This document shows, in pieces, positions 1-34,316 of a stretch of 34,316 bases of DNA (within the stretch, counting starts at the first letter, position 1; each line of letters begins with the position of its first letter). Made by a program: the position numbers and the translations under genes. The DNA comes from Opitutia bacterium Tous-C4FEB (GTDB lineage: Bacteria; Verrucomicrobiota; Verrucomicrobiia; Opitutales; Opitutaceae): assembly GCA_002304445.1 (NCBI GenBank), contig NEVA01000028.1, positions 1 through 34,316 of the forward strand, given 5' to 3'. The notes under the pieces are model-generated. The model made no database searches. It worked only from the letters and a program-made list of their open reading frames with translations, and was not told where the DNA came from.

Positions 1-352
1 GCGAAAGGGCGAGGTACGATTCGCCGAAGTCGCGGCTGCGCTCCACCCGCAAAGCCCGCAGGTCGGCCGGTTCCCAACGCGAAGCGGAGCCGGAGCTGTC
101 CGCCGCATCGCCGGACGAGCCGAGGCCGGGCAGGGGTGCGGTGAGCGGACGAGCCGGCGGACTTTCGCCGCGCAGCAGGAAAGCCAGATCCTCCCAGCCC
201 CCGCGCAAACCCGCCGCCTGCATGTCGTCGAGTTTGCCGAGCGAGGCGACGACCTGCTGGCGCGGACCGCGCGCCGTGCGCACCGTGCGGCACAAATGCC
301 AATAACTGTAACCGACCCCGCGCGCCGACTTGGTTTTACGTCGTAGGAACAC
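1..352 (-). CDS. IS1634-like transposase, N-terminal part (runs off left edge)
   Basis: An open frame on the minus strand starts at a GTG (350-352) and stays open to the window edge, so only the first ~117 residues are visible. The start reads VFLRRKTKSARGVGYSYW, followed by CRTVRTARGPRQQVVASLGK. This pattern (FLRRK, aromatic strand, TVRTARGPRQ, VASLG) is the usual N-terminus of IS1634/IS4-type transposases as I know them. The rest, including the DDE catalytic core, lies outside the window. The frame is also open upstream of the GTG (a TTG lies three codons earlier), so the start is uncertain. The neighbouring FMN-reductase gene is broken about 155 bp upstream of this start, consistent with the element having inserted into it. 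Activity cannot be judged. Confidence 0.6.
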   Translation of the reverse strand, partial: MFLRRKTKSARGVGYSYWHLCRTVRTARGPRQQVVASLGKLDDMQAAGLRGGWEDLAFLLRGESPPARPLTAPLPGLGSSGDAADSSGSASRWEPADLRALRVERSRDFGESYLALS

Positions 353-507
353 GCCCGGCAATATCGCAGAAACCTCACCGCTCCACAACGGGGCGTTCGG
401 CACTACATACCTCCAGCAACTCGGTTCCCCTCGTAGCCGCCCGCAGCCGAAAATCCGCTCTCCTCTGAAACTTTTTCAGGCTTCCGCTCCAACTGCGGAA
501 CTCGGGT
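353..507. mobile_element. probable upstream end of the IS1634-like element
   Basis: This stretch lies between the transposase start and the point where FMN-reductase similarity stops (after codon 83, near 508). It holds no gene of its own. A small inverted repeat, TTCCGC/GCGGAA at 482-487 and 495-500, sits just inside the presumed junction. The terminal inverted repeat and target duplication cannot be confirmed because the other end of the element is outside the window. Confidence 0.35.
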
Positions 508-756
508 TAGGAGGCCGTCGGCGCGAGCGAGAGCGGCGAGGAGTTGCGGGCTTAGGCCCGTGCCGATGCGCAGGCGGGCGTTGAGTGCTGAAACGTGGGA
601 GACGGCAGCGTCGGGCCGGGGTGCGAGCGTGAGGCTCTCGACGGTGGCGCGACGGACGAGGAGGCGGCGAGTGTGGGCGAAGAGGACGGCGGTGTTGCCC
701 GCGTCGCCGGCGAGGGAAGCGTTGAGGAGGAGCAGGCGGGGGCGGCGGGCGGGCAT
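508..756 (-). pseudogene. NADPH-dependent FMN reductase / NAD(P)H oxidoreductase, truncated
   Basis: The frame begins MPARRPRLLLLNASLAG with GNTAVL following. This is the N-terminal flavodoxin-fold strand and phosphate-binding loop of NADPH-dependent FMN reductases (LLxNASLxGxxGNT). Similarity holds through ALARADGLL (residues 75-83), where the family would continue with a GTxxYW segment. From there the sequence turns into unrelated residues (TRVPQLER) and the frame stops at 403. The remaining half of a ~170-200-residue protein is missing, so it should be inactive. The IS1634-like transposase on the far side of the break suggests insertion as the cause. The start lies 8 bp downstream of the small membrane protein gene, so it was probably the last gene of the Fic transcript. 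Confidence 0.6.
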
Positions 757-764
757 GGGCGGCG

Positions 765-947
765 TTATTTGTATGATTTGTGGGATTGCCGGTGACTCCA
801 GAAGGCCACGTAGAAGGAGAGCGCTACGGTTGCGAGTGAGCCGAGCGCCGGAGTATCGAAATTTCCGAGCGCGTAGAGGCCGACAGCCAACATGAATAGG
901 CCAAAGATAATGCTGAACCAGACTCCGAAACGGCGAAAATCACGCAT
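765..947 (-). CDS. small two-helix membrane protein
   Basis: A 60-residue protein starting MRDFRRFGVWFSIIFG. Two hydrophobic stretches, about residues 9-28 and 33-50, are separated by a short polar turn, giving a hairpin in the inner membrane. The ends are basic (RDFRRF at the N-terminus, HRQSHKSYK at the C-terminus). I do not recognise a family. It starts 24 bp downstream of the fic stop codon on the same strand and is followed after 8 bp by the broken FMN-reductase gene, so the three probably share a transcript. No function is proposed. Confidence 0.55.
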   Translation of the reverse strand: MRDFRRFGVWFSIIFGLFMLAVGLYALGNFDTPALGSLATVALSFYVAFWSHRQSHKSYK

Positions 948-971
948 GGGCTGCCACGAGGTGGGTTAAGT

Positions 972-2123
972 TTACTCCGTCCCCTCGTTGAGCGTGCGGA
1001 GGTATTCGGTGTAGCTGAAGACGCGGTTGCGGCGGTGGCCGGTGATTTCGCGGACGATGCCTTGCTCGACCAGCACGACGAGGGCGGTGTTGGCGGTGGG
1101 AGCGGTAAAACCGAATTTTCCCACGAGGCGCGTGACGGTGGTTACGGGTTGTTTTTGGAGGATGTCGTGGAGCTTGATCGCGGAGACGCCTTTGCGGCCG
1201 AGGGCGTGGAGACGGGCACGGTCTTGCTGGAAAACTTGGAGCAGGCGGCGGGCGGTGTCGGCGGCCTGGTTGGCGGTTTCTTCGACGCCTTGCAGGAAGA
1301 AATCGAGCCACTCTTCCCATGTGCCGTGCGTGCGGACGCGCTGGAGGAGATCGTAGTAGGTGTTGCGGTGTTTTTTTAGAAAAAGGCTGAGGTAGAGCAA
1401 CGGTTGGGGGAGGACGCCGTCGTGGCAGAGCAGCATCGTGACGAGGAGGCGGCCGGTGCGGCCGTTGCCGTCGAGGAAGGGGTGGATGGTCTCGAATTGC
1501 GCGTGGGCTAGGCCGGCGCGGACGAGGGAGGGCACGTCGTGGTTGTGCAGGAAGAGTTCGAGCGAGCCCATGCACGCAAGGACTTGGTCGGGCGGGGGCG
1601 GAACGAAGAGGGCGTTGCCGGGGCGCGAGCCGCCGACCCAGTTTTGCGAGATGCGGAACTCGCCGGGGCGTTTCTCGCTGCCGCGACCTTTGGCCAAGAG
1701 CACGCCGTGGACTTCTTTGATGAGGCGGAGGGAGAGAGGAAACCCTTCGGCTAGGCGTTTCATGCCGTGTTCCATCGCGGCGACGTAGTTGGAAACCTCG
1801 GTGACGTCGTCCAAGGGAGCACCGCTGGCGGCGTCGTTCTCGAAGAGCAGGAGTTCAGAGAGGGAGGATTGGGTGCCCTCGATTTGGGACGAGAGGACCG
1901 CTTCCTTTCGCACGTAGGAGTAGAGGAAAAGCTGGGGATCGGGGAGCAGGCCGGTGACTCCAGAGAGGCGGCCGAGGGCGATCCCGGCGCGTTGAGCCAT
2001 GCGCTGGAGGGAGCCGTCCCACTGGAGAGGCGGCGCTGGGGGCAAAGGATTGGGCACGAAGGCGAAACAGGGTTCGCCGACGAAGGAAACGGGGGCTTTG
2101 GTGCCGCTGGGACCTCTTTCCAT
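972..2123 (-). CDS. Fic family protein with C-terminal winged helix
   Basis: The 383-residue protein carries the full Fic active-site motif HPFLDGNGRTGR at residues 214-225. The His and the anion-binding DGNGR loop needed to transfer AMP (or another phosphate-containing group) to a target hydroxyl are present. An N-terminal Fic_N segment has SSQIEG (78-83), which fits the inhibitory (S/T)xxxE(G/N) motif placed N-terminally in class II Fic proteins, so it is probably autoinhibited. Residues ~315-375 (from KLHDILQ to RVFSYTEY) look like a winged helix-turn-helix. The ATG at 2121-2123 follows a strong TATAAT-containing promoter and an array of AATT-centred sites, so it may regulate itself. The target is unknown. 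Confidence 0.9.
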   Translation of the reverse strand: MERGPSGTKAPVSFVGEPCFAFVPNPLPPAPPLQWDGSLQRMAQRAGIALGRLSGVTGLLPDPQLFLYSYVRKEAVLSSQIEGTQSSLSELLLFENDAASGAPLDDVTEVSNYVAAMEHGMKRLAEGFPLSLRLIKEVHGVLLAKGRGSEKRPGEFRISQNWVGGSRPGNALFVPPPPDQVLACMGSLELFLHNHDVPSLVRAGLAHAQFETIHPFLDGNGRTGRLLVTMLLCHDGVLPQPLLYLSLFLKKHRNTYYDLLQRVRTHGTWEEWLDFFLQGVEETANQAADTARRLLQVFQQDRARLHALGRKGVSAIKLHDILQKQPVTTVTRLVGKFGFTAPTANTALVVLVEQGIVREITGHRRNRVFSYTEYLRTLNEGTE

Positions 2124-2211
2124 AATTAAATAAAACGAAACTTGTTTAATTATAGGAAGTCTTAATTAAGTGAAATCGATCTAGTTTAATTAAAGCGGTG
2201 TATCAATTAAG
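2121..2211 (-). promoter_or_regulatory. fic promoter with five AATT-centred operator-like sites
   Basis: Read on the minus strand, a perfect TATAAT lies at 2149-2154, a suitable distance upstream of the fic ATG; the -35 is weak (ATTTCA/TTTCAC region, ~2171-2177). The stretch is sharply AT-rich against its GC-rich surroundings. It contains AATT cores at 2124-2127, 2148-2151, 2164-2167, 2188-2191 and 2205-2208, several extended to CTTAATTAAG or TTTAATTAAA. Core-to-core spacings are 24, 16, 24 and 17, i.e. a repeated two-site unit of about 40 bp. One site covers the -10 box and one the start codon. That layout suggests repression, perhaps by the winged helix of Fic itself (inference). Confidence 0.55.
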
Positions 2212-2350
2212 CGGAGTCAAAATAGCGGTAAGAGGAGTGGTTATAGGGTTAGAACGAAACAAAGCGCGCACCAGCTTTGTGAGGGGAATCGTTCGAGATG
2301 CGCCAATTGGGACCGCAGCATCAGCCCGATGGAGACATTGGGCTCCGCCT

Positions 2351-2836
2351 TCAGACCTTGGGCTTAAAGCGGACGAGCTTCTGGTCGCCGGCCACGTAGA
2401 GCGGGTGACGGGGATGGCCGGCTTGGGTGGTGCCGAGGCACCAGAGTTCGCGTTTCCCGAAGAGGCGGACGACGGCGTCGGCGCGGGCTTGGTAAGCGCC
2501 GCTCACGCCCCAAGCGGCGACGATGCGGTCGCAGCGGGTCGCGGCGGCGAGCAGGGAGGCGTCGTTTTCGAGGCCGACGGGATCAGGGTCGGCCATCATT
2601 TCTTTCGGGTAGGGCGTGCGCAGGCCAAAGAGGTTGGCCATCCAGAAACCATCGAAACCGTCGCGTTGCGAGAAGCGCGCAATGCGGCGCAGGGTGGGAT
2701 CGAGCTGGGCTTCGTCGGCGGTGCTGGGATTCAGGCCGATCCACATGATCAACCGCTCGCCGAAGAGCGGATTCCAACGGTGCACCAAGCTGTAGCGGTG
2801 GCGGCGATCCGGCGAGAAGTGACAGGGGTTTTCCAA
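2351..2836 (-). CDS. DUF1643 domain-containing protein
   Basis: A 161-residue cytoplasmic protein. It contains the DUF1643 hallmarks: WIGLNPSTADE (residues ~32-42), then DPTLRRIARFSQRDGFDG, WMANLFGLRTPYPKEM and, later, AAWGVSGAYQARAD with a final LVRFKPKV strand. These make up essentially the whole family length, so the gene looks complete. The molecular function of DUF1643 is not established. It is read in the same direction as the MFS gene upstream but separated from it by a 9-bp-stem hairpin, so co-transcription is doubtful. Confidence 0.85.
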   Translation of the reverse strand: MENPCHFSPDRRHRYSLVHRWNPLFGERLIMWIGLNPSTADEAQLDPTLRRIARFSQRDGFDGFWMANLFGLRTPYPKEMMADPDPVGLENDASLLAAATRCDRIVAAWGVSGAYQARADAVVRLFGKRELWCLGTTQAGHPRHPLYVAGDQKLVRFKPKV

Positions 2837-2849
2837 GACAGCGAAGGAA

Positions 2850-2875
2850 GCTCGGGCCGGTCTGAAGGCCCGAGC
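2850..2875. terminator. hairpin between MFS and DUF1643 genes
   Basis: A perfect 9-bp inverted repeat, GCTCGGGCC (2850-2858) and GGCCCGAGC (2867-2875), with an 8-nt loop. It lies 30 bp after the MFS stop and just upstream of the DUF1643 start. On the minus strand it is followed by TTCCTT rather than a clean T-run, so it may be a weak terminator or a dispersed palindromic repeat. Confidence 0.45.
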
Positions 2876-2905
2876 GTGGCGTTCCTAGCTTGGGCGTGGC
2901 CGATT

Positions 2906-4177
2906 CTACTCCGGCAGGGGCTTGTCCTTCGTTTCCGGGGCGAGCCAGATCAAGAACAGGCCGGCGACGTAGACCAAGGTGATGATGGCGCCCGCCTTGG
3001 CGTAGCTGCCGTCGAAGGTCTGCATCAGTGCGCCCATCTGCAACGCACCGACGGCGGCGAGGATCCGGCCGGCGTTGAAGGCAAGACCTTGGCCCGTCGC
3101 GCGTACCCGGGTGGGGAACAGTTCGGGCAGATAGAGCGGCAGCCAGCCGTAGAACGAGGCGGTGAGCGCACCGACCATAAACGTCATGCCGAGAAACGCG
3201 GGGCCGTAGGAATCGAAGCCGCGGAAAAGCACGGCGCACGCGACGAGCGAGCCGGAACACATCAGGAAATAGGCCAGCCGGCGCGTGATGAAGCGACCGA
3301 TGTAGGCGCCGAGCAGACAGCCCAAGACGGCACCGATGCCGGAGGACATGGCGGTCCAGCCTTTGGCGGCGGGGTTGGCGGCTCCGGCCATCTTGTCGGC
3401 CCAGAGCGGGAGCCATTGTACGGAGCCCCACGTGCCGATGAGCGCGACCGATGAGAGTGCCGTCGCGATGAGCGTGGTCTTCCAGAGCTTCGGGCCGAAA
3501 ACCTCCTTCAACGGGTCGGCCTTGGCGGTATCGGCTTTGACCGAGGCCTGCCATTTCTCGGACTCCGGGACGAAGAGGCGGAAGCCAAACGTGAGCAAGG
3601 CCGGGGCGGCGCCGATGAGCGCGACCCAGCGCCACGAATCGACCGTGACCTTGAAGAAAATCGCGAACACCGCGATCAGCGCGAAGCCGACGTTGGCCGC
3701 CGCGCCGATCACGCCGGCCATGAGCGGACGGTGTTTGGCGGGCCAGACTTCCATCACGAGCGCGATACCGAGCGACCATTCGCCGCCCATGCCGAGCGCG
3801 GCGATAAAGCGGGCGGCGCACAGGTGCCACGGTTCTTGGGCGAAGTAGATCAGGCCGGTGAAAAGCGAATAAACAAGAATGCTGGCGGCCATCGCCTTGA
3901 CGCGGCCGATCTTGTCGCCGAGCCAGCCGAAGAGCACGCCGCCGCCGGCCGCCCCGAGGAGAAACGCCGCCGTGGCGTAGCCCATCCATTTTGCGACGAA
4001 GGCGTCGTTCATGGTGAGGCCGTGGACAGTCTGCATTTCCAGCAATGCGGGCCGGGCAATCAGCGGAAAGAGGCCCATTTCCATACCGTCGAACATCCAC
4101 CCGAGGAAGGCGGCGGCGAGCACGGCATAGAGGCGTTTCTTATCGGGCGGGGCGTTGGGATCGATGGGAGTGGACAT
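2906..4177 (-). CDS. MFS transporter (sialate/sugar:H+ symporter-like)
   Basis: A 423-residue polytopic inner-membrane protein with the hydrophobic profile of about 12 helices. The loop 2-3 MFS signature appears as GWLGDKIGR (84-92). GMGGEW at 129-134 is the variant typical of sugar-acid, sialic acid and aromatic acid:H+ symporters. A second-half loop reads LFPTRVRATGQG, again MFS-like. I chose the ATG at 4177 (MSTPIDPNAPPDKK) because the extra 28 residues upstream lack any helix and look like read-through; no convincing Shine-Dalgarno is seen for either start. Its place beside the DUF6807, isomerase and DUF6797 genes suggests uptake of a sugar or sugar acid, but substrate cannot be told from sequence. 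Confidence 0.85.
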   Translation of the reverse strand: MSTPIDPNAPPDKKRLYAVLAAAFLGWMFDGMEMGLFPLIARPALLEMQTVHGLTMNDAFVAKWMGYATAAFLLGAAGGGVLFGWLGDKIGRVKAMAASILVYSLFTGLIYFAQEPWHLCAARFIAALGMGGEWSLGIALVMEVWPAKHRPLMAGVIGAAANVGFALIAVFAIFFKVTVDSWRWVALIGAAPALLTFGFRLFVPESEKWQASVKADTAKADPLKEVFGPKLWKTTLIATALSSVALIGTWGSVQWLPLWADKMAGAANPAAKGWTAMSSGIGAVLGCLLGAYIGRFITRRLAYFLMCSGSLVACAVLFRGFDSYGPAFLGMTFMVGALTASFYGWLPLYLPELFPTRVRATGQGLAFNAGRILAAVGALQMGALMQTFDGSYAKAGAIITLVYVAGLFLIWLAPETKDKPLPE

Positions 4178-4295
4178 ATAGGGGTGGAGGGGCCGACCAA
4201 AAAAAATTAGTAGGTGGCCGCGCGCGTGGGCGAGCGGATAATCGCCCTTTTGCTGCCGCACCGTCGGCCCTGCGGCGGGCGATCGCTTGTCGGGG

Positions 4296-5516
4296 CTAGA
4301 GCGGTGAGACGTTTACGACAGCGGGCGTGGTATACGCGCGGTAGCACGCGTCGAAAAACGCCGCGTCGGGCGCGCCGTCGGTCACCACAAAGCGAAACCG
4401 GGAAACGTAGGGGGTGCCGGGAACGATGGAAAACTCGCCGAGCTGTTGCGGCACGAAGGAGAAATAAGGCATGTTGGGGTGCAAGCGCACGGGTTGGGGC
4501 GCGCGGAAGTTCTCGGGGTGGCCGAGCACGGTGGTGCCGGCGAGCGCGCCATCCGGAGTGACGGCACCGCCGAGGTAAACCCAGCGGGCGCGGGAGTCGT
4601 TGCCTTTGATGCGGTCGGTGATGCCCTCGGACGTGAGGAAGCGCGCGATGTTACCCGGACCGTTCCAGCCGCGGGCGCCGCGGATCCCGAAGCTGCCATA
4701 GTGATACTTCGGGAGCACCAGCGCGTCGCTCGTGGCGCAGGTGTGGGTGATGACGAGGTCGAAGACCCGGGCGGGCTGCGTCGTCCCCGACAGCGCATAG
4801 ACGGTGAGCGCCCAGGTGGTGTTCAGCGCGGTGACCGGGGTCGGCGCGGAGAGATCCACGCTGCGCAGCCGGGCCTCGATGCCGCCGTGAACCGGGCCCG
4901 ACCAGGTGCGGTCGACACCGACGAGATGCTCGGCGCCGGTCTTGTTGTGCATATTCCAGAAGTCGGGCGAGCGGCCTTGAAACTGGGTCTTGGTCCACGG
5001 GGCCCAGATGCCGTGGTGGTGGGCGTGGTTGGACGGGTAGTCGTCGGTGACCAAGTGACCGGCGGGCGAAAACACGGGGTGGATGTAGCCGGCGCGGAGA
5101 ATCTCGGGTTTGAGGTCGGCGCGCGGCACGGCGGCGGGATCGACGCGGTAAGAAAGCACGGGCTGGCCGCCTAAAGTGACGCGCAGGTCGCCCGGCTCTG
5201 AAGAAACCGCGACGCCGGTGGCCTCGGCGGCAGCGGGTGTGGCGGCCGTGAGCGTGAAGGAGAGAGCTTGGCCGGATTTCTGGGAGGGAACGATGAAGCG
5301 GGCGGTGCCGTCGGCGTCGGTTTGCAGCGGGATAATTTTTCCCGAGGCATCGCGGAGGGCGGCGGGCTTCGCCGCATCGGCGGGCAGGTGAAACGAGATG
5401 ACTTGACCGGCGAAATCGGCGGTGGGGGCGGCGAGCGACAAACGGTAATCGCGGGCAAAACTCGAAGCCGTGAGGAGCAGCGCGACGGCCACGAGGAAAC
5501 GGGCGGGGTAGATCAT
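4296..5516 (-). CDS. exported DUF6807 ('PmoA-like') protein
   Basis: 406 residues starting MIYPARFLVAVALLL, with a cleavable signal peptide ending near SSFARDYRL, so it is periplasmic. The C-terminal two thirds carry the conserved block PVFSPAGHLVTDDYPSNHAH and HHGIWAPWTKTQF, the His-rich signature of the DUF6807 family, usually labelled 'PmoA family' although it has nothing to do with methane monooxygenase catalysis. A beta-sandwich with HxHHG suggests metal or sugar binding. The ATG at 5516 is chosen over one 12 codons earlier because it places a basic residue and hydrophobic core correctly for secretion. It diverges from the sugar isomerase gene at 5638, with which it probably forms one regulated sugar-catabolism locus. 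Confidence 0.85.
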   Translation of the reverse strand: MIYPARFLVAVALLLTASSFARDYRLSLAAPTADFAGQVISFHLPADAAKPAALRDASGKIIPLQTDADGTARFIVPSQKSGQALSFTLTAATPAAAEATGVAVSSEPGDLRVTLGGQPVLSYRVDPAAVPRADLKPEILRAGYIHPVFSPAGHLVTDDYPSNHAHHHGIWAPWTKTQFQGRSPDFWNMHNKTGAEHLVGVDRTWSGPVHGGIEARLRSVDLSAPTPVTALNTTWALTVYALSGTTQPARVFDLVITHTCATSDALVLPKYHYGSFGIRGARGWNGPGNIARFLTSEGITDRIKGNDSRARWVYLGGAVTPDGALAGTTVLGHPENFRAPQPVRLHPNMPYFSFVPQQLGEFSIVPGTPYVSRFRFVVTDGAPDAAFFDACYRAYTTPAVVNVSPL

Positions 5517-5637
5517 GAAATGAAAATGAACAGGCCAGATCGCGCCGGGCAAGAGCGCGCGCTTGAGTTCGCTTGCCTCCCGCGGGTGCCTTGTGTCCCG
5601 GTAAGATCCGCTTCGTAACTCCCCAACCTCTGCTTTT

Positions 5638-6630
5638 ATGAAAACTGACGCTGTCTTGGTTCCTTCCCTCTCCCGCCGCGATTTTGTCTCGATGCTCGCC
5701 CTCGCCGGCGCGGCTGCGCCGCTGGGCGCCGCGCTCGGCCGGGCGCAATCGGCACCGGCGGCCGCTGCGACGGCTCCGAGCGTGTTGCATGTGTTTTCGA
5801 AACCGTTTCACCAGCTGTCCCACGCCCAGACGGCGAAGCTCGTCGCGGCGGCGGGCGCCGGCGGCATCGATTACACGGTGCGCGTGCCGCAGGGCCACGT
5901 GCTGCCGAAGAATGTAAGCGAAGATCTGCCGCGCGCGATCGACGCGGCGCGCGCCGCCGGCCTGAAGGTCGAGATGATCACGACCGAGATCACGAGCGTC
6001 CGCACGCCGCACGCGGAAAACGTGATCCGCACGGCGGCGAAACTGGGCGTGAAATATTACCGGCTCGGTTCCTTCAACTATGACCTGAAGCTCGGCGTCG
6101 CGGGCACGTTGGAGAAAATCAAACCGGACTTCGCCGAGTTGGCCGCGCTCAATGCCAGCGCCGGAATTCACGGGGCGATTCAAAACCACGCCGGAGCGCG
6201 CGTGGGCAGTGCGATTTGGGATCTCTACGATTTGCTGCGGGACCTCGATCCGCGCGCGATCGGCGTGCAATACGACATCCGCCATGCCGTGGCCGAAGGC
6301 GGGCAATCGTGGCCGCTCGCAATCCGCCGGATCGCACCGTGGATTCGCTGTACCGACATCAAGGATTTCAAGTGGCAGCAGGTTCCCGGCAAAGCGACGA
6401 TCGAGAATGTGCCGCTCGGCGAGGGCATCGTGCCCTTCGACGCGTATTTCCAACTGCTGCGCGAGCTCGCGGTCACGGGGCCCATCTCGCTGCACCTGGA
6501 ATATGCGCCGTTCGAGCGCAACCCGCGGCCGCTGACGGTTGACGAGCAACTCGCGCAATTGCCCGAGCCGACGCGCAAGGATGTCGCGGCGGTGCGCGCG
6601 CTGATGGTGAAACACGGCTTCGGGGCATGA
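5638..6630 (+). CDS. Tat-exported sugar phosphate isomerase/epimerase family protein
   Basis: A 330-residue protein with a twin-arginine signal: SRRDFVSMLALAGAAAPLGA at residues 12-31, then an Ala-rich stretch to about 45. The mature part is a xylose-isomerase-like TIM barrel. Visible elements are a strand-loop KVEMITTEIT, the metal-ligand type segment AAIHG-like GIHGAIQNHAG (~residues 178-188), IGVQYDIRHAV, and the late strand ISLHLEYAPF with an acidic ligand. Such exported members occur in Planctomycetes and Verrucomicrobia next to DUF6797/cytochrome genes, but the substrate is unknown. Its stop codon overlaps the start of the next gene (ATGA at 6627-6630), so the two are translationally coupled. 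Confidence 0.85.
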   Translation: MKTDAVLVPSLSRRDFVSMLALAGAAAPLGAALGRAQSAPAAAATAPSVLHVFSKPFHQLSHAQTAKLVAAAGAGGIDYTVRVPQGHVLPKNVSEDLPRAIDAARAAGLKVEMITTEITSVRTPHAENVIRTAAKLGVKYYRLGSFNYDLKLGVAGTLEKIKPDFAELAALNASAGIHGAIQNHAGARVGSAIWDLYDLLRDLDPRAIGVQYDIRHAVAEGGQSWPLAIRRIAPWIRCTDIKDFKWQQVPGKATIENVPLGEGIVPFDAYFQLLRELAVTGPISLHLEYAPFERNPRPLTVDEQLAQLPEPTRKDVAAVRALMVKHGFGA

Positions 6631-9314
6631 GTCGCATGATGCGCCGTTGGCTCCGCGGGGGGCTCCGTCCGGTCGCGGGCATTTGGCTCGCGGGGTGGAT
6701 GCCCGGGGTTTTGGCGGGCGCGCCCGTGCCCGTAAACGCGCTCACGGTAACTACGAACTGGGTGGAAGCGGATTTTCCGTTTTTCTCCTCGATCTTGGAC
6801 GCTCGCAAAGCGGGCGGCGGGCTGCCGGCTGACAATCTCGCGCCGCGCGGGATCGTCTTGAATCTCGGTCACGATTGCTGGGCATGTTTTGATCCGGATC
6901 TTTTGCGCGTTGTCGCCGTCTGGCGCGGCCCGGGGATAAGTGCCAGGGCGCTGGCGCCGCTATCGTATAATGATTTGGGGCGTAAGACGCCGATCGGTAA
7001 GATGCCGGCGCCGGAGCCGGTGGGGCAGGTGTGGTTCGCCAGTGGAATCTATCCGGGTGCGCAGTCCGGTGAACAGATTTCGTGGGTCGACGCGCGCGAA
7101 CCGGCACCGAGCCCAGAGGAAGTCGGGCGCGGAGCGATCGCCCCGGAACTCGGCCGTTTTGAAGCGGTGCGGTTGGTAGGGAGTGACGCGATTTTAGACT
7201 ACACGGTGAACGGCATCAGCGTGCGTGAACGTTGGGGCGCAGCCGCCGGCCCGGTTGAGAAAAACAGCCCGGTGATCACGCGAAATTTCTCCGTGGGCCC
7301 GGCGACGACGACCTTGCGATTTGTCGTGGGCCGGAAAAGTCCCGAGGCGAGCCTCGCGTTGCGGGTCGCACCGGAATCTGCGGCGGCGGTGACGCTCGTG
7401 GAGGTGGCCGGAGTCGCGGTCGTGCACGTCTCGGCCCGAGCGCAGGCAATCGAGTTTGCCGTCGAACACGCCGGACCGGGCGGTCCGGTGGTCGCGGCGG
7501 GTCCGCGGGTGGCGCGGACTGGGCCGCGTTGGCCGCAAGAGACGGTGACGGCCATCAAGCGCTCGGTCGCGCCGGAGGCCTACGTGGTCGACACGGTGGA
7601 GTTGCCGCAAAACAACCCATGGCGGCGAAAAGTGCGGCCGGCGGATATCCAGTTTTTGCCCGACGGCACGGGCGTGCTCGTGACCGTCGACGGCGACGTG
7701 TGGCTGGCGCGAGGCCTTGATGCCGCCGAGGGCGTGGTGCGTTGGCGGCGGTTCGCCTCGGGTCTGCACGAGCCGATGACGGCCGCGATCCGCGACGGCC
7801 AGATTTACGTTTTCGATCGCAACGGTATCTGGCGGCTCCGGGACACCGATGGCGATGGCGAGGCCGACGTGCACGAATTGTTTTCCAACGCCTTCGCGCA
7901 GACGGCCGACACGCGGGAATTTCCCTCCACCCTTCGGCTCGCGCCAGCCGGAGAGTTTGTGATCGCGAAGGGCAACCAGCAGTCGGACACGCTCGGTAAA
8001 CACAATGGCACGGTCTTGCGTATTTCGGCCGACGGGCGTCGCGCCACGCGGCTCGGCTACGGATTTCGCCAGCCCAACATCGGGGTGAATATCCGCACGG
8101 GACTTGTCACCTCGAGCGATCAGCAAGGACACTACATCCCGGCGACGCCGTTGCACATCGTGCGCGACGGCCAGTTCTACGGATTCCTCCCGGATTTCTT
8201 GCCGAAAGAAGTCTACCCCGCGCCCATCGCCGATCCGCTCGTGTGGTTGCCGCACGCGGTGGACGCCTCGGCGATTTCCCAAGTCTGGCTCTTTGACGCG
8301 AAGATGGGCCCGCTCAACGACAGCCTTGTTCATATCGGCTTTAACCAACCGGAGGTTTTTCGCGTGTTGCCGCATCGGAGCGGGGCGCGCGACCAAGCCG
8401 CGGTCGTGAGCATCACGCGGGCGTTTGATTTCACGCCGCTGAACGGCGCGGTGAGCCCGGCCGACGGGCAGCTCTACCTCGCGGGGTTTCAAGTGGCGGG
8501 CTGGGGCAACGTGATCGACGCGATCGCCGGGCTGGGCCGCGTGCGCTACACGGGGGCGCCGGTGACGTTGCCGCGCGCAGTGATCGCGAAGGCGGAAGGC
8601 GTGTTGCTGCGCTTCGACACCGCGCTCGACCCCGCCCGGGCGACCGATCCGGCGAGCTACTCGCTCCAAACTTGGGGCTACCGGCGCACGCACAAATACG
8701 GCTCGGCGCAATACAAGGCCGACGGCACCCCGGGGCAGGACGCGCTCACGGCGAGCCGGGCTTATCTCGCGCCGGATGGGCGCAGTGTCTTCGTGGCGGT
8801 GCCGGGGCTGAAACCCGTGATGCAGTTGCGCGTGGGCTGGTCGCTGGCGACGGCGGCGGGCGCGGCGTTTGCCGACAACGCTTACACGACGCCGTATGAA
8901 TTGGAAAAATTTGCGCCCAAGGCGGAGGGCTTTGGGGATCTTGCGATTGATCTAACCCCGCGTGAGGCGGCAGCAGTCGCGGTGGTCGCCACGCTGGCGA
9001 GTGCGGAGGAAGGCAAGCGGCTCGCCCAACTCTTCGCGTGTGTCGCGTGTCACGCGGCCGAGGAGTCCGCGATTCCGAAATCGGGGCCGACGTGGCGGGG
9101 GCTTTTCGGGCGGGAAAAACGGTCGGTGTTCGTGGGCGGCGCCGAGCAAAAGGTGACCGTAGACGAGGCCTATTTGCGCGAGTCGATCTTGCAGCCGACG
9201 GCGCAGGTGGCGGCGGGTTTTGAGAAAGGGGAATACGCGATGCCGAGCTACGCGGGCGTCTTGGACGCCGGACAGATCGAGTCGCTGGTGCTCTACATCA
9301 AGACGCTGAAGTAG
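6627..9314 (+). CDS. DUF6797 protein with C-terminal cytochrome c
   Basis: An 895-residue exported protein; the hydrophobic N-terminus ends near GVLAGAP. Residues ~45-200 show the DUF6797 pattern (DNLAPRGIVLNLGHDCWACF, LLRVVAVWRGPG, EVGRGAIAPELGRFEAVRLV). The middle (~310-640) looks like a beta-propeller of the PVC glucose/sorbosone-dehydrogenase type, with PADIQFLPDGTGVLVTVDGD, RLRDTDGDGEAD and GYGFRQPNIG. The C-terminus is a small c-type cytochrome: heme-binding CVACH at 805-809 and a likely axial Met at 872 (YAMPSYAG). This suggests an oxidoreductase that hands electrons to the periplasmic chain. It overlaps the upstream isomerase gene by four bases. Confidence 0.85.
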   Translation: MSRMMRRWLRGGLRPVAGIWLAGWMPGVLAGAPVPVNALTVTTNWVEADFPFFSSILDARKAGGGLPADNLAPRGIVLNLGHDCWACFDPDLLRVVAVWRGPGISARALAPLSYNDLGRKTPIGKMPAPEPVGQVWFASGIYPGAQSGEQISWVDAREPAPSPEEVGRGAIAPELGRFEAVRLVGSDAILDYTVNGISVRERWGAAAGPVEKNSPVITRNFSVGPATTTLRFVVGRKSPEASLALRVAPESAAAVTLVEVAGVAVVHVSARAQAIEFAVEHAGPGGPVVAAGPRVARTGPRWPQETVTAIKRSVAPEAYVVDTVELPQNNPWRRKVRPADIQFLPDGTGVLVTVDGDVWLARGLDAAEGVVRWRRFASGLHEPMTAAIRDGQIYVFDRNGIWRLRDTDGDGEADVHELFSNAFAQTADTREFPSTLRLAPAGEFVIAKGNQQSDTLGKHNGTVLRISADGRRATRLGYGFRQPNIGVNIRTGLVTSSDQQGHYIPATPLHIVRDGQFYGFLPDFLPKEVYPAPIADPLVWLPHAVDASAISQVWLFDAKMGPLNDSLVHIGFNQPEVFRVLPHRSGARDQAAVVSITRAFDFTPLNGAVSPADGQLYLAGFQVAGWGNVIDAIAGLGRVRYTGAPVTLPRAVIAKAEGVLLRFDTALDPARATDPASYSLQTWGYRRTHKYGSAQYKADGTPGQDALTASRAYLAPDGRSVFVAVPGLKPVMQLRVGWSLATAAGAAFADNAYTTPYELEKFAPKAEGFGDLAIDLTPREAAAVAVVATLASAEEGKRLAQLFACVACHAAEESAIPKSGPTWRGLFGREKRSVFVGGAEQKVTVDEAYLRESILQPTAQVAAGFEKGEYAMPSYAGVLDAGQIESLVLYIKTLK

Positions 9315-9684
9315 GGTTGGGCGGGAGGGAGAGTCGAGTTTAGCGTTTGCCAGTCCGGGTTGGTGAGGAAAAACAGGATTGTGGGTATGATAAAGAAAGC
9401 AGTCGGCGAAGGTCGGGTCGTGAACCGTCGAGTGCAGGTTGGTTCAAGCGGCGGCGCGTTGGTGGGTAAGACCAATGGGCGAGCAGCGACGTTGCCCGCA
9501 ATAAGGCAGGCGGTGGCGGAAGGGGCCGGCAGGCGCGCTGAGTTCAGGTCTGAACCGCTAGAATTTCAGAAAAATTCCGAGGATCGGTCGCGGGCTGTGC
9601 GCGCTGGAGGAGGGTGAGGCAATCGGCGGTAGTAAGAGGCCTCGGAGGATTATACGAATAGCGGTTGATTTTCATCCTCAAACC
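9315..9684. other. intergenic stretch without a convincing gene
   Basis: About 370 bp between the convergent ends of the cytochrome gene and bshA. A plus-strand open frame of 85 codons (9360-9617) exists but shows no recognisable motif. I see no tRNA-like fold or strong promoter. Confidence 0.5.
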
Positions 9685-9703
9685 CACGGGCAAGATGCCC
9701 GTG
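9685..9703. terminator. perfect 8-bp hairpin after bshA
   Basis: CACGGGCA (9685-9692), loop AGA, TGCCCGTG (9696-9703). It lies 14 bp beyond the bshA stop codon, between convergent genes. There is no T-run on either strand, so it may act only as an RNA-stabilising hairpin. The sequence is of the dispersed palindromic type common in these genomes. Confidence 0.4.
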
Positions 9704-9716
9704 CCACCTCGGAACT

Positions 9717-10880
9717 TCAGAGTCCCGCGCCGTCGCGGAGGGTGCCGGCGGCGCAGACTTCGCGGTAGAAATTGAGGTAGTATTCGACGATCACTGGGGC
9801 GGAGAATTTTTCGGCGGCGCGTACTTGGGCGGCGTTGCCGAGGCGGGCGCGACGGGCGGGGTCGGTGAGGAGCGCGGTCGCGGCGGCGGCGAGCGCGGCG
9901 GTGTCCCCGGAAGGGACGAGGAGCCCGGTGGAACCATCGGTGATAACTTCGGGGATACCGCCGACGGCGGTCGAAACGCTGGGGCAGGCGAAGGCCATGG
10001 CTTCGAGGATGCTCAGGCAGAAACTCTCGCTCTCGGAGGCAAAGAGGCCGAGGTCGATGGCCTGGAGGTAGTCTTCGATCGCGGTGACGTTCTCGCGGAC
10101 GATGATGCGGCCGGTGAGACCGAGGCGGGAGACGTCGGCTTTGAACGCGGTGAAATCACCGCCGGCGAGGACGAGGAGTTTGCTGGTGCGGGGCTCGACG
10201 CGGGCGAAGGCTTCGAGCACGAGGTCGACGCGTTTGACGGGGCGAAGATTGGAAGAGTGAAAAAGGAGCAGTTCGTCGTCGGTGACGCCGAGTTCGCGGC
10301 GGACGGTGGCGCGGGTGCGGGCAGGAGCGCGCGGGGTGAAAAAATTGTGGATGACCTCGATGGGGCGCTTCACGCCGATGAGGCGCTGGGTCTCGGTGCG
10401 GAGAAATTCGGAGACGGTGGTGACGCCGTCGGTCGCTTCGAGGGCGTGGCGGATGGCGGGGCCATAACCGGCGTCGGCGCCGAGGAGGGTGGTATCGGTG
10501 CCGTGGAGCGTGGTGATGACTTTGGGCCGGCGGTGCTCGGGGAGCATGTCGCGCGCGAGGAGGGCGGCGGTCGTGTGGGGCACCGCATAGTGCGCGTGGA
10601 TGAGATCGAGGCCGTGGTCGCGGGACACTTCGGCGAGTTTCACCGAAAGCGGAAGCGTGTAGTCGGGATATTTGAAGAGACCGTAGCTGTTGATTTCGAC
10701 CGGGTGAAAATGGATGCGGGCGATGTCGACCGGGAGACGGAACGGACGTTCGTAACTGATGAAGTGGATCTCATGACCGCGGGCGGCGAGTTCTTCGCCG
10801 AGGGTGGTGGCGAGAATGCCGCTGCCGCCGACACTCGGGTAGCAGACGATACCGATCTTGAGCGGGGCGAGGTTAGCCAT
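9717..10880 (-). CDS. bshA: N-acetyl-alpha-D-glucosaminyl L-malate synthase
   Basis: A 387-residue GT4 glycosyltransferase catalysing the first step of bacillithiol synthesis: UDP-GlcNAc plus L-malate to GlcNAc-malate. The N-terminus KIGIVCYPSVGGSGILATTL is the BshA signature (CYPxxGGSGxxAxxLG), followed by HEIHFISYERPFR and DLIHAHYAVPH. The sugar-nucleotide binding half has EVIHNFF, LLFHSSNLRPVKR and the GT4 Ex7E-type motif in FASESESFCLSILEAMAFACP. Length matches the family. It lies 6 bp downstream of the bshB1 gene on the same strand, so both steps share a transcript. Confidence 0.93.
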   Translation of the reverse strand: MANLAPLKIGIVCYPSVGGSGILATTLGEELAARGHEIHFISYERPFRLPVDIARIHFHPVEINSYGLFKYPDYTLPLSVKLAEVSRDHGLDLIHAHYAVPHTTAALLARDMLPEHRRPKVITTLHGTDTTLLGADAGYGPAIRHALEATDGVTTVSEFLRTETQRLIGVKRPIEVIHNFFTPRAPARTRATVRRELGVTDDELLLFHSSNLRPVKRVDLVLEAFARVEPRTSKLLVLAGGDFTAFKADVSRLGLTGRIIVRENVTAIEDYLQAIDLGLFASESESFCLSILEAMAFACPSVSTAVGGIPEVITDGSTGLLVPSGDTAALAAAATALLTDPARRARLGNAAQVRAAEKFSAPVIVEYYLNFYREVCAAGTLRDGAGL

Positions 10881-10886
10881 GACGGG

Positions 10887-11609
10887 CTAGAAACGCCTCG
10901 CGGTGTGGCTGAGGACGGCGAGCGAATTGACGACGAGAGGATCGGCGGGCCAGAGGGGGATGGCTTGGGCGACGCCGGCCCGGAGACCGTGGAAGCGGGC
11001 GCGGGTGAGTTGGAGTTCGACGTAGTCGCGCGTGGCGGCCTGGGAGGCGTGGGCTTGCATGGCGGCGGTCCACGTCGCGATCACGGGGGAAACATCGACG
11101 AGCACCGGTGAGGCGTCGCGGGCTTCGGCGTCGGAGGTGATGGCGTAGTGCAGGAGCGTATTGATGGCGTGGGCGGGGGTGCCACGAAGTTCGGCGACGC
11201 CGCCGTAGCGGGCGAGGCGGGAGGCGTTGCGGACAATTTTGCCGAGGACGGAGTGATCGGGGTGTTGGTTCTCGTTGACGGTGGGCGCGAGGACGAGGGC
11301 GGGTTTTACGCGGCGGATGATCGCCGCGATGGTGAGCGAGTGGGGGAGTGAAGGGACGAAGTGGGCGTCGCCGCCGAGGTCGATGAACTCGAGGGTGACG
11401 CCGAGGAGGGCGGCGGCTTTCTCGGCCTCGGCGGTGCGCACGGCGGGGGTGCCGTTGGTGCCGGCTTCGCCGCGGGAGCAGACCACGAAATGAACGGGCC
11501 GGCCGGCGGCGGTCTCAAGGGCGATGATCCCGCCGGCGCCGAATTCGATGTCGTCGGGGTGGGCACCGAAGGCGAGGAGCGGAGGAAGCGGAGTGGCGGT
11601 GGAAGACAC
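10887..11609 (-). CDS. bshB1: bacillithiol biosynthesis deacetylase BshB1
   Basis: A PIG-L/LmbE-fold zinc hydrolase that removes the acetyl group from GlcNAc-malate, the second step of bacillithiol synthesis. The zinc-binding AHPDDIEFGAGG motif lies close to the start. It is followed by the BshB1-typical CSRGEAGTNGTPAVRTAEAE, LEFIDLGGDAHF and the late NENQHPDHSVLGKIV block with the second zinc His. I chose the GTG at 11609 (240 residues, usual family length); the frame extends to a TTG at 11651 (254 residues), and no clear ribosome-binding site decides between them. Placed 6 bp before bshA. Confidence 0.9.
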   Translation of the reverse strand: MSSTATPLPPLLAFGAHPDDIEFGAGGIIALETAAGRPVHFVVCSRGEAGTNGTPAVRTAEAEKAAALLGVTLEFIDLGGDAHFVPSLPHSLTIAAIIRRVKPALVLAPTVNENQHPDHSVLGKIVRNASRLARYGGVAELRGTPAHAINTLLHYAITSDAEARDASPVLVDVSPVIATWTAAMQAHASQAATRDYVELQLTRARFHGLRAGVAQAIPLWPADPLVVNSLAVLSHTARRF

Positions 11610-11678
11610 GGGAGTAAGATCAGACGAGTTTGGTCCCGAAAGTCGATGCAACGAGCGGGAACGGCGGCGCGGGGCGGA

Positions 11679-12461
11679 CTATTCGGTGTAGGCTTCGTCG
11701 GAGCGGTCGATGGGGTCGCGGGTCACGAAAGTGATCTCGGGCGCGTCGGCGTGGTTGAGGTAGGCTTGTTCGCCGGCGCCGGCGATGTAGTGCGTGCAAT
11801 GGATCACGGATTGCATCCAACGGAGGCGGCTGTCGCGTGACGGGCTGATTTGCGCCGGGTCGAAGGGCGCAGGGCCCACGGTCGCGGGCGGGAGCGTGAG
11901 GAAAGAGTTGCCGCCTTCGTGGAGCTGCAGCGTGCCCTCGGCGGTGCGGCGGGCGCGGACGAGTTCGCTGTCGTGGGTGACATCAACGAAGCAGTCGGTG
12001 ATCGGGCAGGCGGCGCGCCGGAAAGCGGGGTCGGAGGAGCGGACGACGCGGATGCCATCGAGGTGGCCGAGGGCGCGGTAGAGATCGAGGCAGAAGTCGG
12101 CGACGGTGGTGGCGGTGATGGCCTTGAAGGCGGCGACTTGCGGCGGGGCGACGTAGGCGGGGAGCTGGCGGGCGGTGGCGTCGCGCCAGTCGGCGGGGAT
12201 TTTTTTGGCGTAAAGCGGGGAGAACTTGCGCTGGGTTTTGTTGGCGAAGGTGAAGTTGAAGGTAAGGGGCGCGTCGGTCTTGCGGTGGCGGAGCGTGGTC
12301 TGGGTCTCGCGGGGATCGTGGTCGCTGTCGTGGTAGAAGAAGACGATCTCGCCGCCGATCTCGGCTTGGAGGCGGCGGGCGGTGACGATCTTAGCGTAGA
12401 GGAAGCGCCGCGGGAAAAAACCGCAGGGTTGCTGACCGAAACAGATGACGGGGGCGGGCAT
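11679..12461 (-). CDS. short BshC-like protein, putative bacillithiol ligase
   Basis: A 260-residue protein beginning MPAPVICFGQQPCGFFPRRF. It has GQQ at residues 9-11, an aligned FLYAKIVTARRLQAEIG helix and FFYHDSDHDPRE (42-52). This order and spacing mirrors the N-terminal core of BshC (GQQxGLxxGPLYTxYK, then VPVFWxxxEDHDxxE), the enzyme that adds cysteine in bacillithiol synthesis. BshC is normally ~520-540 residues; this protein is half that and lacks the coiled-coil part. It sits directly upstream of bshB1 and bshA, which supports the assignment. The upstream frame continues to 12662 but only through heptamer repeats, so the ATG at 12461 is used. An alternative is an uncharacterised Opitutaceae protein with chance similarity. 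Confidence 0.55.
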   Translation of the reverse strand: MPAPVICFGQQPCGFFPRRFLYAKIVTARRLQAEIGGEIVFFYHDSDHDPRETQTTLRHRKTDAPLTFNFTFANKTQRKFSPLYAKKIPADWRDATARQLPAYVAPPQVAAFKAITATTVADFCLDLYRALGHLDGIRVVRSSDPAFRRAACPITDCFVDVTHDSELVRARRTAEGTLQLHEGGNSFLTLPPATVGPAPFDPAQISPSRDSRLRWMQSVIHCTHYIAGAGEQAYLNHADAPEITFVTRDPIDRSDEAYTE

Positions 12462-12472
12462 TTCGGAGACGG

Positions 12473-12533
12473 AACGTTGAGCGTTGAGAGTTGAAGGCTG
12501 AGAGTTGAGAGTTGAGAGCTGAGAGCTGAGAGC
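12473..12533. repeat. tandem heptamer-type repeat (TTGAGAG/CTGAGAG)
   Basis: Immediately upstream of the BshC-like gene, the plus strand runs through near-perfect units GAGAGTTGAGAGTTGAGAGC and then GAGAGCTGAGAGCTGAGAGC. The period is 7 bp with T/C variation. It lies in a 250-bp spacer that also holds the degenerate ACACACGG-type motifs. Confidence 0.75.
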
Positions 12534-12566
12534 GGAGGTGGGGGGGGCGGAGTTCGGAGGGGGCCC

Positions 12567-12676
12567 ACGGAACACACAGAACACACGGAAAAAATCGGAG
12601 GGGAGAATTGGAGAAGGAGCTAAGCTGAGGAGCAGGGAGATGGATTTTTGCCCGCGAAACACACGAACGACACGGA
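12567..12676. repeat. CACACGGAA-type dispersed motif, two occurrences
   Basis: At ~12567-12590 the plus strand reads CCACGGAACACACAGAACAC, then ACGGAAAA; at ~12653-12676 it reads CGAAACACACGAACGACACG. A matching fragment, CCCACGGAATACACGGAT, closes the window at 34299-34316. These look like copies of one dispersed intergenic repeat. Confidence 0.45.
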
Positions 12677-12710
12677 AGGGGGAGAGTAGGCGGGGTTCGG
12701 CGATCCCGCT

Positions 12711-14438
12711 TTAGATCGGAGCGGGGGCGGAGGTGCCGCGGTTACTTTTTGGGAGGACGGCTTGGAGGATCACGGCGAAGAGGACGCAGGTGAAGCAGCC
12801 GATGGGGTTGAGCCAGAGGTAGGCGATTTCGCGGGCGGGGTAGGCTTTGCCGAGGAAGAAAAGCGCGATGACGACGGTCTGCGCGGCGACGGCGGCCCAG
12901 AAAACGGCGGTGCCTTTCACGTGCTTCAGGAAAAATGCCACGATGAAGACGCCGAGGAGCGCGGGATAGAAAATCGAGGCGACGATGTTGAGGGCCTCGA
13001 TGAGGTTTTCCGCAAAGCTCACGAAGAGCGCGAAGGCGATGGCGAAGAGGCCCCAGATGGCGGTGAAGGTTTTTGCGACGCGGACGTTGCGGGTTTCGTC
13101 GTGGGCGGCGAGGGGGCGGAAGCTTCGCCAAAGGTCGATCGTGCTGGTGGTGCCGAGGGCGTTGAGTTCGCCGGCTTTCGAGGAGAGCGCCGAGGCAAAC
13201 ATCACGGCGAGGAGCAGGCCGATGACACCGTGGGGGAGCTGGGTGAGGATGAAATTGATGAAGACGTAGTCGGAGTCCTTGGTTTTTTTGGTGGTGGGGT
13301 CGGCGAGCTGGAGGGCGGCGCGGGCTTCTTTGCGGACGACGTCGGTGGCTTTTTGCGCGGCGACGAGGTCGGCTTTGGCGGCGGCGGTGACGGCGGGATC
13401 GGCGGCGTCTTGCGCGGCGGTCCAGGCGCGGATCTTTTCCTGTTTAACGAGGTGGAGGGCGGTGTGTTTCTCGTCGATGGCGCGGAGGGAGGCACCTTGG
13501 GGGCCGTCGAGCTGGCGTTGCCACTGGGTCTGGTTGTAGAGGACGGGGGTGTTGGGCTGGAGCTGGTAGAAGACGAAGAGCAGCGCGCCGAGAAACACGA
13601 TGAAGAGCTGCATCGGGATCTTGAGGAGGGCGTTGAACATGAGGCCGAGGCGGCTTTCGCGCAGGTGGGCGCCGCCGATGTAGCGTTGGACTTGGGATTG
13701 GTCGGTGCCGAAGTAGGAGAGTGAGAGAAAGAAGCCGCCGAGGATACCGCTCCAAATGGTGTAACGGACTTTGAGGTCGGGGTTGTAATCGACGGCTTGG
13801 AGTTTCCCCATGGCGCCGGCGATCGGGAGGGCGTCGGCGGGGAGTTTGGTGAGCAAAATGACGAAGGCGGTGAGCATGCCGCCGAAGATGACGGCCATCT
13901 GCCATTTTTGGGTAAGGTTCACGGCGGCGCTGCCACCGGTGACGGTGTAAACGATGGCGAGGAGGCCGGTGCAGATGATGGTGAGGTCGAGCCGCCAGCC
14001 GAGGACGGTGGAGAGGATGATGGCGGGCGCGTAGATGGTGATGCCGGACTGGAGACCGCGTTGGAGGACGAAGATGCCCGCGCCGAGGAGGCGGGTTTTG
14101 CGGTCGAAGCGTTGGCCAAGATACTCGTAGGCGGTGTAGACGCCGAGCTTGCGGTAAATCGGGAGAAACACGGCGCAGACCACGATCAGCGCGAGCGGGA
14201 GACCGAAATAATTTTGGATGAAGGCGATGCCGTTCTCCGTGGCCTGACCGGGCAGGGAGAGGTAGGTGATCGTGCTGGCCTGCGTCGCCATGACGGAGAG
14301 CCCGATGGTGCCCCACTTGGTCGTGGCGCTGCCCTTGAGGTAGGTATTGAGGTTGTCGGTGTGGCGGGTGCGCCACGTGCCGTAGGCGGCGATGCCGACG
14401 ATCGCGCCGAGAAGAACGAGCCAGTCGAGGGCGTTCAT
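12711..14438 (-). CDS. sodium:solute symporter (SSS family)
   Basis: A 575-residue inner-membrane transporter of the SSS/LeuT fold, with ~13 predicted helices. Residues 46-66 (GLSVMATQASTITYLSLPGQ) form helix 1 with the Ser-Thr pair used for sodium binding. GGSAAVNLTQKWQM (168-181) and FGTDQSQVQRYIGG (243-256) are typical of this family. A long hydrophilic loop at ~295-388, rich in Lys, Ala and Gln, separates two helices. The ATG at 14438 is favoured because it forms ATGA with the stop of the small membrane protein upstream. Substrate is unknown; the operon places it between a secreted PIG-L deacetylase and the bacillithiol genes. Confidence 0.9.
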   Translation of the reverse strand: MNALDWLVLLGAIVGIAAYGTWRTRHTDNLNTYLKGSATTKWGTIGLSVMATQASTITYLSLPGQATENGIAFIQNYFGLPLALIVVCAVFLPIYRKLGVYTAYEYLGQRFDRKTRLLGAGIFVLQRGLQSGITIYAPAIILSTVLGWRLDLTIICTGLLAIVYTVTGGSAAVNLTQKWQMAVIFGGMLTAFVILLTKLPADALPIAGAMGKLQAVDYNPDLKVRYTIWSGILGGFFLSLSYFGTDQSQVQRYIGGAHLRESRLGLMFNALLKIPMQLFIVFLGALLFVFYQLQPNTPVLYNQTQWQRQLDGPQGASLRAIDEKHTALHLVKQEKIRAWTAAQDAADPAVTAAAKADLVAAQKATDVVRKEARAALQLADPTTKKTKDSDYVFINFILTQLPHGVIGLLLAVMFASALSSKAGELNALGTTSTIDLWRSFRPLAAHDETRNVRVAKTFTAIWGLFAIAFALFVSFAENLIEALNIVASIFYPALLGVFIVAFFLKHVKGTAVFWAAVAAQTVVIALFFLGKAYPAREIAYLWLNPIGCFTCVLFAVILQAVLPKSNRGTSAPAPI

Positions 14439-14611
14439 GCGTAGGCGCGGGTGAAAAAGGTGAGGGCGATCACGATGAACACGAAAACGCCAAGGACGAA
14501 GAGGTAGACGCCGCGCCATGTACGAAAGCCGGGGACGCCGGGGGCGTCGTTAGCGGAGTCGGGAGTAGGTGACGGCGAGGGCAGGGGTGCGGGTGGTGGA
14601 AGCGGGGGCAC
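14435..14611 (-). CDS. 58-residue single-helix membrane protein coupled to the symporter
   Basis: A small frame with a GTG start (14609-14611) begins MPPLPPPAPLPSPSPTP, a proline-rich N-terminus. After GVPGFRTWRG it has one transmembrane helix (VYLFVLGVFVFIVIALTFF) and ends TRAYA. Its TGA overlaps the symporter ATG as ATGA, indicating translational coupling and a shared function. Small partner proteins encoded directly ahead of SSS transporters are known (for example DUF485 with ActP), so it may be an accessory or assembly subunit. There is no clear ribosome-binding site at the GTG, so the exact start is uncertain, but the helix and overlap argue strongly that the frame is translated. Confidence 0.65.
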   Translation of the reverse strand: MPPLPPPAPLPSPSPTPDSANDAPGVPGFRTWRGVYLFVLGVFVFIVIALTFFTRAYA

Positions 14612-14640
14612 GGGAAAAGAAATTTAGGCGCGCGGGGCGT

Positions 14641-14671
14641 GGAGGGCGGGTCGGAGACCCTGCCCTACTTT
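14641..14671. repeat. palindromic repeat copy A, at the PIG-L stop codon
   Basis: AGGGCGGGTCGGAGACCCTG followed by CCCTACTTTTT. The core is an imperfect inverted repeat GGGCGGGTC/GACCCTGCCC with a GGA loop. The copy includes the TAG stop of the PIG-L gene. A second near-identical copy follows the DUF2911 gene (17323-17353). Confidence 0.7.
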
Positions 14672-17190
14672 TTACCGAGGGAGATGAGGTTGGCGAAGAG
14701 GCGGTAGGCGCCGGGGACGCCGGCGGGGAGTTGGCGGAAGAAGCCGAGGCCCGTGTAAACGTAGTAGCCTTTGCCGTGCCGGGCGACGAGCAGGCCGCCG
14801 CGTTGCGGTTTCTCGCCGGCGTCGGCGCAGGCGAGGAGCGGGGTGAACTCGGGGCCCCAGGTGGTGCCGAAATACGCGCCGCGCTCTTGGACCCAGCCGG
14901 TCCAGTCGGCGGGGGTGAGCTTGTTGGGGACGTTGAACGCGGGATGGTTCGGCTCGAGGAGGGTGATGGCGGCGTCCTCATCGGTGACGCGGGCGTCGTT
15001 GCCGCCGAGGGTGAGGGCGAAGGGGGCGAGGCGGTCGGTCTTAATGTCGCGGCCGGGGCGGTTGTATTGGGTGATGACGGTGCCGCCCTGCTCGACCCAG
15101 GCGAAGAGGCCGGCGAGGTTGGCGGAGAGACCTTCGCGGACGTTGAAGGCGCGGACGCCGGTCACGACGGCGTCGAAGGCGGCGAGTTTTTCGGGCGTGA
15201 GATCGGCATCGGTGAGGGTGGTGACGGTGCAACCGAGTTGGGCGAGGGCGGCGGGGATGTCGTCGCCGGCGCCGGGGAGGAAGCCGATTTTTTTGGCGGT
15301 GACGGCGACGTCGAAGGCGACGGCGCGTTGGCGGGCGAGGGGTTGCAGGACCTGGGGCGGAATATGCGGGTAGTTCACTTCGTCGCGGGCGTGGCGGTAG
15401 GTCGCGGTGCCGATCGTGGCCATGGCGCCGAGGGTGGCGGTGGACGCGGCGGGAGAAGCGGTGACGGCGAAGGTGAGGCGGGATTTCGCGCCGACGGCAG
15501 CGAGGGTGAAGGGCTGTGCGGCGGGGGTGGCTTTCCAGCCGGCGGGGAGTTCGAGGGCGACGGAGCCGGTGCGGTCGGGGCGGTTGGCGGAGATTTCAAC
15601 GTCGACGGAGCGGGTGGCGCCGGGGGTGAGGACGGTGACATCGGAGGTGAACGTGAGCGACACGGGCGGAACGACGTCGAGGCGGCGGCGTTTTTCCGTG
15701 GGTCCCGAGCCGGAGACGGAGCGGGGTTCGTCGGCGATGGTGAGTTGTTGGCCGGCGATTTCAAAAACGTAGGAGAACGGGAAGGCGGGTTTGTTCTCCG
15801 CGTCGCCGATGAGGGCGGGGTCGTCGACGCGGGCAAAGCCGGGGCGGCCCTCGACGCGGAGCCAGTAGGGGGTGGTGAGCGGAGTGGACGCGGGGATTTC
15901 GATTTTCGATTTTTGAATTTCGATTTTCGATTGGACGGAGATTTCGGCGGTGAGGGTTTTGCCGGTGGAGTCGCGCGTGCTGAGCCAGCGGACGGGAACG
16001 ATGGAGGAAACAGTGTGGGTGAGATCGAGAGTTTCGCCGGCGACGACGTCGGCGGTGGCGGATGTGGTCGCGACGGTGAGGCCAAGGCAGGCGATGAGGG
16101 CGCGGTCGAGTTGCGCGCGTTTGTCGGTGACGAGGGGATCGGCTGGCAGCGTCGCGAGGGCGGCGCGGAGGGCGAGCAGGGCGGGGACGTTGGCGGCGAG
16201 ATTTTTTTGGTCGAAGGCGGACTCGGCGGCGGCGGCGAGGGCGTCGATTTTCTCGCCGGGGCCGGGGTAACGGGCGGTCCAAGTGGTGGCGACGCCCTCG
16301 AACAGGCCGGACTTGGTGGGTTCGCCGCCGAGGGGATAAAAGAGTTCGGTGCGGGGGCCGCCGACGCCGGCGCCGCGGCCTTGGCCGAAGATGACGCCGC
16401 CGAGATTTTGGGTTTTGTGCTCGGCGAGGACGCGGAGGGAGAGGGTGGAGAGCGGGATGCCGAGGACGGGATCGTTGCCCTCGACGAGGACGGAAACGGA
16501 ATCGACGGTGGGGGCGGCGCGGCCGAAGGAGCCGTTTTGAAGGATGCGTTTGGGCTGCCAAGGCTTCAGGCCCTGGGCGAGTTGCTCGGGGTAGGCTTTG
16601 GGGTCGCCGGCGAGTTTGAAGGCCTCGATGGAAAGGACGGCGGAGGCCGTGTGGTGGCCGTGGGTGCCGCCGGGTTGGGGCGAGAAACGGGTCAGAATGA
16701 TGTCGGGCTGGAAGCGGCGGATGACGCGGACCATGTCGCCGATGACTTCGTCGCGGCCCCAGACGCGTTGGGTGTCGGCGTAGTCTTTGGAGAAACCGAA
16801 ATCGAGGGCGCGGGAGAAAAACTGTTGGGCACCATCGAGGCGGCGGCCGGCGAGGAGTTCCTGAGTGCGGGCGATGCCGAGTTTGTCGCCGAGCTCGGGG
16901 CCGATGACGTTTTGACCACCGTCGCCGCGGGTGAGGGAGAGGTAGGCGGTGCGGTAGCCGCGGCCGCGGGAGAGCCAGGCGAGGAACTGGGTGTTTTCGT
17001 CGTCGGGATGGGCGGCAGTGTAAAGGACGGAGCCGAGTTCGCGGAATTGGCGCAGGTCGAGGAGGGCGGCGGGGATGGTGGGCGCGGCCGGGGCGGCGGG
17101 TGGCGGGGCGGGCTGCGCGGTCACGGGGGAAAGGGTGGCGAGTAAGAACAGCGCGGAGGCAAGGGCGGTGACTTTGGGCGGGAGGCTCAT
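14665..17190 (-). CDS. exported large PIG-L family deacetylase
   Basis: An 841-residue secreted protein with signal peptide MSLPPKVTALASALFLLATL, cleaved near TAQPAP. The N-terminal PIG-L domain (~50-300) has zinc-binding AAHPDDE at 59-65 and a late GGTHGHHTAS (174-183) that supplies the second zinc His and catalytic region. The middle (~410-640) is beta-rich and resembles NEW3-type sandwich modules (SVALELPAGWKATP). The C-terminus (~660-841) looks like a class I glutamine-amidotransferase-like domain, with AAFDAVVTGVRAFNVREG and FAWVEQGGTVITQYNRPG. Such proteins deacetylate N-acetyl sugars or amidated conjugates outside the cytoplasm. It is the first gene of a minus-strand run reaching bshA. 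Confidence 0.85.
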   Translation of the reverse strand: MSLPPKVTALASALFLLATLSPVTAQPAPPPAAPAAPTIPAALLDLRQFRELGSVLYTAAHPDDENTQFLAWLSRGRGYRTAYLSLTRGDGGQNVIGPELGDKLGIARTQELLAGRRLDGAQQFFSRALDFGFSKDYADTQRVWGRDEVIGDMVRVIRRFQPDIILTRFSPQPGGTHGHHTASAVLSIEAFKLAGDPKAYPEQLAQGLKPWQPKRILQNGSFGRAAPTVDSVSVLVEGNDPVLGIPLSTLSLRVLAEHKTQNLGGVIFGQGRGAGVGGPRTELFYPLGGEPTKSGLFEGVATTWTARYPGPGEKIDALAAAAESAFDQKNLAANVPALLALRAALATLPADPLVTDKRAQLDRALIACLGLTVATTSATADVVAGETLDLTHTVSSIVPVRWLSTRDSTGKTLTAEISVQSKIEIQKSKIEIPASTPLTTPYWLRVEGRPGFARVDDPALIGDAENKPAFPFSYVFEIAGQQLTIADEPRSVSGSGPTEKRRRLDVVPPVSLTFTSDVTVLTPGATRSVDVEISANRPDRTGSVALELPAGWKATPAAQPFTLAAVGAKSRLTFAVTASPAASTATLGAMATIGTATYRHARDEVNYPHIPPQVLQPLARQRAVAFDVAVTAKKIGFLPGAGDDIPAALAQLGCTVTTLTDADLTPEKLAAFDAVVTGVRAFNVREGLSANLAGLFAWVEQGGTVITQYNRPGRDIKTDRLAPFALTLGGNDARVTDEDAAITLLEPNHPAFNVPNKLTPADWTGWVQERGAYFGTTWGPEFTPLLACADAGEKPQRGGLLVARHGKGYYVYTGLGFFRQLPAGVPGAYRLFANLISLGKK

Positions 17191-17281
17191 GAAGGGGATG
17201 GCCTCACGCGGAGGACGCGGAGGGCGCGGGAGTGGAGAAAGGGAGAGACGGGGGGAGCAGGAAAGGGTTTTGGGCGGGATG

Positions 17282-17311
17282 AAAAAAGGCCCCGACTTTA
17301 CGGGTCGGGGC
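17282..17311 (-). terminator. rho-independent terminator of the DUF2911 gene
   Basis: On the minus strand, GCCCCGAC, a 7-nt loop, GTCGGGGC (plus coordinates 17289-17311), then CCTTTTTT (17282-17288). A perfect 8-bp GC-rich stem followed by a six-T run is a classic intrinsic terminator, 40 bp after the stop codon at 17352. Confidence 0.85.
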
Positions 17312-17322
17312 GTGGGAACTGA

Positions 17323-17353
17323 AGGGCGGGTCGGAGACCCTGCCCTACTTTTT
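17323..17353. repeat. palindromic repeat copy B, at the DUF2911 stop codon
   Basis: AGGGCGGGTCGGAGACCCTG then CCCTACTTTTT, identical to copy A at 14641-14671 across the core. It lies directly after the DUF2911 stop and before the intrinsic terminator. Confidence 0.7.
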
Positions 17354-18236
17354 ATTTCAGGGAGGCGATGAGCTTCTGGTTCAGGCCGGTGTATTCTTCG
17401 CCGATGGCTCCGCCGGCTTTTTGGGCGGCGGCGAGCGAGGCTTGGGCGGAGGCGAGGGCTCCGGCTTTGTCGCCGGCGGCGGCTTGAATGAGACCTTTGC
17501 GATAGACGAGGTAGAAGGCATTGGGCTGGGCGGCGATGGCGGCGTCCATCCAGGTGGCGGCTTTCTTCAGGTCGATTTTGTGGTCGAGGTAGAACATGGC
17601 GGCGGCGGCGTAGGGCTTCTTCGCGGCGTCGGAGGCCATGGCGGCTTCGATCTGGGGCACGAGGGTGGCTACGAGGTCGACCTTGATGGCGACGGGCACG
17701 CGGACGTTGGCCCAGGAGAGATTGAGCGTGGCGGATTCGTCGCGGAGGTCGTTGAAGCCGATCTCAAGGGTCTCGACGGCGGCGGCGAGAGCGACGGGCT
17801 TAACGGTCACGCGGGCGACGTCGTTCTCCTGTTTGTAAGCGTAGGCACCCCAACTGGAGGAGTCTTTGTGGACGATGACGGTCCACTCCTTTTCGCCGGG
17901 GATGGTGAAGAGCTCGTAGGAGCCGGCGGGGATGGCGGCGCCGCCGAAGTTTACCGGGGTGGAGAATTTGATCTTGGTGGCGGTGTTGGCGCCGGTGCGC
18001 CAGATTTTGCCGTAGGGGACGAGGGCGCCGAAGACGACGCGGCCTTTGGCGCTGGGGCGGGCGTAGAGGAGCTCGATGTCGGTGATGCCCACGCGCTGTT
18101 TGAGCATGATGGACGGGCTGGCGGCGGGGAATTCGAGTTTCGGCGCGGCGGGAGCCGCGGTCTGGGCGGTGAGGTTCGCGGTGAGGGCGAAGGCGAGCCC
18201 AAGCAGGGCGAGGGAGCGGGCGGGATTTGGTTTCAT
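17352..18236 (-). CDS. exported DUF2911 domain protein
   Basis: A 294-residue protein with a signal peptide (MKPNPARSLALLGLAFALTA, cleaved near TAQTAAPA). Residues ~40-180 match DUF2911: a start SPSIMLKQRVGITDIELLYA, then RPSAKGRVVFGALVPYGKIW, RTGANTATKIKF, GSYELFTIPG, WTVIVHKD, and WGAYAYKQENDVARV. The C-terminal ~100 residues are helical and Ala-rich (DAAIAAQPNAFYLVYRKGLI), resembling TPR repeats. DUF2911 proteins are common in Bacteroidota and Verrucomicrobiota and their biochemical role is unknown. It ends in a strong intrinsic terminator, so it closes its transcript. Confidence 0.85.
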   Translation of the reverse strand: MKPNPARSLALLGLAFALTANLTAQTAAPAAPKLEFPAASPSIMLKQRVGITDIELLYARPSAKGRVVFGALVPYGKIWRTGANTATKIKFSTPVNFGGAAIPAGSYELFTIPGEKEWTVIVHKDSSSWGAYAYKQENDVARVTVKPVALAAAVETLEIGFNDLRDESATLNLSWANVRVPVAIKVDLVATLVPQIEAAMASDAAKKPYAAAAMFYLDHKIDLKKAATWMDAAIAAQPNAFYLVYRKGLIQAAAGDKAGALASAQASLAAAQKAGGAIGEEYTGLNQKLIASLK

Positions 18237-18324
18237 GGGAGAAGAAGAGCCGGAGGGTGGATGGAGGCGGGCGTTTGACGCAAGTGAGCGGAAGGAGTTT
18301 CGGGCGAGGGGGCGCGGGTAGAGA

Positions 18325-18364
18325 AGTGATGGATCGCCGCGTCGCTTTGCTCCTCGCGATGACA
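18325..18364. repeat. dispersed GC-rich repeat (GCGTCGCTTTGCTCCTCGCG type)
   Basis: The plus strand reads GATCGCCGCGTCGCTTTGCT then CCTCGCGATGACAGG just after the fhs stop codon. The reverse complement (GTCATCGCGAGGAGCAAAGC, then GACGCGGCGATCC) is a sequence type seen scattered between genes in several bacterial phyla. It lies in the spacer between fhs and the DUF2911 gene. Confidence 0.45.
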
Positions 18365-18370
18365 GGAGGC

Positions 18371-20053
18371 TTAGGAGAGGCCGGTGATTTCGCCGTCGTC
18401 GGTGATGTCGATGTGCTCGGCGGCGGGGACTTCGGGCAGGCCGGGCATGCGGAGAATTTCGCCGGCGATCGGCACCAGAAAACCGGCGCCGGCGGCGATC
18501 TCGATCTCGCGCACGACGAACGTGAAGCCGCGTGGGCGGCCGAGCAGAGCGGGCTGGTCGCTGAAGGAGTATTGGGTCTTTGCGATGCAGATCGGCAGGC
18601 CGGCGAGGCCGAGCTCGGCGATGGTCTTGAGGTCGGTGCGGGCTTTGGGGCCGAACTCAACGCGGTCGGCGCCGTAGATCTTCGTGGCGACGGCGGTGAT
18701 TTTTTCTTCGACGCTTTGCGCGAGTTCGTAGGCGAACTGTGGGGCGCGGGGGCGCGGGGATTTTTCGCACGCGGCGACCAGCGCGGCGGCGGCGGCGAGC
18801 GCGCCCTCGCCGCCGAGCCCGAAGTGGTCGCTCGGGACGGCCTGCACGCCGAACTCGGCGCAGAGTTGGACGACGAGGGCGAGTTCCTCGGCGGTGTCCG
18901 TGGGGAAACGGTTGATGACGACGACGGGGGTGAGGCCGAAGACGCGGGCGTTCTCTAGGTGCTTTTGGAGATTGGCAAAACCGCGGCGGATGGCGTCGGG
19001 GTTGGCGGCGGAGAGTTCCTTGAGGGCGGTGCCGCCCTGGTATTTGAGCGCGCGGACGGTGGCGACGAGGGCGAGGGCGTCGGGCCAGAGGCCGGCGGCG
19101 CGGCATTTGAGATCGAGGAATTTCTCACCGCCGAGATCGAAGCCGAAGCCGCACTCGGTGACGACGTAGTCGGCGAGGCTGAGGCCGAGACGGGTGGCGA
19201 GGACGGAGTTGGTGCCCTGGGCGATGTTGGCGAACGGGCCGCCGTGGAGAATGGCGGGGGTGCCCTCGTGGGTCTGGACGAGGTTGGGGACGATGGCGTC
19301 TTTCAGGAGCGCGGCCATGGCGCCGTGGATTTTGAGATCGCGGGCGTAAATGGGTTTTTTCTCGCGGGTGAAGCCGATGAAGATGCCGCCCAGCCGGGCC
19401 TTGAGGTCGGCGCGGGACGAGGCGAGGCAAAGGATGGCCATGACCTCGGAGGCGGCGGTGATGTCGAAACCGGTCTCGCGGGGAACGCCGAAGCCGCGGC
19501 CGCCGAGGCCGACCATAATGCGGCGGAGGGAGCGGTCGTTCATGTCGAAGACGCGCTTGGTGCGGACGGTCATCGGGTCGAGGCCGAGGACGTTTTTTTT
19601 GTTCTGGAGTTGGTTATCGACGCAGGCGGCGAGGAGGTTGTGGGCCTTCTCGATGGCGGCGAAATCGCCGTTAAAATGAAGGTTGATGTCGGCGTGCGGG
19701 CCGACGCGCGCGCGGCCGCCGCCGGTGGCGCCGCCCTTGAGGCCGAAGACCGGGCCGAGGGAAGGCTCGCGGAGGACGGCGGCGGTGCGTTTGCCGAGGC
19801 GCGTGAGGGCGTCGCTGAGACCGATAGTGGTGGTGGTCTTGCCCTCGCCGGCGGGCGTGGGCGTGATGGCCGAGACGAGGATGAGGCGGGAGTTTTCCGC
19901 GCGCGCGGCGTCGATGCGGGCGAGGGGAAGCTTGGCCTTGAAACGACCGTGGAGCTCGAGTTCGTCGGGGCCGAGGCCGAGCTTGGCGGCGATCTCCGTG
20001 ATGGGGCGGAGGGCGGTTTTTTCGAAAGCAGAAATGGCGTCGAGGGCGGACAT
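18371..20053 (-). CDS. fhs: formate--tetrahydrofolate ligase
   Basis: A 560-residue cytoplasmic enzyme that makes 10-formyltetrahydrofolate from formate, THF and ATP. The P-loop TPTPAGEGKTTTTIGLSDAL at 65-83 and the following REPSLGPVFGLKGGATGGGR block are diagnostic for the family. Further signatures are HGGPFANIAQGTNS, ADYVVTECGFGFDLGGEKF, and a C-terminal ARTDLKTIAELGLAGLPICI. The length is the usual ~555-560. I use the ATG at 20053 (MSALDAISAFEK); the frame extends another 54 codons upstream without similarity. It is transcribed away from the clan-CD lipoprotein gene. Confidence 0.96.
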   Translation of the reverse strand: MSALDAISAFEKTALRPITEIAAKLGLGPDELELHGRFKAKLPLARIDAARAENSRLILVSAITPTPAGEGKTTTTIGLSDALTRLGKRTAAVLREPSLGPVFGLKGGATGGGRARVGPHADINLHFNGDFAAIEKAHNLLAACVDNQLQNKKNVLGLDPMTVRTKRVFDMNDRSLRRIMVGLGGRGFGVPRETGFDITAASEVMAILCLASSRADLKARLGGIFIGFTREKKPIYARDLKIHGAMAALLKDAIVPNLVQTHEGTPAILHGGPFANIAQGTNSVLATRLGLSLADYVVTECGFGFDLGGEKFLDLKCRAAGLWPDALALVATVRALKYQGGTALKELSAANPDAIRRGFANLQKHLENARVFGLTPVVVINRFPTDTAEELALVVQLCAEFGVQAVPSDHFGLGGEGALAAAAALVAACEKSPRPRAPQFAYELAQSVEEKITAVATKIYGADRVEFGPKARTDLKTIAELGLAGLPICIAKTQYSFSDQPALLGRPRGFTFVVREIEIAAGAGFLVPIAGEILRMPGLPEVPAAEHIDITDDGEITGLS

Positions 20054-20231
20054 AGCGGAGGGATATTCGAGGTAAAAAGAAACGGGAGCGGAACGAGCGT
20101 GCGGGGAGCCAAGCCCACGTCGAGTGCGGGCTGAAGCGAATAAATGGGACAGTTTTTCGGCAAACGGGCTGTCGGACCGTGAAGTGAGTTGCGCGGGGCG
20201 GGGAAGCTGCACCATGGGTGAGGTTCAATCG

Positions 20232-22136
20232 ATGACTATTTCGAATCGCCGGAGCGTGATCAGAAACGTGATTTTGGGGTGCGCCGCGGCGCTGCTCGGC
20301 GGGTGCACGACGGCAGTGGTGCGCGAGCCGGCGGCGGCGGTTGCTCCGGCCGAGCCCATCGCCCCGGCAAAGGTGACGCCGGGAGATGCGTTTGTTTTTA
20401 TCTCGGGCGGAGGCACGCCGCTTTCGAACAACTACTCGCAGTATCTGCAGGCGCTGGGGGTAAACGACGGGCTGCGGGCGCGTTATCCGAGCGATGCAGT
20501 GTGGACGTTTTTCGGGGCGGGCAACCGCCCGGATCGGGCGGCGGTGTTCGGCGATACCCGTCGATTGTTGAAGGAAGACGGCTTGTTGGTGGAATCGTGG
20601 CTGCCGGGAGTTTTGCAGGGAAACCGACCGGCGCGGCGGGCGGAGATTTTTGCGGCGTTGAAGAACGAGATTCTCCCGCGGGTCGCGCACGGCGGCACGC
20701 TATACCTCATCGTCGGCGACCATGGCGAACTCTCGCGGGGCGCGGTGAAGGAGAGTCAGATCACCCTCTGGCAGATGGCGCCCGCGGCGGGGGCGAAGAG
20801 CGCGGCAACGTGGCGGACGGATACGAAGGAAGTGCTGACGGTGACGGAGCTGCGGGCGGCGTTGACGGCGGGGCTGGGCGCGGGCCGGGTGGTTTTCTAT
20901 CTTACCTGCTGTCACTCGGGCGGGTTTCACCACCTGGATGTGCCGCGCAGCGTGCCGGCTAATCCGGCGTGGTTCACCGGCTTTCAACCCGTGGAGTGTG
21001 CCGACTGGAGCGCGCAAGTCGCGCCGGCGCGGATGGCGGGGTTCACGGCGACGACGGAGGATTCGCTCGCGGCGGGCTGCGTGCCCGATCCCGACCCGGA
21101 GAAATGGCGCGGGCAGGAACGGCACTTTCCCGAGGCCCTGTTTGGCGTCGACCTCATGACGGGGGCGACGAAGGGCGCGGCGTTGCCCAGTTTTGCGGCG
21201 GCGCACGAAGCGGCGGTGTTGGTGAACCGCACGATCGACAAGCCTTCGAGCACGGCGGAGATGTGGCTCGAACGGTATGCGACGCTGATCGAGAAGGTCG
21301 TCAAAGACAGCCCTGCCCTGACGCCAAAAGCGCGGGCGGCGGCGGAGCGCTACGAACGCATCGTGGAGGGCGAGATGACGGGAGTTTCCGACGCGAAATG
21401 GCTGGCGACGGAGCGGCGCTACGCCCGGTTTGTGGAGGCGTTGACGGAGCAGAATTTTTCGAGCGCGGTTTTGTTGGGCGGCGGGACGCGGGCGCAGTTG
21501 GAGGCGGCGATCGGGACCAAACCGGGCAATGCCGGCGGCGGTGGGGCGCGGCGGCGGGGTGCGCCGGATGACGTGAAGAAACTGTGGACCGAGACGATCC
21601 GGCCGGCGTGGAAAGCGGCCTTGCAGGCGGGGACGGTCAAAGGCGTGTCGAAGGAGGTGCGGGCGTTTGAGCTGCACCTGATCGGGCTGGAGGAAAAGAA
21701 CCCGTCGCGGATTTTTCTGCCGGGCGATCGCACCGCGGTGCGGAACGAACTTTTTTGGCAGTCGAGCTCGGCGATCCCGGCGACGGCGGACGCGAAGAAG
21801 GCCGCGGTGTTGGGGCGTTGGGAAGCGGGGCGGCGTGCGTTGGTCTTGGCGTGGGCGCGAACGGCGACCGATGAAAAAGTGAAAGCGGCGGCCGTGAAAT
21901 GGGCCGGACCGGCGCGGGCGGCCCCCGCGGCCTCAACGAGGGCAACCGCGCCGCGCGCGGCGATTCCTGCATTGGCGCAAGGCGAGCGGAAAGAGGCGTT
22001 GCAGCGGGTGTTGTTTTACCGGCGCGTGCTGGGCGCGTGGGCGTTTCTCCTCGCGGTGGACGAACGCGGCGCGCTGGAACGGCTGGCGGCGTTGCAAGCG
22101 CTGGAGGAAACGGCGCTGCCGGTGGTGAAGAGCTGA
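20232..22136 (+). CDS. lipoprotein with caspase/legumain-like (clan CD) peptidase domain
   Basis: 634 residues from the ATG at 20232, which has TGAGG eight bases upstream and gives a lipoprotein signal with lipobox LLGGC (Cys25). The frame is open 36 codons further upstream. Residues ~50-300 have the clan CD layout: strand-end His in TLYLIVGDHGEL (His164) and Cys in RVVFYLTCCHSGGF (Cys227), matching the HG and CxSG motifs of C13/C14 peptidases. The fold also shows a FVFISGGG first strand. The C-terminal half is Ala-rich and helical, with no match I recognise. Likely a periplasmic, membrane-anchored cysteine peptidase or transamidase; substrate unknown. Activity depends on these two residues and is inferred. 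Confidence 0.7.
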   Translation: MTISNRRSVIRNVILGCAAALLGGCTTAVVREPAAAVAPAEPIAPAKVTPGDAFVFISGGGTPLSNNYSQYLQALGVNDGLRARYPSDAVWTFFGAGNRPDRAAVFGDTRRLLKEDGLLVESWLPGVLQGNRPARRAEIFAALKNEILPRVAHGGTLYLIVGDHGELSRGAVKESQITLWQMAPAAGAKSAATWRTDTKEVLTVTELRAALTAGLGAGRVVFYLTCCHSGGFHHLDVPRSVPANPAWFTGFQPVECADWSAQVAPARMAGFTATTEDSLAAGCVPDPDPEKWRGQERHFPEALFGVDLMTGATKGAALPSFAAAHEAAVLVNRTIDKPSSTAEMWLERYATLIEKVVKDSPALTPKARAAAERYERIVEGEMTGVSDAKWLATERRYARFVEALTEQNFSSAVLLGGGTRAQLEAAIGTKPGNAGGGGARRRGAPDDVKKLWTETIRPAWKAALQAGTVKGVSKEVRAFELHLIGLEEKNPSRIFLPGDRTAVRNELFWQSSSAIPATADAKKAAVLGRWEAGRRALVLAWARTATDEKVKAAAVKWAGPARAAPAASTRATAPRAAIPALAQGERKEALQRVLFYRRVLGAWAFLLAVDERGALERLAALQALEETALPVVKS

Positions 22137-22179
22137 GGGTTTAGAGCGGAGAGCTGAGAGAGAAAGAAGTCGGAAACTA

Positions 22180-23268
22180 CTACTCCGGGAAACCGGCTTT
22201 CGACAGGGTGGGGAAGAGGCGCAGGGCGTTTTTGTAGTAGAGTTTCTTCAGGACGGCGTCGTCGAGATCGAGGCCGTAGAGTTTCCAGATGCCGTGGTAT
22301 TTGCGGATGGGGTCGAAATATTCGTCGTCGGTTTCCAGGAGGCGGAAGTAGACGTGATATTCGGAGACGTTGTAGGTGTCTTTGCCGAAGAGGACGCGGT
22401 CTTGGTATTTTGTGAGAAAGCGTTTGGCGGCGCGGGGCTGGCGGCCGAGGTCGCTCGTGATGGCGCCGATCTCGGTGTAGACGTTGGGCAGGCGGTCGAG
22501 GAGCGCGCCGAGGCGGTCGAGGTCGTTGGCGAGCCAACCCATGTGGGCGTTGATAAAGATCGTCTGCGGGTGGCGGGCGAAGAGGCTGTGCTGCTCCGCG
22601 ATCAACTGGTCCCACGTGAAATTGGTCTGCTCGGACTGGTTGCGGTTGGCGCGGAGTTTGAGCTCGAGCCAACGTTCGTTGTCCTTGTCCATCGGTTGGA
22701 AGAGGCCGGCGGGATCACCGGTGTGGATGAGGACCGGGATCTTATACTTGGCGCACACAGCCCAGACGCCGTCGAAGCGCGGGTCGTCGGCTTTGATGCG
22801 CTGGCCCTGGCCGTCCTTGAGCATCATGCCGAGGTGCTTCCAGACCTTGAGGCCGACGGCGCCGGCTTTGATGTCGGCTTCGACCTGGGCGGCGGCGCGG
22901 GCGGGATAGTCGGCGTCGTCGAGGCCGGCGTAGTCGATGTTGGTCATGACCGCGAAGCGGCCGGGGGCGGCGGCCTGCATCGCGGCGACGGCGTTGACGA
23001 CCCATTTGCCGTGGCCGCCGCCGACGGGCGAGTTGACGAGCGCGCCCATGTTGAGGCCGTCCATGTCGGCGATGAGCCGCTTGATTCTATCCGGGGTGAC
23101 GTCGCGGTGGTGGGTGTGGATGTCGATGAACGGAAATTTGGCGCGGGTGGGCTTATGCTCGGGGACGCGGAGGGTGGACTTGGGGTTGAATTCCTCGATC
23201 GAAATGGACTGGGCGACGGCCAGCGGGGCGAGCGTGGCGGCGAGGGCGAGCGAAAGGTAGTGGCGCAT
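22180..23268 (-). CDS. exported amidohydrolase (Amidohydro_2-type TIM barrel)
   Basis: A 362-residue protein with signal peptide MRHYLSLALAATLAPLAVAQ. The metal-binding HTHH sits at residues 51-54 (FIDIHTHH). Later ligands appear in GLKVWKHLG, PVLIHTGDPAG and FINAHMGW, with DRVLFGKDTYN near the C-terminus holding a late acidic residue. This is the layout of amidohydrolase-2 (decarboxylase or lactonase-like) enzymes. The family hydrolyses lactones or decarboxylates aromatic acids; the exported form in Verrucomicrobia and Planctomycetes is uncharacterised. It diverges from the CE15-like esterase at 23414, which hints at a shared sugar or uronate pathway. Confidence 0.85.
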   Translation of the reverse strand: MRHYLSLALAATLAPLAVAQSISIEEFNPKSTLRVPEHKPTRAKFPFIDIHTHHRDVTPDRIKRLIADMDGLNMGALVNSPVGGGHGKWVVNAVAAMQAAAPGRFAVMTNIDYAGLDDADYPARAAAQVEADIKAGAVGLKVWKHLGMMLKDGQGQRIKADDPRFDGVWAVCAKYKIPVLIHTGDPAGLFQPMDKDNERWLELKLRANRNQSEQTNFTWDQLIAEQHSLFARHPQTIFINAHMGWLANDLDRLGALLDRLPNVYTEIGAITSDLGRQPRAAKRFLTKYQDRVLFGKDTYNVSEYHVYFRLLETDDEYFDPIRKYHGIWKLYGLDLDDAVLKKLYYKNALRLFPTLSKAGFPE

Positions 23269-23413
23269 AAAAAATGAGTGGGGGCAGCGGTCGGGCGAAC
23301 GGCGGGAGTTTCGGTCCCAGCGACTACGGCGGGAGAGCGGCCGAGGTCAAACCGTCGCGAGAAAAACGCTCCCCGCTTGCGGTCGCGGGCCGACCGGCGC
23401 AGCTATTGGCGGC

Positions 23414-24703
23414 ATGAAAACTCGTCACCAGTGGTTGTTTTCCGCGGTTCTCGTTCAGCTTGCTTGGCTCGGTGGGCCGGTGACGGCGCGGGGCGCGGAG
23501 GTGCGCCAGCCGGGATATAATTACGACCAGGCCAAGGTGCCGGCCTATACGTTGCCCGACGTGTTGACCGGGCTTGATGGCGTGAAGATCAACGACGCTA
23601 AGACCTGGCAGACCCGACGTCGGCCCGAGCTGCTCGGATTGTTTGCGAACCAGATGTATGGACGGACGCCGACCGGTAAGGTGGCGGTGAGAGTCGAGCA
23701 GGTGCGGGAGGAGCTGGCGTTGGACGGACTCGCGCGGCGGAAGCAACTGCGGCTGGTATTTGAGGGCAACGGGGTGACGCGACACGTGGACGTGTTGATG
23801 TATCTGCCCGCAAAGGCGCGCGGACCGGTGCCGGCGTTTGTCGGGCTCAACTTTAACGGCAATCACACGGTGCACTCCGATCCGGGCATCGCGTTACCGA
23901 CGACGTGGGTGCGGGATGATCCGAAAAAAGGCGTGGTGGGAAACCGCGCCACGGACCGGACGCGGGGAGATCAGGCCACCCGCTGGCAGGTTGAGAAGGT
24001 GGTCGGCCGGGGCTACGCGGTGGTGACGGCTTACTACGGCGATATTTTTCCCGACCGGGCGGATGGACGGCGCGACTCGGTGACGGCGTTGTTTCCCGGG
24101 GAGCCGGGCGCGTCGGATTGGAACGCGGTCGGGGCGTGGGCGTGGGGCCTGAGCCGGATCGCGGACTATTTGGTCGGCGCCGGCGACATCGATGCGCGGC
24201 GAATCGCGGTGCACGGCCACTCGCGGCTGGGCAAAGCGGCGCTCTGGGCGGGAGCGCAGGACGAGCGGTTCGCGCTCGTGATTTCCAACGATTCGGGCGA
24301 AGGCGGGGCGGCGTTGGCCCGGCGCGGGTTTGGCGAGACGACGAAGCGAATCAACACGGTTTTCCCCCATTGGTTTAGCGGGGCGTTCAAGGCCTACAAC
24401 GACCGCGAGGCGGCCCTGCCCTTTGACCAACATGCGTTGCTGGCGTTGGTCGCGCCGCGGCCGCTTTACGTGGCCAGCGCCACCGAAGACCAATGGGCCG
24501 ATCCCAGAGGGGAGTATTTGTCCGCGCACCATGCGGGACCGGTGTATGCTTTGTTTGGAAAAATCGGGGTGGGTAGCGCTGAACCGCCGGCCCCCGACCG
24601 GCCGGTGGGAGACGTGGTGGCCTATCATCTGCGCACGGGCGGGCACGACATCACGGACTACGATTGGGCCCGCTACCTCGATTTTGCCGACCGGCATTTT
24701 TAA
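23414..24703 (+). CDS. CE15-like glucuronoyl esterase / alpha-beta hydrolase
   Basis: A 429-residue exported protein; the signal peptide covers roughly MKTRHQWLFSAVLVQLAWLG to ARGAE. The nucleophile elbow is GHSRLGKAALW with Ser270. The catalytic His is probably His411 in RTGGHDITDYDW, and the acid is one of Glu358/Asp359 (SATEDQWADP) or Glu296 (SGEGG). VGLNFNGNHTV and DPRGEYLS are also typical of CE15 enzymes, which split 4-O-methyl-glucuronoyl ester links between lignin and glucuronoxylan. Opitutus-type bacteria carry many CE15 genes. The protein could instead be a related acetylxylan esterase-like hydrolase. Confidence 0.85.
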   Translation: MKTRHQWLFSAVLVQLAWLGGPVTARGAEVRQPGYNYDQAKVPAYTLPDVLTGLDGVKINDAKTWQTRRRPELLGLFANQMYGRTPTGKVAVRVEQVREELALDGLARRKQLRLVFEGNGVTRHVDVLMYLPAKARGPVPAFVGLNFNGNHTVHSDPGIALPTTWVRDDPKKGVVGNRATDRTRGDQATRWQVEKVVGRGYAVVTAYYGDIFPDRADGRRDSVTALFPGEPGASDWNAVGAWAWGLSRIADYLVGAGDIDARRIAVHGHSRLGKAALWAGAQDERFALVISNDSGEGGAALARRGFGETTKRINTVFPHWFSGAFKAYNDREAALPFDQHALLALVAPRPLYVASATEDQWADPRGEYLSAHHAGPVYALFGKIGVGSAEPPAPDRPVGDVVAYHLRTGGHDITDYDWARYLDFADRHF

Positions 24704-25065
24704 AAACGCTGAAGCCGGCCGGGGCGTTGCCGGCATCGGCGCGTGGTCGGGGCGTGATGGAAATTCCCCGGCGGTTTACTGGCGTTCCGGGGGTGAACCG
24801 GAGGCGCGCGGCGAGCCTTGGACCGCGAAAGAAAACACCGTGAGTCGGGGCCGGGTCCGCCGCCGGCTACCGCGATCTAGCGGCGCTTGTCGCGATCGGG
24901 CGAGAGCCGCCGACCCGGCTAAGTGAGCCGAGCGCGGCAGTGACGGCGTTGCGCTTGAAATTGATCAACGCACGACAAAACGAGGGGGGAAACGAGCCCT
25001 GCATCGCGCTGCGTAACTTGCGAAAACCGGGGAGCCGCGCGGCCGATGCCCGCCGGACGACGCGG
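24704..25065. other. intergenic stretch between convergent genes, no gene seen
   Basis: About 360 bp separating the CE15-like gene and the hibernation-factor gene, which point toward each other. An AACGC...GCGTT pair near 24708-24733 encloses CCGGCCGG and may form a loose hairpin after the esterase. Open frames running through are GC-driven and lack motifs. Confidence 0.45.
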
Positions 25066-25488
25066 TCAGTCTGCGCCGGGTTTTTCGGAGGCCGACTCGC
25101 GCAGGCCGCTCTGGCGGTCGCGGCGAACGTGATCTTCCAAGCGCCGATGCGCGATTTCGAAAGCGTCATGCAACGCGATGTAGGCGTCTTTGTGCGCCGA
25201 ATCGACTTCGGTGCTTTTGTGCACGCTGGCGGCAGCGCTTTCTGCGAGCAGTTGGCGTTCGTTCGGCTCGTGTTTCACCACGATTTCCGCGCCGGGGAGG
25301 CGCAGATCGAGCTGCACATGAAACGCCGGACCGCGCTGGCGATGGTGGTGGGGTGCTTCGATCACCACGCGGCAGGACCCCAGCTCGGGAAAATGCTGAC
25401 GAAGTTTTTCGATATGGGTCGTCACCCGTTGCGTGACGGCGGGGGAAGGGTCCATGTGCCGAAAGGTGATTTGTTCGAGATGGGTCAT
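25066..25488 (-). CDS. HPF/RaiA-type ribosome hibernation factor
   Basis: A 140-residue protein of the S30AE family, which binds the 30S A/P site and silences ribosomes in slow growth. The fold signature is visible: EQITFRHMDPSPAVTQRVTT, then EKLRQHFPELGSCRVVIEAP, HVQLDLRLPGAEIVVKHEP and a helix with HKDAYIALHDAFEIAHRRLE. The tail (~125-140) is basic and variable, so this is the short form. I use the ATG at 25488, overlapping the stop of the DksA-like gene by ATGA. Pairing with a DksA-like protein suggests joint expression under starvation. Confidence 0.9.
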   Translation of the reverse strand: MTHLEQITFRHMDPSPAVTQRVTTHIEKLRQHFPELGSCRVVIEAPHHHRQRGPAFHVQLDLRLPGAEIVVKHEPNERQLLAESAAASVHKSTEVDSAHKDAYIALHDAFEIAHRRLEDHVRRDRQSGLRESASEKPGAD

Positions 25489-25889
25489 AAGTGTTTGGGA
25501 TGTGGTTGGGTTCGTCCGGCTTCCCGGCGTTGGGCGGCGGCAAGGCAGAAACGGGTCCAAGGAATCGCCCGAAGGCGCTCGGGGTCGATCGGCTCGCCGG
25601 TTTCGGCGCATACGCCATAGGTGCCGAGGCGTAGGCGTTCCAAGGCGGCCTCGACCTCGGCGAGTTGTTCGCCCTCGGCGGCCAGTTCGGCGTAAAGCAG
25701 CTCGTGTTCGCTGTTCTCGCGGGCGACATCGGAGAAATCGTCGTTGTTGCCGCGCAAGGGAGTCAGCGTTTCAAGCAGGTGCTCGGCGACTTCGCCGGTG
25801 AGCCGGGTGCGCAAGCGGGTCAACGTGCGGAGGTGCCAAGCCCAGCGATGCGGCTGGAGCGAATCGGGTAGCGGGGAGGTGGTTTTCAT
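25485..25889 (-). CDS. DksA/TraR-like protein lacking two zinc cysteines
   Basis: A 134-residue protein with the long alpha-hairpin of DksA (acidic helices, LLETLTPLRGNNDDFSDVAR and HELLYAELAAEGEQ). The zinc-finger region is RLGTYGVCAETGEPIDPERL, then AIPWTRFCLAAAQ. The canonical family has CxxCG...CxxC; here it reads CAET...CLAA, so two of four cysteines are lost, as in zinc-free DksA2-type variants. It would act on RNA polymerase with ppGpp. The ATG at 25889 (MKTTSPLP) is taken over one eight codons earlier. Its stop overlaps the hibernation-factor start (25485-25488). Confidence 0.85.
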   Translation of the reverse strand: MKTTSPLPDSLQPHRWAWHLRTLTRLRTRLTGEVAEHLLETLTPLRGNNDDFSDVARENSEHELLYAELAAEGEQLAEVEAALERLRLGTYGVCAETGEPIDPERLRAIPWTRFCLAAAQRREAGRTQPHPKHL

Positions 25890-26011
25890 GGGGGCGGGTT
25901 GGAAACAGAGCATGCCACAGTTTCGGTCCCCGGGCTCACCGCATTTTGCGACACCTGCAGCAGTTCTTGCTCAGAGGCTGACTCACTTGCTCCACGGGGG
26001 AGCGATCTTGT

Positions 26012-26587
26012 TCATACGGGCGTGGGCGATGAGCTGGCCGCGGTGTTCATGGGGGCGCCGACGGTTGTTCGGGCCAAGCCCGCCGGCGGTTTCGTGCCGA
26101 GACGATTGCCGAGCATGAGGTTGGTCTCGGTGACGTGCACGAGCACATCGCGCACGGTGCCGACGCCGTCTGTCGGTCGCCAACCGTAGTGGGCTGCCGG
26201 AATCGCCACGGCGAGGCGGAGGATCTTGCCCGAGGCCTTATCAAGGCTGCGCAGCAACGAGGTGCGGAAGGCGGCGAGCTTTTTGCGCCGAAGGGCGGCA
26301 TGGGTCTTGGGCCGGGTGGCGTGGAGCGGGCAGCCGTGCCAGAAGCAGCCGTCGACGAAGACGGCGAGCCGGCGCGGGTGGAAGACGAAGTCGGGTCTGA
26401 CGCGGAATTTCTTCAACTTCGGACCTTCAACCTTCCACTGGAGCGAAGCTCCTCGCCGCCAGCCGGTGATGCCGTGGGCGCGAAAGACCGTGATGAGCCG
26501 CAGCTCGGTGGCTGCATTGCCGCGCGAGCGGATGGCCGACATGACGGCGGAGCGTTTTCGTTTCGTGAAGATGTCGGCCATGGCCAA
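26012..26587 (-). CDS. Vsr-type endonuclease fused in frame to a DinB fragment
   Basis: A 191-residue frame. Residues ~1-108 are a very-short-patch repair endonuclease: MADIFTKRKRSAVMSAIRSR start, RPDFVFHPRRLAVFVDGCFW with the catalytic Asp, and FWHGCPLH. The usual C-terminal third of Vsr (with WRVxxVWExE) is absent. Residues ~109-171 instead match the N-terminus of DinB-fold proteins: PAAHYGWRPTDGVGTVRDVL, HVTETNLMLGNRLG, KPPAGL. The last 20 residues are unrelated. A segment WKVEGPKLKKFR (51-62) before the catalytic Asp looks like inserted heptamer repeat. Both halves are incomplete, so activity is doubtful. Confidence 0.7.
   Translation of the reverse strand: MAMADIFTKRKRSAVMSAIRSRGNAATELRLITVFRAHGITGWRRGASLQWKVEGPKLKKFRVRPDFVFHPRRLAVFVDGCFWHGCPLHATRPKTHAALRRKKLAAFRTSLLRSLDKASGKILRLAVAIPAAHYGWRPTDGVGTVRDVLVHVTETNLMLGNRLGTKPPAGLARTTVGAPMNTAASSSPTPV
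26072..26263 (-). other. DinB-family N-terminal fragment within the Vsr frame
   Basis: Residues from ~109 of the Vsr frame follow the DinB start pattern: a helix SLLRSLDKASGKILRLAVAI, then PAAHYGWRPTDGV, and HVTETNLML. In DinB proteins this segment contributes the first metal His; the remaining ~100 residues with the later His ligands are missing. No separate start codon is obvious. Confidence 0.6.
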
Positions 26588-26593
26588 CCGCCG

Positions 26594-26851
26594 TTACCGG
26601 TAGATTTCGCGCCGGTGGCCGACGGCGAGCAGGTGAATCGCGTTTTGTGCGGGATCGAAGGTGTAGATGATCCGGTAGTCGCCGACGCGCAGGCGAAAAC
26701 GGCTGCCGCCGGTCATGCGGTAGTGGGGAAAAGTGGCCAGCCGGCAGCCCATGTCGTCGATTTCGGTCTCGATCCGGTTACAAACCGCATCGGGCAGTTT
26801 CAGGAAGACATCGTCAAACGCCGAGTAGTAAACCTGCAGGGCGCGGCTCAT
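26594..26851 (-). CDS. RelE/ParE-family toxin
   Basis: An 85-residue protein beginning MSRALQVYYSAFDDVFLKLP. The C-terminal block SRFRLRVGDYRIIYTFDPAQ followed by HLLAVGHRREIYR is the RelE signature (RLRVGDYRVxY...VGHRxxxY). This places it among ribosome-dependent mRNA interferases or gyrase-targeting ParE relatives. The ATG at 26851 is used since the longer frame overlaps the antitoxin gene. It lies 8 bp downstream of the antitoxin, the usual antitoxin-first order. Confidence 0.85.
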   Translation of the reverse strand: MSRALQVYYSAFDDVFLKLPDAVCNRIETEIDDMGCRLATFPHYRMTGGSRFRLRVGDYRIIYTFDPAQNAIHLLAVGHRREIYR

Positions 26852-26859
26852 GCGCGGCC

Positions 26860-27045
26860 TTATCCTCGAACTCTTGGTCGAGAGCCTTGGGCCATTTCGC
26901 GTTCCGAGCTTTCGATGGCCGCCTTGAATTCCGGAGTGAGCTCCAGCTGGTCTTCGAGTTGCTGATCGAGCCACTCGCGCACCTGCCGCATCTCGTCGGG
27001 CGAGAGGCGGCTGAGGGCGGACTCGATTTCCTGCACGGTGCTCAT
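26860..27045 (-). CDS. antitoxin of the RelE-type pair
   Basis: A 61-residue acidic protein starting MSTVQEIESALSRLSPDEMR, with QVREWLDQQLEDQLELTPEF and an AAIESSEREM C-terminus. Short acidic helix-rich proteins of this type (LSPDEMRxVREWL) commonly sit before RelE toxins. No separate DNA-binding domain is visible. It is followed after 8 bp by the toxin gene. Confidence 0.8.
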   Translation of the reverse strand: MSTVQEIESALSRLSPDEMRQVREWLDQQLEDQLELTPEFKAAIESSEREMAQGSRPRVRG

Positions 27046-27180
27046 AACTGGAACGCTAGCCGGGATGGCCTGAGGTTCAACCGGGATTTTTGGCGGCGCG
27101 TCTTGGTAAGGATCTTCGGAGTCATGGCGCGTCGCGGTTTGGTCGCGGCGTATTTATGCAAACGGACAACGGATCGAACG

Positions 27181-27404
27181 TCATTGCCGGCGCGAGGCGG
27201 CGACGGCGGTGCGGAATTCCAACTCGCTCCTGCCGGTGGCGGGATCGGCATTCAGATCGGTATCACGGCGCAGGGCTTCAGCCACGCCGTCGGCCGCATC
27301 GTGGAGCACGGGGGCAAGGTCGCGAGGAGTTTGGAGGCGAGAGCGGCCCGCTGAAACTCCGGCAATTGCCCGGGCTTTTGCTCGGGTTCCTGGACAAGCG
27401 TCAT
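27181..27404 (-). pseudogene. frameshifted addiction-module antitoxin
   Basis: From the ATG at 27404 the first frame reads MTLVQEPEQKPGQLPEFQRA, then ALASKLLATLPP, the usual start of short antitoxin-type proteins (FQRAALASxLL). At a run of five C (plus-strand G at 27310-27314) the coding potential shifts frame and continues VLHDAADGVAEALRRDTDLN, then ELEFRTAVAASRRQ before a stop at 27181. One extra C in the run would restore a single ~74-residue protein. It may be a real pseudogene or a sequencing error. No toxin gene is seen downstream. Confidence 0.5.
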
Positions 27405-27473
27405 GCGTGGAAACGTTGGTCGGAGAAGTCGGGAATCAACACGGAGGCAATCCCGGTCAAAAGACGGGCGAGG

Positions 27474-27598
27474 GGCAATGGTGCGCGGTCGCGATTCGGC
27501 GGGCGGGGCTGGGAGCAGGGTGAGGGCCGGCGGCTGCGGCCTACCGGAGCTTGATCTGGAAGGCGAAGAGCGGGTCGAGGAAGTCGGCGCGGATGAGG
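27474..27598. repeat. ~127-bp direct repeat, copy 1
   Basis: Begins GGCAATGGTGCGCGGTCGCG and ends GGAAGTCGGCGCGGATGAGG. It matches 28451-28579 with a few substitutions and one 4-bp indel (an extra CGCG in copy 2). On the minus strand it encodes a C-terminal IRADFLDPLFAFQIKLR and stop. Confidence 0.85.
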
Positions 27599-27759
27599 CG
27601 CCACGGGTCCCTCGGGCGGCGAGCCACAGGGATGCGATTCCAAGTCGAGGTTTGGGCGCGTCGGCCTGAAACGGTTGGAATGACTTGGGCGGAAGGATAA
27701 CCAAGGCGCCAATCGTGGCATGGCTTGACCGGGATTCTCGGGCGAATCACGGTTTGTCC

Positions 27760-27951
27760 ATGCCCAGCGTCGCCACACCGATCCGTCCGTCGAAACCAAA
27801 ACTCTCCGGCAAACGTCGGGAACTTCCGGCCGGGGTGACGGGAGCAGAGCTATTGGCGCGGGCCAAGAGCGGCGAGTTTGGCCGCGGGCTTGATTGGGCC
27901 GCGGTGGGCGCTGCCCACGGAACGCGGCGCGGCCGTTCACGCGCGGCGTGA
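27760..27951 (+). CDS. probable antitoxin preceding the PIN-domain toxin
   Basis: A 63-residue basic protein starting MPSVATPIRPSKPKLSGKRR, with LPAGVTGAELLARAKSGEFG and GLDWAAVGAAHGTRR. I do not recognise a family, but its place 4 bp upstream of a VapC-type gene on the same strand, and its small size, are those of a VapB-type antitoxin. The frame is open 25 codons further upstream (27685); the internal ATG gives a more usual length. Confidence 0.55.
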   Translation: MPSVATPIRPSKPKLSGKRRELPAGVTGAELLARAKSGEFGRGLDWAAVGAAHGTRRGRSRAA

Positions 27952-27955
27952 ACCG

Positions 27956-28357
27956 ATGCTCCTCGATACGGATTTTCTGATCGATCTCGGCGGCACGCGG
28001 AGTTCGCGCCGGCGCACCGAGGCTTTGGCGTTTCTGGCCCGGCACCCGACCGAGGCGTTTTGTGTGAGCCGGATCACGTGGGCGGAATTTGCCGAAGGTG
28101 CCGTGAGCATCGAAGACACCGGGCTGGCCTTGGCAGGCTTCGGTTGTCTGGAGATCGGCGAGGCTACGGCGTGGATCGCTTCCCGGATCGCCCGTCGGCT
28201 CAAGCACAGCGGCCAGCATATCGGCGACAACGATGTGTGGCAGGCCGCAATCGCGCTGGAACACGACCTGGCTCTGGTGACCGGCAACGCCCGGCATTTC
28301 ACCCGCGTCGTGGGCCTGCGGGTGCGCTCGCACCGGACCGCGCCGACTGGAGTTTGA
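27956..28357 (+). CDS. VapC-type PIN-domain toxin
   Basis: A 133-residue PIN ribonuclease. Acidic residues fit the active site: Asp4/Asp6 in MLLDTDFLIDLG, Glu44 in RITWAEFAEGA and Asp91/Asp93 in HIGDNDVWQAAIAL. The final motif is ALVTGNARHFTRVVGL, with Gly where many family members have Arg or Asp. Such toxins cleave tRNA or rRNA when freed from their antitoxin. The ATG at 27956 is chosen since the first residues then match the PIN start. The antitoxin gene ends 4 bp upstream. Confidence 0.88.
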   Translation: MLLDTDFLIDLGGTRSSRRRTEALAFLARHPTEAFCVSRITWAEFAEGAVSIEDTGLALAGFGCLEIGEATAWIASRIARRLKHSGQHIGDNDVWQAAIALEHDLALVTGNARHFTRVVGLRVRSHRTAPTGV

Positions 28358-28382
28358 GTCGGGCGGGAAGAAATCAGCCGAG

Positions 28383-28425
28383 GACTGGGGGCTGAAAGTT
28401 GAGGGGCGAAAGTCGAGGGTTGAGA
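28383..28425. repeat. heptamer-type low-complexity repeat
   Basis: The plus strand reads GACTGGGGGCTGAAAGTTGA, then GGGGCGAAAGTCGAGGGTTGAGAT. Degenerate GAAAGTTGA units resemble the repeat at 12473-12533. Confidence 0.4.
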
Positions 28426-28450
28426 TACCGACTTTCGGAGTGCGGGCGGG

Positions 28451-28579
28451 GGCGATGGTGCGCGGTCGCGCGCGATTCGGCGGGCGGGGCTGGGGGCAGG
28501 GTGAGGGCCGGCGGCTGCGGCCTACCGGAGCTTGATCTGGAAGGCGAAGAGCGGGTTGAGGAAGTCGGCGCGGATGAGG
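28451..28579. repeat. ~127-bp direct repeat, copy 2
   Basis: Matches copy 1 at 27474-27598, with an extra CGCG. It is joined without a gap to a second Vsr fragment on the minus strand and encodes IRADFLNPLFAFQIKLR and stop at 28522-28524. Confidence 0.85.
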
Positions 28580-28695
28580 TGGCCATGGTTGGCTGCGACA
28601 TTCTTCCACCAGAAGGCGGCGTTGGTCTTGGGCCGGGTGGCGTGGAGCGGGCAGCCGTGCCAGAAGCAGCCGTCGACGAAGGCGACGAGGCGGTG
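28522..28695 (-). pseudogene. second Vsr fragment joined to the repeat-encoded tail
   Basis: Reading from 28695: HRLVAFVDGCFWHGCPLHAT, RPKTNAAFWWKN, then AANHGHLIRADFLNPLFAFQ and IKLR stop. The first ~32 residues are the Vsr core (VDGCFWHGC), nearly the same as in the gene at 26012-26587. The N-terminal half with the catalytic Asp is gone, and the tail is not Vsr but the product of the direct repeat. No start codon precedes it in frame. It abuts lower-GC DNA at ~28700. Confidence 0.65.
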
Positions 28696-28776
28696 CGAAC
28701 TGGTGTCCCGGAAGGGGCGTCAGTCTCTACCGAGATACCAGTAATTCAACTAGCCACCGTCTCGCTGAGATGAAGG

Positions 28777-28960
28777 TCACTCAGCCAGTATTTGGCCCGA
28801 TTCCGATTCTACGTGGACTCGCCATTCCGCTGCGACTGCCGGTCCATCCTCCGCAGTGACTATTGCGAGCCCCATCTTCAAGTAAGTTAACGAACTTCGA
28901 TTGCCCTAGATACTTGCGCATTCCTTCAAACATAATCCACGTTGCAGCCTGTGAGCAATG
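28777..28960 (-). pseudogene. possible coding remnant, unknown family
   Basis: Two overlapping minus-strand frames look protein-like: EGMRKYLGQSKFVNLLEDGA upstream, and MGLAIVTAEDGPAVAAEWRV with HVESESGQILAE and a stop at 28777-28779. Together they could be one gene with a one-base frame change near 28875-28885. I do not recognise a family. The stretch around it (28696-29065) holds no other gene I can support. Confidence 0.25.
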
Positions 28961-29065
28961 CACGGAACAATTTCCACGAGGACGACGCGTGCTTGCGATG
29001 ACACCGACAGCTGCACGTTCCTGCCAACTTGAGTGCGGAGTCGTTGATCAATTCTGCGTTGAGCC

Positions 29066-29383
29066 AACGGCAATGCCAGCGCCGTCATGGTTCAGCGCTT
29101 CAGCCGACACCTCGCACCAAAAGTCATGGCCGTCTTCAATCCCTGCGGGAAGGACCTCGGCGATGGGAGCTTGGTCCTCCACCGGCCCGGCGACAGCGAC
29201 ATCCGTCGCGCCCTCATCGAGGCCGACCGGGAGGACTGTATGGTCGCCCTCCCCGGCGAGCCCTTCTATAGACCGCAGATACCCGTCTGCCTCTGGTTCC
29301 TCGCGAAAAACAAAAACGCCGACGCCAAACGCAGCTTCCATCAATACCTCCACTGGGATACGAATCGTGAATCTGTTGATTGA
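29066..29383 (+). pseudogene. type I restriction methylase (HsdM) remnant
   Basis: The frame reads NGNASAVMVQRFSRHLAPKV, MAVF, then DIRRALIEADREDCMVALPG and EPFYRPQIPVCLWFLAKNKN. HsdM proteins have GNANFAWVQHFIxHLAPxGM, IRRxLIEADLVDCMVALPGQ and LFYSTQIPVCLWFLAxNK in this order, so this is a piece of the N6-adenine methylase C-terminal region. The segment between (NPCGKDLGDGSLVLHRP) is altered, a stop lies just before the first motif, and both ends are missing (after NADAKRSF the sequence is unrelated). The upstream NPPF catalytic motif was not found. Not functional. Confidence 0.65.
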
Positions 29384-29425
29384 GCGAAGATAAGGTCCCG
29401 CAATCGAATTGGTGAATTGAAAAGA

Positions 29426-29431
29426 TATAAT
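29426..29431 (+). promoter_or_regulatory. TATAAT box just before the mcrB-like gene
   Basis: A perfect TATAAT ends four bases before the ATG at 29436. A transcript from it would start almost at the start codon, so it would be leaderless. There is no convincing -35 at 17 bp and no Shine-Dalgarno before the ATG. It may also be chance in this AT-richer stretch. Confidence 0.3.
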
Positions 29432-29435
29432 CCAA

Positions 29436-30911
29436 ATGAGCGACGCACTTCAAATCCTTGCAAACGCGATAGCAGCAGGCTCAGCCACAACAAGCGAAGC
29501 CATCGGCGAGGCCATTAAAGGCCTTTTCGGTTCACGGTTCCACAAACGCTCCGCCTCGCATCTTGACCACGAGCGTCCACCATTCATTCGCAATGCGTAT
29601 GGAAGAAGCGGCGCCGAGTCCGAGCACGTCGCATATGCAGGTTTCATAAATCCGGACAACCCACCAAGCGGACCCTATGGAGGAACCAGTTTGGTCTGGT
29701 TTCCCCGCCCAGAGGGATGTTTGATCGACTTCGGGATAGGAACGCGGGGCCTTAGTCCAGATGAGGGTGTTTTGACGCGCCCCGGCCATCGCCGTCGGAT
29801 CGAGAGTCTTCGAAAGCACTTGGTTGGCCTCGGTGTTACAGCGTGGGCACGACAGGACCCTGCGACGATGGGCGTTCCAGTGCCAAAGGTGGTAACCGAT
29901 CTGTTGCCCGCCTGGAAACCGGTTTTCGATAGATATGGCAACGAGCTCTACTGCTTGGCGGAAGTGCCAAAGGATAACCCCGAGCTCGCGAAGCGCGTAG
30001 TGCGGGCCTTCGTTGATCTTTACGCATATGAGCGGGGTTGGGAGGCTCTGACGGAGGCGAAAGATGAATATCAATCGTTCATCGCAAGCCTACACGGGGC
30101 ATGGCTGGCGACTCCGTCAAAAGATGAGATCACTCGGCTCTTAAAATCCCGTCGCTTTGTTGTTCTTGAAGGTCCTCCTGGCACGGGTAAGTCGCGAATC
30201 GCAAAACAGATTCTGAACGAGGTTTTCGCTGACAACGGCGTCATTACCCAATTTCACCCCTCGACGACATACGAAGATTTTGTCGCCGGTTTGTCGCCCG
30301 ACGTTGCTAATGCCGCATTGCGATTCCAAGCACGTGCTGGTCATCTAATGGAGGCCGCGAAGAAGGCCGGAAACAACGACGCTCTTCTTGTAATCGACGA
30401 GATCAACCGCGCAGACCTAGGGCGTGTTCTCGGTGAGGCGATCTATCTCTTTGAAGCAGGACACAATGAGGAAGTCCGGGTAGTGAGGCTGCCCCATGCA
30501 ATCGATGGCGTGCACGAATTCGGCCTGCCTCGCAATCTGTTTGTCCTCGCCACTATGAACACCGCAGATCGCAGTGTCGCACGCATGGACCTAGCCATTC
30601 GCCGAAGGTTCGCGTTCATAACGATGATGCCTGATCGGGAAGTCGTGAAGTCCACTAGCACGGAAATGGGGCTGAAGCTATTTGACGCATTGTGTGATGT
30701 ATTTCTTGAGTTTGCCCCCGACGACGCACTGGCCCTGATGCCGGGACACTCCTATTTCATTGCAAGTGACGATGGAGTGCTGCGAGACCGCCTGCGTTAC
30801 GAACTGCTTCCGCTCGTGGACGAATATCTTCGTGAGGGTTACCTGGGCCCGGCTTCTGGAGCGCTTCATGCCGTTCGCAACCTTATCGCTGACTCAAGCT
30901 CTAGCTCCTAG
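29436..30911 (+). CDS. McrB-like AAA+ GTPase/ATPase of a modification-dependent restriction system
   Basis: A 491-residue protein. The AAA+ module (~235-420) has Walker A GPPGTGKS (246-253), FHPSTTYEDFVAGLSP (274-289), Walker B LLVIDEINRADL (317-328) and the McrB signature ATMNTADRSVARMDLAIRRR (372-391). McrB hexamers translocate DNA and drive the McrC nuclease. The N-terminal ~220 residues, with VWFPRPEGCLIDFGIGTRGL (87-106) and GHRRRIESLRKHL (117-129), should recognise the target, but I cannot assign them to DUF3578, EVE or another known McrB reader. The mcrC-like start is 2 bp after the stop. GC is clearly lower than in flanking genes, pointing to horizontal transfer. Confidence 0.9.
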   Translation: MSDALQILANAIAAGSATTSEAIGEAIKGLFGSRFHKRSASHLDHERPPFIRNAYGRSGAESEHVAYAGFINPDNPPSGPYGGTSLVWFPRPEGCLIDFGIGTRGLSPDEGVLTRPGHRRRIESLRKHLVGLGVTAWARQDPATMGVPVPKVVTDLLPAWKPVFDRYGNELYCLAEVPKDNPELAKRVVRAFVDLYAYERGWEALTEAKDEYQSFIASLHGAWLATPSKDEITRLLKSRRFVVLEGPPGTGKSRIAKQILNEVFADNGVITQFHPSTTYEDFVAGLSPDVANAALRFQARAGHLMEAAKKAGNNDALLVIDEINRADLGRVLGEAIYLFEAGHNEEVRVVRLPHAIDGVHEFGLPRNLFVLATMNTADRSVARMDLAIRRRFAFITMMPDREVVKSTSTEMGLKLFDALCDVFLEFAPDDALALMPGHSYFIASDDGVLRDRLRYELLPLVDEYLREGYLGPASGALHAVRNLIADSSSSS

Positions 30912-30913
30912 TT

Positions 30914-32353
30914 ATGGCGAGAAAATCGACTGCACCCCGTGGTTCCAGGGTGGCTAAAGCAAGGTCGCCGGGGGTTCATGTCGCTAGGACGCCAAACCCA
31001 CAGCCTTTGCTGCATGCGGTCGATAACGGCCCCACGGTATGCGTCGACCCATCTCCTTATATTTCTGCAGGACGTGATCCTGGTTGGGGTCCGCATTTGG
31101 ATGGTTTCTTGTCACGCAACCGCGAAGCTCTGGCCGCAATCGGTGCCGAGCCTCTCGTTGTTGCTGGTCGCAACGGAATAAGGCTTGAGCTAAAGCCCGG
31201 GCATTCGGCTGGGGCTGTTCCTCTCCGCTCGCCCGTTTCGGGACAAGTCGCGGGAGGATTAGTTGTATCTCCTAGATTCGGTTGGCCCGGAGTGGGCCGG
31301 GTTTTGGCAGCAACGGGTTGGGGAAGTGGGCCTCAATTTCTAACACAGCCGCTCGTCCCAGGAAGTGGTAGGGAAGTGCCGCCGTGGGTGCTCGCTGGTC
31401 CCGTCCTCCAGCGTCTCACAGATCTGTTGTCACACCTAAAACCTGGATACCAAGAGTGCATCGAAGTCCGCACTCATCCCCGTGGTCAGATTCAGTGGTC
31501 GACATACATCGCAAAGCAGATGGCAACTGGACGTTGGCATCATTTGCCCTGTAAATTCAGCGAACTTGGCACTGATTCGCGCTTGCGTCAGACGATTCGG
31601 TGGACGCTTGAGCGTATCCGCCTTGATCTTGCCGCAACCGGTGGCAGCGATCCGATGGCGTTGATCTTGGCGACACTGGCAATGCACCTCCTTGATCAAG
31701 TCGCTGACGTGCCCTCCCGGAGGCCTTATCGTGGCGAATTGGAACGTAATCTCGGTGCGGGTCCACTGACTTCGGCGGTCCTGCGAGAAGGACTCAGAGC
31801 CATTGGCTGGATTGTAGATGAACGAGGGCTTGGGGGTGGCCGCAGTTCCGACGGGCTCGCGTGGACTTTGCCGTTGGAAACCTTGTGGGAGAGGTATGTC
31901 GAGAAATTCGCCCGCTCAGAGGCCTCGCTTTCGGGCGGGCGTGTAAGAGTTGGCCGTCTCGGAGAGACTACCGTGCCGCTGTCTTGGGATCATCGAAGTC
32001 ACCGTGCAATCGGACACTTGGTTCCTGATATCATCGTTGAGAATCCAAAAGGGATCGAAATTATCGACGCAAAATACAAAGCTCACTTTGCTGATCTTGA
32101 TGTGGCGGGATGGAACGCTTTTACCGACGACGCCAAAGAAAGCCTTCGCGCCGATGTTCACCAAGTATTAGCGTATGCAGCGGTTTGCGGCGATGTAGCG
32201 AACGTCACGGCGACCTTGGTATATCCTGTTTCTGCTGGCTTGTATCACGAGTTGAATTTGCGCTCACAACACATCGTGTCCGCTTCGATCCCAGTGGGAA
32301 CTCTAGTGAAACAATTGCGACTACGTGCTCTGCCATTTTCTGGTCTTACTTGA
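30914..32353 (+). CDS. McrC-like PD-(D/E)xK nuclease
   Basis: A 479-residue protein. The C-terminal nuclease core has the PD-(D/E)xK layout of McrC: HLVPDIIVENP (Asp372), then IEIIDAKYK (Asp385, Lys387), and DVHQVLAYAAV (Gln417). The N-terminal ~330 residues are the McrC segment that binds the McrB ring, including TLPLETLWERYVEKF (318-332). With the gene upstream it should cut DNA carrying modified cytosines. The two genes are separated by 2 bp, so they form an operon. Codon use is AT-richer than in the chromosome genes nearby. All catalytic residues are present, so it looks active. Confidence 0.9.
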   Translation: MARKSTAPRGSRVAKARSPGVHVARTPNPQPLLHAVDNGPTVCVDPSPYISAGRDPGWGPHLDGFLSRNREALAAIGAEPLVVAGRNGIRLELKPGHSAGAVPLRSPVSGQVAGGLVVSPRFGWPGVGRVLAATGWGSGPQFLTQPLVPGSGREVPPWVLAGPVLQRLTDLLSHLKPGYQECIEVRTHPRGQIQWSTYIAKQMATGRWHHLPCKFSELGTDSRLRQTIRWTLERIRLDLAATGGSDPMALILATLAMHLLDQVADVPSRRPYRGELERNLGAGPLTSAVLREGLRAIGWIVDERGLGGGRSSDGLAWTLPLETLWERYVEKFARSEASLSGGRVRVGRLGETTVPLSWDHRSHRAIGHLVPDIIVENPKGIEIIDAKYKAHFADLDVAGWNAFTDDAKESLRADVHQVLAYAAVCGDVANVTATLVYPVSAGLYHELNLRSQHIVSASIPVGTLVKQLRLRALPFSGLT

Positions 32354-32366
32354 AGTATAGCACCCA

Positions 32367-32657
32367 TTGCATGCGGATTTTGCCTATAACCGCCGCTTCG
32401 AAATCACCGCGGACCGGCACGCGGGCGGAAGCTGGACGCGGCGATCGCATCCCGACTATACCCTGACGTTCTGGCCGGAGGATTGTTCGAGCGAGGCAGA
32501 GGTTGAGTGGCAGGAGTTGCTGGTGCATGTGCATTTCGACGCGAGATATCGGGTGGAAGACCTCGAGGGCTTGTTCGGCTTGGAAGGAGCGGACGACGCC
32601 GACGAAGAAGTTGAGGGCAACTATAGGCGGCAGAACTTACTCAAGATGCACGCCTAG
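32367..32657 (+). pseudogene. C-terminal remnant of a DUF2357/PDDEXK_7-type nuclease
   Basis: A 96-codon frame from a TTG: FAYNRRFEITADRHAGGSWT, HPDYTLTFWPED, then LVHVHFDARYRVEDLEGLFG and NYRRQNLLKMHA stop. DUF2357 nucleases, partners of AAA+ proteins related to McrBC, have YNRxF, RPDYTL, HFDAKYRVE and LLKMHAYxDA in this order. Here the catalytic Lys is replaced by Arg (DARYR), the N-terminal several hundred residues are absent, and the frame stops right after KMHA. It begins 14 bp after the McrC-like stop. It is a dead fragment, not a partner. Confidence 0.55.
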
Positions 32658-32750
32658 GATAAGAGCGGAGGATCGGGCGATTGAGGAGAGACACGAGGCC
32701 TTGCTCGCGGGTATTGGCGCCGAGCCACGCCGTTGAGCGAATCAGGGCTG

Positions 32751-33050
32751 CTAAGTTTCCTGTTTGCCGAACCGCCTGCCGTCTTCGGTTTCGATGGTTC
32801 CGTCGGGCCAGACTTCGACGGGGAGGATGAAGTCGCCGGTGGTACTGGCGTCGCCGAAGTCGCGTTCGCCGGCGAGGAATTGGCGGAGTTGCTCCATCAG
32901 CATCTCGGCTATCTCGATCTGGGCTTCGCGTTGGGTAGCGTAGGTGACGATGACGCCGTGTTCATCTCGCCACGTGGGCATCATACCTTGGCAAAGCGTG
33001 TCTTCGAAAATCGCGAAAGCCGAACGGGTTGTTTTTATTCGGCAATACAC
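32751..33050 (-). CDS. conserved hypothetical protein, 99 residues
   Basis: Starts MYCRIKTTRSAFAIFEDTLC. The middle TYATQREAQIEIAEMLMEQL, then RQFLAGERDFGDAST, and VEVWPDGTIETEDG resemble a small conserved family I have seen in Proteobacteria and Verrucomicrobia (ATQxEAQxEIAxxxxxxLxQFLxGERDFxDA), with no known function. No signal peptide or membrane segment. The GC content returns to that of the chromosome here, so the gene marks the right side of the accessory region. Confidence 0.7.
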   Translation of the reverse strand: MYCRIKTTRSAFAIFEDTLCQGMMPTWRDEHGVIVTYATQREAQIEIAEMLMEQLRQFLAGERDFGDASTTGDFILPVEVWPDGTIETEDGRRFGKQET

Positions 33051-33226
33051 GGTTAGCTCGTTTTGCCTAAAATAGCGGAAAGCCGCTCAAAGCTCCACGG
33101 ACTATAAGTCACATTTTTCGGAAAACTTGCGGCAGTTTGTGTTTTCCCGGACCGGGGTGCAGCGTCGCCTCCGTGCGCGGCGCAAATGCGCGGTGGCAGT
33201 CATTTTTCCAACAAAACTTCTTCTTT

Positions 33227-34258
33227 ATGGATTATCGCAATCTCGGTCGGTCGGGGCTCAAGGTGCCGGTGCTCAGTTTTGGCACGGGCACGTTTGGCGG
33301 GGGCGGGGATTTTTTCAAAGCGTGGGGCTCGGCCGAGGTCGCCGAGGCGACGCGGCTCGTGGATGTCTGTCTCGAGGCGGGGCTCACGCTGTTTGACTCG
33401 GCGGATGTCTACTCGGGCGGGCGCGCGGAGGAAATCCTCGGGGCGGCGATCAAGGGGCGGCGCGACCAGGTGCTGATTTCCACGAAGGCGACGTTTCGCT
33501 GCGGCCCGGGGCCCAACGATGTGGGCTCGGCGCGGGCGCATCTGATCCCCGCGGTGGAGGCGGCGCTGCGGCGGCTGGGGACGGATTACATCGACTTGTT
33601 CCAGTTGCACGGCTTCGACGCGTTGACGCCGGTCGAGGAGGCGTTGGGCGTGCTCGACGAGCTCGTGCGCGCGGGGAAGATCCGCTACATCGGCTGCTCG
33701 AATTTCTCGGGCTGGCACCTCATGAAGTCGTTGGCCGCTTCGGAGCGGCACGGGTGGTCGCGGTATGTGGCGCACCAGGCCTATTACTCGCTCGTGGGGC
33801 GGGACTACGAAGGGGAGCTGATGCCGCTGGCGCTCGACCAGGGCGTGGGCGCGGTGGTGTGGAGTCCGCTGGGCTGGGGGCGGCTCACGGGGAAGTTGCG
33901 GCGCGGTCAGCCGAAGCCCGAGCAGAGCCGGCTCAACAGTGCGTTGGTGGTCCAGAAAGGACCGCAGGTGGCGGACGAACTTTTGTTCAAAGTCGTCGAT
34001 GCGCTGGAGGCGGTCGCGGCCGAGACCGGCAAGACGGTGCCGCAGGTGGCGCTGAACTGGGTGCTGCGGCGGCCGAGCGTGGCGACGGTGATCGTCGGCG
34101 CGCGCAACGAGGCGCAGTTGCGGGAGAATCTGGGCGCGGTGGGCTGGGCGCTGACGCCGGCGCAGGTGGCGGCGCTGGATGCGGCGAGCGCGGTGCCGCT
34201 CGTTTATCCGTATTGGCACCAGCGGGGCTTTGAGGAGCGGAATCCGAAGCCGGTGTGA
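33227..34258 (+). CDS. aldo/keto reductase
   Basis: A 343-residue TIM-barrel oxidoreductase using NAD(P)H. The catalytic tetrad is visible: Asp57 and Tyr62 in TLFDSADVYSGG, Lys87 in VLISTKATF, His128 in DLFQLHGFD. The start MDYRNLGRSGLKVPVLSFGT is typical for the family, so the ATG at 33227 is used; the frame is open 30 codons further upstream. The cofactor-binding end has VIVGARNEAQLRENLGA. Members reduce sugar aldehydes, ketones or methylglyoxal; the substrate here is unknown. Confidence 0.92.
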   Translation: MDYRNLGRSGLKVPVLSFGTGTFGGGGDFFKAWGSAEVAEATRLVDVCLEAGLTLFDSADVYSGGRAEEILGAAIKGRRDQVLISTKATFRCGPGPNDVGSARAHLIPAVEAALRRLGTDYIDLFQLHGFDALTPVEEALGVLDELVRAGKIRYIGCSNFSGWHLMKSLAASERHGWSRYVAHQAYYSLVGRDYEGELMPLALDQGVGAVVWSPLGWGRLTGKLRRGQPKPEQSRLNSALVVQKGPQVADELLFKVVDALEAVAAETGKTVPQVALNWVLRRPSVATVIVGARNEAQLRENLGAVGWALTPAQVAALDAASAVPLVYPYWHQRGFEERNPKPV

Positions 34259-34316
34259 CGCGGGGGCGCGGGGGGCGGAGGGGGGAGGACGGAATGGGCC
34301 CACGGAATACACGGAT
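34259..34316. repeat. G-rich spacer with CCCACGGAATACACGGAT motif
   Basis: After the aldo/keto reductase stop the sequence is G-rich and ends in the same CACGGAA-type dispersed motif seen at ~12567 and ~12653. Confidence 0.35.

Follow-up and report, generated by a model that had tools for sequence, protein, structure and literature searches.

The 260-residue protein that we describe here, hereafter X, is likely a minimal form of BshC that lacks the coiled coil and ligates glucosaminyl-malate with an amino acid, in all probability cysteine, yielding a thiol of the bacillithiol type; this activity is inferred. X is encoded in the window, by which we mean the whole 34,316-nucleotide stretch of DNA analysed, taken from Opitutia bacterium Tous-C4FEB (its assembly, 39 contigs totalling 3.76 Mb, is 96% complete). 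We link X to BshC because structure, profile and genomic context together point to that protein; plain sequence searches gave nothing. Relative to known BshC proteins X is new, a half-size variant without the coiled coil that lies outside the curated family.

A conserved gene upstream of bshB1 and bshA

The reading frame of X opens with an ATG at 12461, and its stop codon ends at 11679 on the minus strand. A longer reading of 327 residues can be started from a GTG; homologues align only from about residue 4, and in plus-strand loci the few residues examined upstream of the start look unrelated, or meet a stop within 1–7 residues (for instance in L004, L026, L015 and L014). The initial annotation of this DNA had placed a 260-residue protein directly before bshB1 and bshA, an arrangement that is borne out: the open reading frame is real, and next on the strand come a deacetylase resembling BshB1 and an unambiguous BshA (Table 1), with gaps of 27 bases between X and the deacetylase and 6 bases between the deacetylase and BshA. 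In the direction of minus-strand transcription, the computed gene order runs from the DUF2911 protein through the 841-residue PIG-L protein, the symporter, X and the BshB1-like deacetylase to BshA. The identity of BshA is secure, with 402.4 bits to TIGR03999 (cut-off 273.7) and the BshA structure 5d00 as its best PDB match. For the deacetylase, the best NCBIfam model is that of BshB1 (E 5.9e-38, 130.8 bits), which it matches below the cut-off of 182.5 bits, and its PDB relatives include 6p2t, a solved GlcNAc-malate deacetylase.

Table 1. Features of the window around X, with the evidence on which each description rests.
Feature	Coordinates	Strand	Basis
X, putative 260-aa minimal BshC-like ligase (BshC catalytic core without coiled coil)	11679..12461	-	AF2 fold, 4wbd match, BshC replacement in BshA-positive phylum genomes
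BshB1-like PIG-L deacetylase, TTG start uncertain	10887..11651	-	TIGR04001 below cut-off; 6p2t E 3.6e-17
BshA, N-acetyl-glucosaminyl L-malate synthase	9717..10880	-	TIGR03999 over cut-off; 5d00 E 1.9e-90
Sodium:solute symporter (SSF), conserved neighbour upstream of X, no substrate assigned	12711..14519	-	PF00474, TIGR00813
841-aa PIG-L-domain protein, signal-peptide-like N-terminus (by eye), conserved neighbour	14665..17190	-	PF02585 E 3.6e-13
DUF2911 protein, next gene upstream of the 841-aa PIG-L protein	17352..18236	-	

The window copy of X has no match in Pfam or NCBIfam at E <= 10 and none in PADLOC, and searches of PDB sequences, by phmmer with the window protein and by hmmsearch with the X profile, gave no relevant match and did not recover BshC; the sole hit of the profile was an irrelevant response regulator (E 0.81). 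Relatives of X are nonetheless numerous in genomes. A draw of 57 genomes centred on the source genome, which is itself counted, contains 29 with X or a relative, and a scan of a genome collection confirmed 312 relatives; plasmid records held no match at E <= 0.01. The taxa named among the best 80 of these 312 are Verrucomicrobia, Opitutia, Opitutaceae, individual genera of these groups and one Limisphaerales. Across an alignment of 32 sequences, mean column identity is 74% and many residues are invariant. When the window copy was compared with 25 relatives, dN/dS lay between 0.11 and 0.34 in 23 comparisons, the other two being saturated and giving no value. X is therefore an intact protein under purifying selection. 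One alignment (A1) comprised the window copy and 25 of 28 other loci, omitting L008, L011 and the fragment L029, and another (A2) had 32 rows and omitted L003–L006, L008–L011, L029 and the repeats L001, L040 and L043; named loci (the best 80 of 312) and unnamed loci overlap in part in the genomes that they represent, so that the two sets are not independent.

The genes that follow X are tightly conserved with it. At all 73 loci where the sequence extends 2.2 kb or more beyond X, bshB1 follows on the same strand, and bshA is also found downstream at 69 of these. Among the best 80 of the 312 loci, bshB1 is found no more than 400 bases after X on the same strand in 79, the 80th locus ending 417 bases after X, and among the 29 loci around the source genome it lies in the flank of 27, the other two ending close to X. 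Four loci (L093, L100, L130 and L132) carry X and bshB1 without a bshA in the 4.1–5 kb of downstream sequence fetched; in these genomes bshA may sit elsewhere.

For 63 loci, 4.5 kb or more of sequence is available upstream of X; the symporter is present there on the same strand at 59 of them and the 841-residue PIG-L protein at 57. Neither was found upstream in four close relatives (L057, L058, L060 and L065). These two proteins are possible partners in uptake or turnover of the thiol. Matches to DUF2911 occur at 41 of the best 80 of 312 loci, even though many of these 80 end before or within the DUF2911 gene.

Predicted fold and relation to BshC

An AlphaFold2 model of X, computed from the 32-row alignment, is of high confidence (pLDDT 95.0, pTM 0.91). 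Comparison of this model with the PDB by Foldseek returned a single match at E <= 0.001, the Bacillus subtilis BshC structure 4wbd (E 4.5e-10, probability 1.00, TM-score 0.66 by query length), and VIA structural alignment superposed 242 of the 260 residues on 4wbd with a Z of 20.1, an rmsd of 3.0 and 16% identity. The next structural match is the class I lysyl-tRNA synthetase 1irx, with a Z of 14.3 over 207 residues; the remaining aminoacyl-tRNA synthetases reach 9.1 or lower. On the strength of this ranking, the predicted structure of X is a class I synthetase-like core that is closest to BshC. A fold unrelated to that of BshC had been named at the outset as grounds for abandoning the assignment, and this refutation is not met, since the predicted fold is that of BshC. 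The lysyl-tRNA synthetase shares with X the catalytic fold of the superfamily; unlike X it is a chain of 507 residues, and it gives no sequence match. As a control, we predicted a full-length BshC of this phylum from 4 sequences; the model was poor (pLDDT 59.8) and was not compared with other folds. Between about residues 66 and 346 its strands and helices follow one another, as judged by eye, much as those of X do, an observation that is suggestive only.

At the level of sequence, the GQQ and DSDHD motifs that had been singled out in X are present (GQQ at residues 9–11, HDSDHD at residues 44–49); the spacing that had been called right is only approximate, with 38 residues from the first G of GQQ to the first D of DHD in X versus 44 in BshC. 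The residues common to both proteins are, in X numbering, G9, Q10, Q11, K24, A28, D47, H48, D49, E52, R212, Q217, G228, E231 and Y234, the C-terminal pairs having been matched partly by eye. GQQ, DHDxxE, the R/Q pair and GxxExxY are invariant in 32 X sequences and in seven BshC sequences and stand in the same order, with the spacing from R to Q one residue longer in X. After the tyrosine of GxxExxY, X ends 26 residues later and the 539-residue BshC of B. velezensis about 180 later. Compared with X, the latter has some 80 extra residues before the common region and some 160, coiled coil included, after the last arginine that can be paired (R377).

Alignment of the 32 X sequences with the seven BshC sequences by hhalign gave an E of 5.6e-4 with a probability of only 29.8, over the segment from GQQ to DHD, from profiles that are shallow. 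Under other settings, the best segment in profile alignment was the block from R to GxxExxY, with a score of 32.6 that none of 200 column shuffles reached (maximum 24.0; reversed profile, 14.5), and the C-terminal half of the X profile alone scored 32.0, again above every one of 200 shuffles (maximum 23.7). The N-terminal half, with GQQ and DHD, scored 18.3 alone, which 27 of 200 shuffles reached. As evidence for BshC, the motifs of the N-terminal half thus stand in the correct register, and that half is not significant by itself. Judged from these profile comparisons, the resemblance of X to BshC is more than chance.

The curated models take a stricter line. Three of the 32 X members match PF10079, the BshC Rossmann domain, at E <= 10, two of them below 1e-4 (best 7.3e-5, 22.7 bits); no member exceeds the gathering score of 27 bits, and the window protein has no PF10079 match at all. 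TIGR03998, the BshC equivalog model (529 positions, cut-off 265.8 bits), finds nothing in the source genome at E <= 0.001 and does not match X at E <= 10. The profile search that had been proposed as a check thus yields a significant C-terminal block, and X fails to pass the curated thresholds.

Among the characters that we took as criteria for BshC, X has a class I aminoacyl-tRNA synthetase-like Rossmann catalytic core of BshC topology (in the predicted model), the signature residues and a genomic link to bshA and bshB, and lacks a C-terminal coiled-coil dimerisation domain; the model has no long helix at its C-terminal end. What X has in common with BshC as represented by TIGR03998, PF10079 and 4wbd is thus the Rossmann core, GQQ, a lysine, DHDxxE, R, Q, GxxExxY, the bshA/bshB context and the phyletic place; what sets it apart is a length of 260 rather than about 530 residues, the absence of the N-terminal residues and of the dimerisation domain, and the low identity. 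Below the model cut-offs and without the coiled coil, X falls outside the curated BshC family as that family is defined. X is related to the catalytic domain of BshC and probably works as BshC does, an activity that is inferred.

Apart from these common positions, C124, C222 and H224 of X (11682–12461, minus strand) are invariant in the 32 X sequences and absent at the aligned places from the seven BshC sequences. Going by the sequence alone, a metal- or thiol-handling role for them is conceivable.

X and BshC across Verrucomicrobiota

The phylum was sampled evenly with 288 genomes; BshA scored over its cut-off in 19, with weaker matches in all 288, as expected for a glycosyltransferase family. 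Searched with the same draw and settings, the X profile was found in 17 genomes, all of them among the 19 with BshA, and in none of the other 269. A search of the 19 for BshC was positive in two, which are exactly the two without X; in both, BshC lies on the contig of BshA, within about 1.3 kb. The class to which these two belong (that of G100) was represented by 118 genomes, 4 of them with BshC; the two further carriers, G334 and G339, fell outside the X search. The BshC search covered 19 of the 288 phylum genomes, the 118 of this class and 250 of the family, and not all 288.

The family draw gave a similar picture. Among its 250 genomes, BshA was detected at E <= 1e-70 in 156 (over cut-off in 154) and X in 158; both were present in 154 genomes, X only in 4, BshA only in 2, and neither in 90. 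Five of the six genomes with a single gene were inspected (all but G513), and in each of the five a contig ends at or before the place of the missing gene. Fisher tests of this co-occurrence ignore shared ancestry. BshC was found in none of the 250 family genomes, some of which are incomplete assemblies, and the same search was positive in B. subtilis, Thermus composti and Deinobacterium chartae among 14 controls. All genome draws were made within Verrucomicrobiota. Gene presence, as computed here, fits a replacement of BshC by X in BshA-positive genomes.

A normal BshC encoded elsewhere was considered as a way of explaining the missing enzyme and set aside, as no match was found in the source genome or in the 250 family genomes, with the same caveat about completeness. 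The initial annotation had held that such a gene, together with a lack of conservation with bshA and bshB1, would count against its proposal; no full-length BshC was found in these genomes, and X is tightly conserved with both genes. Its two suggestions, a minimal BshC or a replacement enzyme in lineages lacking BshC, are supported and here amount to the same thing, a coil-less core in place of full-length BshC. Its description of the last step as long unassigned does not hold in general: bshC is an assigned gene, even if its activity had not been demonstrated in vitro according to the available portion of a 2015 review (PMC4360819).

We also searched 36 genomes for the bacillithiol recycling genes of other bacteria. 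YpdA, the bacillithiol-disulfide reductase (TIGR04018), was over its cut-off in none of the 17 X-carrying genomes, with weaker matches to its flavoprotein family in all 36, and the bacilliredoxins PF06491 and PF11009 (BrxC) were likewise found in none of the 17. Each of the three was present in two of the 36 genomes, namely the two with BshC, both of which have all three; a further 17 genomes, which lack both X and a BshA over cut-off, had none of them. Their absence from the X genomes, where they had been expected, counts against a plain bacillithiol reading: either other oxidoreductases recycle the thiol there, or the compound differs. That the product of the X operon is bacillithiol is an inference, as no thiol has been measured.

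Proposed reaction and alternative readings

In the pathway that we propose, BshA would form GlcNAc-malate, from which the PIG-L deacetylase would strip the acetyl group to leave a free amine on glucosaminyl-malate. X would bind this amino-sugar together with activated cysteine in a pocket that GQQ, DHDxxE, RxxxxQ and GxxExxY presumably line, and would form an amide between the carboxyl of the amino acid, most likely cysteine, and the free amine. The default assumption for activation, as cysteinyl-AMP from ATP, would follow by analogy with MshC, the mycothiol cysteine ligase and a CysRS paralogue, which catalyses the analogous attachment of cysteine to the amine of glucosamine as a class I aminoacyl-tRNA synthetase-like enzyme (PMC2922099, on the portion available). 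Neither MshC nor CysRS is among the 50 structural matches listed for X, where BshC is by far the best; a relation to them is not excluded. Ligation by X would proceed without the N-terminal stretch of BshC and without the dimerising coiled coil, which BshC requires for dimerisation according to the accessible part of PMC4360819. If X is the ligase, one lineage would seem able to do without the coil. The chemistry, the cysteine substrate, its donor and the product are all inferred.

A different chemistry at the same step is a possibility that we think quite unlikely: X might ligate another amino acid or use a modified acceptor, and the operon would then make a bacillithiol-like compound and not bacillithiol. 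The absence of YpdA over cut-off and of bacilliredoxins from the 17 X genomes would agree with this, as would a BshB1 homologue below its equivalog cut-off and the three residues C124, C222 and H224, invariant in X and missing from the seven BshC; on the other side stand a BshA well over its cut-off, the many residues common to X and BshC, and the consideration that not every user of the thiol need have the recycling enzymes of Bacillus. A broader proposal, which we offer as speculation with a modest chance of being right, is that the Opitutaceae operon constitutes its own branch of bacillithiol biosynthesis, with a coil-less one-domain ligase, a thiol or amino-sugar conjugate other than bacillithiol, recycling unrelated to YpdA and the bacilliredoxins, and, for uptake or turnover, a sodium symporter of its own and a PIG-L enzyme that is secreted.

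We find it very improbable that X is an accessory or regulatory protein with the BshC fold and that an unrelated enzyme elsewhere carries out the last step. Catalytic data for X are lacking, the coiled coil is missing, and the active-site residues of BshC are not experimentally established in the literature consulted, all of which leave room for such a role; yet X stands in the place of BshC and co-occurs with BshA, and the residues that it shares with BshC are strongly conserved. That X is a functionless remnant of a decayed or truncated BshC is scarcely tenable: only its half length speaks for this, against 312 confirmed relatives, the 74% mean column identity over 32 sequences, dN/dS well below 1 across many genera, and a confident, compact predicted fold over the whole chain. 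We regard a pseudogene or truncation as excluded by purifying selection and conservation. The minimal BshC remains the reading that we prefer.

If X works as proposed, a whole bacterial family gains a predicted thiol, in a phylum for which none had been predicted by 2018: the available text of that paper places Verrucomicrobia among the major lineages without a documented or predicted low-molecular-weight thiol (PMC6282198). Surveys of thiol biosynthesis with such criteria would miss X by design: as far as their available portions state, one takes similar length as a criterion for BshC (PMC6282198) and another, of 43 phyla, demands both length and 80% coverage (PMC12719100). A search of the open-access literature, by title and start of abstract, found no paper on a short BshC or on bacillithiol in Opitutaceae. 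As a small, natural, single-domain version that reveals which residues are kept, X would be a good subject for solving the mechanism of BshC, an enzyme without demonstrated in vitro activity by 2015.

Elsewhere in the window, adjacent plus-strand genes at 29436–32353 for an AAA_5 ATPase and a PF10117 McrBC component, of which PADLOC matched the ATPase only weakly and the PF10117 protein not at all, have the look of an McrBC-type restriction system.
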